Notes under the pieces: model-generated
The model's database searches: none
What the model saw: only the letters and a program-made list of their open reading frames with translations
Told to the model about the DNA's origin: nothing
Assembly: GCA_009785325.1 (NCBI GenBank)
Contig: WQWN01000001.1
Location: 124,001 to 188,000, forward strand
Source of the DNA: Candidatus Saccharimonadota bacterium
Lineage (GTDB): Bacteria; Patescibacteriota; Saccharimonadia; Saccharimonadales; Saccharimonadaceae
Length of the DNA stretch: 64,000 nt
Direction: 5' to 3'
Shown: positions 1 through 64,000 of the stretch, piece by piece
Position numbering within the stretch: the first letter of the stretch is position 1
How the letters are laid out: each line of letters starts with the position of its first letter
Made by a program: the position numbers and the translations under genes

Positions 1-1
1 G

Positions 2-1051
2 GCGGATCGATTGCATAATTTGCGGACTTTGAAGCACTTGCCTGCTGGGAAACAGAAGAAAATTGCGAAGGAGTCGCTGGAGGTTTTTGCGCCGTTGGCG
101 GATAAGTTGAATATGGGGAGGGTGCGGGTGGAGATTGAGGAGATTTCGTTTTCGTATATTGATCGGGCGCGGTATGAGTATTTGAAGGGGCAGTCGAAGA
201 GGTATCTGGGGCGGGCGTCGGGGAAATTGGCGCGGGCGCGGGCGGGGATTGAGGAGGTTTTGAAGCGGGAGAAAATTGAATACGAGATGGATGGACGAGT
301 GAAGAGTATTTACTCGCTGCACAAGAAGTTGGCGAAGACGGGGGAGAATTTGGATGCGATTTATGATCTGATTGCGCTACGGATAATTGTGGAGGATAAG
401 ACGGATTGTTATTTGGCGCTGGGGTTGATTCATGCGATTTATCGGCCGATGGTGGCGAGGATTAAAGATTATATCGCGGTGCCGAAGCAGAATGGGTATC
501 AGAGTTTACACACGACTGTGATTACGCCGGATGAATATATCGTGGAATTTCAGGTGAGGACGCGAGAGATGCACGAGTATGCGGAGCGGGGGCTGGCGGC
601 GAGTTTTCACTACAATGAGCAGAAATTGACGGATGCTTATGCGCAGGGAAAAATTGCGGCGATGCCGGCGAATTTGCATTGGATTCATGATTTGCAGAAG
701 GCGGCTGCTTTGATTGGGGCTGGGGAGGAGGTGGATTTAGAGAAGATGAAGTTGAGTATGTTTCGGGATCGGATTTTTGTGTTTTCGCCGAAGGGGGATA
801 TTTTTGATCTGCCGGAGGGGGCGACGGTGTTGGATTATGCGTATCGGGTGCATACGGATATTGGGGATACGGCGTATGCTTTTCGGGTGAATGGGAAGAT
901 TGTGAAGTTTGACGAAGAGGTGAAGAGTGGGGATGTAGTGGAGGTGGTGACGAGGAAGGATAAGAGGCCGAATGTGGATTGGTTAGGGAAAGTGAAGGCG
1001 CGAGGGACGAAGGGGAAAATTCGTAAGAGACTGAAGGAAGGGCGAGAGTAA
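2..1051 (+). CDS. rel: RelA/SpoT-family (p)ppGpp synthetase/hydrolase, 5'-truncated by window edge; HD remnant (ADRLHNLRTL), synthetase and TGS domains, no C-terminal ACT
   Basis: Frame stays open to the window edge; RelA synthetase motifs (DLIALRIIV, KPKQNGYQSLHTTV-like) and TGS (FSPKGDIFDLPEGATVLDYAY). Confidence 0.93.
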   Translation, partial: ADRLHNLRTLKHLPAGKQKKIAKESLEVFAPLADKLNMGRVRVEIEEISFSYIDRARYEYLKGQSKRYLGRASGKLARARAGIEEVLKREKIEYEMDGRVKSIYSLHKKLAKTGENLDAIYDLIALRIIVEDKTDCYLALGLIHAIYRPMVARIKDYIAVPKQNGYQSLHTTVITPDEYIVEFQVRTREMHEYAERGLAASFHYNEQKLTDAYAQGKIAAMPANLHWIHDLQKAAALIGAGEEVDLEKMKLSMFRDRIFVFSPKGDIFDLPEGATVLDYAYRVHTDIGDTAYAFRVNGKIVKFDEEVKSGDVVEVVTRKDKRPNVDWLGKVKARGTKGKIRKRLKEGRE

Positions 1052-1120
1052 AGGTTACTTCCCTGCTCCCTACTCAAGAGTATAATCGTACTCCTAGCGA
1101 CTTGATAATTCTGATTACTA

Positions 1121-1660
1121 CTAAAATTCGTATTTCCTCGTGCCGCCGTTATGAACGAGGTCGACACGTAGATTTCCTTTCCAAGGAAGTTTCTTGAAAT
1201 AAGCGCGAAGTGCGTGATAAACACCACCGTGAGCTACTATAAGGATGTGAGCGTTTTCTTTGTGATTTTCTTTTATCTTGTCGAGAGTCGTGTAGACGCG
1301 TTCAAAAAAATCTGTGAGGGGCTCGCCGTCAAATGTGTGTGAAGTTTGTGTATCGAAATCAAAAGAATCGTGCCAAATTTTCGCGTCGACACCGCCACCG
1401 TCACGTTCGCGAAAGTCCTCTTCGACGCGAATCTGTACGTTGTGATATTTATTGATGATTGCTGCGGTTTGGGTAGCTCGTTGATACGGGGAGGAGATTA
1501 TGATGTCAAAGGTCTCATTCTTTAACGCCTCTGCGGTTTCTTTAACTTGGTTAATTCCCGTTTCGTTTAGAGCATCGTCTTCTTCGCCGTTGGCTGTACC
1601 GTTTAGTTCTTTGATGTTTTGGTTGGTCTGACCATGACGAACGAAAGTGACTTTTGTCAT
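1121..1660 (-). CDS. Histidine phosphatase (phosphoglycerate mutase-like)
   Basis: N-terminal VRHGQTNQN RHG motif, C-terminal VAHGG. Confidence 0.88.
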   Translation of the reverse strand: MTKVTFVRHGQTNQNIKELNGTANGEEDDALNETGINQVKETAEALKNETFDIIISSPYQRATQTAAIINKYHNVQIRVEEDFRERDGGGVDAKIWHDSFDFDTQTSHTFDGEPLTDFFERVYTTLDKIKENHKENAHILIVAHGGVYHALRAYFKKLPWKGNLRVDLVHNGGTRKYEF

Positions 1661-3036
1661 TTTAGGAGGTCTTGGATTTTGACTCTTGTTTGCTGGGTGG
1701 TGTCGCGGTCGCGGAGGGTTACGGTGTTGTCTTCTAGGGTCTGGAAATCGATGCAGATGCAGGTGGGGGTGCCGATTTCGTCTTGACGGCGGTAGCGTTT
1801 GCCGATGTTGCCGTTGTCGTCGAATTCGCAGGCGTGGTATTTACTGAGGTCGCGGAAGAGGTCGCGGGCTTTTTTTACCAGCTCGGGTTTGTTTTTTAGG
1901 AGGGGGAAGATGGCGTATTTGATGGGGGCGAGGTTTTTGTGGAGTTTGAGGACGGTGCGGGTGTCGCCGTTTTCTAGGGTTTCTACGGTGTAAGCGTCGG
2001 AGAGGAAGGCGAGGAACATGCGACCGAGGCCGGCTGATGTTTCGATGATCCATGGGATGTATTTTTCGTTGGTTTTTGGGTCGGTGTAGGTGAGGTCGGC
2101 GCCGGAATGCTTCATGTGCTGGGAGAGGTCGTAGTCGGAGCGGTCGTGGACGCCCTCAATCTCGTCGAAGCCGTAGGATGGGAAATTGTATTCGATGTCC
2201 CAGGCGTCTTTTGCGTAGAAGACTAGGTGGGTGTGTTGGTTCCAGCGGAGGTTTTCTGGGTTGATGCCGTACTCGACGTACCAGTCGAAGCGGGATTTTT
2301 TGATTTCCTGATAGGGTTTTTCGTTTTGGTTTGGGGGGACGAAGTACTGGGTGTCGGCTTGTTCGAATTCGCGGGTGCGGAAGAGGAAGTTACGTGGGGA
2401 GATTTCGTTTCGGAAAGCTTTGCCGATTTGGGCGATACCGAAGGGGATTTTTAGGCGGGTGGTGTCTAGGACGTTTTTGTAGTTGAGGTAGATGCCCTGG
2501 CAGGCTTCGCCGGGGAGGTAGACGGGTTCGCTGCCCTGCTCTGTGAAGTCGCCGAGGTTTGACTTGACGAGGAGATTGAATTTTTTTGGTTCGGTGAAAG
2601 TGGATTTTTTACAGGTGGGGCATTTGATTTTTTTGGCGTTGGCGGTGAAAAGGTCGATGATTTCTTGCATTTCCATTTTTTCGTCGGCGTGAACACCAAT
2701 TTTACCCAGTTCTTTGTCGACACGGATGCGGGTGTGGCATTCTTTACACTCGGCGAGTGGGTCGGAGAAGCCGCCGACGTGGCCGGAGGCGACCCAGACG
2801 CGAGGGTCTTTGAACATGGCGGAGTCGAGGCCGACGTAATTTTCGCGGAGTTGGACTTCGGAGCGCCAGAAGGCTTTTTTGATGTTGTTTAAGAGTTCGA
2901 CCCCGTATGGTCCGAAGTCGTAGAGACCGGCGACTCCTCCGTAGATTTCGGAGCCCTGGTAGATGAAGCCGCGGCGTTTGCAGAGGCTGACGATTTCGTC
3001 CATTGATACTGCTGGGGTTTTGCTCTGTTTTGTCAT
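1657..3036 (-). CDS. glyS: Glycyl-tRNA synthetase, alpha2 type
   Basis: Class II motifs (FRNEISPRNFLFRTREFEQ); full-length GlyRS-like. Confidence 0.95.
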   Translation of the reverse strand: MTKQSKTPAVSMDEIVSLCKRRGFIYQGSEIYGGVAGLYDFGPYGVELLNNIKKAFWRSEVQLRENYVGLDSAMFKDPRVWVASGHVGGFSDPLAECKECHTRIRVDKELGKIGVHADEKMEMQEIIDLFTANAKKIKCPTCKKSTFTEPKKFNLLVKSNLGDFTEQGSEPVYLPGEACQGIYLNYKNVLDTTRLKIPFGIAQIGKAFRNEISPRNFLFRTREFEQADTQYFVPPNQNEKPYQEIKKSRFDWYVEYGINPENLRWNQHTHLVFYAKDAWDIEYNFPSYGFDEIEGVHDRSDYDLSQHMKHSGADLTYTDPKTNEKYIPWIIETSAGLGRMFLAFLSDAYTVETLENGDTRTVLKLHKNLAPIKYAIFPLLKNKPELVKKARDLFRDLSKYHACEFDDNGNIGKRYRRQDEIGTPTCICIDFQTLEDNTVTLRDRDTTQQTRVKIQDLLK

Positions 3037-3114
3037 GGGGATAATTGTAGCATATTTCAGGAGTTATTTTGCGATTCGACACGAAGGGTGGGTGTTTGGT
3101 AGAATAAGCGTTGT

Positions 3115-4416
3115 ATGTGTAGCAAGAATGAAACGATAAATAGTAAGTCAAAAGAAGGGCGGGAGATGGTGGAAGAGTTGGGGCTGTCAAGACGAGGCAA
3201 GAAGAAATTATTGAAACTGATCAAGAACAAGAAGATAAACCCAAAGGATACAGACGAAGTAAAAGGGTTTGCTAAAAAATTCAAGCGAAGGAGCTGGATT
3301 CGACGAATAGTCCTATGTGTAATAGGGGTGATTTTGGTTCTCGCGGGAGTGTTTGCGGTGAGGTCTTGGGTAGTTGTTTCTGGTGCAGTAGATGGAGTAT
3401 TTGCTGGAGGTGGAGGGGTTTTGGATCTAGTAAGACGAGACCCGCTTCAGAAAGATGAAAATGGACGAACTAATGTTTTGTTTTTAGGTGCGGCAGGAGA
3501 ACATGATGATGAACACCGGGATCATCCGTCGCCTGGCCTAACTAGTAGTATGATGGTTTTGTCATTTCATGAGGAGACTAGTGAGTTGATTATGATATCA
3601 GTGCCGCGCGACATGGAGGTGCGACACGAGTGTGATGGATGGCTAGGAACTACTTGGGGGAAGTTCAATCAGACGTTTCCATGTATCGAAGAGGCGGGCG
3701 GTACTTTTGAGAGGGCGGCAGAAGTCACAAAAACTTCAGTGGGAGATGTACTGGGGCTGGAGGTTCATTATTTGGTACATATGGATTTTCGAGTTTTAAT
3801 TGATGTTGTTGATACTTTGGGTGGAATTGATGTGGAGATTTGGTCATCCGATCCGCTCGCTACAACCATTATGGATAGGAATTTTGATTGGATGTGTCCT
3901 GCGGGGCCGTATACTTGTCATTTTGTACACTGGCCAGTAGGAGAGGTGGCGCACCTAGATGGAACACACGCACTCGCATTATCACGAGCGCGAGGAGCTG
4001 CTGGAGGATGGGGACTACCGAGAGCTAACTTCGATCGAGAAGTGCATCAGCAGAGGATTTTTGTAGCAGTAGGAGAGCGGGCGCAGGATGTTAACTTTTT
4101 TGTAAATCCCGGGACAGCTCTGGATTTGATTGAAGCGATGGGGGCGCATATCCGGACGACTTTTCGGGCGAGTGAATTTAGGACTTTGGTTGAGTTGGCA
4201 CAAAGTGTGACGAGTGAAGGAGATGTAGCAGGAAGAGTGAGAAGTTTACCTCTTCTCAATTATGACCAACCTGAATATTCAGTAGTAGATGGAGCTGGGC
4301 AACCGCTTCTTGGGCAGTTTAATTTTAGTGGTATACGAGAACTTGTGCGAATGGCGATAATGGGTGAGTTGGAGTGGCTAGATGAAGAGAACGGCGATGT
4401 CGAAGAATTGTTATAA
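3115..4416 (+). CDS. LytR-CpsA-Psr (LCP) family protein
   Basis: N-terminal TM; NVLFLGAAG, ISVPRDMEV, LALSRARG LCP motifs. Confidence 0.88.
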   Translation: MCSKNETINSKSKEGREMVEELGLSRRGKKKLLKLIKNKKINPKDTDEVKGFAKKFKRRSWIRRIVLCVIGVILVLAGVFAVRSWVVVSGAVDGVFAGGGGVLDLVRRDPLQKDENGRTNVLFLGAAGEHDDEHRDHPSPGLTSSMMVLSFHEETSELIMISVPRDMEVRHECDGWLGTTWGKFNQTFPCIEEAGGTFERAAEVTKTSVGDVLGLEVHYLVHMDFRVLIDVVDTLGGIDVEIWSSDPLATTIMDRNFDWMCPAGPYTCHFVHWPVGEVAHLDGTHALALSRARGAAGGWGLPRANFDREVHQQRIFVAVGERAQDVNFFVNPGTALDLIEAMGAHIRTTFRASEFRTLVELAQSVTSEGDVAGRVRSLPLLNYDQPEYSVVDGAGQPLLGQFNFSGIRELVRMAIMGELEWLDEENGDVEELL

Positions 4417-4423
4417 GTTGAAG

Positions 4424-5113
4424 ATGGGATGGCTAGTAGCGGGAGCAGGTTTTTTGGCAGTATTCTCATTTGTAGCGATAGTCAGGGTGTTTATAGGGCT
4501 AGAATGGCTCGATGACTGGGCTTTTGGGGTAGCAGAAGTAGTGCGCTCGCCTGCTCTGACAAATATAATGCGAATAGTGACGATGATGGGCGGGACTACG
4601 GGAACTTTAACAATTGTCGTAGGGACTTTAATTGTACCGTGGGTAACATGGAAAACTAGGTTGATGATTTTAGCGGCTACGGTCGGTGCGGCGGCGGCGA
4701 GTGTTTGTTTGAAGCTTGTTTTCGCTATTGAAAGGCCAGAAATCGTGAGGTTCACAGAAGAAGTAACGCGATATAGTTTTCCGAGTAATCACGCAACTGG
4801 GTCAATGGCGTTTTATGTGATTATGGTGATTGTGATATGGAAATATACGAAAAAAACTTGGGTACGAAGAGTGCTTGCAGGGGCGATTATACTACCTATA
4901 ATGATAGGGGCAAGTCGAGTATATCTAGGAGTGCATTACTTTAGTGATATTCTAGCAGGATGGCTATTAGCAGCGGGAGTAGTAATGGTGATTTACTGGA
5001 TATTCCAGTTGGAATGGGTAGTGAAACTAATCGAGACTGTTGAAGAATTAGTGCGAAAGAAAATTGGGCTGAAGTGTCGCGACAATTCGAATCGCATAAC
5101 TAAAAAACGTTAG
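4424..5113 (+). CDS. PAP2-family phosphatase, membrane
   Basis: KLVFAIERP, SFPSNHATGSMAF, SRVYLGVHYFSDILAG motifs; start uncertain (4382 or 4424). Confidence 0.9.
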   Translation: MGWLVAGAGFLAVFSFVAIVRVFIGLEWLDDWAFGVAEVVRSPALTNIMRIVTMMGGTTGTLTIVVGTLIVPWVTWKTRLMILAATVGAAAASVCLKLVFAIERPEIVRFTEEVTRYSFPSNHATGSMAFYVIMVIVIWKYTKKTWVRRVLAGAIILPIMIGASRVYLGVHYFSDILAGWLLAAGVVMVIYWIFQLEWVVKLIETVEELVRKKIGLKCRDNSNRITKKR

Positions 5114-5784
5114 TGTTTGATGAGCGCACGAGAAATAGGTAGGAGGTCTAAAACAAGATTGTTTGTGTTAGTTACTTTTGTGGCGGTAGCGAGGGGGCTA
5201 GTGACGAGGAGGCGGAGGAATTTAATGTGAGAGCTGGTGATTTTGCCACTCTGAGAAGGCTTGAAAGCTTCGTCGGTAGAGTCGTAGGTATAGGTGCCGT
5301 CTTCGATGAGTTTCATGCCGTTCGTGTCAGTGAGGAGGTTAAGATCAGTACCTGAAGTGCGGGCGAGATTAAGATTAAACCAGGTTTGAACGAGAGGAAG
5401 ATGAGTGTTTTCGTTGAGAGCTTTGAGGGTTTGATGAGTGAGGTCAAAGAAATCGGGACTATCGATATGATCAGAAGCTTTGGATATTTGTTTGAGGGTT
5501 TCGTAAGCGAACTGGAGACGGTCGTAATCTTCGAGGATTTTGCTGTAGAATTCGACAAGACGAGCGGAAGTAAGGATCTCGAGATGAGACTTACCTGAAT
5601 GAATAGTGATGTCGGAAAGAGAGAGAAGCTCAATACCGCCTGCGAGTTTGGACTTTTCCTTACGAACACCACGAGCGATCAGACTACGTCTTCCCTGCTC
5701 TGTGATAACGTTAATAATACGGTCATACTCGCCATAGTTAGTGCGAGAGAGAACGAAAGCCTGAGTGCGAGTATCAGCGGGCAT
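5110..5784 (-). CDS. recO: DNA repair protein RecO
   Basis: RecO-like N-terminus (TQAFVLSRTNYGEYDRIINVITEQGR). Confidence 0.85.
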   Translation of the reverse strand: MPADTRTQAFVLSRTNYGEYDRIINVITEQGRRSLIARGVRKEKSKLAGGIELLSLSDITIHSGKSHLEILTSARLVEFYSKILEDYDRLQFAYETLKQISKASDHIDSPDFFDLTHQTLKALNENTHLPLVQTWFNLNLARTSGTDLNLLTDTNGMKLIEDGTYTYDSTDEAFKPSQSGKITSSHIKFLRLLVTSPLATATKVTNTNNLVLDLLPISRALIKH

Positions 5785-6130
5785 AACTAACAGCCTCGAC
5801 TAAGTCATCTGGGTGCATGGTGGATTTGTCGAGAACCCTAACTACGCCGTAGAGAGTGAGGTCGTACTGAGTGAGGTCAAGACTAGAGCATATAATTATA
5901 GGGATTTGAGCAGTGTCAGTATAGGATTGAAGTTCATGGAGGAGCGAGAATGCAGAAGGTCCGTCGATAATAACATCAAGAATAATCAAGTCTGGAAGTT
6001 GTTGGTCGATACGTTTAATAGCATCAATACCGTTAGTAAAAGTTTCGGTAGTGTGATTTTTCAAGGTACGGACGAAGTGTGCAGCGAGTACTTGATCGTC
6101 TTCGATAATATAGATGAGTTTTCTGGTCAT
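5774..6130 (-). CDS. Single-domain response regulator (receiver only)
   Basis: Receiver residues (IEDD, LIILDV, ICSS, LDKS); start chosen at MTRKLIYIIEDD. Confidence 0.85.
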   Translation of the reverse strand: MTRKLIYIIEDDQVLAAHFVRTLKNHTTETFTNGIDAIKRIDQQLPDLIILDVIIDGPSAFSLLHELQSYTDTAQIPIIICSSLDLTQYDLTLYGVVRVLDKSTMHPDDLVEAVSYAR

Positions 6131-6846
6131 AGCTGAAAACTGAGTTGAGTTGATAGCGGGAAGTCGGCGTAGATCGTGGTGCCGTCGCGATGTCGAACAC
6201 AACCGAGACGACCGTGCATAGCGTGAACAAAACGAGAAGTGATATAAAGACCGAGACCACTAGATTGAGGACGAGCAGAGATCGACTGGGGGCGCGTAAG
6301 GATTTTGTGAGATTTGATGTCACGCCAAATGTCGAGCGGGAGACAAGGACCAAAGTCGCGGACACCTATACGGATCTGGTTTTGCCTAGTGGGCTTGATG
6401 AATAGTCTAGAAGGAGACTTCTGGCCTCCCGAATAGTGAAGAGCATTTTCGCAAAAGTTATGTATGACTGAAGTGAGCAGGTCTGGATGGGCGATGATAA
6501 GAGTTGGTTTTTTAGTATAACTAGTAGTGAGCGTAGGAACATTAGAGGAGTGACGACTGGTTATTGTAAAAATTACATCTTCACAGATCTTGCGCGGACT
6601 AAGTGGCTGCATCTCAAACATGGCATCTTCTAAGCGAGAGACGCGCGTGAGGTCAGTAACGAGACGAAGAGTGCGATCGGTAGTGAGACTGAGTTGCCTT
6701 GCGATGAGCTCCGTATCCTTTTGAGAGGCGTCGTCCAGGGAAAGAGTGAGTTGACGAATAAGAACAAGAGGGGATTTTAATTCGTGTGCGAGTGTGATTA
6801 ATGATGAATTCCAGTCGAATAGATCGTCATTTACCTCGCGCTTCAT
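6127..6846 (-). CDS. Histidine kinase without recognisable sensor or TM region
   Basis: H box LAHELKSPL, N box HNFCENALHYS, G boxes DFGPCLP and SGLGLYI. Confidence 0.9.
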   Translation of the reverse strand: MKREVNDDLFDWNSSLITLAHELKSPLVLIRQLTLSLDDASQKDTELIARQLSLTTDRTLRLVTDLTRVSRLEDAMFEMQPLSPRKICEDVIFTITSRHSSNVPTLTTSYTKKPTLIIAHPDLLTSVIHNFCENALHYSGGQKSPSRLFIKPTRQNQIRIGVRDFGPCLPLDIWRDIKSHKILTRPQSISARPQSSGLGLYITSRFVHAMHGRLGCVRHRDGTTIYADFPLSTQLSFQL

Positions 6847-6939
6847 GTCTCAATGATAGCATAGTGGGTTTGCGAGAGATAACGCTAGCCCCTGCTCTAT
6901 ATGAGTAGTACGGTAGAGATTTAGTGTTGTAGAAAAAAC

Positions 6940-7584
6940 TTAGAGATTGAGTTCGATAGTGCGGATAATCTGGTCGAAGTCAGGGCGGAAAGTTTCGGAA
7001 TCGGTACGGAGGATAACTGTACGGTCGCGAACGCGAATGACGACCTGAGAGCCGCGAATTTCTGGAGCGAACTCACCATCGAAACGCATACCGACAATCT
7101 CGCCGTGCTGGAAAGGACTGGTGCGGAGGAGATTGGCGCGAACGAGACCATCATATCTCTGGAGGACAGTAGTGTATTCCTGACGAAGAATACTAACGCG
7201 GAGTGCGTAAATATTATTTGGACGGATAGCGGCGACACTGCCGGGATGTAAGAATGCTTCAAAGTTGGTATTGTTAAGGCCGTCCTGATGAATATACATA
7301 TTCCATGTGCGTGGAAAGTTGAAGACGAGACGACCAAGGTCCGTAGGTCCAATAAATTGAAGATGAGGGCTATTGACGCGCTCTGTGCAAATTTCCTGTT
7401 GACGACGCTGTTCGTCTAGTACAGCTGTAGCAGTGGCAGTTTGGACACGGCTTTCCTGATTGCTTTCGAGGTCTTGATTATTGATATATAACATAATCGA
7501 AAGCCCCCCAAGCCCTGCGACGACAAGACTCAGAGTGATAATTACGATGACATAGATAGTGATATTGCCAGTTTTGTGGTTCAT
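6940..7584 (-). CDS. Hypothetical protein, single N-terminal TM
   Basis: Long ORF with promoter-like -10 just upstream; no recognised family. Confidence 0.7.
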   Translation of the reverse strand: MNHKTGNITIYVIVIITLSLVVAGLGGLSIMLYINNQDLESNQESRVQTATATAVLDEQRRQQEICTERVNSPHLQFIGPTDLGRLVFNFPRTWNMYIHQDGLNNTNFEAFLHPGSVAAIRPNNIYALRVSILRQEYTTVLQRYDGLVRANLLRTSPFQHGEIVGMRFDGEFAPEIRGSQVVIRVRDRTVILRTDSETFRPDFDQIIRTIELNL

Positions 7585-7598
7585 GGGAGTAATTATAC

Positions 7599-8135
7599 TT
7601 ATGTTTGCGGGTTTTGTGAAGAGGGTTTGGCGGGAGAGATTTTATACAAGAAGAGTGCGTCGAGAGTTTTGGTGGGTTTTTGGTTTGGTAAGCGAAAACC
7701 GTAACTGATGAGATAAATAGGGCGACTGGACCGATCGACGGATTCTTGGATCTTTGCAGCGAGCCTGGGGATGAGATGATCAACACCGAATATATAAACA
7801 ACTGTAGTGTCTTTTGGGAATTGAGTGTGGAGAAAATTGCGACAAAGGATCTGGGTATTCGGAAGTTTGCGGCAGAGTATTTTCGAGATCAGGACGAGGA
7901 AAGGATTTATTTCGTAGCCGACGAGACGTTTGGGTTTATATGTGGCGGCAGCGCGAAGAACTGTCCCACTGCCACTACCAACATCAATGAGTGTGTCTGT
8001 AGGACTGAGTGGGTAGAGTTCAGAAAAAGCTTTTTTAAGTTCGGTGCGACGTGAAGGAACGAATGGTGCGCCAAAGAAAACCGTAAGGAGAAATGTAGCG
8101 GTGATAATGGCGAAGATAATAAAAAGAATGGTCAT
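7599..8135 (-). CDS. SAM-dependent class I methyltransferase, N-terminal TM
   Basis: DVGSGSGTVLRAAA motif I. Confidence 0.8.
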   Translation of the reverse strand: MTILFIIFAIITATFLLTVFFGAPFVPSRRTELKKAFSELYPLSPTDTLIDVGSGSGTVLRAAATYKPKRLVGYEINPFLVLISKILCRKLPNTQILCRNFLHTQFPKDTTVVYIFGVDHLIPRLAAKIQESVDRSSRPIYLISYGFRLPNQKPTKTLDALFLYKISPAKPSSQNPQT

Positions 8136-8137
8136 TA

Positions 8138-8359
8138 CTAACTAGTGAAGTCTTGATCGATGAGGTTGATTTGGTTTTTTAGCTCAGTGAGGTCGTGTTC
8201 TATTTGAATAGCGAGAGTGATCGCTTCCTGATACTTCCCCGCTGCTTCGTCGATATTGAAACTGTCAGAATGAAACCAGTCGATTACTAACTGAAGACCA
8301 GCAAGTTGAGTATTAATAGGTTGGTTTTTGGGTTTTTTAGGTGTTGCGTTTTTTGACAT
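8138..8359 (-). CDS. xseB: Exodeoxyribonuclease VII small subunit
   Basis: Small helical ORF overlapping the 3' end of xseA. Confidence 0.75.
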   Translation of the reverse strand: MSKNATPKKPKNQPINTQLAGLQLVIDWFHSDSFNIDEAAGKYQEAITLAIQIEHDLTELKNQINLIDQDFTS

Positions 8360-9428
8360 TTTTTACCTCCGCTTGTATAAAGTTTTTACTCGTTGTGATA
8401 TTTACAATTTGACCCAGTGTGGGTGATCCTGTGATAGTTGCATAGCCGCGAGCGAGAACAGTCTCGGGATCGAGCTGTTCGGCGAGAGACCTAAGGCTGG
8501 TGACTTCAGCTAGTCGGCGGTCAATCTGGTGATGGAGGTGTGTGGATAATGTGGAAATTTCAGTGCGGAGATCTTGAGAGACGTAAGTGATCTGATCCAG
8601 AAGATAGGTGCGGGTATGTGTGAGATCAGAATAGATCTGGGAGATGGCGGTATTCTTGTCGGGAGTGATAAGTTGAGCTGCGTTTGACGGAGTGGAGGTG
8701 CGAATATCCGCAGCGAGGTCGGCGAGAGTCTCGTCCACCTCGTGGCCGATACCTGTGACAGTGGGGATTTTAGAAGCGGCGATAGCGCGAGCGAGAACCT
8801 CATCATTGAAAGGAGCTAGGTCGTCGGCGCTGCCACCACCGCGAATAATCGCGATGATATCGTGAGAAGATTTTTCATTGAAGTAGTGAAGTGCGCGGAC
8901 GATCTGGTCGGGGGCAGTGAAGCCTTGGACTTGGACGTGCGCGAGATCTATCTGTAGGTCAGACCAGCGTTCGGAAAGGATTTTGATGAAGTCATGGTAA
9001 CCGGCGGCGTCTTTTGAGGAAATGACGGCGATTTTGCTGATGACTTCTGGAAGTGGGCGCTTGTTTGCGAAGATACCTTCCGTGGAAAGCTTTGTGCGAA
9101 GAAGGTCGAGAGATTTTTTGATACTACCCTGCCCTACTGGAGAGATCTGTGAAACCGTGAGAGAAAACTTGCCCCAGTTCGTGATTTTTGGCGTGGCACG
9201 AACGACTACACGCATACCGTTTTCGAGCGGGAAGCGCATCTGGAAGAGCATCATAAAGCAGCTGACTGTGGATTCGCTGTCGCGGAGATCGAAAAAGACG
9301 AACTTAGATTGGTTGACTTTAAATGAATTGACCTCGCCCTCAATAAATATCTCTGGGAATGTGAACTGGAAAGTTTCGTTTGCAATCTGGACAAACTCGG
9401 ATACTGTAAGTTTTGCGTCTGGACTCAT
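8337..9428 (-). CDS. xseA: Exodeoxyribonuclease VII large subunit
   Basis: OB domain and IAIIRGGGSADDLAPFNDE, GIGHEVDETLAD motifs. Confidence 0.95.
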   Translation of the reverse strand: MSPDAKLTVSEFVQIANETFQFTFPEIFIEGEVNSFKVNQSKFVFFDLRDSESTVSCFMMLFQMRFPLENGMRVVVRATPKITNWGKFSLTVSQISPVGQGSIKKSLDLLRTKLSTEGIFANKRPLPEVISKIAVISSKDAAGYHDFIKILSERWSDLQIDLAHVQVQGFTAPDQIVRALHYFNEKSSHDIIAIIRGGGSADDLAPFNDEVLARAIAASKIPTVTGIGHEVDETLADLAADIRTSTPSNAAQLITPDKNTAISQIYSDLTHTRTYLLDQITYVSQDLRTEISTLSTHLHHQIDRRLAEVTSLRSLAEQLDPETVLARGYATITGSPTLGQIVNITTSKNFIQAEVKNVKKRNT

Positions 9429-10471
9429 GCGGGTTTCTTGTCGATAAATTTATGTTTGCTAGTGAGGAGGATGTGTTGATAAGATACCCAACCAAAGGCG
9501 ATAGTGCCGAATAATACTATAACACGAGTAATGAGTGTTGCGGCGATAGCAACACTAGGCTCGATGCCAGTGGCGATAAAGTATGCGGCCATGGCGGCTT
9601 CGTAGGCACCTGCTCCTCCCGGCGTAATGACGACCGTACCAACAACTGAAGATAATCCTAGAGCGACGGCGACTGGAGCAAAGTTAACTGGAGAGCCGAG
9701 AGCGGCGAATGCGATCCAGAAAATTACCATCTCACAAAGCGCGTAAATTATTCCCCATAAGAATGGTTTGACGAGGAGGTTTTTGTCTTTCATAATAGCA
9801 GTGAAATCATCGTGGAGGTCGCCGAGAAACTTGTCGACTGTGGATTTTTCGAGACTTCTTTTAGACTTACCAAAGGTGGCGATACGAATGAGGGTGTTGA
9901 CGGCACGACGAAGAACGCGACCGAAAAAGGCGGTGCGTTTTTGGCTACTGATGACGAAAAAGAAAAAGACGACGAGCGCCATGATAGCAACGGCAAAACC
10001 GAAGCTGAATAAAACAATCCAAAATGGCGTATCGATAAAAAAGAGAACTACAGAAGCAAATAACATAATGATTGCGGTCGCAACCGCAACAGCCGCATAG
10101 CGAGCAACCTGCATCATAGCAGCTTGGCCGGCGGTAATTCCCTGGTCTTTGAGGCGCCAAGCAAGATAACCAAGACCGCTAACACCTCCCGAAGGAATGA
10201 TTTGGTTGACGAAGTTAATTTCGAGAGCGATGCGCATAAGTTTCCAGATGGAGGTTTTTTTGCGCATTTGTTTTTTGGCTTTAAGGTAGGAGAAATAAAC
10301 TTGGCCGCCTGCGAAATACATGATGATTTGAGATGGAATAAGAAGAGCGAGAATCCAGAGGTTAACTTCACTAAGTTGATGCCAAGCTTCGACTATTTGT
10401 TCGCGGGAAAAGAAGATTATGATAATAACAAGAACGACCGTGATAAGACTGATGGTTTTGCGGAAATTCAT
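9425..10471 (-). CDS. UPF0104/LPG-synthase-TM-like flippase family membrane protein
   Basis: Multi-TM; TPGGAGAYEAAMAAYF motif; start MNFRKTISL 7 nt after TACAAT. Confidence 0.8.
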   Translation of the reverse strand: MNFRKTISLITVVLVIIIIFFSREQIVEAWHQLSEVNLWILALLIPSQIIMYFAGGQVYFSYLKAKKQMRKKTSIWKLMRIALEINFVNQIIPSGGVSGLGYLAWRLKDQGITAGQAAMMQVARYAAVAVATAIIMLFASVVLFFIDTPFWIVLFSFGFAVAIMALVVFFFFVISSQKRTAFFGRVLRRAVNTLIRIATFGKSKRSLEKSTVDKFLGDLHDDFTAIMKDKNLLVKPFLWGIIYALCEMVIFWIAFAALGSPVNFAPVAVALGLSSVVGTVVITPGGAGAYEAAMAAYFIATGIEPSVAIAATLITRVIVLFGTIAFGWVSYQHILLTSKHKFIDKKPA

Positions 10472-10622
10472 GAGGATGATTGTATCACAGATTTGATTCA
10501 GATAGACGCTACACAACTTTGACCTGTCAAATATACACCAATTAATAATGATGCAAATAATCATTAATAAGTTCGTTTGTGCTTTTATGTCGAGTTTTCG
10601 TGTGACATGATAAACTCACTCT

Positions 10623-11288
10623 ATGATAAGCGTAGTCCATCTGTTTTTAAGTTTACGGGATAAGCTAAAGAAAAGTTTTATCCTTATTGTTATAGCTATA
10701 GCAATTACTCTAACACTTATAATTGGCGGGATTACGACAATATTTACACAATCCAATATTAACCGGGTTATTTCCGAATATACGCTAGAAGAAGACCCTG
10801 TTCGTACTGCTATCGCCCGCAGAAAAGCCGAAATTGAAGAAATTATAGACAATGTTTTTACTCCAGAAGATGCCGCACCTATTATATTTGCATTAGAAGG
10901 ATTAATAATCTCTGTTACTACTAAGGATATATTCCCCCAATCCTCCTACTGGCATAATGACCGGAGAGATTATATGTTACTAAAGGCTCGTACCTTTGTT
11001 AATTCGCGTCAATTTGAGGAGGCTGTCAAAGTCTACATAGATATAATTTTGCTCGAAGGAGAAGACTTTTCTCAGTTATCAATGCTCTATATCCTACTAG
11101 CTGACACATATCGGAGGTTCGGCGAAGAGAAAGATTATAAGCAATTTAGAGCACTCAATCTAGCCCTGGACTATATTAACTACGCCAGTCCAGAGATTTC
11201 TAATATAGAGATTTACACAGTCAACACCTTGATCGCACTCTTAGAGAGAAAGCATGGGTGGGGATCTGGTTTTTTGTTATCACAGTGA
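10623..11288 (+). CDS. Hypothetical protein, N-terminal TM plus helical repeat-like region
   Basis: Long ORF, AT-richer than neighbours. Confidence 0.6.
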   Translation: MISVVHLFLSLRDKLKKSFILIVIAIAITLTLIIGGITTIFTQSNINRVISEYTLEEDPVRTAIARRKAEIEEIIDNVFTPEDAAPIIFALEGLIISVTTKDIFPQSSYWHNDRRDYMLLKARTFVNSRQFEEAVKVYIDIILLEGEDFSQLSMLYILLADTYRRFGEEKDYKQFRALNLALDYINYASPEISNIEIYTVNTLIALLERKHGWGSGFLLSQ

Positions 11289-11361
11289 TCTAATGGCGCG
11301 GTACTCTAACTATATAGGTTGAGGCTGGTAGTAAAGAGGCGTGGGTGGTAGAATTACAGGT

Positions 11362-12522
11362 ATGTATTTAGTGATTTTAGGGAGACAGCCAGCGCTAGGT
11401 CTGGCAGAATTGGAAGCGGTTTTTGGAAGCGAGCGGGTTTTTGATGCTGGGGGTGGATTGGCTTTTGTGGAGGCGGAGGAGTTTGATGTAGAGCGGTTTG
11501 GCGGAGTGAAGAAAGCTGGGAGAGTAGTACTAGAGGTCGAAGGACGAGAACGGAAAGTTGTTGAGAAGATTATATATGATACAGTGCTGGCGCAGGTAGG
11601 CACAGCGGAGGGGAAAGTGACGCTGGGGCTGAGTAGTTATATGAGGGATTTCGGGGCGAGAGATCTGCAGAAGATCGGGCTGACAGTACGGAAGGAAGTA
11701 AAGCGACGGGGTGGGAGTTTGAGGCTGATCCCGAACGAAGAGGCGGAGCTGAGTACGGCAACTTCGCATCACAGTAAACTGGGACTAAGTCCGAAGAAAA
11801 TCGAGATGATGGTAGCACGAGTGGATGGAAAAATTATCGTGGCGCGGAGTGTAGGAGCGCAAAATATCTCGTCGTATGCAGCGCGAGATCAGAAACGACC
11901 AGCGCGAGATATGTATGTGGGAATGTTGCCGCCGAAGTTGGCGAAAGTGATCGTGAATTTGGCGTGCGAAGGGCGAGAGGGAGTGCGAGTACTGGATCCT
12001 TTTTGCGGGACAGGCGTAGTGCTGCAAGAGGCAGTTTTAATGGGATACGGGGTGGTCGGAGCAGATCTGAGTGAGAAGATGATTGATTATTCGAGGAGGA
12101 ATTTGGAATGGCTGGAAGAGGTGAAGAGACGGAAATTTGACTGGAAATTAGCGGTTGGTGACGCAATGAAAGTTCGTTGGGATAGTGTGGATGTGGTAGC
12201 GTGTGAAACATACTTAGGGCAGCCATTTAGTGCGGTGCCTGAACACAGAAAGATGGTGGAGGTGGCGGGCGGATGTAAACATGTGATTAGTGGGTTTTTG
12301 AAAAACCTAGCGAAACAAACTAAGCCTGGGACGAGAGTGTGCGTGGCTGTGCCGATGTGGAAGCGGAATGACGGGTCGTTTTATAGGTTGAATTTGCTTG
12401 ACTCGGCTGAAAAACTGGGGTATAATGCTGTGGAATTTAAGAACGTCAAGCGGGCTGATTTGGTTTACTACCGTGAGAATCAGATCGTGGGGCGTGAATT
12501 ATTGGTTTTAGTAAGGAGATAA
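11362..12522 (+). CDS. TRM11/TrmG10-like RNA methyltransferase
   Basis: LDPFCGTGVVLQEA motif I, ADLSEKMIDYSRRN; motif IV region reads CETYLGQP; start 7 nt after TAGAAT. Confidence 0.78.
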   Translation: MYLVILGRQPALGLAELEAVFGSERVFDAGGGLAFVEAEEFDVERFGGVKKAGRVVLEVEGRERKVVEKIIYDTVLAQVGTAEGKVTLGLSSYMRDFGARDLQKIGLTVRKEVKRRGGSLRLIPNEEAELSTATSHHSKLGLSPKKIEMMVARVDGKIIVARSVGAQNISSYAARDQKRPARDMYVGMLPPKLAKVIVNLACEGREGVRVLDPFCGTGVVLQEAVLMGYGVVGADLSEKMIDYSRRNLEWLEEVKRRKFDWKLAVGDAMKVRWDSVDVVACETYLGQPFSAVPEHRKMVEVAGGCKHVISGFLKNLAKQTKPGTRVCVAVPMWKRNDGSFYRLNLLDSAEKLGYNAVEFKNVKRADLVYYRENQIVGRELLVLVRR

Positions 12523-12526
12523 ACAG

Positions 12527-12799
12527 ATGGCAAATGTGAAGGCTGGTGGATCAGCAAAAAATATCCATAATAATGCAGGACCACGCCTCGGCGTAAAGCG
12601 CTTCGGTGGACAGAAAGTAAAGAAAGGTGAAGTATTGGTACGCCAAACTGGTTCGACGAAACTAGCTGGACCTGGGACTTACCTGTCACGGAATTTCACG
12701 ATTCATGCAGCGATTGATGGAACTGTAGAGTTCACGAAAGTCCGTAAAACACACTTCAGTGGTAAGACTGTGCCACGCGTGCGTGTTTCGGTGAAATAG
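12527..12799 (+). CDS. rpmA: Ribosomal protein bL27
   Basis: KAGGSAKN...RLGVKRFGGQKVKKGEVLVRQ; SD aaggag. Confidence 0.95.
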   Translation: MANVKAGGSAKNIHNNAGPRLGVKRFGGQKVKKGEVLVRQTGSTKLAGPGTYLSRNFTIHAAIDGTVEFTKVRKTHFSGKTVPRVRVSVK

Positions 12800-12816
12800 T
12801 TCTTGATGAGAAATTA

Positions 12817-12845
12817 GAAAAAACCACCTCTACGGGGTGGTTTTT
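12817..12845 (+). terminator. Rho-independent terminator after rpmA
   Basis: aaaaccacctctacggggtggttttt. Confidence 0.88.
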
Positions 12846-12883
12846 GTTGGGCTGGGCGCTTGGAATTCGACTCACCTATCCTA

Positions 12884-13267
12884 CTACGAAGGTATGTCGA
12901 GATGCTTGCGGACGCTGTTGACGACATCGCCGATAGTAATCTGGGTTTTAACAAGATAATCGTCAGCTCCGAGAGACTCTGCACGCTCGCGATCACTGGA
13001 CTGACTGAGAGCGGTAAGCATGATGACGCGGACATTCATGACTTCTGGGGTGCCTCGAATAATATCCAGAAGATCAAAGCCGCTTATTTTGGGCAACATA
13101 GCATCGAGAATAATGAGATCTGGACGATGATTAATAACTTCACTGACAGCGACCTCGCCGTCGTGAACTGTGACAACTTCGAAGCCTTCCATCTCTAGGC
13201 GAGAACGGTAAACTTCAGCGAGAGACTGATCGTCCTCGACGAGAAGAATTTTTTTCTTGATTTCCAT
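12884..13267 (-). CDS. Single-domain response regulator
   Basis: LLVEDD, LIILDAMLP, MLTAL, YLVKT; no output domain. Confidence 0.9.
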   Translation of the reverse strand: MEIKKKILLVEDDQSLAEVYRSRLEMEGFEVVTVHDGEVAVSEVINHRPDLIILDAMLPKISGFDLLDIIRGTPEVMNVRVIMLTALSQSSDRERAESLGADDYLVKTQITIGDVVNSVRKHLDIPS

Positions 13268-13307
13268 AATTACATGATAGCGGTTATGTTAAGTAAGGTC
13301 AAGTACA

Positions 13308-14561
13308 CTAACGACGAAGGTGATTTAGGGCGGCGTCGAGCTGAGGGTCGCGGTTGGCGTTGAGGTCTTCGATAGTGAGCGGAATTTCAATGTCGGGCTG
13401 AATGCCATCGTCTTCGATGTTGCGGTTTTCGGGAGTGAACCAGCGCGCGGTGGTGACTTTTAGGAGGCCGCCAGCACTGAGATTAACCATACTCTGAACA
13501 CTACCCTTGCCGAAAGTAGTTTCACCAATAAATGTGGCGACTCCGTGATCTATGAGCGCGCCTACGACAATTTCACTAGCGGATGCAGAAGATCCGTTAG
13601 CAAGGATGACAGTTTGCATATTAGCAAAGATTGCGGAATTTGAAGGAGATCTGAGGAGGTTGGTGTTGCCGCGAGCATGAGTTTCGCGAAGTACTATCTG
13701 ATTATCAAGCCAAAGACCGAGAACACCCTGAGCTGCAGAGACATAGCCACCTGTATTATTGCGGAGATCGAGGACAACTCTATTAATGTTACGGTCGCGG
13801 ATATCTTGAGCGGCACGGCGAGCGAGATTACTAGTGTCGGGGTCGAAGCGCGAAATGCGAAGTACAGCAACGTCACCCTCAAAGTCGACTTCGACACTGG
13901 GGTTGTTGATCTGCTCACGGACAATATTGAACTCAATCTGCTCGTCACCGCGAAGGAACGTGATACGAACAGAAGTACCAGCGGGACCACGAACGAGAGA
14001 AGCGACTTCGTCTGCGGGCAGCTCTATAACTGTCTCGTCATTAATTGAGTAGAAAACATCCCCTGCCCTGACGCCAGCACGAACAGCGGGATTATCGCGA
14101 AGAGTACGGACGACAGTAGCGAGGCCGTTTCTTGTGCCTATCTCAACACCAATACCAGCTCCGACGTCACCACGGAGACCGCGGACGAACTCTTCAGCTT
14201 CTTGCTGATCCATGAAAACAGTGTAGCGATCTCCTGCTGCTGCAACGAGTCCACGTTTAGCACCGTCGATAAGAGTTTGTTCGTCAAGTTCACCGTTGAA
14301 ATTATGGCGAAGTTCGTTGTAGAGATCATTTACAGACGAGAAGTCGAGCTGTTCAGTAGTACGGATATGGACACCTGTGATGTCGCTGATAGTAGAGAAG
14401 ATAGCGTTGCTGCGAGTGCCGGCAACGAACCCGACTATGAACACAACAGCTGTGATGGCGATAAAATTACCGAGTGAAATAAAAGGGCGGCGCTTGGCTC
14501 GGTCAAGACCAGCGTCGGTGGTCTGAGAGGCGATATTATTGATGTGTGATTGTTTACTCAT
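13308..14561 (-). CDS. ctpA: S41 C-terminal processing peptidase with PDZ
   Basis: NGSSASASEIVVGAL and GETTFGKGSVQ catalytic motifs. Confidence 0.95.
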   Translation of the reverse strand: MSKQSHINNIASQTTDAGLDRAKRRPFISLGNFIAITAVVFIVGFVAGTRSNAIFSTISDITGVHIRTTEQLDFSSVNDLYNELRHNFNGELDEQTLIDGAKRGLVAAAGDRYTVFMDQQEAEEFVRGLRGDVGAGIGVEIGTRNGLATVVRTLRDNPAVRAGVRAGDVFYSINDETVIELPADEVASLVRGPAGTSVRITFLRGDEQIEFNIVREQINNPSVEVDFEGDVAVLRISRFDPDTSNLARRAAQDIRDRNINRVVLDLRNNTGGYVSAAQGVLGLWLDNQIVLRETHARGNTNLLRSPSNSAIFANMQTVILANGSSASASEIVVGALIDHGVATFIGETTFGKGSVQSMVNLSAGGLLKVTTARWFTPENRNIEDDGIQPDIEIPLTIEDLNANRDPQLDAALNHLRR

Positions 14562-14623
14562 CTTTCAAGTATAACCGAGTTGGGCGTGAGGCGATAGACT
14601 TGAAAAATCGAGAGATGATGGAT

Positions 14624-15835
14624 CTAGCGAGCGCGGAAATGGATATAGAGTACTGAGTCGGCGCGAATATCCATACGACTGTACTGACCCGTCCAGTCCC
14701 AGTTGAACTGGCTAACTCTGACCCAGCCATCGTCTAGGATAGCCTCTACATACATAGTGTGACCGAAGGTCGCAAAAGCACCGCTACGAACCACAGCAAT
14801 AGCACCAACTGCGGGAGTGTGATTAACCACTGCGCCCATAGCTAGGGATGTTTCTGGCCACTGGCGAGCATGACCTTGACCACCGAACGAAGTGATATGC
14901 TGCCCGTTTTGATGGACGCGCCAAGCTGTATAGCTCACGCATTGACGATTGAAAAGCGCCCAGAGATCGATTCCTGCATCGAGACGATAATTACAGCCGA
15001 AGCGAGTATTAAATAACCCTGCCATAGATGCTGGATAATTGCGACATCCCTGCTCGCCAGTATGGTTACGGAAGGCAAAACCTGCTAGGTTACCGTCGGG
15101 TACACCTGCAACAGACTGCATAAGGATACGCATCTCTTCCTGGAGTCGCTCACGCTCTACGTCGGCACCTTGACGAAGACGCTGGAAAGCAGCTTCTTCG
15201 CCTTGAGTTTGGGCAAGAAGAGTCTGATGTTCGGCACGGTTGGCCGCTAAAAGATTACGCTGGGCAGTTTGTTGTTCGATCAGATGCTCGGCTTCTTCGC
15301 GCTGCCCCTCCAAGACAGTGGTGAGGTATTGGATTTCGCGGACTGTATCAACTAGACTATCACTGGCGGCGGTCGCACGAGCCTCGGTATCGACAAAATC
15401 ACTAAAACTGCGACTGCCAGCTATACGCTCAATGAGAGTGGTCTGGCGGGCAAGATGACGATCAGCGAGAACTAAACCAAGAGCATCGCGATTGTTTTGG
15501 ATGCGGATTTCATTTGCTGTTATTTCAGCAACGAGGTTGTCGTATTTCATTTGGTTAAGGTCGATCATAGCCTGAAAAGCTGACTCTTCGGTACGAAGTC
15601 GGCTAATCTCGCTGTTGAGGGTGGCAGATTGAGACTGAAGATTCAGAACAGACTGCTCGTAATGAGCGATGCGAGATTCGAGATCGGCCATTTCGCGCTC
15701 GACTTGACTAAGTGTACGAGCATCGGTCTGAGTGACAGAATTATAGAAAAAGAACGCAGCAAATCCGAGAGTAGCCACGGCGAAGAGACAGAAAAGTTTA
15801 ATAGTCATAGTGTTTGTTTTGGACTTGCGCATCAT
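14624..15835 (-). CDS. Coiled-coil plus CHAP domain peptidoglycan hydrolase (PcsB-like architecture)
   Basis: TM/signal, long coiled coil, RQCVSYTAWR Cys and GHTMYVE His; start placed at MMRKSK, 6 nt after TACACT. Confidence 0.85.
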   Translation of the reverse strand: MMRKSKTNTMTIKLFCLFAVATLGFAAFFFYNSVTQTDARTLSQVEREMADLESRIAHYEQSVLNLQSQSATLNSEISRLRTEESAFQAMIDLNQMKYDNLVAEITANEIRIQNNRDALGLVLADRHLARQTTLIERIAGSRSFSDFVDTEARATAASDSLVDTVREIQYLTTVLEGQREEAEHLIEQQTAQRNLLAANRAEHQTLLAQTQGEEAAFQRLRQGADVERERLQEEMRILMQSVAGVPDGNLAGFAFRNHTGEQGCRNYPASMAGLFNTRFGCNYRLDAGIDLWALFNRQCVSYTAWRVHQNGQHITSFGGQGHARQWPETSLAMGAVVNHTPAVGAIAVVRSGAFATFGHTMYVEAILDDGWVRVSQFNWDWTGQYSRMDIRADSVLYIHFRAR

Positions 15836-15878
15836 GTGCGGAGTGTAGCATAAGCAGTGTATAAAGTCAATGTGGCGA

Positions 15879-16880
15879 CTACTGAAGTTTGAGGTATTTT
15901 TGGGTGGCGAGGAACGAAGAAAAGACGCCGATGAAAGCACCAACACCAATAAGGCCAAGTAGCGCGAGTGGCCAATAGGAACCTAACATACTAATAGTAG
16001 GTTCGACGACGAGACCGATAGATTCGGCATTTTCATTTATGATAAAAAGTCCGGCTGTACAGAGTCCAGCAGTAATAAAAGCGGCGATAACACCATACTG
16101 GGTAGCCTCCACGATAAATGGGCCACGGATAAATGAGCGGTTAGCACCTATGAGTTTCATCATGTAGATTTCCTCGCGGCGATTAAAGATAGCCATACGG
16201 ATAGTGTTGAAAATGATAAGTGTAGAGATGACGACGAAAATAGCGGCGATAATAACGCCTCCGCGCTCAATAAAGACGACTACACCAGCGATATTATCGA
16301 TGGCTTCTCGATGCTCGGAGAGGAAAGATGGCGGATGACGAGGATCGATAGCGGCGATGATTAGCTCGTCGTGTTCGACCAAGTATTCGAGTTCTGAGAG
16401 GTCGTCGAGGTTAGTGACCTCGATGTTGAACGTACCCGGGAACATATTAGTGGCTTCGTTGAGGGCTTGGAGGGCGTCTATATCTCCAGCGGCAGTAGCC
16501 TCAGCACGAAAGTCGTCTCTCGCCTGATCTGGTGAAATATAAGTAACAGAAACTACACTATCGAGCGACATGATAGATTCGGTAATTTCGCTGACAATTT
16601 CTGGGTCGGCGAAGTTCTGAGAAATATATATAGACATCTCAATATTACTACTAATGTCGGCAACTGTGTCTTCAAGGACATTGCGAGATATGAGAGTAAC
16701 GGAGATAATAGTGAGAGTAACAAACATAATAGCGGTAGCAGCGACAGAAAGCCAAGCGTTTCGGAAAAAGCTGGCAATGCCGTATTTGATTATACGCCAA
16801 AAAGTAAGGATACTGTGGCGGTTTTTGTGGACTAGTGCCTGCAGGGAATTTTTGGAGCGGTTTTTGCGACGACGGCTCAT
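15879..16880 (-). CDS. ftsX: Cell division protein FtsX
   Basis: FtsX-type permease topology; overlaps ftsE. Confidence 0.93.
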   Translation of the reverse strand: MSRRRKNRSKNSLQALVHKNRHSILTFWRIIKYGIASFFRNAWLSVAATAIMFVTLTIISVTLISRNVLEDTVADISSNIEMSIYISQNFADPEIVSEITESIMSLDSVVSVTYISPDQARDDFRAEATAAGDIDALQALNEATNMFPGTFNIEVTNLDDLSELEYLVEHDELIIAAIDPRHPPSFLSEHREAIDNIAGVVVFIERGGVIIAAIFVVISTLIIFNTIRMAIFNRREEIYMMKLIGANRSFIRGPFIVEATQYGVIAAFITAGLCTAGLFIINENAESIGLVVEPTISMLGSYWPLALLGLIGVGAFIGVFSSFLATQKYLKLQ

Positions 16881-17557
16881 TGCTTATATCCTCCTTGGGC
16901 TTGGTCTAGTGAGACGCGACCGTCTTCTAAAGTAATAACTCGGCGCTGGAGCTTGTTGACGATGTCGACGTTGTGAGTAGTGAGGAGAACTGTAGTTCCG
17001 TAAGCGTTGATCTTTTCGAGGAGCTGGACGATACCCCAAGAGTGTTTAGGGTCGAGGTTTCCTGTAGGCTCGTCGGCGATGAGGATTTTAGGCTGGCGAG
17101 CAACGGCACGAGCGATGGCGACGCGTTGACGTTCACCACCTGAAAGTTGGTGGGGGAAGTTTTTTTCTTTGCCGTTGAGGCCGACTAGATCAATGACTTT
17201 TGGTACGGTGGATTTGATTTCGCGATTGGTCATACCGGCAATTTCGAGGGCGAAAGCGACGTTTTCGAAAACAGTACGAGATGGTAAGAGTTTAAAATCC
17301 TGAAAGACGACGCCGAGTTTGCGGCGGAGGTGAGGGACGTGTTTGTCGCGAAGGTCGTCGTAGTCAATGCCTCCGACAACGATTTTGCCGCTGTCGGGTT
17401 TTTCTTCACGTGTAATCATTTTAAGAAGTGTGGACTTGCCTGCCCCAGAAGAACCGACGAGAATAACGAACTCTTTTGGCTCTATGTGAAGAGAGATGCG
17501 GTCGATGGCCGCCATGCCTTTGCCGTAAGATTTCGATACGCGGTCGAGTAGGATCAT
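16877..17557 (-). CDS. ftsE: Cell division ATP-binding protein FtsE
   Basis: GSSGAGKSTL, LSGGERQRVAIARA, LIADEPTGNLD. Confidence 0.96.
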   Translation of the reverse strand: MILLDRVSKSYGKGMAAIDRISLHIEPKEFVILVGSSGAGKSTLLKMITREEKPDSGKIVVGGIDYDDLRDKHVPHLRRKLGVVFQDFKLLPSRTVFENVAFALEIAGMTNREIKSTVPKVIDLVGLNGKEKNFPHQLSGGERQRVAIARAVARQPKILIADEPTGNLDPKHSWGIVQLLEKINAYGTTVLLTTHNVDIVNKLQRRVITLEDGRVSLDQAQGGYKQ

Positions 17558-17619
17558 GGCGACATTGTAGCATAGGCGGGATGGGTTTTTGAAGGGCTGG
17601 CGAAGGTTTAATTGGAGTT

Positions 17620-18696
17620 TTATGAGATTTGCGAGTCGAGATAAGCGGAGATAAAACCGTCAATACGACCGTCGAGGACTTTTGTGGTGTCAGTTTCTTC
17701 GTATTTGGTACGGGTGTCTTTTACGAGGGTATAAGGGTGAAGAACGTAGTTGCGTATTTGAGACCCCCAGTCGGCGGATTTACCGGCACGGAGCTCAGCG
17801 ATGGACTCGGCGTGCTGTTCAGTGGCGAGGGCGGTGAGTTTTGCGGCAAGGATTGACATAGCAGTTTCTCTATTTTGAAGTTGAGAGCGTTCGTTTTGGA
17901 TAGCGACGGTGATGTTTGTCGGGATATGGGTGATACGTACGGCAGAGTCGGTGGTGTTAACGGACTGACCGCCATGCCCCCCTGCCCTGTAGACATCGAC
18001 TTTGAGATCTTTTGGATCGATTTCGATTTGGGCTTGGTCGATTTTAGGGAGGACTTCGACGAGAGCAAAACTGGTCTGGCGGAGATTGTCGGAGTTAAAT
18101 GGGCTGAGACGAACGAGGCGATGAACGCCGTTTTCGCTTTTTAGCTTGCCGTATGCGAATGGGGCTTTGAGTTCGATGACAGAGGTCTTGATACCTGCTT
18201 CGTCGGATTTTTGGCGCTCCAATGTTGTAGTTTTGACATCGTTCTTTTCGGCCCAACGGAGATACATGCGCTCAAGTATCTCTGTGAAATCCTGGGCGTC
18301 GAGGCCGCCGACGCCGGAGGTGAGGCGCAAAATAGCATCGCCAGCATCGTATTTACCTGTGAAGAGGAGGAGTTTTTTAAGGTCAGTAAATTCAGTTGCG
18401 ATAGCAGTGAGTTGAGCGGAGATTTCGGCGTCGAGTGATTCGTCGGCAAGATCAATAAGCTCAGTGAGGTCGTCGAGCTGGACGCGCATAGTTTGCCACG
18501 GCTGGACGAGTTGATTAAGTTGGTGGAGTTGCTCGGTTTTGGTGCGAGCATGATCGGGATTATTCCAGATTTCGGGAGTATTGACCTCTGATTCGAGGGT
18601 GGAGATTTCGGAGAGTTTGGCGGGAATGTTGAGACGATCATACGCAGAAGTGAAATCTGATTGAAGTGCGGCAAGTTGTTTTTTAAGTGGAGGCAT
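17620..18696 (-). CDS. prfB: Peptide chain release factor 2, no internal frameshift site
   Basis: [22 protein letters not shown] motif; continuous ORF from N-terminus. Confidence 0.93.
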   Translation of the reverse strand: MPPLKKQLAALQSDFTSAYDRLNIPAKLSEISTLESEVNTPEIWNNPDHARTKTEQLHQLNQLVQPWQTMRVQLDDLTELIDLADESLDAEISAQLTAIATEFTDLKKLLLFTGKYDAGDAILRLTSGVGGLDAQDFTEILERMYLRWAEKNDVKTTTLERQKSDEAGIKTSVIELKAPFAYGKLKSENGVHRLVRLSPFNSDNLRQTSFALVEVLPKIDQAQIEIDPKDLKVDVYRAGGHGGQSVNTTDSAVRITHIPTNITVAIQNERSQLQNRETAMSILAAKLTALATEQHAESIAELRAGKSADWGSQIRNYVLHPYTLVKDTRTKYEETDTTKVLDGRIDGFISAYLDSQIS

Positions 18697-19657
18697 TTGG
18701 AATTGATCCTGCTTGAATTGGTGGCGGGGATTGCGGCTGCTGGCTGAGGGCGTGAAGACGATTGATATTCATGAGGCGGCGAACGAGAAATGGATGACTG
18801 GAGAAAGTCTGCGAGAAGGAATTGAAATTGGTACGAGTGTTGAATTCTTGCCACTGCTGCGCAACGTCGTTGAAGCTGTCAGTAACGTCGGGACCAACGT
18901 GGACTTTTATGAGGGCGTTTTTGACGAGTTCGGGGTTACCTGTGTAGTGGTAGGCGAGACTGTCACAGGTATATTCGGCGCGACGATAGAAGAAGTCGAG
19001 AAGCCAGCCAGCGATCGTGCCGACAACAGGAATAGCGACGAGAATTGAAGTAAATGCGCTGACTTTTGTGTGACCATATTTGACGTGTGCCATCTCGTGA
19101 ACTACAACGATACGAAGTTCGTCCTCGGTGAGATAACGAATTGCGCCAGAATTAAGAACAATATTGTACGGGCTTGCGAAGCCGATAGCAAAAGCGTTTA
19201 TAAAAGGGTTTTGAGTGATGAAAATTTCGACACGAGGCATGCGGAATTCGGCGGAGACTTGGTTTGCCCAGTCGCGAAGCCATGCATAATTACTATATTC
19301 AATATGGAGACAATTGCCGAGGAATTGCTGGCGCATAATGCGAATAAGAAGCATGATGGCGAGGGTGCCGACGATAAAGATAACTACGTATGTGAAAAGT
19401 TCGCTAGCTGCGCTGGACGGCTCTTCGATCGGTGTAGTGACCGCGAGAGGAGTGTCGGCTCGGGTGGTGAGGTCGTAGACGGTGGAGGCGGAGAATACTA
19501 TGAGGAGGATGGCACCGATAATGATAGCTAGAACGAGGACGAGAATACCATAATCGCCACGATTACGAGCGCGGGCGATGGCGGGATGTTCGTAATTGGG
19601 TGGGATGTGGGGGTTTTGCGGAAGTTGGCTTTGGGGTTGCTGGTTTTGTTGTTGCAT
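18683..19657 (-). CDS. htpX: M48 family zinc metalloprotease (HtpX-like)
   Basis: VVHEMAHVKYG HExxH and TM segments. Confidence 0.88.
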   Translation of the reverse strand: MQQQNQQPQSQLPQNPHIPPNYEHPAIARARNRGDYGILVLVLAIIIGAILLIVFSASTVYDLTTRADTPLAVTTPIEEPSSAASELFTYVVIFIVGTLAIMLLIRIMRQQFLGNCLHIEYSNYAWLRDWANQVSAEFRMPRVEIFITQNPFINAFAIGFASPYNIVLNSGAIRYLTEDELRIVVVHEMAHVKYGHTKVSAFTSILVAIPVVGTIAGWLLDFFYRRAEYTCDSLAYHYTGNPELVKNALIKVHVGPDVTDSFNDVAQQWQEFNTRTNFNSFSQTFSSHPFLVRRLMNINRLHALSQQPQSPPPIQAGSIPNAST

Positions 19658-19671
19658 GGTCGACCTTTTAG

Positions 19672-21006
19672 TTAATTGATTTGCTTTGTGAGTTCGGAGT
19701 TGATTATGTCGGTAGCCCAGCTTTGAGCGTCGAACTTGTGATGGTAATTATACTGGGTTTCGGGCGGGACGGCGAATGGAAGTTCGGCGTATTGGGAGTG
19801 GTCGATCATCTGATAGGCGGTGCGAAGTTCGGCAATCTCAGCTATGCACTCGAAAGGTTTTATGTGGTGGTCGATGCCGAGGAGACCTTTGAATGTGTCG
19901 ATAAGTTCTGGGTCGGCGAAGAGATCTTGGTTACTAAAGAGGGGTTTTAGCTCTGCGGCAGAAAGGAAGGGGGTGAAGAGGAGGTAGGAATTAGCGCATT
20001 TAGGGCATTTGGCACACCATTTGAGAGTTGTGTTGTCGGAGTTTTGGCGGTAGTTGGCGATATTGCATGATGAGAATTGATGGCCGAATTGGTCCCAGGC
20101 GTGTCTGACGAAAAGTTCGGCGATTTTGAGTTCGGAAAATTGACGAAGAGGAGAGCCGATTTGGAGGTCTGGAGAGATGTAGGTGTGGACGTAGTTGGCG
20201 AAGGTCTGCTCGGCTTCCCAGGTTTTAGACCACTGGTGGTTTACGGGAAGATCGTCGATATAGGCGTGAGGCTCGGCGCCTTCGTTGCCGATAGAGACGA
20301 GGATTTGGGATTTGTTGAGGAGGATAGCTTGAACGATGGCGAGAGATTGGATGATGTAAGTGACGGGGACGTGGCCGTTGAGAGCGCCCTGCTCTGCTGC
20401 TTTTTTGAGGTTTTCGTGATCGATCTGGCGGAGAGTAGTGACGAGAGACTGTCCGAGCTGGTCTAGAATCTCTGGATGATGGTCACTACTTGTAACATAC
20501 CATGGAGTGAAATTGATACCTGAGGCGGTGAGGAGGGAGGCGGTGAGGAGGGAATCTTTGCCGCCCGATTGGAGGACAAGAGCGCCCTGCCCCGAATATG
20601 AGATTGGGTCGTTTTCGGGATTTATGTTGTCTGAGTTTGTGAAGTGAGCGAGATCAGAACGAGTGAGGTTATTCTCGTAGGCGAACTGAGAGAGACCTTC
20701 CTGATAGACTGAATTGAAAAATTGCAACTGATTGTCGTTGAATAGGTATGGGTACTGAACTACTGAAGTAGGAAAACATTTGTAATAAGAGGTGCCAATT
20801 AGGAGATGACAGAGTTCGAGGGCGCGACTCAGGAGATGCTCGCGGTCGGGTATGAGAGAGTGATTTGGGTCGAGGGCGAACTTTATAATCTCAGTGAAGC
20901 GGTGGTCGCCGGAGCGGTAGTGAAATCTTGCTTCGCCAGTGGCGGAGTCGAACGAATAACTATCAAAGATAAATACTGGATATAGTGACGGAGCGAACTC
21001 AGACAC
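19672..21006 (-). CDS. murL: Putative UDP-MurNAc-L-Ala-L-Glu epimerase (MurL-like)
   Basis: VLQSGGKDSLLTASLL PP-loop-like motif, WCAKCPKCANSYL Cys motif; directly downstream of a murD homologue. Confidence 0.75.
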   Translation of the reverse strand: MSEFAPSLYPVFIFDSYSFDSATGEARFHYRSGDHRFTEIIKFALDPNHSLIPDREHLLSRALELCHLLIGTSYYKCFPTSVVQYPYLFNDNQLQFFNSVYQEGLSQFAYENNLTRSDLAHFTNSDNINPENDPISYSGQGALVLQSGGKDSLLTASLLTASGINFTPWYVTSSDHHPEILDQLGQSLVTTLRQIDHENLKKAAEQGALNGHVPVTYIIQSLAIVQAILLNKSQILVSIGNEGAEPHAYIDDLPVNHQWSKTWEAEQTFANYVHTYISPDLQIGSPLRQFSELKIAELFVRHAWDQFGHQFSSCNIANYRQNSDNTTLKWCAKCPKCANSYLLFTPFLSAAELKPLFSNQDLFADPELIDTFKGLLGIDHHIKPFECIAEIAELRTAYQMIDHSQYAELPFAVPPETQYNYHHKFDAQSWATDIINSELTKQIN

Positions 21007-22311
21007 CTAGAGATCCCTTACTAGAGTTTGAAATTGATCGCCGCGGTCGGAGAAGTTTTTGAACATGTCGAAACTGGCGCAACCGGGGCTCATGAGGATG
21101 ACGTCGCCAGCAGATGAAAGCTCTCGGGCGCTTGTTACGGCGGAATGCAGTGTGTCGGCGTGCGTGAAAAGGTTTTCTGGGAGTCCTGCAGCGATTTTTT
21201 TGGCGGTTTGGCCGATGAGGATGATTTTTTTGAGATTCGGTTGTTCGGCGAGGAATTTGCTCAGATCCGAATAGTCGATGCCTTTATCGTATCCACCTGC
21301 GATGAGGATGACGGGGTTGTCGAAAGCCTGGACGGCGACTTCGAGTGCAGGGGTGGCTGAGGAGAAATTGTCGTCGTAGTATTTTACGTCGTCTAGCTCG
21401 CGGACGAATTCTAGGCGATGCGGAAGACTAGTGAAATCTTTGAGGCCTTTTGCGATGGCGACGGGATCATCGATGATCGACCAGACGGCAGTGATGGCGG
21501 CGAGGGCGTTTTCCTTGTTGTGGTGGCCTGGGAGGTTAAGAGTGTCGGTTGAACAAATTTTGTGTTCAGCGAAATAGAAATTGTCGTCTCTAATGTAGGC
21601 ACCAGACTCCGATGGATATGGGAATTTGTGAGTAGCTGGAGAGAGGGCGGCGGCGGCGGTTGCAATCTGGCTACCAGTGTAGTAAATGAAAGTGTCTTCG
21701 GGGTTTTGGTGGCGGGCGATTTGGGTTTTGGCTTCAATATAATCGTCGAGACTCCCGTGGACATCGAGATGGTCAGGTGCGAGGAGGGTATAAATGGCAA
21801 TCTGTGGGGATTTTTTGAGATCCCAAAGCTGGAACGAACTCATCTCATAAACAACTGTGCTGTCTGGCTTGATTTGGTCGAGGATGTCGAGAGCAGGAGT
21901 ACCAATGTTGCCGACGAGAAAAGCGTGTTTGCCGGCGGCGGCGAGGAGGGCTTTTGCGATACTGCAAACAGTCCCCTTGCCTTTTGTACCAGTGACGCCG
22001 ATGATCGGTGCAGAACACTTGTCGAGGAATATTTTTGTACAAGAAGTAAGTTCGAATTTGTCTGCGCGGCCACCGTGGTCGGCGAGGGCTTTTTGGTAGA
22101 TTGGTTTTGGCGGGACGGATGGAGAGCGAATGATCATGTCATAGGAGCTGAAGTTGATGTCGGTGAGCTTGTCGATTTGGCGGATGGTGATTTTTTCGTT
22201 AGCGATAAATTTTTGGTCGTAAATGTCAATTTGGTATTCGGGGAAATTGGTGCGGAAGTAGCGATGAGCGGACTGTCCTTCTGCGCCAAAGCCGAGAATT
22301 GCGATTTTCAT
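21007..22311 (-). CDS. murD: Mur ligase, MurD/MurD2-like
   Basis: GVTGTKGKGTVCS P-loop, PGHHNKENALAAI; SD aggagg. Confidence 0.9.
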   Translation of the reverse strand: MKIAILGFGAEGQSAHRYFRTNFPEYQIDIYDQKFIANEKITIRQIDKLTDINFSSYDMIIRSPSVPPKPIYQKALADHGGRADKFELTSCTKIFLDKCSAPIIGVTGTKGKGTVCSIAKALLAAAGKHAFLVGNIGTPALDILDQIKPDSTVVYEMSSFQLWDLKKSPQIAIYTLLAPDHLDVHGSLDDYIEAKTQIARHQNPEDTFIYYTGSQIATAAAALSPATHKFPYPSESGAYIRDDNFYFAEHKICSTDTLNLPGHHNKENALAAITAVWSIIDDPVAIAKGLKDFTSLPHRLEFVRELDDVKYYDDNFSSATPALEVAVQAFDNPVILIAGGYDKGIDYSDLSKFLAEQPNLKKIILIGQTAKKIAAGLPENLFTHADTLHSAVTSARELSSAGDVILMSPGCASFDMFKNFSDRGDQFQTLVRDL

Positions 22312-22349
22312 TTATTTCCTCCTTTTGAATAATTATACCACGAGTGGAA

Positions 22350-23633
22350 TTACTGTACGTAGAGTGTTTCGAGTTGAGAATTAAGGGATTTGAGGTCGGC
22401 GATCTCGCAGTTGCCGACGGCGGCGAATGCCCAAGTGTCGGCAGACATGAATTCGCGGGCGATTTGGATGATTTGGTCGGTGGAGACGCGCTTGATCATG
22501 TCTGGGACTTTTTCGTAGTTTTCGATCTGGCCGTTAGTGAAGTAATTGCCGGTGTAAAATTCGCTGATCTGGGAGACGGTCTGGGCGCCCATCTGGTAGC
22601 GACCGAGAGCGTAAGGTTTGGCAACTTCGACGTCGGCGGGGTTGATGTCACCTGCGAGGATTTTTTGGACTTCTTTAGTGATGATCTTGAAGAGCTCAGG
22701 CGCGACGGAGTAGTTTACTTCGCCTCCGAAATCCCAAGCACACTCCGCGAAGCCATTAGCTGTATCCGAGAAAGTACCGTAAACAAGGCCTTTTTTGCGA
22801 GCCTGACCAAGGATGCGAGAATACATGGTGCCTGTGAGGATATGGTTGAGGCAAGACATGGCGTGATCTTCGGCGTCAGTGAGGCGGCGCGGGAGGATGG
22901 TCGACCAGCCGAACGTGAGGTTACTGGCGTCTTTTCGGCGGATGAGAGTTGGGCCGGATTTCTGGTAGATGTCAGTAGGCATATCGAAAAACTCGCCTGA
23001 CTGGAGAGGCCAGGATTCAAGAATTTGACGGAGTTGAGTTTTGCGGCGATAGAGGCGACCAGCGACAATAAAGCGGAGGTTATTTGCGGTGTGAGTGCGG
23101 GCGTGGTGGGATTTAATGTCGTGGAGGGTGATGTTGTTGATGGTTTTGATGCGCTGATGATAGAGGAGGATGTCTTCGCCGAGAGACTGTTGGATTTTCG
23201 GCCAGAGGAGGCGGTTGTACTTGTTTTGGCAGCCGGTGAGTTCGCTGAGGACGTTGCCTTTTTCGCTCTCGAGTTCGGCTTGATTGAATTTGGGCGAAGT
23301 GATGGAATAACCCTGAAGTTCGAGGATGCGATCCCACTCGAAGTCGGCGCACTCGGCAACGTAGTTCATCGAGACGTCGCCAGTGAAAGCGTTGTGGTAG
23401 GCGCCGTTTTTGGTGAACTCGGCCTCGTAAGTATGCTCGTCTTTGAATTTTGCGTTTGCGCCGAAAGCGAGATGCTCCATGATGTGGGCGGTTTCGTATT
23501 TGGACTTGTCGAGGACGTAGCGGTTGCCGGCACGGAAATTGAAATGGAAGCTCATGACGGTGGCGTCTGGGATGTCAATTAATAAGCCTTTGGCGCCATT
23601 TTTTAGGCGGATTTCTTCGACGGTGTGGCGCAT
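22350..23633 (-). CDS. M16 family zinc peptidase
   Basis: HIMEHLAFG (HxxEH). Confidence 0.9.
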   Translation of the reverse strand: MRHTVEEIRLKNGAKGLLIDIPDATVMSFHFNFRAGNRYVLDKSKYETAHIMEHLAFGANAKFKDEHTYEAEFTKNGAYHNAFTGDVSMNYVAECADFEWDRILELQGYSITSPKFNQAELESEKGNVLSELTGCQNKYNRLLWPKIQQSLGEDILLYHQRIKTINNITLHDIKSHHARTHTANNLRFIVAGRLYRRKTQLRQILESWPLQSGEFFDMPTDIYQKSGPTLIRRKDASNLTFGWSTILPRRLTDAEDHAMSCLNHILTGTMYSRILGQARKKGLVYGTFSDTANGFAECAWDFGGEVNYSVAPELFKIITKEVQKILAGDINPADVEVAKPYALGRYQMGAQTVSQISEFYTGNYFTNGQIENYEKVPDMIKRVSTDQIIQIAREFMSADTWAFAAVGNCEIADLKSLNSQLETLYVQ

Positions 23634-23636
23634 TGG

Positions 23637-26390
<2,754 letters not shown>

Positions 26391-26506
26391 AGGTTTCCTC
26401 CACAATTCTCGGGTCATTATACTATAACGCACGTCACTCTAAATATTCCGAGCGGCCCACCTCGCGTGCTGAATACGTTAATTATATCAGTTGTTTAGGG
26501 CGTGTG

Positions 26507-26875
26507 CTAGTCGTTTTTTGTGGTACGCTTGAGTCGCGCCCAGAGGCCGCGTTTACCGATGTGTGGAAGTTGATCGACTTTGTATTTTTTGGCCTGAATA
26601 GCGAGCTTTGCCTCGAGAATATCGATGGCGGCGAGAACATTACCTGACTCGTCTTTGGCGTTGAGGTTTTTGTGCGGGAGATTAATAGTGACTTCAACTT
26701 CGTATTTGTTGCCATGAGATTTATTAACTTCGCGGACAGTGACTTTTGCTGTGGCGGACTTGCGAGCGTGGCGAGGGATGAATTTGTCGATTTTGCCGAT
26801 GCGGCGCTGGATGTATTTTTCGGTGGTTTCGCTGACGTCGTAATTGATACCTGTGACTGTGATTTGTTCGATCAT
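26507..26875 (-). CDS. hpf: Ribosome hibernation promoting factor (HPF/RaiA family)
   Basis: Start-to-end similarity to short HPF; ITVTGINYDVSETTEKYIQRRIGKIDKF. Confidence 0.88.
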   Translation of the reverse strand: MIEQITVTGINYDVSETTEKYIQRRIGKIDKFIPRHARKSATAKVTVREVNKSHGNKYEVEVTINLPHKNLNAKDESGNVLAAIDILEAKLAIQAKKYKVDQLPHIGKRGLWARLKRTTKND

Positions 26876-26893
26876 TTTACTCCTTTTGTTGTT

Positions 26894-28198
26894 TTAGATT
26901 TGGGTTTTGCCGCCGAGGTATGGCTGGAGGACGGCTGGAATATTAACACGCATGTCCGCGGTTTGGTTGTTCTCGATGATAGCGATAAGGATGCGGCCGA
27001 GGGCAAAAGCGGTGGCGTCGTTAGTATGGATAAGTTCGACTGCTCCAGAGGCGCGACGGACGCGGGTTTTGAGACGACGGGCTTGATAGTCGGTCATATA
27101 GTCGGCTGTGTGAGTCTCGCGGTATTTGCCCTGCCCTGGTAGCCAAACTTCCATGTCGATACCGCGAGCGTTCGGTTTGCCAATGTCGGCAGTACACTTC
27201 ATGAGAACGCGATATGGGAGTTCGAGTTGTTCAAGTAAGTAACGCTGGATGGCGACGAAAAATAGGTGTTCTCCGAGGCTAGATTCGGCAGTAGTGAAAG
27301 ACTCCATCTCGAGTTTGTCGAATTGATGCATGCGGAGAATTCCTTCCATGTCTTTTCCGTAAGTACCGGCTTCTTTGCGGAAGCTAGTGGCGTAACCGAG
27401 ATAACGGATAGGCATGTCTGCTTCGGCGAAAATTTCGTCGGCATGCATAGAGCCGAGGACATGCTCGGCAGATCCTTGAAGCCAAAGCTCATCGCCTTCG
27501 ATTTTGTAGCGATCTTCTGAAGGCTGGAGGCGATCCATGGCGTCATATGGGTCAGTTTTAATCATGAATGGCGGAAGGACGGGTGTAAAAGGTTTTGTGG
27601 AGATGTTAGTGAGTTTGGCGGATTTAATGATGGATTTGATGGTTTCTTCATCAGTGAGGGCGTTGATTGTGAATTGCATGACGGCCATCTGGAGCTTGAC
27701 GAGGTCTCCCATGAGATAGGCAAAGCGAGAGCCAGCGACTTTTGCGGCGCGCTCTTTGTCGATCCAGCCACGAGCGGCGGCAATTTCCCAGTGGTTTTTA
27801 GGATCGAAAGCGAATTCTGGCAGGTCGCCAATTTCTTCAGTAACGATGTTTTCGTCTTCGGTTTCGCCAACTGGAGTGTCGTCGGTAGGAGTATTGGGTA
27901 TTTGTTTAAGTAAGAAGGTGTAGTCTGTGTCAATATAGCTGAGTTCTTCTTCAAGTTTTGCGAGTTCGGATTTGATGCGCTTACCTGTAGTGACGGTGTC
28001 AGCGGAAGGTTTTGACGAGGATTTCATCTGGCGAGCAAGGTCGTTTCGTTGTTCGCGGAGTTTGTCGATAGCGGCCGTGAGACTGCGACGGCGTTCGTCG
28101 AGACGAAGAACATTGTCAACGTCGACAGCGTAGCCTTTCTGGCGAGAAAATTCCTTTACGCGGTCGGGGTTTTCTCGGATGTAATTTATGTCTAACAT
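26894..28198 (-). CDS. serS: Seryl-tRNA synthetase
   Basis: MLDINYIRENPDRVKEF, class II motifs. Confidence 0.97.
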   Translation of the reverse strand: MLDINYIRENPDRVKEFSRQKGYAVDVDNVLRLDERRRSLTAAIDKLREQRNDLARQMKSSSKPSADTVTTGKRIKSELAKLEEELSYIDTDYTFLLKQIPNTPTDDTPVGETEDENIVTEEIGDLPEFAFDPKNHWEIAAARGWIDKERAAKVAGSRFAYLMGDLVKLQMAVMQFTINALTDEETIKSIIKSAKLTNISTKPFTPVLPPFMIKTDPYDAMDRLQPSEDRYKIEGDELWLQGSAEHVLGSMHADEIFAEADMPIRYLGYATSFRKEAGTYGKDMEGILRMHQFDKLEMESFTTAESSLGEHLFFVAIQRYLLEQLELPYRVLMKCTADIGKPNARGIDMEVWLPGQGKYRETHTADYMTDYQARRLKTRVRRASGAVELIHTNDATAFALGRILIAIIENNQTADMRVNIPAVLQPYLGGKTQI

Positions 28199-28248
28199 GA
28201 GTTGATTGTACCACAGGGAAAGATTAGCACCAACTGATACAGCGACGC

Positions 28249-29172
28249 TTAATTATGGTTTTCGTTAATAACAGAATCAATGGCGTCTTTAATGACGTGA
28301 ATCGAGTGCATGAGAAGATCCTGTTCGTGATCGCTAAGTTCGAGCTCGAGGCGGCGTTTGATGCCTTCGCGGCCGACAACGGCTGGATAGCCATAAAAAA
28401 TCCCACCAAGAGGATCGTGATTGGAGACGGGCAGAACTGTGTTTTCATTGTTGAAAATAGCTTTTGTGATGCGTGCGAGTGCCATACCGATACCGTAATA
28501 AGTCGAGCCCTTTTTGTTGATGATGGTATAGGCGGCGTTTCTGACTTTTTCTTCGATTTCGTGGCGCTTTTCACCACTGATGAAATTACCGATGTCTTTG
28601 TATCCGATGTCAGCTTTGCTCCACGGCACAAATCCGCTATCGCCATGCTCGCCGATAACGTAAGCACGAACATCGCGGGAATCTACCTCGAGACAGCTAC
28701 CGACGGCGACTCGGAGACGCGAGGTATCGAGAGTAGTGCCGCTACCAATCACGCGATGGCGCGGAAATCCTGAATAGTGCCAAGTGAGATAAGTCATGAC
28801 GTCGACAGGGTTGGAAACGACGAGAAAGATGCCGTCGAAATTGGATTTTTTTATTTCGGCGATCATGTCTTTGAAAATTGCGGCGTTTTTACGGATGAGG
28901 TCCATACGAGTTTCGCCTGGAGCTTGGCGGGCGCCCGCACAGATGCAGACAATGTCAGCGTCAGCACAGTCAGCGTATTCGCCAGCACGGATTTTCATGG
29001 TGGATGGAGCATATGCTAGTGCGTCGCGGAGATCTAGGGCTTCGCCTTCGGCGTCGTCTTTATTGATGTCTACTAGAAGAAGTTCGTTAACTTGTGATTG
29101 TTGATTAAGGAGGGCGTAGGCGTAGCTCATGCCGACATTTCCTGTGCCGATGATTGCGACTTTGTTGTTCAT
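28249..29172 (-). CDS. ldh: L-lactate dehydrogenase
   Basis: GTGNVGMSYAYALL, GSGTTLDTSRLR, GEHGDSGFVPWS. Confidence 0.95.
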   Translation of the reverse strand: MNNKVAIIGTGNVGMSYAYALLNQQSQVNELLLVDINKDDAEGEALDLRDALAYAPSTMKIRAGEYADCADADIVCICAGARQAPGETRMDLIRKNAAIFKDMIAEIKKSNFDGIFLVVSNPVDVMTYLTWHYSGFPRHRVIGSGTTLDTSRLRVAVGSCLEVDSRDVRAYVIGEHGDSGFVPWSKADIGYKDIGNFISGEKRHEIEEKVRNAAYTIINKKGSTYYGIGMALARITKAIFNNENTVLPVSNHDPLGGIFYGYPAVVGREGIKRRLELELSDHEQDLLMHSIHVIKDAIDSVINENHN

Positions 29173-29194
29173 TTTTTCACCCTTTTATGACTTA

Positions 29195-30205
29195 CTAGTT
29201 TGATTTTAGCATAAGTATGCGGTTTTTACAGTCGCCTGTTTGCATGAATTCGAGAATGTTTTCTGTGGAGATTTTGACTATATTCCTAAGAGCTTCGTCG
29301 GTATTGTAGGCGATATGAGGAGTAATAACAACGTTTGGGAGACTGAAAAGCTCGCGGAAGATGGAGTCAGTGAGGATTTCGCCTTCTTTTCCTTGACCGA
29401 AAATATCATGACCGCGGAAATCATAGACATCAAAGGCAGCACCGGCAACTTTTTTTGTGAGTAGTGCGTTTAGGAGTGATTCTGGCTCGATATGTCCGCC
29501 GCGAGCGGTATTGATAATATACACGCCGTCTTTCATTTTCGCGATCGTACTGGAGTTGATGAGGTGGCGGTTTCCAGGCAAGAGGGGGATATGAAGGGAG
29601 ATAATGTCGGATTCGGCATAAAGTTCGTCTAGAGTATTCTTATATTCTACTACTTCACGAGCAGTATCATCTGGAAAGATGTCATAGGCAATGACGCGAG
29701 CGCCGAAGCCTTTAAATATCTTTGCTGTTTCTAGACCAATCTTGCCGGTCCCGATAATGCCTACTGTCTGTTTGCCGATTTCCTTACCTACCATACCGGT
29801 ACGAAGAAAGTCCTGTGTTTTTACTCTAGGAAGAACTATTTGGAGATTACGGAATAAGGTGAGTGTGAGGGCAACAGTAAACTCGGCGATAGCAGCGGGA
29901 GAATATGCTGGTACGTTACTGAGTTTAATGTTATAGCGAGCGAGAAGATCTGGGTTTACTCCGTCATATCCAGCTGTGCGGAGAGAAATGTATTTGATGC
30001 CATATTCACTGAGACGACTGACGATTTCCTCCGTGTAGCTTTTGTCTGGTAGAAAGTCAGTGAGAGCGTCACATCCTTCGGCGAGAGAGACTGTTTCTTC
30101 GGTTAGTGAGCTGGTAGTGGTGACGTACTCTACTCCTAGCTCGCGAGAGAACTGGTTATAGTAAGGTGTTTCGTCTTGGTTCGTATTGTAGGCTATGATC
30201 TTCAT
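29195..30205 (-). CDS. ldhA: D-lactate dehydrogenase / 2-hydroxyacid dehydrogenase
   Basis: VGIIGTGKIGLETAKIFKGFG, NTARGGHIEPESL, DVYDFRGHDIFG. Confidence 0.92.
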   Translation of the reverse strand: MKIIAYNTNQDETPYYNQFSRELGVEYVTTTSSLTEETVSLAEGCDALTDFLPDKSYTEEIVSRLSEYGIKYISLRTAGYDGVNPDLLARYNIKLSNVPAYSPAAIAEFTVALTLTLFRNLQIVLPRVKTQDFLRTGMVGKEIGKQTVGIIGTGKIGLETAKIFKGFGARVIAYDIFPDDTAREVVEYKNTLDELYAESDIISLHIPLLPGNRHLINSSTIAKMKDGVYIINTARGGHIEPESLLNALLTKKVAGAAFDVYDFRGHDIFGQGKEGEILTDSIFRELFSLPNVVITPHIAYNTDEALRNIVKISTENILEFMQTGDCKNRILMLKSN

Positions 30206-30238
30206 GACTGCTCCTTTGTTTTGATGCCTTAAATGGGG

Positions 30239-30622
30239 CTAGTTAACCTCTAACTTTTCGACGTCGGCGAGTACTTGGTGGGTGACTTTGTTGGTGTCAC
30301 TAACAGCGCGGCGAATAGACTCGTTTTCCTTGTTAATATCTCGTAGTTCGCGGATAGCGTCGTGAATCTCGTACTGAATCCTCTGTGTGGCGAGGCGCTG
30401 TTTTTTGGCGTCGAGACTGCTGATGACGGCGAGAATGAGAGCGACTATACCTGCGAGAAGAACGATATAGTCGTAAAAGCGAGCAGTGACGACGTGGTCA
30501 AAGAAGAGGATGAGGGCGGCGATAACGAGAGTGGCAATCGAGACTAGCGCGAGAGTCGCATAAAGGACTATGTCGTGATGAATGGCGGTTTTGTTTTTAT
30601 TCGCTAAGGTCTTCTTTTTCAT
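30239..30622 (-). CDS. Hypothetical small membrane protein, two TM
   Basis: ORF with start near the lysS 3' end (MKKKTLANKNK). Confidence 0.65.
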   Translation of the reverse strand: MKKKTLANKNKTAIHHDIVLYATLALVSIATLVIAALILFFDHVVTARFYDYIVLLAGIVALILAVISSLDAKKQRLATQRIQYEIHDAIRELRDINKENESIRRAVSDTNKVTHQVLADVEKLEVN

Positions 30623-32162
30623 TGCCCTGCCCTTTTTTGTGATGGAAGTTGATGTGTGGGTAAATTTCCTTAGTCGTGTTGTCGATTTCGTGCTTAAGCT
30701 GAGGGAACGGGACGCCTTCTTTAGCGGTAACGCCCTCGAAAGTCCAGAATACGCGCTCAGAGAATCCCCAGCCGCAAGCGGGAGGCATGCCGTATTCGAG
30801 CATCTCGACAAAATCGATGTCGAGCATCATAGCTTCGTCGTCGCCAGCGTCGCGCATGTCCTGCTGCTCGAGGAAGCGGTCAAGCTGATCGATTGGGTCG
30901 TTGAGCTCAGAGAAACCATTGCCGAGCTCAGAGCCTGCGACTACAGGCTGGAAGCGCTGAGTGGTGACGCCGTCGGGGTTAGATTTTGACAGGGGCGAGA
31001 TAAACTTGGGAGTATTGACGAGCCAGACTGGGCCTGCGACGTCTTTACGGATATTTTTCCAGAGTTTATCGATGCCGCGAGCGCGGTTTTCGGTTTGCTC
31101 GACTTCTAACTTGGCGTCTTGAAGGGCTTTTTTAACTTCGTCGAGAGTAGAGGTATGGACGTCAATATCGTAGTGCTTTTTGATAGTTTCGGAGTAGTCC
31201 CAGACTTCCCACTCGCCCGACATGTCGATGTCGAAACCTTTGACGTTGAACTTGAGCGTGCCAAAGGTCTGCTCCAGGACGTATTTGTACATTTTTTCCA
31301 TGAAGCGCATACCATCTTGCCAGTCCCAGTAGGCGGCGTACCACTCCATGGCGATGTGTTCTGGGAGGTGTTCGTCGGAGACGTTTTCATTGCGGAAGCG
31401 TGGGCCGAGGTCGTAGACTCTTTCGTAGCCGGCTCCCAAAAGGCGTTTGAGTGGGAGTTCGTGGGAGATACGGAGATAGAATTCCTGATGATCGAGGGCA
31501 TCCATACTAGTCACGAAAGGATTGGCGTCGGCGCCGCCAGTGGTGTGCTCGAGGACAGGGATGTTAATTTCGATGAAGTCGTTGTCGTTGAGAAAGTCGC
31601 GAGTGGCCTGCCAAAATTTAGAGCGGCGGACGAAACGATCACGGACCTCTGAATTGACTGCCATATCAACATATCGACGGCGAAAGCGTTCTTCTTTGTT
31701 TGTAAGTTGTGTGGGGAGTGGGCGGATGGCTTTAGTGAGAAGGCGGAGAGATTGAACGAAAACTGACGTCTCGCCTGTTTTGGACTTGCCAATGTCGCCT
31801 GTGGCGGAAATGAAATCGCCTGTGTCAAGAAGTTTGATGTTTTCCATGCCGAGGTTATGTTCGGCATCGAAAGGCTCAACTTTATCTTTTTCTAAAAAGA
31901 GTTGGATTTCGCCTGAGAAATCGGAAATAGTGATAAAAGCGAGTTTACCGAAAGAGCGGATGGATTGGATGCGACCAACGATATTTACGGAAGTGCCGTT
32001 TTTATCTTCCCCGGCGTCTGCGAGGATCTGGTCGATGTTTTCAGTAATTTCGCTGATGTCGACAGAGCGGTTGGAATTTGCAGGATAAGGATCCACTCCG
32101 AGAGTACGGAGGTCTTTAAGTTTGCGGAGTCTTTCGTCACGAAAATCTTTTAGTGTAGCCAT
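30597..32162 (-). CDS. lysS: Lysyl-tRNA synthetase class II
   Basis: GPRFRNENVSDEHLPEHIAMEWY, GWGFSERVFWTF. Confidence 0.93.
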   Translation of the reverse strand: MATLKDFRDERLRKLKDLRTLGVDPYPANSNRSVDISEITENIDQILADAGEDKNGTSVNIVGRIQSIRSFGKLAFITISDFSGEIQLFLEKDKVEPFDAEHNLGMENIKLLDTGDFISATGDIGKSKTGETSVFVQSLRLLTKAIRPLPTQLTNKEERFRRRYVDMAVNSEVRDRFVRRSKFWQATRDFLNDNDFIEINIPVLEHTTGGADANPFVTSMDALDHQEFYLRISHELPLKRLLGAGYERVYDLGPRFRNENVSDEHLPEHIAMEWYAAYWDWQDGMRFMEKMYKYVLEQTFGTLKFNVKGFDIDMSGEWEVWDYSETIKKHYDIDVHTSTLDEVKKALQDAKLEVEQTENRARGIDKLWKNIRKDVAGPVWLVNTPKFISPLSKSNPDGVTTQRFQPVVAGSELGNGFSELNDPIDQLDRFLEQQDMRDAGDDEAMMLDIDFVEMLEYGMPPACGWGFSERVFWTFEGVTAKEGVPFPQLKHEIDNTTKEIYPHINFHHKKGQGNEKEDLSE

Positions 32163-32250
32163 AACTTGGAGTTAATTGTAGCTGACTTATGGTGTTTTGT
32201 ACAGAAAAGACACCCCTGATTAAAGAGATGTCTTTTGTTTTGCCGAATAA

Positions 32251-32904
32251 TTAAGCTTGTGGTTGTTGTGGCGGGAATGGCTGATTGTCCTGAGGGCTAT
32301 CCTGAACTGGAGAAGGCTGCGCTGGTGGCTGCTGTGGAAACGCCTGAGGCTGCTCCATTGGTTGCTGTGGCGACATAGGCGCACCCTGAAAACCTTGTTG
32401 TGGTGGGAGAGGTTGGCCGCCAGGAACAGTCATAGGGTTTCCGCCTTTGGCAGCAACTTTGTTGAACTCGAGTTGAGCGATTACTAGGAAAGCAATATAA
32501 CCTCCAAATAAAAGGAGACTCGGAAGAGCGGAAGCCCCAGAAGCACTACTGCTAACTTCGGTGGTTATCATGCCAGTGACTGGATTTACGGTCTGAGTAA
32601 CCTGAGCATTGTTCATCATGACGCTTGAAGATATGATTCCTAACACGATCATCGCGCCATAGATACCAGCTAGCATGAAGCCTTTGTTTTTGTCGCCGGA
32701 GACGATACCGACGCCCTCACACCATTTCCAGAGCCACCAGATATTTGCGAAAGGTACGATAATAAACCAAGCGGTTGGGATTTTGGCGCCTAGGTTGTTC
32801 ATTTCGATTTTTGTTTGGACCATCCAGTAGATGTAATAGATTCCGAATGACAGGAAAGAAAACAGGGCTACTAGCGCAGGGTTGCGATTTTTCATTTGAT
32901 ACAC
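32251..32904 (-). CDS. DUF4234-like membrane protein with Pro/Gln-rich tail
   Basis: FLSFGIYYIYWMVQTKIEMNNLG; PQQPxxQP tail. Confidence 0.75.
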   Translation of the reverse strand: MYQMKNRNPALVALFSFLSFGIYYIYWMVQTKIEMNNLGAKIPTAWFIIVPFANIWWLWKWCEGVGIVSGDKNKGFMLAGIYGAMIVLGIISSSVMMNNAQVTQTVNPVTGMITTEVSSSASGASALPSLLLFGGYIAFLVIAQLEFNKVAAKGGNPMTVPGGQPLPPQQGFQGAPMSPQQPMEQPQAFPQQPPAQPSPVQDSPQDNQPFPPQQPQA

Positions 32905-32991
32905 TCCTCTTTGTTATTTACTCTTAAAGATAATTATAGTGGACGCACGAGAAAATTGCTAGTGCTAGTTAGTGTGGCTAAGTTAGTAGAT

Positions 32992-33447
32992 TTACTGAAT
33001 GGAGATAACTTGATAAGTAGTGACGCCTTTTGATGTGGAGATCTCGGCAGTTTCACCAGATTTCTTGCCGAGTAGAGCTCGACCAAGTGGGGACTCGTCG
33101 CTGATTTTGTATTCTAGCGGGTTTGCTTCGACGGGGCCAACAAGATGATATGTTTGTTCTTTTTTGCCATCACTTAAGGTAACTGAACTACCTAGAACGA
33201 CACGATTTTTGGATCCGCCCGGGATGACTTTGGCGTTTTTTAGGATGTTTTCGATTTCAATAATGCGAATTTCAGTTGCGCTTCGGCGATCACATGCAGC
33301 GCTATACTCGGAGTTTTCGGAAAGGTCTCCGAAAGCGCGAGCAGTGGCAATTTCCTCGGCGATTTCACCGCGGGAAGATTTAAGAACTTCCAGCTCTTTT
33401 TCTAGATCCTTGAGGCCTGCAGCCGTGACTTGGTGGGTTTTTTTCAT
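32992..33447 (-). CDS. greA: Transcription elongation factor GreA
   Basis: ARAFGDLSENSEYSAA, LLGKKSGE. Confidence 0.95.
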   Translation of the reverse strand: MKKTHQVTAAGLKDLEKELEVLKSSRGEIAEEIATARAFGDLSENSEYSAACDRRSATEIRIIEIENILKNAKVIPGGSKNRVVLGSSVTLSDGKKEQTYHLVGPVEANPLEYKISDESPLGRALLGKKSGETAEISTSKGVTTYQVISIQ

Positions 33448-33498
33448 AGCTAAAATCTCCTTACGCTACTATTGTTACCATTTTGCCCATTCAAAAAA

Positions 33499-34746
33499 CT
33501 ATACGTGAGTTCCTAGTGTATCAGCCAGTTCAGTGAAAGTCAACATGGAATTTTCACCAGTTTTACGGTTTGTAATTTCGTATTTACTCTGTTCGACGAG
33601 ACGATCACTAACAGTGATACGAAGTGGTATACCGAGTAGTTCTGCGTCAGCGAATTTCTGGCCTGGACGGATGTCTCGGTCGTCGTAGAGAACTTCGACA
33701 CCCTGATCGGTGAGAGTCTGGTAGAGCTTGTCGGCTTCTCTACTTCCCTGTTCTCCGATACTGACGAGATAGATCTGGTATGGCGCGATGGCTTTTGGCC
33801 AGATGAGACCTTTTTCGTCGGAGAATTTTTCGGCAATGACGCCCATGGCGCGAGTAATACCGATACCGTAAGAACCTAAATAGACATGTTGGTGCTGGTC
33901 TTGGTCGTCGGCGTATGTGAAATTCATGTCTTTAGATTTGTCAGTACCGAAGTTAAAGATATTGCCGACCTCGGCGGATTTGACTTTTTCGAGTTCGGAC
34001 TTGTCGATCTTTAATTCCTCGCAGGCTTCCTCTAAGACCTCTTCGTTGACTGCGATGTTTTTCTCGCGATGAACGTAAAGGATGTCCTCGCCGGCTTCAC
34101 AGACGGTCTGGAATTCATGAGAAAATTTAGTAAAGGCGCCACCAGAGGCAAAAGTGACATAGGTGTCGTCGCCGATACCGAGGCGGTCATAGACGCGCTT
34201 GTAGGCTTCGATAGCTTGGTCGTAGTAGGTAGCGAGATCTTCGGCGGTGGCGTGCATGGAATACATGTCTTTCATGACAAATTCGCGACCACGCATAATG
34301 CCTGATTTGGCGCGGAGTTCGTTGCGGAGCTTTGCCTGGAATTGATAGAGAGAAACCGGGAGGTCGCGGTAGGAAGTGATCTGACCGCGCATCATATTGA
34401 TGACGGCTTCTTCGTGACTCCAAGCTAGACCGAGTTCAGTTTCGTCTTTTAGTCTGGTTTTAAACCAGATGTCGACGACTTCGTCACTCCAGCGATGAGT
34501 TTCTTGCCAGCGGTCTGCAGGCTGGAGGTTGGTCATGATGAGCTCGGAGGAGTTGATCTTGTTCATCTCCTCGCGGACTATTTGTTTGATTTTTTCGACG
34601 ACACGGAGGCCGAGTGGGAGATATGTGTAAACGCCCGCCATTTCTTTGTGAATGTATCCCGCCTGAATAAGAAGTTGAGCGTTTTTTGACGTTTCGTCGG
34701 CAGGTAGGTTTTTGGTGGTTTTGGTGAGTAGTTGTGTTCGTTTCAT
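33499..34746 (-). CDS. proS: Prolyl-tRNA synthetase lacking the long insertion (editing) domain
   Basis: LPLGLRVVEKIKQIVREEMN, GREFVMKDMYSMH, HVYLGSYGIGITR; only 415 aa. Confidence 0.94.
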   Translation of the reverse strand: MKRTQLLTKTTKNLPADETSKNAQLLIQAGYIHKEMAGVYTYLPLGLRVVEKIKQIVREEMNKINSSELIMTNLQPADRWQETHRWSDEVVDIWFKTRLKDETELGLAWSHEEAVINMMRGQITSYRDLPVSLYQFQAKLRNELRAKSGIMRGREFVMKDMYSMHATAEDLATYYDQAIEAYKRVYDRLGIGDDTYVTFASGGAFTKFSHEFQTVCEAGEDILYVHREKNIAVNEEVLEEACEELKIDKSELEKVKSAEVGNIFNFGTDKSKDMNFTYADDQDQHQHVYLGSYGIGITRAMGVIAEKFSDEKGLIWPKAIAPYQIYLVSIGEQGSREADKLYQTLTDQGVEVLYDDRDIRPGQKFADAELLGIPLRITVSDRLVEQSKYEITNRKTGENSMLTFTELADTLGTHV

Positions 34747-34892
34747 GTGAGTGATCCTCTAATTAAATTCATAAGTGTTTTGGGGTCAAGAAAAGCTTAC
34801 CGGCCAGGCGGGATGAAGAGGATAAAAGCGAGAATTTGATTCATAGTCATGATCATGAGGGGATTTTAACACAGATGGAGCGGGATGACTAA

Positions 34893-35744
34893 TTAGCCGA
34901 TCATATGGAGGAGTTGAGGATTAACGAAGAGAAGATAGAAGGCAATACCATTTCGTACCATATGGATGAGAATAGGCGCCCAGATAGTCCCTGTGAGTTT
35001 TTCGCGGATGAGACACATAATGAAACTCATAGAACCGACGATAATAGCAACATTCCACTGGCCATGAAGAGCGCCGAAAACGATAGAGACGACAATAGCA
35101 GCGATCCACATATTGACATGAGGGCGGAGTTTGGAATAGAAGAAGCCCCGGAAGATAATCTCCTCAACGACCGGTGCGATAATAACGAGCGCGATAAAGG
35201 CGAGGATGTAGTCCATCTGAGAAACGAGAGTATCAGCAGCAAACGGGAGGGATTGCTCTTGGTCGAGATTAATATTGAACATGCTAGCGGCTGCGAAAAG
35301 GAGAAGTGCACCGAGAATACTGGAGACAATATAACCAACTGGCGCTAGGACTATATCAGTCCAAGTAGGAAGTCCGATGAGGCCGAGCTCAGCAAGAGTG
35401 GTTTTAATACGGAGGAATTGGCGAGGAATTAAGATTACGAGAGCGAGCATAAGAGAAAAAATTGCAGCGGTGAGTGCGGCTCCGAAGAGTGGAGTATTCA
35501 TGACGATCTCGAGTTCGTCGCCGAAAATGAGGCGCGCTATGACGACAACAACAAAAGAACTAACCAAGAAAGAAGCAGCGATGAGAACAGAGTAGCCGAT
35601 CACGGCGTTGAGGCGCCTGAGGATAGTTGGTTTTTGCTCTGGAGTAATTTCTTTGGATTTTGTGGGTTTTTCAGCTGATTTTGGAGTTTTTGTGGATTTG
35701 GCGGTTTTGGTTTTGGTGGGGGTTTTTGGGGCTGGTGCTTTCAT
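34893..35744 (-). CDS. CPBP (CAAX) intramembrane metalloprotease
   Basis: EEIIFRGFFYSKLR and GALHGQW motifs. Confidence 0.87.
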   Translation of the reverse strand: MKAPAPKTPTKTKTAKSTKTPKSAEKPTKSKEITPEQKPTILRRLNAVIGYSVLIAASFLVSSFVVVVIARLIFGDELEIVMNTPLFGAALTAAIFSLMLALVILIPRQFLRIKTTLAELGLIGLPTWTDIVLAPVGYIVSSILGALLLFAAASMFNINLDQEQSLPFAADTLVSQMDYILAFIALVIIAPVVEEIIFRGFFYSKLRPHVNMWIAAIVVSIVFGALHGQWNVAIIVGSMSFIMCLIREKLTGTIWAPILIHMVRNGIAFYLLFVNPQLLHMIG

Positions 35745-36890
35745 TTAGAATAACCTCGTTACGTCTGCTATTGTGATCACAATGATCAGGGCGATGAGCG
35801 AAAGAAAACTGATAGTGATGGCTTTTTCCTCGATGTCTTTTGTGAGGGGGCGTTTGAGTGCGCGGAAGATTACCATAAGAAGCCAACGACCACCGTCAAG
35901 AGCGGGAAGTGGGAGGAGATTCATAACAGCAAGACCGAGAGAAATAACACCCGCAAGGAAAAGAAGTGTAGTTGCACCAGCCTGAGTGGCGGCGGGGAAA
36001 ATTACACCAATAATTCCGACTGGACCGGCGATGTTCTCACCTGCTTCATTGATGGATGCTTGGCCTGACTCGCGAGTATCGGCGTTTGGGCTGAGCTGGC
36101 GGGCGAGACCGCCGAAGAAGTTGACGATAGTTTGACCGACGGAGCGGAAAGTTTCAATAGTGAATTGGATCGTGGTGCCGACTCCGACAATGGGCGCTGA
36201 CCAGGTGGAGCGAGCGTAAGAACCCTGGAAAGAACTGACTCCGAGAAAGCCTTGGTTGTTGTCGTTGTTTTCGCGGAGAGTAGCGGTGAGGGTGTGTTCG
36301 GCGTCATCACGGATAATTATGATTGAGACAGTTTCGCCGGCGTGATCGCGGGTAGTTTCGGCAATTTCGTGAGAATAGCTGATGCGAGTATTGGCGATTT
36401 GGAGAATTTCGTCACCCGACTGGAGACCCGCTTGGTAGGCAGGAGAGTCGCTAACGACATGAATCAGAGTGACTGGGCCATGAGTGAAGCGGGTATCAGA
36501 CTCGATATGGAATTGACCAGGAAGAGCTTGCGGCATACCTGTGAGTGCAAGAGTTGTGAAAATAACAACTGCGAGAAGCCAGTTAAGGACGACACCCGCG
36601 AGGAGAATTTGGGTTTTTTGCCAAAAAGTAGAGCGGCCATAGTCGCCTTTTTTATTTGCGGCGTCATGTCCGCCTTGGAAGCGGCAGAACCCGCCGACTG
36701 GGAGAGCGCGGATCGAGAAGAGGGTTTTATGCTTGTCTTTTTTACTCCAAATCAGAGGACCCATACCGATGGCGAATTCTTCGACCTTTACCCCTGCCCT
36801 TTTGGCGGCGATATAATGACCGAACTCATGAACGGTGACGATGATCGTGAGGATTATGAGTCCAACTAGGATGCCTATAATTGTCATCAT
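35745..36890 (-). CDS. rseP: M50 site-2 protease RseP-like with PDZ
   Basis: TVHEFGHYIAAKRAG, NLLPLPALDGGR. Confidence 0.94.
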   Translation of the reverse strand: MMTIIGILVGLIILTIIVTVHEFGHYIAAKRAGVKVEEFAIGMGPLIWSKKDKHKTLFSIRALPVGGFCRFQGGHDAANKKGDYGRSTFWQKTQILLAGVVLNWLLAVVIFTTLALTGMPQALPGQFHIESDTRFTHGPVTLIHVVSDSPAYQAGLQSGDEILQIANTRISYSHEIAETTRDHAGETVSIIIIRDDAEHTLTATLRENNDNNQGFLGVSSFQGSYARSTWSAPIVGVGTTIQFTIETFRSVGQTIVNFFGGLARQLSPNADTRESGQASINEAGENIAGPVGIIGVIFPAATQAGATTLLFLAGVISLGLAVMNLLPLPALDGGRWLLMVIFRALKRPLTKDIEEKAITISFLSLIALIIVITIADVTRLF

Positions 36891-37588
36891 CGCCCGAACC
36901 TCCTGGTGCGACGAGCGAATTCGGCGAGAATTTCAGTGACACTATCGTCGGTAAGCTCAGGCCAGCACTGGTCGAGGAAAAGTAGCTCGGCGTAAGCGAC
37001 ACGCCAGAGCATGAAGCCGCTGAGGCGAAGCTCGCCACCTGTGCGGACGACAAGGTCGACCGGTGGGATTTCGGGGTGGTAGATATGGTCGCTGATGATG
37101 TCAGGGGTAAATTCGGTGATGCCTTTTTGAGCGGCAGAAGTGGCGGCGTTGGCGATTTCCTGATGGCCGCCGTAATTAAAGCAGAGACAGACCGTACCTG
37201 CGGTGCAATCTTTAGTCAGTTCTTCTGTCTCGTCGATAACACGGAGGGATTTTTTACTGAGACGATCACGAGATCCGAGAAAGACAACTTTGATGTTTTC
37301 TCTGTGGAGTTCGTCGGCTTTTTCTTCGAAGTAATTAACGAAGAGATTCATGAGATAAGTGACTTCCTCGACTGGGCGATGCCAGTTTTCGGTGGAAAAA
37401 ATATAGAAAGTAGCGAATTTTACACCTGATTTAATGGTGGTCTTTGCGATATTATAGGCAGCATCAGCACCGTAGCGGTGGGCGTCTTTTGTGATGCCTT
37501 GTTTTTTTGCCCAAGAACGATTACCGTCGACGATATAACCGATATGAGTTGGGATACTGGACGTGTTTTTAGGGGTTTTTGCCGGCAT
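36887..37588 (-). CDS. uppS: Isoprenyl transferase (undecaprenyl diphosphate synthase)
   Basis: HIGYIVDGNRSWAKK, ATFYIFSTENWHRP, LVVRTGGELRLSGF. Confidence 0.95.
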   Translation of the reverse strand: MPAKTPKNTSSIPTHIGYIVDGNRSWAKKQGITKDAHRYGADAAYNIAKTTIKSGVKFATFYIFSTENWHRPVEEVTYLMNLFVNYFEEKADELHRENIKVVFLGSRDRLSKKSLRVIDETEELTKDCTAGTVCLCFNYGGHQEIANAATSAAQKGITEFTPDIISDHIYHPEIPPVDLVVRTGGELRLSGFMLWRVAYAELLFLDQCWPELTDDSVTEILAEFARRTRRFGR

Positions 37589-37594
37589 CTGGAG

Positions 37595-38137
37595 TTAAAC
37601 TTTCATGATTTCAGCTTCTTTTTCCTTAAAGAGCTGATCGACTTGGTTCTGGAAATCTTTTATAAGGTCGTCAATGTCTTTGTCTGCACGACGAGCGACA
37701 TCTTCAGGAAGTTCGAGTTTTTTGATGTCCTTTTGGGCGTCCTGACGGACGGAGCGGAGACGGACTTTTGCTTCCTCGACTTTTTCGGAGGTCTGCTTGG
37801 CGATTTGGCGACGGCGTTCTTCGGTAAGAGGTGGAATTGGAACACGGACTACGCGGCCGTCGTCGCTGGGGTTGAGCCCGAGAGTTTGATCAGCGCGGAT
37901 TGCGGCAGAGATATTGGCGATATTACCTGGGTCGAAAGGTGTAATGAGGATCATTTGAGCCTCTGGCGCAGTGACGTTGGCGGCTTGGTTAAGTGGGAGG
38001 AAAGTGCCGTAGACTTCGACTTTTATAGAGTCGAGCATAGATGGGTGGGCGCGACCGGTGCGGACTTTGTTTAGTTCGCTTTTGAAATAATCGAGAGCGT
38101 TAGCCATTTGTTTCTTGTACGTAGTTATATCAAACAC
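37595..38137 (-). CDS. frr: Ribosome recycling factor
   Basis: LNKVRTGRAHPSMLDSIKVEVYG. Confidence 0.96.
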   Translation of the reverse strand: MFDITTYKKQMANALDYFKSELNKVRTGRAHPSMLDSIKVEVYGTFLPLNQAANVTAPEAQMILITPFDPGNIANISAAIRADQTLGLNPSDDGRVVRVPIPPLTEERRRQIAKQTSEKVEEAKVRLRSVRQDAQKDIKKLELPEDVARRADKDIDDLIKDFQNQVDQLFKEKEAEIMKV

Positions 38138-38232
38138 AGATTCCCCTTTTCTTTAGCAAGTGGAGTAATTATATCAAACGCGAGGACGAGTAGCAAAAGT
38201 GACTCGGCAACAGATAGCGGTTGTGGTTATAG

Positions 38233-38261
38233 TTGACAAATGTAATGATGCGTGCTATAGT
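38233..38261 (+). promoter_or_regulatory. Promoter: TTGACA-N17-TATAGT
   Basis: Near-consensus spacing upstream of the CDS at 38309. Confidence 0.75.
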
Positions 38262-38308
38262 GATGGGGAGTTTTGATAGAAACAAAAACACAAAACGGAA
38301 AAAAGTAA

Positions 38309-38743
38309 ATGAGTAAAGTAAAACAAAAGATCAAACAAGTCAAACATAAAATCAAGCAAATCCCCCGAAATGCCATAGGATATAAAGGACAGGCTGTAGC
38401 AGTAGAAGATTACGTAACGGGTGAAGTTTTCCCCGTTGTGTTGTTTGTTGCGAAAAATAGTGGCTTACCGGCGGTCAAGATCGTATTTCCCACAGAGATC
38501 AACGAAAGCGAAGGAGTCGGATACGCAGAGACTGTGACACTACTAAAGAATAATTCAGGTATATGGACGAAGAATATAAGTATAGAATTTGATCGAAAAA
38601 GTCGGAAAGTGGTCGGAGCGCAAGGAATGGTGGAAGAAGTGGGTCTAGGGTCGCTGGACGTAATCGTGATCGCGCAGATCGAAGAGATATTGCACGAACA
38701 ACAGACTAAAACAACACGAACTCCCCGAAAGGTGATGGCGTAA
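38309..38743 (+). CDS. Hypothetical protein, strongly basic N-terminus
   Basis: ORF downstream of a strong promoter; SD-like cggaaaaaag. Confidence 0.75.
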   Translation: MSKVKQKIKQVKHKIKQIPRNAIGYKGQAVAVEDYVTGEVFPVVLFVAKNSGLPAVKIVFPTEINESEGVGYAETVTLLKNNSGIWTKNISIEFDRKSRKVVGAQGMVEEVGLGSLDVIVIAQIEEILHEQQTKTTRTPRKVMA

Positions 38744-38908
38744 TGTTGGAAGCTTGGATTTTGACGCAGCACTTTAATTGCCTGAAGTATATATTAGGTT
38801 ATGTTCTGGCGACAAATTACATGCTGAGATATGTGGTGGTAGCTGGTAATAGATAAATCCCCTGCTCTGCCAAGGCGCTATGAAATAAAAACTTTAACGA
38901 GAAAATAG

Positions 38909-38938
38909 AACCAGCCCATGTAGTGAAGGGCTGGTTTT
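38909..38938 (+). terminator. Rho-independent terminator
   Basis: aaccagcccatgtagtgaagggctggtttt. Confidence 0.85.
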
Positions 38939-38985
38939 AGGTTGAGTCGCTTGTGTTTTGTGAAAATAGGTGTTATGATAGCGAA

Positions 38986-39108
38986 ATGAGAAACGATAAT
39001 TTTTCATACTATCACATCACAACAGAGGTCGTCTGGAACGGCTTGCTTGGTTGTTGTTTCGCGCAGGCGATGATGCCGGCGGTAGATAGTATGGAACTTA
39101 TCATGTGA
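38986..39108 (+). CDS. Possible 40-aa small/leader peptide MRNDNFSYYHITTEVVWNGLLGCCFAQAMMPAVDSMELIM
   Basis: ATG exactly 6 nt after TATGAT; followed by hairpin plus T-run at 39137. Confidence 0.45.
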   Translation: MRNDNFSYYHITTEVVWNGLLGCCFAQAMMPAVDSMELIM

Positions 39109-39136
39109 CTTTTTAGGATAAATTTGTAGCTTGGTG

Positions 39137-39159
39137 AGTTCCCGACGAGGGAACTTTTT
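39137..39159 (+). terminator. Short terminator/attenuator-like hairpin
   Basis: AGTTCCC-GACGA-GGGAACT-TTTT. Confidence 0.7.
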
Positions 39160-39258
39160 AGATTTTAAATAGGCGGAATGTCGGGAATTTGATTGGCTGT
39201 GAATTCGATAGGATTACAGTCGTACTTTAATTTATTTTCCAAAAGGAGGAAGGTTTTT

Positions 39259-40458
39259 ATGGGTCAAGTTATGGATACTGAGCAAAAGAAAGCTTGGCGG
39301 GGACTTAGATTGATTTTGGTCGAGGTGAGTCTGGGGCGGATGATTATTTCGATGCCTATTATGGTGCTATTTTTCAACTCGATCGGGATGAATCAGTCGC
39401 AAATAGCGTTGAGTCAGTCGGCATTTTCCGCGGTGATGATTGTTTTAAGTGTGCCGATTGGACGAGTGGCGGATCGATTTAGTAGAAGGTGGTGTAAGGT
39501 GATCGGGAATTTTGGAGTCGCGAGTAGCTTTTTGTTTTATGCGACTGTCCAGGGTTTTCATCAGGTGATTTTGGCGGAGATCTTACTAGGGGTGTTTATG
39601 GGGTTTTCGCAAGGGGCAGACGAGGCGATGACGAAAGGTTACTCTGAAGTAATCGATCATACAGGGAAGCTATTTGCGAAGCGGTGGGCGCTAATGATGA
39701 CAGCAGCTCTAGCGGCAGAAGTTGCGGGGTATCTGGCGGGGCCGGCGATCGGGAGTGTGAATTTCAGGCTGGCGATTGGGCTGACTGCCCTGCCCGGTTT
39801 GCTTGGCGGCGTTTTGGCGCTGTTTATGCATGACGTGGGTGAGAAACTGGTGAAAGTGCATGCGAATCCGCTGCGAGATATGTGGCGGGCGATGAAGGTC
39901 TGTCTGGGTTTGCCGAAGTTGCGGTGGTGGATCGTGGGGGTGGCAGTGACAAGCGGAATTACTCACGTGATGGTATGGCCGATGACGATTGTGCTGCTCG
40001 CGGCGGGCGTGCCGGCTTCGTGGCTGGGTGTGGGCTGGGTAGTAAATACTTTGGCGGCACTTGGAGGTACGCGGGTGGCAAGGCTGGTTTCTGAGCAAAT
40101 TGAGAAGTGGGAGTGGCTGGTGGTTTTGATGCCTATGTTGGTTGTTTTTGTGAGTCTTGCGGGGATGATGTTACATTTGAATCTCGTGACTGTCTGGCTG
40201 TTTACTGGTCTGGGATTTGCTCGCGGGTGGACAAGTGCAACCGTACCAGTTTGCGTGCAAAAGTGCGTGCCGAAAGGAATGGAAGCTACCGCAATGAGTT
40301 TAACTAAAGTTGCGCGAAGACTACTATTTATCCCGGCAGGGTTTTTGGTAGGAGTAGCGGCGGATGTTTCGGCGGTATGGGCGATGGGAATGACTCTCAT
40401 AATTTTCGTGCCACTAGGCTTGCTGGCGACTTGGCGAATTTGGACTTTTGGGAAATAA
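39259..40458 (+). CDS. MFS transporter
   Basis: 12-TM-like ORF, PIGRVADRFSRRWCK MFS motif; SD aaggaggaagg. Confidence 0.87.
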   Translation: MGQVMDTEQKKAWRGLRLILVEVSLGRMIISMPIMVLFFNSIGMNQSQIALSQSAFSAVMIVLSVPIGRVADRFSRRWCKVIGNFGVASSFLFYATVQGFHQVILAEILLGVFMGFSQGADEAMTKGYSEVIDHTGKLFAKRWALMMTAALAAEVAGYLAGPAIGSVNFRLAIGLTALPGLLGGVLALFMHDVGEKLVKVHANPLRDMWRAMKVCLGLPKLRWWIVGVAVTSGITHVMVWPMTIVLLAAGVPASWLGVGWVVNTLAALGGTRVARLVSEQIEKWEWLVVLMPMLVVFVSLAGMMLHLNLVTVWLFTGLGFARGWTSATVPVCVQKCVPKGMEATAMSLTKVARRLLFIPAGFLVGVAADVSAVWAMGMTLIIFVPLGLLATWRIWTFGK

Positions 40459-40464
40459 TACAAG

Positions 40465-40492
40465 AAAAGCTCGGGATTAGTCCCGGGCTTTT
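40465..40492. terminator. Bidirectional terminator between convergent genes
   Basis: aaaagctcgggattagtcccgggctttt. Confidence 0.8.
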
Positions 40493-40944
40493 GATTTTTG
40501 CAGGAAGAACACCGCTATACTGAATAGTAGTGGCTGGGCTAATACTTCCAACATGCCGAGACTAGCGCTGACAGGTAGGTCTTCGATTGGTGCGAGATAG
40601 ATCATGCCCTGAATAGAGCCGTGAGTTGGCGCATAGGTATTAAAGATACCGAGTATCACCAGGATCGCCCAGAGTTTGAGCCACCCCCATTTTTTCCCAA
40701 TAATACTGTCTTTAACCCACCAAATAACTATACCTAACAAAAGCCCTCTAATGATCTGTGCAATAAATACTGCGCCTATGTTGATCTCGTCTAGAGGCTT
40801 AAAACCCGCCATCTCCATCATACTCTCTGCATAATCAAGAGTTAGAGGTATAGCAATTATAGTCACGACTACGTAGGTTAATACGTGTATTGCTGCTATT
40901 TTTGTGATAAATCTGAGTTTTTCGCTTGATAGTAGTTTGCGCAT
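40477..40944 (-). CDS. Hypothetical membrane protein
   Basis: Multi-TM ORF with SD ggagg, 3' of a MerR gene. Confidence 0.7.
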   Translation of the reverse strand: MRKLLSSEKLRFITKIAAIHVLTYVVVTIIAIPLTLDYAESMMEMAGFKPLDEINIGAVFIAQIIRGLLLGIVIWWVKDSIIGKKWGWLKLWAILVILGIFNTYAPTHGSIQGMIYLAPIEDLPVSASLGMLEVLAQPLLFSIAVFFLQKSKARD

Positions 40945-40946
40945 TC

Positions 40947-41675
40947 CTAAACCTCCCTCGCTTGTTTTCGTATAACGCACCAATCTTTGTTTCCGCATTT
41001 AGGGCAAGTCATCCAGCGAAGTCTACTACTCCCAGTACTGAAGAATACTCGTCTCAGAGGCGGCCTGAAAATGGAATTACATTTAGGGCATGTGAGTTCG
41101 GTGTCTTTTAGTTGAAATGCCGAGACCGCCAAACTAGCGGCTGCGACAGTAATATATATTGCAAGCCCCCACCAGATTTGCGATACTGCGAGCCAAGCCA
41201 TAAACAAAAAACCTAAAGCCGCTGCAATCCCTACTGCGACGTGGACCATGGCTAGTTTTTTTCTACCTAGCGCTTTGTTCTTCTTTTCCACGATTTCATC
41301 TATGTCGATGATTGCGTTTACCGGGATAGCGGTCCTACCTGTGATGTTTTGTTTGACGGTACTTATCATCGCTAGTTGTTTTTGTCGTTCGTCAATTTCA
41401 CTGTCGAGTAGCTTCGTCTGTTCATCGAGTAGTAGTGTGAGAATTTCCGCCGACAACTCGCTCTCTAGGGTGTTTTTTATAGAGCCTAGTGAAAGACCCA
41501 TTGATCTTAGTGTGCAGACTAGTTGAAATTTACGCAGATCTTCGTCGCTATAGAGTCGCCTGCCGCCATCACTTAATTCTGTCGGGGATAGTAGACCTTT
41601 TGTATCGTAAAATTGCACTGTTCTGACCGACACATTGCATAGTTTCGCTAGTTCCCCGGTGGTGTATTTTGACAT
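40947..41675 (-). CDS. MerR-family regulator with C-terminal TM pair and zinc ribbon
   Basis: MerR HTH (YTTGELAKLCNVSVRTVQFYDTKGLLSP), hydrophobic segments, CPKC...CPKC. Confidence 0.85.
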   Translation of the reverse strand: MSKYTTGELAKLCNVSVRTVQFYDTKGLLSPTELSDGGRRLYSDEDLRKFQLVCTLRSMGLSLGSIKNTLESELSAEILTLLLDEQTKLLDSEIDERQKQLAMISTVKQNITGRTAIPVNAIIDIDEIVEKKNKALGRKKLAMVHVAVGIAAALGFLFMAWLAVSQIWWGLAIYITVAAASLAVSAFQLKDTELTCPKCNSIFRPPLRRVFFSTGSSRLRWMTCPKCGNKDWCVIRKQAREV

Positions 41676-41819
41676 ATGTTTTATCTCCTCGCCCTGAGTC
41701 TACATTATCACGCTACGTCACGAGCAATAGGAAAATTGAAAAAGTTGGCTAAAACAAGGTCCACCCCGCTTTTGACGAGGTGGAAGAGAATGTTTAGTGA
41801 TGAGACTAGCCTATTAGAT

Positions 41820-42416
41820 TTATTCGGTAACGCCGAGTTCGATTCGCTTAAATTGGCGGACGGTGATATTCTCGCCTGTTTTTGCGATGTGGGTTTTGAT
41901 GAAAGCTTCGACAGTCATGGAGTCGTCGAGGATGTACTGCTGGTTCATCAAGACTTTATCAGCGAAGTGTTTTTTGATCTGGCCTTCGACGATCTTCTTT
42001 TTGACGTCGGCTGGTTTTTTGTCGTCTTTTAGCTTCGCTTCTGCGTCTTTTTTAACCTTGTCGAGTTCTTTTTTTGGGATGTCGGCTTCTGAGACGTAGA
42101 TTGGGTTCATGCTGGCGATTTGCATGGCGAGGTAGTGAGCGAGCTCTTTAAACCCGTCGGTTTTTGCGACGAAACTCGTCTCACAGTTGAGCTCGAGGAT
42201 GGCGCCGATGCGACCGTCATGGATATAGCTGTCGATTAGGCCTTCGCGGGTTTCGCGGTCGCCACGTTTTTCGGCTTTTGTGAGGCCTTTTTTACGCATG
42301 GCATCGAGAGCTTTGTCGAAGTCTCCCTTGGCTTCTACGAGGGCTTGTTTGGCATCGGTGAGACCTGCACCAGATAGTTCTTTGAGTTTTTTGATGTCTT
42401 CGATTGAGATCGACAT
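41820..42416 (-). CDS. tsf: Elongation factor Ts
   Basis: IKKLKELSGAGLTDAKQALVEAKGD. Confidence 0.96.
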   Translation of the reverse strand: MSISIEDIKKLKELSGAGLTDAKQALVEAKGDFDKALDAMRKKGLTKAEKRGDRETREGLIDSYIHDGRIGAILELNCETSFVAKTDGFKELAHYLAMQIASMNPIYVSEADIPKKELDKVKKDAEAKLKDDKKPADVKKKIVEGQIKKHFADKVLMNQQYILDDSMTVEAFIKTHIAKTGENITVRQFKRIELGVTE

Positions 42417-42441
42417 AGGGGATTTCCTCCTGTTAGTGTGA

Positions 42442-43170
42442 TTATTTTTTAGCTGGAGCTGAGGTAGTTGGTGCTACTTTTGGAGCAGCTGCGCCTTCTT
42501 TTACAGCGGCGACTACGTAGTCGAGCATGAGCTGGACGCCTTTAATTGCGTCGTCGTTAGATGGGATCGGGTGATCAACTTCGGTAGGGTTGGTGTTGGT
42601 GTCACAGAGAGCGACGACTGGGATGCCAAGAACTTTTGCTTCTTTTACGGCGTTTTTGTCGGCAATGATGTCGGTGACGAAAAGGATTCCTGGCTTGCCC
42701 TGAAGTTCTTTGATGCCGCCGTAGCGGGTATTGAGGAGGTCGATCTCTTCCTGGAAGCGCTGAACTTCGAGTTTACTGTAACGGTTTTCTAGTTCACCTG
42801 AAGCCATGCGGCGTTCGAGAGTGTTAAGTTTTTTGATTTGCTGATTGATCGTCTCGACGTTTGTGAGGGTTCCACCGACCCAGCGTTCGGTGACGTAAGG
42901 CTGGCCGACAGATTCTGCGGCGGTTTTTACGATCTCGCGTAGGTGTTTTTTTGTGCCGACAAAGAGGACTTTTTGGCCTTTTGCGACGGTTTTTGTAATG
43001 ACTGGTAGCGCTTCGTTAAGAGCCTCGACGGTTTTAGTGAGGTCGATGATATGGCTGTCTTGGCGCTTGGAGTGGATAAACTCCGCCATTTTAGGGTGCC
43101 AACGACTGGTTTTGTGGCCGAAGTGGACGCCCGCTTCGAGCAACTGTTTGATATCTACGTCTACTGACAT
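42442..43170 (-). CDS. rpsB: Ribosomal protein uS2
   Basis: LLEAGVHFGHKTSRWHPKM. Confidence 0.97.
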   Translation of the reverse strand: MSVDVDIKQLLEAGVHFGHKTSRWHPKMAEFIHSKRQDSHIIDLTKTVEALNEALPVITKTVAKGQKVLFVGTKKHLREIVKTAAESVGQPYVTERWVGGTLTNVETINQQIKKLNTLERRMASGELENRYSKLEVQRFQEEIDLLNTRYGGIKELQGKPGILFVTDIIADKNAVKEAKVLGIPVVALCDTNTNPTEVDHPIPSNDDAIKGVQLMLDYVVAAVKEGAAAPKVAPTTSAPAKK

Positions 43171-43274
43171 AGTGATTATTCCTTCCCTCTGCCCTGCTCT
43201 TTTAGTTAGGAATCTCAAGCGGGGCTGTTTCGTTAATTTAATTACTCGGGGATTGTATCATATCTGGGCGGAGT

Positions 43275-43304
43275 TTGACAACTGTTTTGCAGAGATGGTA
43301 TCGT
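43275..43304 (+). promoter_or_regulatory. Promoter: TTGACA-N18-TATCGT
   Basis: Sequence match; predicted +1 near 43311. Confidence 0.55.
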
Positions 43305-43310
43305 AGAGGT

Positions 43311-43536
43311 GTCTGGGGACGTGGATATAACTGCCGAAGAAGAAAGAAGGCTTGCACGGATGTAACGCCGACAAGTATACGCCTTCCTCTGGATGAGTCT
43401 CGTGCCACGACTGGCAGCAAGTAGTGGCGAGCGAAAGTGCCGAAAGTGGTAGCAGCTACGAGATAGCAGGACAGAAATGGGCAAGCTGCCCCTAACGATG
43501 ATCTCGGGACGCCGAGGTTGAACATTTAATAACCCC
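43311..43536 (+). ncRNA. Candidate structured RNA of unassigned class
   Basis: Terminal helix GUCUGGGG (43311-43318)/CCCCAGAU (43526-43533), internal hairpins GGGCA-AGC-UGCCC and CUCGG-GACG-CCGAG, CUCGUGCCAC/GUGGCGAG; promoter upstream; no convincing CDS. Confidence 0.55.
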
Positions 43537-43660
43537 AGATAAAGGTCGTGAATGAAGTTTTGGTCGCGTGCACGCGGTTGGGATTTTCTGAAGCGGCCTT
43601 TTGCTTTTGGCTGTTTTAGCGGTTGCGTTACTGGGGTTTATCTGGTAGAATTCGGAGGTT

Positions 43661-43987
43661 ATGAAAAAGAATATACATCCAACAGATTACAGGCCCGTCG
43701 TATTTAGCGACGAGGTAGCTGGGTTTGCATTTTTGACGAAGTCGACTGCAAGCTCGACCGAGACAATTAAATGGGAGGATGGCAATGAATATCCTCTAGT
43801 GAAGGTGCAGATTTCGAGTGCTAGCCACCCGTTCTTCACTGGCGAGGAAAAGATTATCGACACTGAGGGTCGCGTAGATCGCTTCAAGGCGAAGTTCGCG
43901 AAAGCTGAAGAGCGCAAGGACGCTCTGATGAATAAGGCGAAGAAGGCAGCGGCGGCGAAAGCGCGCAAGGATGAGAAGGCTGAATAG
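43661..43987 (+). CDS. rpmE: Ribosomal protein bL31 (type B-like, no Zn Cys)
   Basis: [45 protein letters not shown]. Confidence 0.95.
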
Positions 43988-44011
43988 AGTCGGTTAGGGT
44001 TTTGTGAAATT

Positions 44012-44038
44012 GAAACACCCTCGGGAGGGGGTGTTTTT
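44012..44038 (+). terminator. Terminator after rpmE
   Basis: gaaacaccctcgggagggggtgttttt. Confidence 0.85.
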
Positions 44039-44057
44039 GTCTTAGATTATAAGACCG

Positions 44058-44489
44058 CTAACTGTTCGATATTTTATAGATCCTAGAGACATATATTACA
44101 TTAACAATAAAAAATACAACTGATACAGTGATTGTTCCGATTGACAGAAAAGCCCGTGCACCAATTTCTCCAGTTTCAACTTGAAGCAAAGACAGTAAGC
44201 TAATTATAATACTGTTGCCTATTATAATCGCAAAAAGCTGCATGTTGGCTTTCGGGAATTTTCGAAACTCTTTTATTATGGAAGAGCTCGAAAATATGAT
44301 AGCAAGAAAAGTCGCAAATACTACAGCGCTATTAAGGTTTGTAATTGTCTCTAGAAACAGTGTGTAATTCAAATTTGCAATATACTCCACAAGCCGAGGA
44401 AACGGCAATAGCACTCCAAACAAAAGGACTATCATAAAAACACACACTACAGTGATTGACTTAAGTAAGGTGTCAATTATCGGCCACAT
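44058..44489 (-). CDS. Hypothetical four-TM protein
   Basis: Hydrophobicity pattern; overlaps the upstream partner gene. Confidence 0.7.
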   Translation of the reverse strand: MWPIIDTLLKSITVVCVFMIVLLFGVLLPFPRLVEYIANLNYTLFLETITNLNSAVVFATFLAIIFSSSSIIKEFRKFPKANMQLFAIIIGNSIIISLLSLLQVETGEIGARAFLSIGTITVSVVFFIVNVIYVSRIYKISNS

Positions 44490-45351
44490 TGTGTTTCTCT
44501 ATAAATTCACGTAATTTTCTTTGAAGTTCGGTAATTATTTCGGTCTCATTAAGTTCTTTCGAGTTCTCTCCTACTCCGATCTCGATTTCATCTTTTGCTT
44601 TGTTTTTTATTAGGTCGTAAGCTTCCACCGTGCCTGTTTCTGGGCTAAACATACTAACCTTCAACTTGTCGTAGTAATCTACGTCGCTTTCTTTGCGAAT
44701 TATTTTGTCCCTGAAGAGCCTGGCCAACATGCCAGCTTTTTTGTCTCTCAAGATAATCTCCTGACTTATACCTACAGGAGTCTCAAACGCCCTAAGAACT
44801 GCTGGCAGTTCCATATCACGACCTAGCTCTGACGGATGTTTAAGTTTAGCCTCTACACCTCTAATATCGTTACTATTAAGGGCAAGTTCAAGATGATCAC
44901 CTATAATAATAGGTGTATGCGAAGAGCGAATTGATGAAAATTCATCATTAACTTTTGCTTTGTGTGTCTCGTTGACGCTACTAACCAGTGTCCTAACTCT
45001 TGGTCCATAATGGTTATACTGGATCACAAGAGTAGCACTGGGGCTGTCGTAAGCAAAGTAGGTCTTTTCGCTAATCCCCTCCTCTGCTTCTAAAAGTATA
45101 GGTTTACTAGTTGTGTCTCCTTGCTTGCCTATGCTTGGGGCTATGGGTCTTAAATATCTAATACAACCATTAGCAATATCCCCCTGAATAGAAACATTAA
45201 AGTTGACGGAGACTGTCCTGCACTCTATCTCGCGGTCGATCTCTTTGACATTTTTTACAATATCATCAAGTTTTTGTAGGAACAGCCCATTATCGCCGCC
45301 TTTCGCGGTAATTCTGTAGTAATGAATTGAAACTTTAACCTGTTCAGACAC
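44473..45351 (-). CDS. Hypothetical soluble protein, partner of the four-TM protein
   Basis: Long ORF, SD-like aaggagg upstream; family not recognised. Confidence 0.72.
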   Translation of the reverse strand: MSEQVKVSIHYYRITAKGGDNGLFLQKLDDIVKNVKEIDREIECRTVSVNFNVSIQGDIANGCIRYLRPIAPSIGKQGDTTSKPILLEAEEGISEKTYFAYDSPSATLVIQYNHYGPRVRTLVSSVNETHKAKVNDEFSSIRSSHTPIIIGDHLELALNSNDIRGVEAKLKHPSELGRDMELPAVLRAFETPVGISQEIILRDKKAGMLARLFRDKIIRKESDVDYYDKLKVSMFSPETGTVEAYDLIKNKAKDEIEIGVGENSKELNETEIITELQRKLREFIEKHNVADN

Positions 45352-45464
45352 GCAACCTCCTTAAATTACTGTCATAGTAAATACTGTGGTGATCGTAGCA
45401 CATGTTAGCACTCTTGTCAATGGAGTGCTAAATACTCAATCATAAATGCTATATAATTGATAGA

Positions 45465-45680
45465 ATGAGAAAGAAAAAAATTGAAGCTGGGGTGAAGTAT
45501 GAGCCGCTGAAGTGTTGGGTGGGAGAGCAGCAGAAAGTGATATATGAGACGCGGGACGATGCGGAGATGGCGGCGCGATGGATAGAGGGAGAGTTTGGAC
45601 TGGAAGTGGGGCGACTGACGGTGTATCGATGCGAGTATGCGAACCACTGGCATGTGGCGAATAGTTCTCACGGTAAGTAG
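45465..45680 (+). CDS. Small hypothetical protein
   Basis: ATG 7 nt after TATAAT; 71 aa. Confidence 0.65.
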   Translation: MRKKKIEAGVKYEPLKCWVGEQQKVIYETRDDAEMAARWIEGEFGLEVGRLTVYRCEYANHWHVANSSHGK

Positions 45681-45695
45681 TGTTATACTGAGAGG

Positions 45696-46316
45696 ATGAG
45701 AAAGTGGAGTCGGAAAAAGCTGCGAACGTGGTGGGCTAAGTGGGCGGACCAGACGAAACTCGCGATGGTCGGGATCGGCTGGGGGATGCGAGAATGGCGG
45801 AATGTTTTAGTGGGGGTTTTGGTGGCGGGGTTTTTTGCGATAATACTCACGATGATGCGGGCGGGTACGACGGAGTTCGCGCTACTGGTTTCGGACTTGC
45901 CGCTGTATGAAAAACTGAATGTGGTCGGTGCAGTGGTGGGACGGATTGGAGAGAGTTTTTGGACAGTGGATGGGTTTTTGATACTAGGGTTGAGTTTGAT
46001 GCAGGGGGTTTTGGTCGGGATGCTGGTCGGGAATTGGCGAGAGAGGAAACGGGTGGATGGAGACGGGATCGGAGGTGCGGGGATCGCGGGGACGATGGCG
46101 ATTTTAGGGGCGGGATGTACGACTTGCGCTACTTCCCTGCTGGTGCCGATGATGAGTGTGATTTTTAGTTCGGCGGCATATGCGATGATCGGCGTAGTGA
46201 GCGGGGTGGTGATGGGGGTGGCTTTTGTGATAGGATTATTAGCACTGAGGAGGCTGGGGTTTTTGAACTATTTGGCGGTGACAGCAAGAAGATATAAGAA
46301 AGCGAGGGAGAAATGA
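45696..46316 (+). CDS. Multi-TM membrane protein with GAGCTTCATS (CxxC) motif
   Basis: TATACT-N6-ATG; overlaps the next gene by 4 nt. Confidence 0.75.
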   Translation: MRKWSRKKLRTWWAKWADQTKLAMVGIGWGMREWRNVLVGVLVAGFFAIILTMMRAGTTEFALLVSDLPLYEKLNVVGAVVGRIGESFWTVDGFLILGLSLMQGVLVGMLVGNWRERKRVDGDGIGGAGIAGTMAILGAGCTTCATSLLVPMMSVIFSSAAYAMIGVVSGVVMGVAFVIGLLALRRLGFLNYLAVTARRYKKAREK

Positions 46317-47095
46317 ACTGCGAAGAGTGCGATGCAAAGATAGCGAAAGACAGTAAGTTTTGTAAAGAGTGCGGGGCGCGAGTTGGTGGAATTAAGGCGG
46401 ATCGGGTCGGAGTGAGCGAAGAGGCGGAGCGAGAGTCTGGCGGGATGATATTGAAGGTCTTTTTAGGACTAGTAGTGCTGGTTGTGATCGGGCTAGTTTT
46501 GAGTACTTTTCAGCAGGAATCTACTGAGCGCGAGGAGGTTTGGGAGATGGCGATGACAAAAGGAAATCCTGAGAATGAGCGGCATTTTATTATGTATACG
46601 GATATGTTTTGTCCGTTTTGTGCGCAGTTCAATATCGCAACGAAGGGCGGGTTTGAGGCGGATTTCATTGAGACTGATAAGATTTTCTTTGAAATGAGAC
46701 TGACGGCGCCGCTAGGTGGTCCGAATTCGATACGTGGGGCAGAGAGTGGATATTGTGCGGCGAGACAAGGGCAGGAATTGTTTTGGGTATATTTTTACGA
46801 AGTATTGGCGCGAGTAGATACGGATTTTTGGAGTGCGGGGAGGCCGGTGCCTGATTTGGATGATGAGTATTTTCTGGCAGCAGCTGAGACGGCTGGGCTG
46901 GACGTAGAGTTGATGATAGCCTGCTTGGCGAGTGGTGAAGAGTTAGCAAACGTGATTGCGAATACGGAGCGATTACAGCGGGCTATTCCTGGAGCAGGAG
47001 TGCCGTATTTCCAGCTGGGCAGATGGACGAGTTCTGGATTTTCTGGGGACTATGCAGCGGTGAGGCGACTGATGCGCGCAGCGGGAGTGGAATAA
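46313..47095 (+). CDS. Zinc-ribbon/TM/DsbA-like thioredoxin-fold protein
   Basis: CEECDAKIAKDSKFCKECGARV zinc ribbon; TDMFCPFCAQFN CxxC active site. Confidence 0.82.
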   Translation: MNCEECDAKIAKDSKFCKECGARVGGIKADRVGVSEEAERESGGMILKVFLGLVVLVVIGLVLSTFQQESTEREEVWEMAMTKGNPENERHFIMYTDMFCPFCAQFNIATKGGFEADFIETDKIFFEMRLTAPLGGPNSIRGAESGYCAARQGQELFWVYFYEVLARVDTDFWSAGRPVPDLDDEYFLAAAETAGLDVELMIACLASGEELANVIANTERLQRAIPGAGVPYFQLGRWTSSGFSGDYAAVRRLMRAAGVE

Positions 47096-47202
47096 GTCAC
47101 TTGATCCCCCGAAAAGAGTACTAATGTATGACATCAGGATGAGACTCGTGTTCGTACGTTGTTTTTGTGACGAGTATGTGCTAATGTTTGATACATAGAG
47201 TG

Positions 47203-48693
47203 CAAAAACCTAAACAAGGATTTGTCTGGTCTATGTTCCAAAAACAACTGCGAGAAAGAAAAATACACTTATTGGTCTGTGTGACGCTGGTTTTTACTGG
47301 CTTGCTTTTGGTTGGGGTTTTTACTGAAGACTCTGCTCTAGGTATTACGCCGTTTGGTGCGACGGTTGGTCATGTTGGACCGAATGCGACCTTTGCGCCG
47401 TGGTGGTGGCAGGATGATAATTCAAATACGGGTGTGGTAGAGGTGGGAGCTGGAAATATTCAAGGTATGCCAGCAGTTGGTGGTAATTATGCAGGATATG
47501 GTCCTTGGCATCTTTACCGGGACGATGTCACCAAGATTGTTTTTACAGACCCAAATAATACAGTCGGGCAATCTAATCTCTCTTCGTTATTTAGAGACCT
47601 ACCAAACTTAACTACGATAGAAAATATTAACTATGTAGACCTCAGTTCCACAAACTGGCTTTCGGGTATATTCCGAGATACACCTAGCCTAACAACAATA
47701 ACAGGAATAGAGGATTGGGATGTTGCGGGCGTGCAGCGTTTTTCGGCTATGTTTCGAGGAACAACCAGTTTAAAAAGTTTAGATGTGAGTAGCTGGGATG
47801 TGAGTAGCGCACAGCGTTTTGATAGTATGTTCCGAGACGCAGGACTCATGGAGATAATTGGACTAGATAACTGGGATACGAGCAGTGTGACATGGATGAT
47901 GTATATGTTTCGAGACACAACCGATATTACAAACCTAGACTTAGGTAGCTGGGATACGAGTAATACACAGCGTTTTGACAGTATGTTCCGAGACGCAAAT
48001 AGCTTAATAAGTCTAGATCTCAGCAGCTGGAGTCTCAACAGTGCAACGGTATCAGGTATGGCAAACATGTTCACAGGTGCAAGTTCTCTGGAAGTTCTCG
48101 TACTCGGAGATGACTGGGTGATGTTGAGTCCTAGCTCCGGTCTACCTGAAGTGCTGACTAATTCCGTGTTTACTGGTGTATGGCAAAATGTCGGTAGCGG
48201 TACGATACATAACCCGCAAGGTGTATTTAGCTATACATCCCCTGCCCTAATGGTAGGTAGTACTGGGGCTTCCAATACGTGGGTATGGGCTAGGTCGCCG
48301 CGCACAGTGGTTTTTCAAGCTGATGCAAATGGAGCGCTTGATTCTGCGTCTACACTATCTCATAGCGTGACAGTTCCTACAGGAAAGACTCTGAGTGAGG
48401 CAGGAATTTCTATCCCTATTCCAGTTCCAGAGCAAGGATATGAGTTTGCGCACTGGGTAAGTCTGGAGTATCCTGGGATTATATTTACATCGGTAGATCT
48501 GTTGGGTTGGCCAATTAGCCAAGATATTCATTTTATAGCGGTGTTTGAACCTATTAGTATACCTGACGTGCCAAATACTGGGCATGAGAAGCTAGGAATG
48601 GGAGCATATTCGGTAGGGTTAGTGAGTTTATTTGGCATATTGACGGTGGTCGCGCTGGCTGTTCGAGTTCGCATGAAGACTGCAAATAGATGA
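47203..48693 (+). CDS. BspA-like/DUF285-repeat surface protein with sorting-signal-like C-terminus
   Basis: Repeated LDxSSWDxSSxxxFxxMFRDA units; C-term IPDVPNTG-hydrophobic-RVRMK; start uncertain. Confidence 0.85.
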   Translation, partial: QKPKQGFVWSMFQKQLRERKIHLLVCVTLVFTGLLLVGVFTEDSALGITPFGATVGHVGPNATFAPWWWQDDNSNTGVVEVGAGNIQGMPAVGGNYAGYGPWHLYRDDVTKIVFTDPNNTVGQSNLSSLFRDLPNLTTIENINYVDLSSTNWLSGIFRDTPSLTTITGIEDWDVAGVQRFSAMFRGTTSLKSLDVSSWDVSSAQRFDSMFRDAGLMEIIGLDNWDTSSVTWMMYMFRDTTDITNLDLGSWDTSNTQRFDSMFRDANSLISLDLSSWSLNSATVSGMANMFTGASSLEVLVLGDDWVMLSPSSGLPEVLTNSVFTGVWQNVGSGTIHNPQGVFSYTSPALMVGSTGASNTWVWARSPRTVVFQADANGALDSASTLSHSVTVPTGKTLSEAGISIPIPVPEQGYEFAHWVSLEYPGIIFTSVDLLGWPISQDIHFIAVFEPISIPDVPNTGHEKLGMGAYSVGLVSLFGILTVVALAVRVRMKTANR

Positions 48694-50111
48694 GATTAGT
48701 TTTAGAGAAATTAGCAAAGACAGTGGACGGGATGAGGAGGTGGCAGGTAGCTATTCATTGTGTGTCGGTGGTTTTTGTAGCAACGCTAGGAGTGGTGGCT
48801 GTACTAGTTCTGGTATTACATGAAAACGAAGCTGAGCGAGAGGTGTTTGGGACAGATTCGATTTTGATTTACTCGGAGCGATATAATGTAAATGCGCGAT
48901 TCCCGATCACGGAGAATGAAGAATTTAACACCGGTATAGCGGCCGCGATAGAGGCGGAGATTGCGGAGTTTCGGGCGAGCGTGGATGGGTTTGCGAGTAC
49001 GAATTTCCCGTACGAGCTAAATATCGGGTATAGGGTTTATAGGAGTGGTAATTTGGCATCGATACGCTTTACGGTCTTGCGGTTTTTGGGTGGAGCACAT
49101 GCGACGGAGCAAAATTGGGTCTTTTATTACGACAAAGTGGAGCGCTTGGGTGTTGAATGGGAGGAGTTATTTAATGATAAAATGGGGACGCTTGAGAGAT
49201 TGTCGGAGTTGGCACACGTGGAACTAATGGCACAAAATCTGGTGGTGTTTAATGATTCTGAAGTGGCGAGAGGCTTGGAACCGAGGCGAGAAAATTTTGA
49301 GTTGCTGGTGTTTGATGAAAGTGGAGTGCGAGTGATTTTGGGGATTTATCAGGTAGCACCGAGAAGTACAGGGGTGATTGAACTAATACTAGGATATGAG
49401 GAGTTGAATGGGTTTTTGAATTATCCGCATACTGGAGAAGTCGAGAGCGAAGTAGTGGCTGTATTGGAGTCGAGTAACGAGCGGAGATTGCGAGATATAG
49501 AGGCACTACGTGGGCGACCTGTGATGATGCTGACTTTTGATGATGGGCCTGGTGGAGCAACAACGGCGAGACTACTGGACGAGTTGGCGAAGAGGGATGC
49601 GCGAGCGACGTTTTTTATGCTAGGAGAGAGGATGGAGAGGTTTCCTGAGATCGTAGTGCGAGTTTTTCTGGATGGACATACTGTAGCGCATCATACTTTT
49701 AGTCATAGAGACATGCGACGGATGAGTAATGAAGAGATCTGGGAAGAAAGAGATCGGACAAATGAATTGCTTAGGCGGACGCTTGGAGTGGAGAGTAGTT
49801 TCCTCAGACCGCCGTATGGGAGTTGGGATGAAAGAGTGCGAGAGGTAAGCGGGATGACCATGATAATTTGGGATGTTGATCCGAAAGATTGGAGATATAG
49901 AGATGCGGAAGTGATTTATCGTCATATTGTGGAATACACACGAGAGGGATCAATAGTGCTGGCGCATGATATTCACGAAAGTACGGTGGACGGTGTTGTG
50001 CGAGCGATGGATGAGTTGCTAGCTCGGGGTTATGCGTTGATTTCGCTGGAGGAGGCTGTGGAGCTGGGGTTGATTAGAGCTGATGGTAGGGTTTATTGGT
50101 CTATGAGGTAG
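48690..50111 (+). CDS. Polysaccharide deacetylase (NodB) with N-terminal TM and PdaC-like domain
   Basis: MLTFDDGPGGATT, TVAHHTFSHRD, SFLRPPYG, VLAHDIHEST. Confidence 0.92.
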   Translation: MRLVLEKLAKTVDGMRRWQVAIHCVSVVFVATLGVVAVLVLVLHENEAEREVFGTDSILIYSERYNVNARFPITENEEFNTGIAAAIEAEIAEFRASVDGFASTNFPYELNIGYRVYRSGNLASIRFTVLRFLGGAHATEQNWVFYYDKVERLGVEWEELFNDKMGTLERLSELAHVELMAQNLVVFNDSEVARGLEPRRENFELLVFDESGVRVILGIYQVAPRSTGVIELILGYEELNGFLNYPHTGEVESEVVAVLESSNERRLRDIEALRGRPVMMLTFDDGPGGATTARLLDELAKRDARATFFMLGERMERFPEIVVRVFLDGHTVAHHTFSHRDMRRMSNEEIWEERDRTNELLRRTLGVESSFLRPPYGSWDERVREVSGMTMIIWDVDPKDWRYRDAEVIYRHIVEYTREGSIVLAHDIHESTVDGVVRAMDELLARGYALISLEEAVELGLIRADGRVYWSMR

Positions 50112-50172
50112 TCTCTGTGGGGTTTTATCTCGCCTGCTCTTTTTGAGTGTGTATGTTAGAATGTGAAGAGTT

Positions 50173-50249
50173 GGGGCATTGGCGCAGTTGGCTAGCGCGC
50201 TTCCATGGCATGGAAGAGGCCATCGGTTCGAATCCGATATGCTCCACCA
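50173..50249 (+). tRNA. tRNA-Ala (GGC anticodon), CCA encoded
   Basis: GGGGCAT/ATGCTCC acceptor with G3:U70, GCGC D stem, CTTCC-ATGGCAT-GGAAG anticodon arm, ATCGG-TTCGAAT-CCGAT T arm; -10 TAGAAT upstream. Confidence 0.96.
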
Positions 50250-50344
50250 TTAGGCTCTTACTTAAACCCTAATTCATATATTTATGATAGACTCACAGTA
50301 GACCTACGAGTAGTCTCTGGGTAGTTTTCATCACAGACCAATAT

Positions 50345-50372
50345 TTGACTACCCCCCCCGACATGCTATTGT
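50345..50372 (+). promoter_or_regulatory. Promoter with C8 tract in spacer: TTGACT-N16(incl. C8)-TATTGT
   Basis: Direct reading of ttgactaccccccccgacatgctattgt. Confidence 0.6.
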
Positions 50373-50456
50373 TTAACTCATAGAGCGTGGAATCTCATAA
50401 AAACAGTTAGAAATCATATAAAATACTTAGTCTGCGAGAGAAGGATTCACTTTTCA

Positions 50457-52064
50457 ATGTGGATAACAAGTAAATTTAATAAGCTACTTATCCGACTACC
50501 TTTTGTAGTTGCAGTAGTGGTGGTCTCAGGTTTCTCAGCGCAGTCTCTTATTCTCAATATAATTAGTCCATCTGAAGTAGCTACAGCGTTATCTATTCAT
50601 TCTATTACTGCTGATCATGGGCCGACCGTTGGTGGAAATACTGTTACTATTACTGGGGATTTTGGGATACCTGATATTCCTCTGAATATCGTGCAAATGG
50701 TGACTGGAGCCGACCACGCAATTACCCTCGATAGTGAAGGTAGGATTTTTGCATGGGGAAGTAACTGGGGTGGGCAGCTCGGTAATGGTGTTAATTTTGA
50801 CAGCAACGTCCCAGTTGAAGTGGATATGACTGGAGTGCTTGCTGGGCGAGATATTGTACAGATCGCAGCTGGAAATGGTTCTTCTTTTGCTCTAGATAGT
50901 GAAGGTAGGATTTTTGCATGGGGAAGTAACTGGGAAGGTGCACTCGGTAATGGTACGAATATCATCAGTAATAATGTCCCAGTTGAAGTGGATACTTCCG
51001 GGGTACTTGCTGGCAGGCGTATTGTGCAAATTGCAACTACGTGGCACTACACACTAGTCCTAGACAGTGAAGGTAATATATTTGCGTGGGGACAGAACAA
51101 TAACGGGCAACTCGGCAACAATACAAATATCAGCAGCAACGTCCCAGTTGAAGTGGATATGACTGGAGTGCTTGCTGGGCGAGATATTGTGCAAATAGTA
51201 GCTGGAGGTAGCCACTCTCTCGCCCTAGATAGCGAAGGTAGGATGTTTGCATGGGGAAGTAACAGTTCTGGAGAGCTCGGTAATGGTACTTTTTCCTTTT
51301 TTGGCAGCAACGTCCCAGTTGAAGTGGATATGACTGGAGTGCTTGCTGGTAGAAATATTGTACAGATCGCAGCTGGAGGTAACCACTCTTTCGCCCTAGA
51401 TAGTGAAGGCAGAATTTTTGCATGGGGAATCAACTGGGGTGGGCAGCTCGGTAATGGTGTTAATTTTGACAGCAACGTCCCAGTTGAAGTGGATATGACT
51501 GGAGTGCTTGCTGGTAGAAATATTGTGCAGGTAATGGCTGGCGTAGCTCATTCCCTTGCTATAGACAATGAAGGTCAAGTCTTCTCTTGGGGGTTAAACA
51601 TGGAAGGTTCGCTTGGTAATGGTGTTAATTTTGACAGCAACGTCCCAGTTGAAGTGGATATGACTGGAGTGCTTGCTGGTAGAAATATTGTGCAGGTAAT
51701 GGCTGGTTGGCATTCTTCTTTCGCTATAGATAGTGAAGGTAATGTATTTGCTTGGGGAGATAACTCGTTTGGTCAATTCGGTAACAACACAAATATGAGT
51801 AGTAATGTGCCGGTTGTCATCACCAACTTCGGACAAGGCCTAGTTAATTCACTAGAACTCTCCGTAACTCTCGGCAACCTCCCCTGCACAGATGTTCGTA
51901 TCATCAACTCAAATACAATCACATGTATAGTACCAGCTCATCCAGCAGGCACTGTAGACGTAGTAGTTAATACACTACATGGATCAACTACTCTATATCA
52001 GGGATATACTTATATAGATATTCCTGATGTGCCGAATACGGGGCATTACCGCGTACGTAATTAA
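50457..52064 (+). CDS. RCC1-repeat surface protein ending just after a PNTG motif
   Basis: Repeated IFAWGSNxxGQLGNGTNxxSNVPVEVDMTGVLAGRxIVQIAAG; IPT/TIG-like domains; ends IPDVPNTGHYRVRN*. Confidence 0.88.
   Translation: MWITSKFNKLLIRLPFVVAVVVVSGFSAQSLILNIISPSEVATALSIHSITADHGPTVGGNTVTITGDFGIPDIPLNIVQMVTGADHAITLDSEGRIFAWGSNWGGQLGNGVNFDSNVPVEVDMTGVLAGRDIVQIAAGNGSSFALDSEGRIFAWGSNWEGALGNGTNIISNNVPVEVDTSGVLAGRRIVQIATTWHYTLVLDSEGNIFAWGQNNNGQLGNNTNISSNVPVEVDMTGVLAGRDIVQIVAGGSHSLALDSEGRMFAWGSNSSGELGNGTFSFFGSNVPVEVDMTGVLAGRNIVQIAAGGNHSFALDSEGRIFAWGINWGGQLGNGVNFDSNVPVEVDMTGVLAGRNIVQVMAGVAHSLAIDNEGQVFSWGLNMEGSLGNGVNFDSNVPVEVDMTGVLAGRNIVQVMAGWHSSFAIDSEGNVFAWGDNSFGQFGNNTNMSSNVPVVITNFGQGLVNSLELSVTLGNLPCTDVRIINSNTITCIVPAHPAGTVDVVVNTLHGSTTLYQGYTYIDIPDVPNTGHYRVRN
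50743..51800 (+). repeat. In-gene tandem repeats (~165-172 bp period) encoding RCC1 units
   Basis: Near-identical blocks agcaacgtcccagttgaagtggatatgactggagtgcttgctgg at about 50801, 51134, 51306, 51470 and 51642. Confidence 0.9.
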
Positions 52065-52226
52065 TAGAGTCTCGCTTGTTTGTGAGGTGGACTTGTTGAT
52101 ATGTAGGGTCGTGCGGTGAGTTATACGAAAAACCAACACAGTAGACATTTCAGTGTTTGAGGTGTCTGCTGTTTCGTTTCTAATCCAACCGCTCTGCGGG
52201 GTTGGCGTGTTATAATGGGCGGAGCT

Positions 52227-53297
52227 ATGACTAGGATTGATTTGCAGATCGAAAAATTGGAAGCTGAGATGAGCGAATTGGAGGGTTTTTTAAGTGCACC
52301 TGGAGCGTACGCAGATAAGGAATTTGGGGCGAAGAATCGGCGATTTGCGGAGCTGAAAGGTTTGATTGAGGTCGGGAAGAGGCGGGAGTTGCTAGAGAAA
52401 AACCTAGTGGAGGCGCGAGGACTGGTTGATGATGCGGAGATAGGAGAAATAGCAAAGATAGATATTGCGGAGATCGAAGAGGAGCTGGAGAGGATTGAGG
52501 CGGAGCTGTTTGCGATGCTGGCGCCAAAAAATCCAAATGACGATAAAGACGTGATCGTAGAGATTCGTGCAGGGGCGGGCGGAGACGAGGCAAGCTTGTT
52601 CGCGTCGGAGTTATATCGAGCGTATCTGCGATACACAGAGAATCAGGGACTAAAGACGGAATTAATGAGCGAATCACGGAATGATACTGGTGGATATAAA
52701 GAGGTAGTCTTTGCAGTGAAAGGTAGTGGAGCGTATGCGAAGTTGAAGTTTGAGGGTGGAGTGCATCGGGTTCAGCGAGTACCTATGACTGAGTCGCAAG
52801 GGCGGATTCATACGAGCACGGTGACAGTGGCGGTACTACCAGAGGCGGAAGAGACAGATATCGAGATTAAGTCGTCGGATCTGCGGGTGGATGTTTTCCG
52901 AGCAGGTGGACATGGCGGACAGAGTGTTAATACTACTGACTCGGCAGTGAGAATTACTCACCTGCCCTCTGGTATTGTAGTGACAAATCAGGATGAGAAA
53001 TCACAGATAAAAAATCGTGAGAAAGCGATGACAATTTTGCGCTCGAGACTACTGCAAGATAAGATAGAAAAAGAGGCAAAAGAGCTAGGAGATAAGCGAC
53101 GGTCGCTGATCGGGACTGGAGATCGGAGTGAGAAGATTAGGACCTACAATTATCCTCAGGATCGAATCACAGATCATCGGATCGGGTTTTCGCGAAGTAA
53201 TATCCCAGCAGCAATGGCGGGTGAAATTGAAGATTTGATTGAGAATTTAGTAGCACAAGAACGGGAACTGATGGCGCAGGGGGCGAGTGAGGATTAA
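52227..53297 (+). CDS. prfA: Peptide chain release factor 1
   Basis: [41 protein letters not shown]. Confidence 0.95.
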
Positions 53298-54093
53298 AGA
53301 CTGGCTGAAGGGGGCGGAGAGGGTTTTGAGCGATGTGGGCGTAAAGTCGAGTGCTTTAGATGCGGAATTACTTTTGGTGGACGAGATGGGAGTGGAGCGA
53401 ACTTATCTGCACGCGCATGGAGATATAGAGCTGGAGGTCGAGGTAGTGAAGAAAGTTGATGAAAAACTAGCGCGACGAGCGACGCGAACTCCCCTTGCCT
53501 ACGTGCGAGGGTTTAAGGAATTTTATGGACGTAAATTCGTGGTGACAGAGGATGTTTTGGTGCCGCGACCAGAGACAGAAGAGGTAATCGAAGTACTGAG
53601 ACGACTAGGGCTTGACCCGAAGGTGCGCGCGGCAGATGTCGGAACTGGGAGTGGAGTGATCGGTATTACAGTATGGCTGGAAGGGCTAGCCGGTGATGTA
53701 GTTTTAATCGATAAAAATACGCGGGCGCTGGAAGTTGCAAGGAAAAATGCGAAAGAACTAGGGGCGGAGGTGGTGTTAGTTGAGGGAGATTTATTGACTG
53801 GTATAGGCGAAGAATTTGACGTGGTGATGGCGAATTTACCATACGTGGACGAAGATTGGGAAGTATCGAAAGAGACGAGATTTGAGCCGAGAGAGGCGCT
53901 TTTTGCTGATGATGAGGGGTTAGAGTTGTATAAAAAATTAGTACAACAAACGCCCAGTATACTAGTGAGTGGGGGGTATTTGGTGATGGAGGCAGACGTG
54001 CGACAACATAATAAGTTGATCGAACTTGGACAGAAAACTGGGTTTGAACTGGTCGAAGTTTCTGATTTGATTGTGGTGATGAAACTGCTATAG
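53287..54093 (+). CDS. prmC: Release factor glutamine methyltransferase
   Basis: [21 protein letters not shown] (NPPY-like). Confidence 0.93.
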
Positions 54094-54095
54094 GT

Positions 54096-55352
54096 CTATT
54101 GACTGAATGCGCCTAGTGTGACTGGAATAGTTAGTTCTTGAGTTCCACGGAGGACAGTAAGCTGGATAGTAGTACCAACTGAATGTTCGGCGGCGAGAGT
54201 AGCGACACTGCCAGCAGGACCAACTTCGATACCGTTGACGTGAGTAATAATGTCACGATCGCGCAGACCTGCTCTGTCAGCAGGACTACCTGACGCAACA
54301 GCGCTACCGCCACGCTCGTTGAAAATGTAAGCGCCGCGGCGAATAGGATAGCCTTCGCGCGCGAGATCGAAACGGATCGCAACGTCTGGAGTAATAGTAA
54401 TGAACTGAACTCCAATAAATGGACGCTCGACTCGGTGGTTTTCAAGAACGCCTGCGAGCATGCCTTTGACAGCGCCAATCGGGATGGCGAAGCCGATATT
54501 TTGGGACTCGGTAGCAACAGCGGTATTAATCCCGATAACTTCGCCTGCGGCGTTTACGAGCGGACCACCTGAATTACCTGGGTTAATAGCGGTATCAGTC
54601 TGAATGAGGTCAGTAAGAGTCTCTGTGCGCCCTGCCCCGTCTGCAGCGACTACAGTACGCCCCATACCAGAAATAATGCCAGCAGTGACAGTATTTTGAT
54701 ATTGACCGAGAGCATTGCCGATAGCAATAACAGGCTGGCCGACAGATATAGTACGAGAACTGCCGAGAGTGGCATATGGGAAGTCGTCTCGGTTGGAACG
54801 AATTTTTAGGAAAGCGATATCATTGAGCGGATCGACACCGACAAGCTCGATATCGTCGAAAGTGTCGCCATAGTGGGTCACGACAGATAGAGATGACTGA
54901 GTTACGCCTTCGACAACGTGCTTGTTAGTAAGGATATAGCCATTACTGCTGACTATAATCCCTGTGCCAGCACTCTGGCTGGAGCCTCCAAAGAGTCCTG
55001 TACGACCAACAGTCCCGACGATCGAAACTACACTAGGTGAAACTTGATTTACGACAGACTCGATAGATACGCTGTCGAAAGTAGCAGAGTTACCATCAGT
55101 GGTGTGATGCTGAACTGTGACAGTGTCAGGCTGGTTGATAAGGACGTAAACAGCAACACTGAGGCTACCGATAGAAATTATAAGGCAGCAGATAACGGCG
55201 GTAACGAGGATAGGAACGACAGGACGTCTGGAGTTTTTAGGAGGAATGGACTGCGGCTGAAACTGAGGTGGACGAGGCTGGTGTGAGCGATACGAGTGAA
55301 CATGAACTGAGTTAGTACCGCTGAGTTGATTGATTGGTTGTTGGTTTTGCAT
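54096..55352 (-). CDS. htrA: HtrA/DegP-like serine protease with PDZ
   Basis: LTNKHVVEG, NDIAFLKI, INPGNSGGPLVN catalytic triad. Confidence 0.94.
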   Translation of the reverse strand: MQNQQPINQLSGTNSVHVHSYRSHQPRPPQFQPQSIPPKNSRRPVVPILVTAVICCLIISIGSLSVAVYVLINQPDTVTVQHHTTDGNSATFDSVSIESVVNQVSPSVVSIVGTVGRTGLFGGSSQSAGTGIIVSSNGYILTNKHVVEGVTQSSLSVVTHYGDTFDDIELVGVDPLNDIAFLKIRSNRDDFPYATLGSSRTISVGQPVIAIGNALGQYQNTVTAGIISGMGRTVVAADGAGRTETLTDLIQTDTAINPGNSGGPLVNAAGEVIGINTAVATESQNIGFAIPIGAVKGMLAGVLENHRVERPFIGVQFITITPDVAIRFDLAREGYPIRRGAYIFNERGGSAVASGSPADRAGLRDRDIITHVNGIEVGPAGSVATLAAEHSVGTTIQLTVLRGTQELTIPVTLGAFSQ

Positions 55353-55383
55353 TTTCCCTCCCTGAGTTGATTGATTGGTTTAT

Positions 55384-56190
55384 TTAAAATATGACAGGAT
55401 CCGAAAATCCGATAAGCATAATTACGATGATAAGTAATGAGAATAATATAGGAACGAAAACGTCCGAGAGACGAACACGACCGTCGTGGTTTGTATAAGA
55501 TTTGTATACAGCAAGAACTGAGAAACCAATAAGTGTAGAGATGATAGATAGTTGCGGAATGATGAGAGTAGTCCCTATAACAGAGTAACTGACAAGCCAG
55601 TGGTAGGAAATCCAGGCAAGCTGTGCAATAAAGAGACCGAAAATAGATGACATGAAACTAATACCTGTTTCAGAACCTGCGAGAAGAATGTGACGCGCAA
55701 CAGAGTAGCCAATAACAAAACTAGTGACAACAAGAAAGACTGAGGCGATGGTCGGAAAAGTGACTTCCTCTATAATGAAGAGTGCTTGAGTGGCGGCGAT
55801 AGTACCGAGAAAAAGCGCAGTGGCGGCTTGGATCTCCATCATTATAGTGCTGGAGCGAGGCTTAATGAAGAGAAGCCAGCCAGCATAGAGTGCAGTGAGA
55901 ATAATGAGAGTGAACGAGAGATAATCGCTGTAGGCAGTAAAGATAATAAAGGCAAAACTGAGTCCTACGATGAAATCAACCATGTTTGACTTGACGTTGG
56001 CGAACCAGTATCGGGGGCGGACGGCAAAAATGCGCCACTTACTAAGGATAACGAGAGTAATTGAGATAATGGGAGAATTTGTGATAATAATCATAAATGT
56101 AACTACGGCGGCGAGTAAGAGGTTTAGGGTGATATAAGTCACCTCGCTCAGGATAGAGCGGCTACGAGTGAGTTTCGCAAAGTCGGCCAT
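55384..56190 (-). CDS. Hypothetical multi-TM protein
   Basis: Hydrophobic ORF abutting the LCP gene. Confidence 0.75.
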   Translation of the reverse strand: MADFAKLTRSRSILSEVTYITLNLLLAAVVTFMIIITNSPIISITLVILSKWRIFAVRPRYWFANVKSNMVDFIVGLSFAFIIFTAYSDYLSFTLIILTALYAGWLLFIKPRSSTIMMEIQAATALFLGTIAATQALFIIEEVTFPTIASVFLVVTSFVIGYSVARHILLAGSETGISFMSSIFGLFIAQLAWISYHWLVSYSVIGTTLIIPQLSIISTLIGFSVLAVYKSYTNHDGRVRLSDVFVPILFSLLIIVIMLIGFSDPVIF

Positions 56191-57785
56191 TAGAGAGCGT
56201 CCTCGCTAGAAATTACGATTATTAGATCGGTAGAAGTATGCGCGAGGTCAACTGGAATGTCGGCGCGAGGACGGATACTAGCATCTGGGAAGAGTCCTTC
56301 TAAACGACGCAGTGTGGCGGGTTTGTCTGTGATGGTGAAAATTTCCATAGAGGCAGAGGGTCGATGAGAGGTGTTAGATACCTGTGTGACGTTGAGGTTG
56401 TGCTCCGTAAGCTGATCAGAGAGACGACCGGCGAGCCCTGCGACATCGGAAGCGTTAAAGACAGCGATGCGGGCAGCTTCCTGTATAGTTTGATCGGAGG
56501 AGATGCGACGACGAATGAAGCTCTGGAGCGGACCGTATTCAAATGTACCTGCGATAGGCACGACGACAGACTGATCACCTATTTGAGTAGGACGAAGTAT
56601 AGGCTCGTCAGGGTCAATAAAGCTGATGGACTGAATATCAGAAGCGTTAGTATTTGTGCCGATATCGAGAAAAGTGCGAACTTCGCTAGTGCGGATATTT
56701 GTACGAACGTTATTGCCGACAGAATTTATTATGGTAGAGACGCGGTTGAGGTTTGTGAGAGTATTAGTACTGACGGCACGCTCGAAGAGAGCGTGAAGGA
56801 TCTTCTGCTGATTGGCTTCTCGGTCGAAATTGGACATAGGAAGTCCAAAGCCGCCGTAAGCACCGCGAGAGCGTGCAAGCAAGAGGGCTCGCTCGCCACT
56901 CATAACAGGAGTAAGGCCATTTGGATAACGAACACAATCACCCCAATAACAATCACGCCAGTTGTGAGTAGGGTCGTAGATACCGCGAGGATCGTCGGAC
57001 TCGATGACGATTTGAACACCACCGACAGCGTCGATAATCTCAACAAATGCCGTGAGATTGACATGGATGAAATACTGGAGGTCGAGACCAGTGATGCGTG
57101 AAACCTGGCGCTTGAGTGCCTCTGAGCCTTCCCGTTCGAGCTCACCGTCGTTTGAAGAACACATGAATTGAGTATTGATACGGGCTCGAAAACCGACAAC
57201 ACAAGGTTCTTCTAGTTCTATCCAGAGGTCGCGAGGAATATGAAACATATAAGCGTCGCGGTCGTCCTGATGGAGACTAATAACCATAATAGTGTCGGTG
57301 AGAAACTCGCCGTCATGACCACCGTCTTCGTCGCTATCCTCCATGGTGCCAAAAATAAGGATATTAGTACGACCGTCCGTATCGACCTGTAAGCGCTCGC
57401 GTTGCAGGAAGCCACCAATACCACCCTCGAAAACGCGGCTACTAGTCCGAGCGGCTATAAAGCCGAGATATACTACAATACCAACAATTACAAGACTAAT
57501 AAGTATTACTACAGTTAAGATGATCCGCTTGGCTAGGCTGCGTTTTTTCTTAGACTTCTGAAGTTTAGACTTTGGATGTTTTTTGGATTTTTTGGTGTCT
57601 GGGGTCTCATCGAGATCGATGTCGTCGAGAGAAAAGTCGTCTGCGCGACGAGCAGAGTTGTCGATAGATAGACGATCGGTGACGATCGGTGATTTAGGGT
57701 GGAGTTTTTCGGTAGGATTAACAGATTCACTGGCGCGACGGCGCACAATAAAGCCATTATCGTTCCTAACACTCTTTTTCTTCAT
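56190..57785 (-). CDS. LCP family protein with LytR_C-type domain
   Basis: TM, FHIPRDLWIE, LLLARSRGAYGG, C-terminal VAVFNASDVAGLAGRLSDQL. Confidence 0.9.
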   Translation of the reverse strand: MKKKSVRNDNGFIVRRRASESVNPTEKLHPKSPIVTDRLSIDNSARRADDFSLDDIDLDETPDTKKSKKHPKSKLQKSKKKRSLAKRIILTVVILISLVIVGIVVYLGFIAARTSSRVFEGGIGGFLQRERLQVDTDGRTNILIFGTMEDSDEDGGHDGEFLTDTIMVISLHQDDRDAYMFHIPRDLWIELEEPCVVGFRARINTQFMCSSNDGELEREGSEALKRQVSRITGLDLQYFIHVNLTAFVEIIDAVGGVQIVIESDDPRGIYDPTHNWRDCYWGDCVRYPNGLTPVMSGERALLLARSRGAYGGFGLPMSNFDREANQQKILHALFERAVSTNTLTNLNRVSTIINSVGNNVRTNIRTSEVRTFLDIGTNTNASDIQSISFIDPDEPILRPTQIGDQSVVVPIAGTFEYGPLQSFIRRRISSDQTIQEAARIAVFNASDVAGLAGRLSDQLTEHNLNVTQVSNTSHRPSASMEIFTITDKPATLRRLEGLFPDASIRPRADIPVDLAHTSTDLIIVISSEDAL

Positions 57786-57858
57786 AACCTTCTGATTTTA
57801 GCACAAAACGTAGTGAAATTGAACGCGGAGACGGATGGTTTGTGTTAGAATTAATGCT

Positions 57859-58473
57859 ATGGAAACGAAAGTAGCAAAGACGACATTTCTGCAACGGAAC
57901 CCAATCGTGAAGGACGGAATAAGTATTGTTGGGTTTATTGTAGCGGTGTTGATCGGAACTTTCATTCTGAACAATTATGTATTTCGAAGCTACAACGTGG
58001 TTGGTGGAAGTATGGAAGGTACATTGAGTCCTGGAGATCGGATAATTGTGAATCGACTACCCGTAACATGGGCGCACTTGAGAAACCAGCACTACCTACC
58101 GCCACGCGGGCAGATTATTGTGGCGGAAAATCCGCGCTTTTTGGGGCATGGGCCGGATCAATTTATCATAAAGAGAGTGGTGGCTTTTGAAGGGGAGCGT
58201 GTAGTAGTGCAGGATGGGATCTTAACTGTGTATAATGACGAATTTCCTGAGGGGTTTCGGCCAGACGAAGATTTTGGTGGCGAGCCGAAAACGTATACTT
58301 CAGGAGAAATAGACGTGATCGTGCCAAGAGGTGAGGTTTTTGTGGTGGGGGATAATCGTGAAGGGAGTAGTTCACATGACTCTCGAAATGGACTAGGAAC
58401 AATACCGTTGTTTGATATTGTAGGGCCAGCGGGTGTGAGAATTTATCCGTTTAACCGGATGCGAACGTTTTAG
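57859..58473 (+). CDS. lepB: Signal peptidase I
   Basis: GGSMEGTLSPGDRIIVNR, FIIKRVVAFEGE, VVGDNREGSSHDSR; ATG 7 nt after TAGAAT. Confidence 0.94.
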   Translation: METKVAKTTFLQRNPIVKDGISIVGFIVAVLIGTFILNNYVFRSYNVVGGSMEGTLSPGDRIIVNRLPVTWAHLRNQHYLPPRGQIIVAENPRFLGHGPDQFIIKRVVAFEGERVVVQDGILTVYNDEFPEGFRPDEDFGGEPKTYTSGEIDVIVPRGEVFVVGDNREGSSSHDSRNGLGTIPLFDIVGPAGVRIYPFNRMRTF

Positions 58474-59375
58474 TTTTTGATAATGAGTTTTATCTGGCGC
58501 TGGAAGTCTTTTTTGTCTTTGAATTTGATGACTATTTGACCTGAGCCACGGGTGCTGGTGCGGATTTGGACTTTTGACTTCAGGAGAGATTCGAGGCGCT
58601 TGGTTTCGGTTTCGTAGGGGGTGGTTTTGGCTGTGGGGGATTTTTGTGAGGGTTTTTTATTACGGATGGCGACCATGAATTGTTCGATCTCGCGAGCAGA
58701 CCAAGATTCGGCGATGATCTTAGGGAGGATACTTTCGATGATTTCTGGATCGGCGGAGATGAGAGTTCTCGCCTGCCCTTCGGAAAGCTGGCCGTTAGCG
58801 AGAGCGTGTTTGGCGGAGTCGGGTAGTTTTAAGAGGCGGAGATGGTTTGAGATGACAGAGACGGATTTACCACCGACACGCTGAGAGATCTGCTCGAGGG
58901 AGAGGTTGAATTGTTCGCGGAGTTTGAGGTAGGCGGTAGCGATTTCTATGGGGTTGAGATCGTGACGTTTGACGTTTTCGATGAGAGAGATTTCGAGTTT
59001 GTTTTGGTCGCTGAGGGTGCGGACGATAGCGGGGATAGTTTTAAGACCTGCGATCTGGCTGGCGCGGTAACGGCGCTCACCAGCGACGATAGTGTAGGAT
59101 TTTGTGCCTGATTTTACAACAACGATAGGCTGGAGGATGCCGAATTCACGAATTGAGTCGGCTAAGTCCTGTAGGGCGTTCTCGTCGAAGTGGCGACGGG
59201 GCTGGTCAGGGTCGGGGTTAATCTGTGAGACGGGGAGTTCGATAAGTTTACTGACTTGGTGGTCTTCTACAGAGGTGGGGTCAAAAGATTCGTCGAAAAG
59301 ATCCGTAGGAATAAGAGCGTCAAAGCCGCGACCGAGACCTTTTTTGGATTTATTACTTGCTGCTGACACGGTCAA
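58470..59375 (-). CDS. parB: Chromosome partitioning protein ParB
   Basis: NPDQPRRHFDE-type box, VAGERRYRA, HTH. Confidence 0.95.
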   Translation of the reverse strand: MTVSAASNKSKKGLGRGFDALIPTDLFDESFDPTSVEDHQVSKLIELPVSQINPDPDQPRRHFDENALQDLADSIREFGILQPIVVVKSGTKSYTIVAGERRYRASQIAGLKTIPAIVRTLSDQNKLEISLIENVKRHDLNPIEIATAYLKLREQFNLSLEQISQRVGGKSVSVISNHLRLLKLPDSAKHALANGQLSEGQARTLISADPEIIESILPKIIAESWSAREIEQFMVAIRNKKPSQKSPTAKTTPYETETKRLESLLKSKVQIRTSTRGSGQIVIKFKDKKDFQRQIKLIIKN

Positions 59376-60123
59376 TTACCTCCTTTGCGAGATTTTTGTA
59401 GGCGCGGGCGCCTTTGCTGAAGCGGTCGTAAGCACCGACAGGGACACCGTGCGAAGGAGCTTCGGCGAGTCGGATATTGCGCGGGATATAGGTACCGAAA
59501 ACTTTTGCGTTGAAGTATTTACTAATTTCGTCCATGACTTGGTTGCTGAGGGTAGTACGAGAATCGACCATCGTCGGAAGGACGCCGAGGAGTTCGAGGC
59601 TAGGGTTCATAGCTTTTTTGACTAGCTTCATACTCTCGAGGAGCTGAGATACACCCTCAAGGGCATAGAACTCAGTCTGGACGGGCATGATGAGGTAATC
59701 TGAAGCTATAAGGCCGTTGACAGTGAGGAGACTAAGGGCGGGCGGACAGTCGATAATAATGAAGTCGTAGTTGTCACGGATGGGGTCGAGAGCTTTTTTG
59801 AGAAGAGCGAAACGACCACTGACCTTTGCAAGTTCGGCCTCGGCGTTTGCGAGATGAGGTGTAGCGGGTGCAATGGATAGGTTTTTGAATTTAGTAGAGA
59901 TGATGATTTGGTCCATAGAGGATTTACTCGTAATAACCTCAGTCATCGTAGACTCAAGGGTAGATTTGTCGATAGCGAGACCAGAACTGGCGTTTCCCTG
60001 GGGATCGAAATCAATGAGAAGGGTGGTTTTGTCTAGCTTTGCAAGATAGTAGGCAAGATTGATCGCCGTCGTAGTTTTGCCGACGCCGCCTTTTTGATTA
60101 GTAATTGCGATTGTAGTTGCCAT
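59353..60123 (-). CDS. parA: Chromosome partitioning ATPase ParA/Soj
   Basis: TNQKGGVGKTTTAINLA. Confidence 0.96.
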   Translation of the reverse strand: MATTIAITNQKGGVGKTTTAINLAYYLAKLDKTTLLIDFDPQGNASSGLAIDKSTLESTMTEVITSKSSMDQIIISTKFKNLSIAPATPHLANAEAELAKVSGRFALLKKALDPIRDNYDFIIIDCPPALSLLTVNGLIASDYLIMPVQTEFYALEGVSQLLESMKLVKKAMNPSLELLGVLPTMVDSRTTLSNQVMDEISKYFNAKVFGTYIPRNIRLAEAPSHGVPVGAYDRFSKGARAYKNLAKEVIDRVSSK

Positions 60124-60199
60124 TTTTATTTGATTGACTGGCCGAAAAAGGCCGATTCTCCCCTGCTCTGTTAAGTATGAGTATTATTGTATCATAATC

Positions 60200-60231
60200 A
60201 AAAACCCACTGCGAGGGTTGCGGTGGGTTTT
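60200..60231. terminator. Terminator
   Basis: aaaacccactgcgagggttgcggtgggtttt. Confidence 0.75.
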
Positions 60232-60251
60232 GTGGTAATAGTCGGAAGTTT

Positions 60252-60563
60252 TTATTTGATCGAGATGATCTGGATCTCGGAATGTTTCTGGCGATGGCCG
60301 ATTTCTTTGTGGACGCGTTTTTTGCTTTTGTAGCGGATCACGCGGAGTTTTTCGCCCTTTACTGGCTCTTCGTTGGTGACTTTTGCTTTGACTGTCACGT
60401 CTTTGACTGTAGGCTTGCCTACCTCGGTTTTTTCGCCGTCGATAACAAGCAACGCATCAAGAGTGAGCTCTTTTGTGCCTTCCGGGAGGAGGTCCACCAG
60501 GAGGGTCTCTTTTTCGGCGACGAGAAATTGCTTACCGCCGACTTTGATGACTGCTTTTTTCAT
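60252..60563 (-). CDS. rplU: Ribosomal protein bL21
   Basis: AVIKVGGKQFLVAEKETLLVD, HKEIGHRQKHSEIQI. Confidence 0.94.
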   Translation of the reverse strand: MKKAVIKVGGKQFLVAEKETLLVDLLPEGTKELTLDALLVIDGEKTEVGKPTVKDVTVKAKVTNEEPVKGEKLRVIRYKSKKRVHKEIGHRQKHSEIQIISIK

Positions 60564-60627
60564 AGATTCCTTTGAAAATTAGTTTGCTTGAGGGATTGTA
60601 CCAGAAACGGGGGAAACTGGCAAGGAT

Positions 60628-61881
60628 CTAGGGGCGAGTGGCAGCGATGAAGTAAGCAGTGGCGAGAACGCCGTACTCGAGAGTGTGGTTGAGACTGAGA
60701 CCAGTCGAAGTATCGCCGATGTCGTCGGTGAGGAAGTTGCCTGTCCAAGAAACGGATTTTTCGGCGTGAGATGTGATGAGCTGGATGAGGTTTGAGTGGT
60801 GTTTGTGGTGCTTGGCTGCGTAGAGGTAGCGGCATTTGTCTTCGATACTGGTTGCGAAGAAATTATTGATGATTCTAGAGCCGAGAGTACGCATGGCGTC
60901 GGGGGTGAGCGGAGACTCTTTATTGTCGAGTATGCGCTGGACTTGGACTTGTTTTTCTGGAGAGAGACGGGATTTGCGATGGTCAAGGTAGTTGGCGAGG
61001 GATTCGCGCAGGGGTTGGGATTTGGCGGCGTGGCGCTCGATGAACCACTGTATGATTTCGCGAGGGATGTTTTCGCCTGTGGTTTCATTGTAGCCGTTGC
61101 GCCAAGTACCTGAGACATTCGCTTCTAGCACGTAGTACTTGCTTGTTTTTTCATCACGGATAATGTCGAGTCCAGCATATTCAAGGTGGAGAAGCGAGGC
61201 GACCCGAGTGGCGATATCGGTGATAGTTTTTAGGATTTCGTCGTTTTCTGGAGTGAGGCGTGTAACGCCAGTACACTTAGCGACAAAGTCAGCGGGGTCG
61301 TCGTTGCCGATTTTACGCATAGCGCTAAAAGGCACGCCGCCGAGTACGAAAACACGATAATCACCGGTACTCTCAATATACGGCGTGACAATCATATCTG
61401 ACCAGTCAGAAATACGACTAGCGTCGTCTGGGTTGTTGATCAGAAATATCCCCTTACCTGTTGTTCCCATATTGGGCTTTACGACAACTGGATATTCGAG
61501 TTTTTGCGCCGACATAGCTTCGTGAAAAGACTCAAGGCTGCCGACTCGGTAGGTAGGTATTGCATACTCGGAAAGGGTAGAATGCTTGAAGAGGAGGTGC
61601 TGGAAGAGTTTACCCGACGTCATAGGGCGGCTATAGACTGTTGTATTTATAGTGATGCGGTCTTTCATGTAGCCAATGCCCGCCATAAGCTCGCCAAGAG
61701 CGAGATCGGAAGCGCGCCAAAATATACACTCGCTAAGTTTGCTTGTAATTTCGCCTGTAGCTATGTCAGTAGAAGTGATCGGGATATGAGCCGCCTTTAC
61801 TCCCATATCTGCAGCTATATCGATAAGACATTTCACAAGCTTATGACCGCTAGGATTACAGTCGACAATGGAGAGTTTCAT
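60628..61881 (-). CDS. ATP-grasp (RimK-like) ligase with C-terminal extension
   Basis: YPVVVKPNMGTTGKGIFLI, DYRVFVLGG, YAGLDIIRDE, VLEANVSGTWRNGYN. Confidence 0.8.
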   Translation of the reverse strand: MKLSIVDCNPSGHKLVKCLIDIAADMGVKAAHIPITSTDIATGEITSKLSECIFWRASDLALGELMAGIGYMKDRITINTTVYSRPMTSGKLFQHLLFKHSTLSEYAIPTYRVGSLESFHEAMSAQKLEYPVVVKPNMGTTGKGIFLINNPDDASRISDWSDMIVTPYIESTGDYRVFVLGGVPFSAMRKIGNDDPADFVAKCTGVTRLTPENDEILKTITDIATRVASLLHLEYAGLDIIRDEKTSKYYVLEANVSGTWRNGYNETTGENIPREIIQWFIERHAAKSQPLRESLANYLDHRKSRLSPEKQVQVQRILDNKESPLTPDAMRTLGSRIINNFFATSIEDKCRYLYAAKHHKHHSNLIQLITSHAEKSVSWTGNFLTDDIGDTSTGLSLNHTLEYGVLATAYFIAATRP

Positions 61882-61911
61882 AAGAACTAGTTTAGCATAG
61901 TGGTTATGGCA

Positions 61912-61948
61912 AATAAAACCTGCCTGTTTATGCGGGCAGGTTTTATTT
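61912..61948. terminator. Bidirectional terminator
   Basis: aataaaacctgcctgtttatgcgggcaggttttatt. Confidence 0.85.
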
Positions 61949-61965
61949 AGTGGTGTCCGTCCGTT

Positions 61966-63345
61966 CTAGCTTTCGGGTTGTGGTTCTGTTGACTCAGAAT
62001 CTGGAGCGTCTATAGCTACATCTGTGCCGTCGACATCTTTTGGAGCTTTGCCTGTGGTTTTGATAGCTTTGTGGGCTTTTTGGATAGCGATATGACTGTT
62101 ATACCAGTAGACGAGGCCGATAGTAAGAGCGAGGAGCGCAGTAGCAACCATGGCGAACTCGAGAGGTCCAGTGACAGGAAGTTCTGGTGGCAGTTCTGGA
62201 CCAGGAGTCACTGGCGGGACAGGATCACAGTCTTCGTGGTCGTTATTTACGTTTACATAGGCAGTGTCGCGCTTGGTACCGTTATCTGTGATAGCAGCAA
62301 CTGTATTTTGGAGGGTGTTATTGCCGCAAGGTAGATATGCGTAGCTAGCTACACGAACGCGGAACGTCACGATAGCTTCAGCACCGGGGCCGTAAGTACC
62401 GATATTTACACCTGTTGTAGTGATACCGTCAGCAATATATGAACCGTTTGGGTCAGCGTTGTTTACTAGGCGAGTTGAACCCGGAATAAACTCGAGGAAG
62501 TCTGGGAGAGTATCAAGGAGAGTAACGTCAACTTGGTCGACTGTACCAGTGTTGCGGTAGTGGATGCGGAATTCAACGATATCACCAGGGTTTGCGATAA
62601 GGGAGTTTTGCCAGTCGTTAGCGCCTTCGCGGGAAACAGATTTAGTGATTTCAAAATTTGGCTGATCAACGACGATGCGGTAAATAACATGACCTGAAAA
62701 TTCTGCACAGCCTGGTATTATACCGTTTAGCTCGTTAAATCCGAGAAAAGTGCCTTCGCCGAAGAGGCTAGACGGAAGGACTCGACCGTTAACTGCGCCT
62801 GAACTATGAATGATAGCAGAGGCAGGAACGTAACGTAAAGAGACGGCGGCGGCTGATGAATTGGTGATATATACGTGATCCCAGACGCTTAGGGGCGTGG
62901 TGTTAGTCGAGGAAATTTCGGCACCGATAAGTGCGCGCTCGCCTGGGTTAACCACCGCTGGGAAACTAGAGCGCATGCGGACGTTTTGAGCGACACCGGC
63001 GCCTGTTTGATTGAGGTTACAGGCGGCATTGTTATGGAAAAATATGTAGACCTCGTACTGACGACCAGGAATAAGGACGGCTTCGTTACCAAAAGTACCT
63101 ACGCCTGCTTCGCGAATACGAACAAAGTTGCGCTCGTCACCTAAGACAGGGTTGTTAGTAATGGAGTTGAAGGTGCGAAATGGTGCGGGAGACTCCATCG
63201 TGAAAGTCTCGCGGTCGGCAGGTCCCCAAGCAAATACTGCTGGGGCAAGATACTGGAAGAGTAATGAAGCGACTAATACGAAACCTAGGACAAGTATAGA
63301 GAGTACAGCTCGGGGGTTAAGTTTAGTGTTGTTTTGTGTTTTCAT
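61966..63345 (-). CDS. DUF11-like surface protein with LPVTG sorting-signal-like C-terminus
   Basis: Signal/TM; NTGTVDQVDVTLLDTLPDFLEFIPGS; LPVTG-hydrophobic segment then charged tail. Confidence 0.85.
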   Translation of the reverse strand: MKTQNNTKLNPRAVLSILVLGFVLVASLLFQYLAPAVFAWGPADRETFTMESPAPFRTFNSITNNPVLGDERNFVRIREAGVGTFGNEAVLIPGRQYEVYIFFHNNAACNLNQTGAGVAQNVRMRSSFPAVVNPGERALIGAEISSTNTTPLSVWDHVYITNSSAAAVSLRYVPASAIIHSSGAVNGRVLPSSLFGEGTFLGFNELNGIIPGCAEFSGHVIYRIVVDQPNFEITKSVSREGANDWQNSLIANPGDIVEFRIHYRNTGTVDQVDVTLLDTLPDFLEFIPGSTRLVNNADPNGSYIADGITTTGVNIGTYGPGAEAIVTFRVRVASYAYLPCGNNTLQNTVAAITDNGTKRDTAYVNVNNDHEDCDPVPPVTPGPELPPELPVTGPLEFAMVATALLALTIGLVYWYNSHIAIQKAHKAIKTTGKAPKDVDGTDVAIDAPDSESTEPQPES

Positions 63346-63415
63346 GTGATTTTCCTTTTTGTTTTCTTAGTGTTTTAGTGTTTGTTTTATGTGTTTGTTG
63401 ATCTTTTAGGCTGGC

Positions 63416-64000
63416 TTATTCGAAATTTTCCCTCCACCAGTCTGCAAGCTCGTCATCAGTGTAGTTGGTGTCATTTGTAACCTCGCTATTATCAGCTTCA
63501 TTTTGCCGCTCTTGGTCGCGATCTTGTTGTTCGCGATTAGCCTCGTCTTCAGGAGTTCGGCTAGGGCCTTGAGATTGGTCGTTTTCGCGATTATATTCGC
63601 GAGCGGCCTCTTCTTCTTCCCTAGGGAGCTCTGCGTCAGGTGCGAGATTGTCGGTTGGGTTGCCTGGGCGTTCAGTGGCGGGATTTTCGTGGTCGACAGG
63701 AGCTTCGGTGATACTTTCTTCATCTACCTCTAGCCATTCGTGATCATCGGGATCTCCAGTAACAAGATCTTCGGGATTTTTAGTGTCGAGCTCAGACTCA
63801 GTTTTTTCGGATTCTTTTTCGGATTCCTTTTCAGATTCTTTTTCGGATTCCTTTTCGTTCTCAGATTCTTTTTCGGATTCCTTTTCGGATTCCTTTTCGG
63901 ATTCCTTTTCGTTCTCAGATTCTTTTTCGGATTCCTTTTCGTTCTCAGATTCTTTTTCGGATTCCTTTTCGGATTCCTTTTCGTTCTCAGATTCTTTTTC
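63416..64000 (-). CDS. Acidic low-complexity protein C-terminal part (EKES/ENEKES repeats), 5' end beyond window
   Basis: Open - strand frame from the window edge to stop (tta 63416-63418), ending ...NYTDDELADWWRENFE*. Confidence 0.7.
   Translation of the reverse strand, partial: EKESENEKESEKESEKESENEKESEKESENEKESEKESEKESEKESENEKESEKESEKESEKESEKTESELDTKNPEDLVTGDPDDHEWLEVDEESITEAPVDHENPATERPGNPTDNLAPDAELPREEEEAAREYNRENDQSQGPSRTPEDEANREQQDRDQERQNEADNSEVTNDTNYTDDELADWWRENFE
63805..64000 (-). repeat. 12/18-bp tandem repeats (EKES, ENEKES units)
   Basis: Iterated ggattccttttc / gttctcagattctttttc. Confidence 0.95.

What the first reader, a model, noticed from the sequence alone, without database searches (positions are those of the whole stretch)
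50345..50372. C8 homopolymer in a -35/-10 spacer upstream of the RCC1 surface protein: candidate phase-variable promoter
ttgact-acccccccc gacatgc-tattgt gives a 16-nt spacer containing C8. One extra C would give the 17-nt optimum. This is the only C/G run of 8 I noticed in the window, and it precedes a repeat-rich surface protein. Spacer poly-C/poly-G switching is established for Bordetella fim and Neisseria porA/opc.
Basis: partly seen in the sequence, partly recalled or inferred. Interest (0 to 1): 0.7.

Follow-up and report, generated by a model that had tools for sequence, protein, structure and literature searches.

The report
Poly-C promoter switch, RCC1 gene family
A run of eight Cs inside the promoter of a secreted beta-propeller gene is real, and similar C-runs of differing length sit in the promoters of sister genes and of relatives' genes, so it is probably a length-changing on/off switch of a kind known from Neisseria, here in a lineage of tiny bacteria where we found none described.

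Summary
In detail: TTGACT-A-C8-GACATGC-TATTGT, 16-nt spacer, extended -10 (TGC), 84 nt upstream of an RCC1/TIG ORF. Taken alone it is no better than chance: promoter matches here do not exceed shuffles, and C7 runs are not rarer than composition predicts. Comparison changes the picture. The genome carries nine paralogous RCC1 genes, all with a homologous promoter. Three have pure C8/C8/C9 spacers (16 nt); the other six have interrupted tracts (17-18 nt). The same arrangement (TTGAC, C8+, TAnnnT) occurs at 11 sites in 8 of 293 genomes of the order and never in the reversed-pattern control. One related genome has at least seven (C9/C10). Ordinary TTGAC promoters here peak sharply at 17 nt (28 of 52); poly-C/G ones spread over 15-22 nt (1 of 18 at 17; Fisher p 0.0002), as length-unstable spacers would. 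Slipped-strand phase variation is the best reading (about 0.6). It is not proven: no reads or second strain were available, no transcription start is known, the extended -10 and possible tRNA read-through may blunt switching, and 'surface' is uncertain because all nine proteins stop just after VPNTGH without a membrane anchor. Mechanism known; member and lineage appear new.

The parts
50173..50249 (+). tRNA-Ala (GGC) upstream of the promoter; no terminator-like site before the RCC1 gene, so read-through is possible
   Evidence: ARAGORN, Rfam, terminator scan
50345..50350 (+). -35 hexamer TTGACT
   Evidence: conserved TTGAC in eight of nine RCC1 paralogue promoters
50352..50359 (+). C8 tract inside the 16-nt spacer 50351-50366
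   Evidence: C8, C9 or interrupted tracts at the same place in paralogues
50364..50372 (+). extended -10, TGC-TATTGT
   Evidence: TGCTAATGT in seven paralogues
50381..50389 (+). conserved early-leader sequence TAGAGCGTG
   Evidence: alignment of nine paralogue upstream regions
50436..50445 (+). purine-rich stretch GAGAGAAGGA, probable ribosome-binding site, 11 nt before the ATG
   Evidence: sequence; GCGAGAGAA shared with several paralogues
50457..52064 (+). RCC1/TIG secreted-protein gene, 535 aa
   Evidence: eight paralogues in the genome
52029..52046 (+). VPNTGH motif, followed by only five residues and a stop
   Evidence: same ending in all nine paralogues

Best explanation
The site is the sigma-70-type promoter of an RCC1/TIG secreted-protein gene whose -35/-10 spacing can change by slipped-strand mispairing of its C tract. 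At C8 the spacing is 16 nt, one short of the 17 nt preferred in this lineage, so this copy is probably in a weak or OFF state and C9 would be ON. Shown here: the motif, its homology among nine paralogues, tract differences between paralogues, recurrence of poly-C spacers before other genes in the order, and a spacing distribution unlike that of ordinary promoters. Inferred: that the element is the active promoter, that tract length changes within the population, and that 16 against 17 nt matters for output. Since each paralogue has its own promoter, independent switching would give cells different mixtures of these secreted beta-propeller proteins.
For: Nine homologous promoters, spacers 16-18 nt, three with pure C8/C8/C9. 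Similar paralogue pairs differ by indels within the tract. Of eight C/G runs of 8 or more found in the genome, four lie in promoter spacers. Poly-C spacers in the order: 12 matches (11 sites) against 0 in the reversed control; family search 20 against 4. G088 has at least seven with C9 or C10, mostly 30-90 nt before ORFs. Ordinary promoters peak at 17 nt; poly-C/G ones 1 of 18 at 17, Fisher p 0.0002, 0.004 after collapsing related promoters. The mechanism is established for porA, fetA and opc (PMC2791445).
Against: No read-level or strain-level length variation could be examined. Six of nine paralogues lack a long pure tract. The extended -10 may make the promoter tolerant of spacing. No terminator-like site between tRNA-Ala and the gene, so read-through could give steady transcription. 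In G088 such promoters also precede genes that are not evidently surface genes. C8 is at the short end for a fast-slipping tract (own knowledge).
Confidence: 0.6

Rival explanations
1. Fixed weak promoters: the spacers are pyrimidine-rich by descent, the C-runs are by-products of a mutation bias, and spacing drifts over evolutionary time without working as a switch within populations.
For: Six of nine paralogue tracts are interrupted, hence stable. Related genomes of genus g32 are full of C9/C10 runs in many positions (249 C8 windows in G088; sampled contexts), so a general bias exists in some lineages. The near-identical window and C5 promoters show shared descent.
Against: The window's own genome has few such runs and half lie in spacers. 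Zero reversed-control matches in 293 genomes. The off-17 spacing is unlike ordinary promoters.
Confidence: 0.2
2. The C tract is read by a DNA-binding regulator, or has a compact A-like helix that needs longer spacers, so tract length is set for regulation and not for switching.
For: G088 promoters share a skeleton TTGACA-N(2-3)-C9/C10-N7 with 19-20 nt spacing.
Against: Across genera spacing runs from 15 to 22 nt, and in the window's genome poly-C spacers are shorter, not longer, than 17. No conserved operator beyond the core promoter was seen in the paralogue alignment.
Confidence: 0.1
3. The tract length in this assembly is a sequencing or assembly error, so the real spacer may be 17 nt and unremarkable.
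For: The genome is a 76% complete draft in 7 contigs; homopolymers are a common source of indel errors; a neighbouring gene appears split at a G9 run.
Against: The tract itself recurs in separate loci and genomes, so its existence is not an error; only its exact length could be.
Confidence: 0.08

Closest known systems
Meningococcal opc / porA / fetA promoters (homopolymer between -35 and -10; PMC2791445 and its references to Sarkari 1994 and van der Ende 1995)
   Same: Homopolymer of about 8-12 bases in the spacer of a sigma-70-type promoter, with spacing near the optimum, before an exported protein gene.
   Different: Here the length variation and the expression effect are not shown; the promoter has an extended -10; it belongs to a nine-gene family; the organism is probably a Patescibacterium.
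Vlp family of Mycoplasma hyorhinis (poly-A in the promoter region of every vlp gene; PMC10502178)
   Same: A multigene family of exported proteins, each gene with its own promoter, with a homopolymer in the promoter region in some.
   Different: Poly-C instead of poly-A; only three of nine genes keep a pure long tract; the genes are dispersed, not clustered; the proteins are RCC1 propellers, not lipoproteins.
TM7x PilX2, RCC1-propeller pilus protein (PMC12206443)
   Same: RCC1 beta-propeller on an exported protein in what is probably the same phylum.
   Different: PilX2 is pilus-associated; the window protein has TIG and VPNTGH and no pilin feature was found.
Hypervariable repeat gene of a Gracilibacterium (PMC6851277)
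   Same: Slippage-driven variation proposed in the candidate phyla radiation.
   Different: Coding 9-mer repeats, protein size variation, not a promoter spacer.

Membership tests
Spacer-homopolymer phase-variable promoter (opc/porA type) | -35 and -10 elements flank a homopolymer of about 8 or more | tested here: met
Spacer-homopolymer phase-variable promoter (opc/porA type) | Spacing one or two bases around the optimum of the organism's ordinary promoters | tested here: met
   16 nt here; ordinary promoters in related sequences peak at 17; 17 or 18 in the six other paralogues
Spacer-homopolymer phase-variable promoter (opc/porA type) | Tract length differs between otherwise homologous promoters | tested here: met
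   Paralogues only: C8, C8, C9 and interrupted forms with indels; no orthologue or strain comparison was possible
Spacer-homopolymer phase-variable promoter (opc/porA type) | Tract length varies within a clonal population | not testable with these tools
   No reads; no second strain
Spacer-homopolymer phase-variable promoter (opc/porA type) | Expression depends on tract length | not testable with these tools
   Needs a reporter assay or RNA data
Vlp-type family in which every member carries the promoter homopolymer | All members carry the tract | tested here: not met
   Three of nine have a pure run of 8 or more
RCC1 repeat proteins | RCC1 repeats over the family cut-off | tested here: met
   PF00415, seven repeats, E 4e-79
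LPXTG-anchored surface protein | Sorting motif followed by a transmembrane helix and basic tail | tested here: not met
   VPNTGH is followed by 3-6 residues and a stop in the nine paralogues; the DUF285 neighbour has the full signal

The most novel reading that the evidence does not exclude
Lineages of this order (probably Saccharibacteria) run a set of contingency loci: many genes, among them a dispersed family of nine secreted beta-propeller proteins, carry length-unstable poly-C promoter spacers, so that an ultra-small organism with few regulators diversifies its exported proteins at random.
Probability: 0.4. Interest if true: 0.75.

Novelty: new member of a known kind. Interest (0 to 1): 0.55.

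Why it matters
If the spacers do switch, these ultra-small bacteria, which probably live attached to other bacteria, have a cheap way to vary exported proteins cell by cell. That would bear on how such symbionts keep up with changing or resistant hosts, and it could be tested by counting tract lengths in existing metagenome reads. In the held library, the few papers naming Saccharibacteria or the candidate phyla radiation together with phase variation did not, by title and abstract, concern promoter-spacer switching; the one looked into describes a coding-repeat gene in a Gracilibacterium (PMC6851277).

Tried and rejected
Chance as the whole explanation: rejected by the reversed control, although the isolated site is not significant. 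RNA element or attenuator: no credible Rfam match other than the tRNA. Operator or palindrome over the -35 (50335-50350): not conserved among paralogues. Strain comparison: no same-genus genome among those searched, genome-contig scans unanswered and then counted as used, viral contigs empty. Orthologous promoters of the G088 loci in its genus mates: none aligned at the promoter, so no direct orthologue length comparison. The G081/G008 promoter pair (17 against 16 nt, shared GAGGGTGGCCAYAGAG flank) lies before proteins only weakly alike (27% over 73 aa). The first spacing census covered only 18-21 nt and was replaced, whose sequences were partly gathered by poly-C patterns, so its poly-C counts say nothing about frequency, only about spacing.

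Full report
What is there. The reported string is exact: TTGACT (50345-50350), A, C8 (50352-50359), GACATGC, TATTGT (50367-50372), spacer 16 nt, with TG one base before the -10, i.e. an extended -10. It lies in the intergenic stretch between a tRNA-Ala (50173-50249) and an ORF of 535 aa (50457-52064) with seven RCC1 repeats and a TIG domain. It is the only C/G run of 7 or more in the window.

Is it more than chance by itself? No. Promoter-like matches in this stretch are not above shuffles (4 against 6.4), and C7 matches are fewer than dinucleotide shuffles give (2 against 5.1). The argument must rest on comparison.

The promoter belongs to a gene family. Searching the genome with the promoter region returned a near-copy elsewhere, 97% identical over 31 bases, TTGACTA-C8-GACATGCTAATGTTTA, again before an RCC1 gene. 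The genome holds nine RCC1/TIG paralogues, each preceded by a homologous promoter and leader. Spacer lengths: 16 nt in the three with pure C8, C8 and C9; 17 nt in four; 18 nt in two; the last six have interrupted, mostly pyrimidine-rich tracts. Similar pairs differ by indels within the tract: TTGA-C9-GAAGAGTGC against TTGACTCCTCTCCCGGAAGAGTGC, and TTGACTA-C8-GACATGC against TTGACCCAGTCCCCCCGACATGC. This shows that the spacer is a site of length change over the age of the family; it does not show a switching rate.

The arrangement recurs. TTGAC-N(0-8)-C8-N(4-12)-TAnnnT matches 12 times (11 distinct sites) in 8 of 293 genomes of the order, and the reversed pattern matches in none. The family-wide search with C7 and an extended -10 gave 20 matches against 4 in the control. 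In G088 at least seven promoters have the skeleton TTGACA-N(2-3)-C9/C10-N(7-8)-TAnnnT, most with a good ORF 30-90 nt downstream, among them a phosphoribosyltransferase-like protein (weak Pfam match) and several proteins without a Pfam match. So the class is not limited to surface proteins. In the window's genome, eight C/G runs of 8 or more were found: three in RCC1 promoter spacers, one (G9) in the spacer of another promoter (C2:51119), one inside an RCC1 gene, one at an apparent frame break in a gene next to an RCC1 copy, and two in other coding regions.

Spacing. A snapshot of length-unstable spacers should look like this. A compact poly(dC) geometry could also lengthen spacers, but the window genome's own three are shorter than 17. 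Caveat: the poly-C set was gathered by pattern, and -10 assignments are by consensus.

Mechanism. Best reading: slipped-strand change of the C tract moves the -35/-10 distance around 17 nt and so changes transcription, as in meningococcal porA, fetA and opc (PMC2791445) and in spirit as in the Vlp family of Mycoplasma hyorhinis (PMC10502178). The present C8 would be a weak or OFF state. Steps shown: anatomy, homology, tract differences, recurrence, spacing distribution. Steps inferred: promoter activity, within-population variation, effect on expression. Weak points: the extended -10 may make the promoter tolerant of spacing; there is no terminator-like site between the tRNA and the gene; six of nine paralogues lack a long pure tract.

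The protein. All nine paralogues have a hydrophobic N-terminus followed by a conserved A-L-S stretch and stop 3-6 residues after VPNTGH or its variant, without the membrane helix and basic tail seen in the neighbouring DUF285/PARCEL protein (47188-48693). They are probably exported, but covalent surface anchoring by the usual route is not supported. An RCC1 propeller on an exported pilus-associated protein has been described in the saccharibacterium TM7x (PMC12206443).

Lineage. The genome is 678 kb in 7 contigs and 76% complete, in an order of small genomes (0.4-1.6 Mb). From size and gene content I take it for a Patescibacterium, probably Saccharibacteria; the tools did not name it.

Verdict. 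Observation confirmed; interpretation partly supported and strengthened by comparison; a new member of a known kind of switch, in a lineage where I found none described in the held library. Reads from the source sample would settle it.

Noticed in passing
G000:C5:35069-35077 (L088:1270-1278): A C9/G9 run lies where two overlapping reading frames on the minus strand (…KNEADV-TGG / GGDRVLQSVD…) look like one gene split by a frame shift, about 440 bp from an RCC1 promoter: a coding-tract switch or an assembly indel.
   Followed up: partly
G000:C2:51119-51149 (L094:5120-5150): TTGACAAAAT-G9-TTGTGTTATTGT, a 19-nt promoter spacer with poly-G, after a GAPDH gene and before a predicted membrane protein.
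   Followed up: partly
window 52029-52064 and the other eight RCC1 paralogues (L086-L093): All nine RCC1 proteins end 3-6 residues after VPNTGH or a variant, with different short polar tails and no membrane anchor, while the neighbouring DUF285 protein has the full sorting signal. Unexplained.
   Followed up: partly
L173, L185, L190 (genomes G008, G081): C9 runs recur about 35 nt downstream of TGATATAAT, i.e. in 5' leaders rather than spacers.
   Followed up: no
genomes G088, G112, G031 (genus g32): Very rich in C9/C10 runs: 249, 136 and 123 C8 matches against 11 in the window's genome; many seem to lie in coding frames.
   Followed up: partly
L112:1398-1406 (genome G084): An RCC1 gene with a C9 run near its start; an upstream ATG with a good leader is out of frame with the RCC1 ORF at C9, so a translational switch is possible.
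   Followed up: no
window 50244-50270; G000:C5:33004 and C5:37404: The 27 nt spanning the tRNA-Ala 3' end and the bases after it recur in inverted orientation on either side of the RCC1 copy at C5:35516, and the RCC1 copy at C4:19246 also follows tRNA genes: possible tRNA-associated insertion of RCC1 genes.
   Followed up: partly
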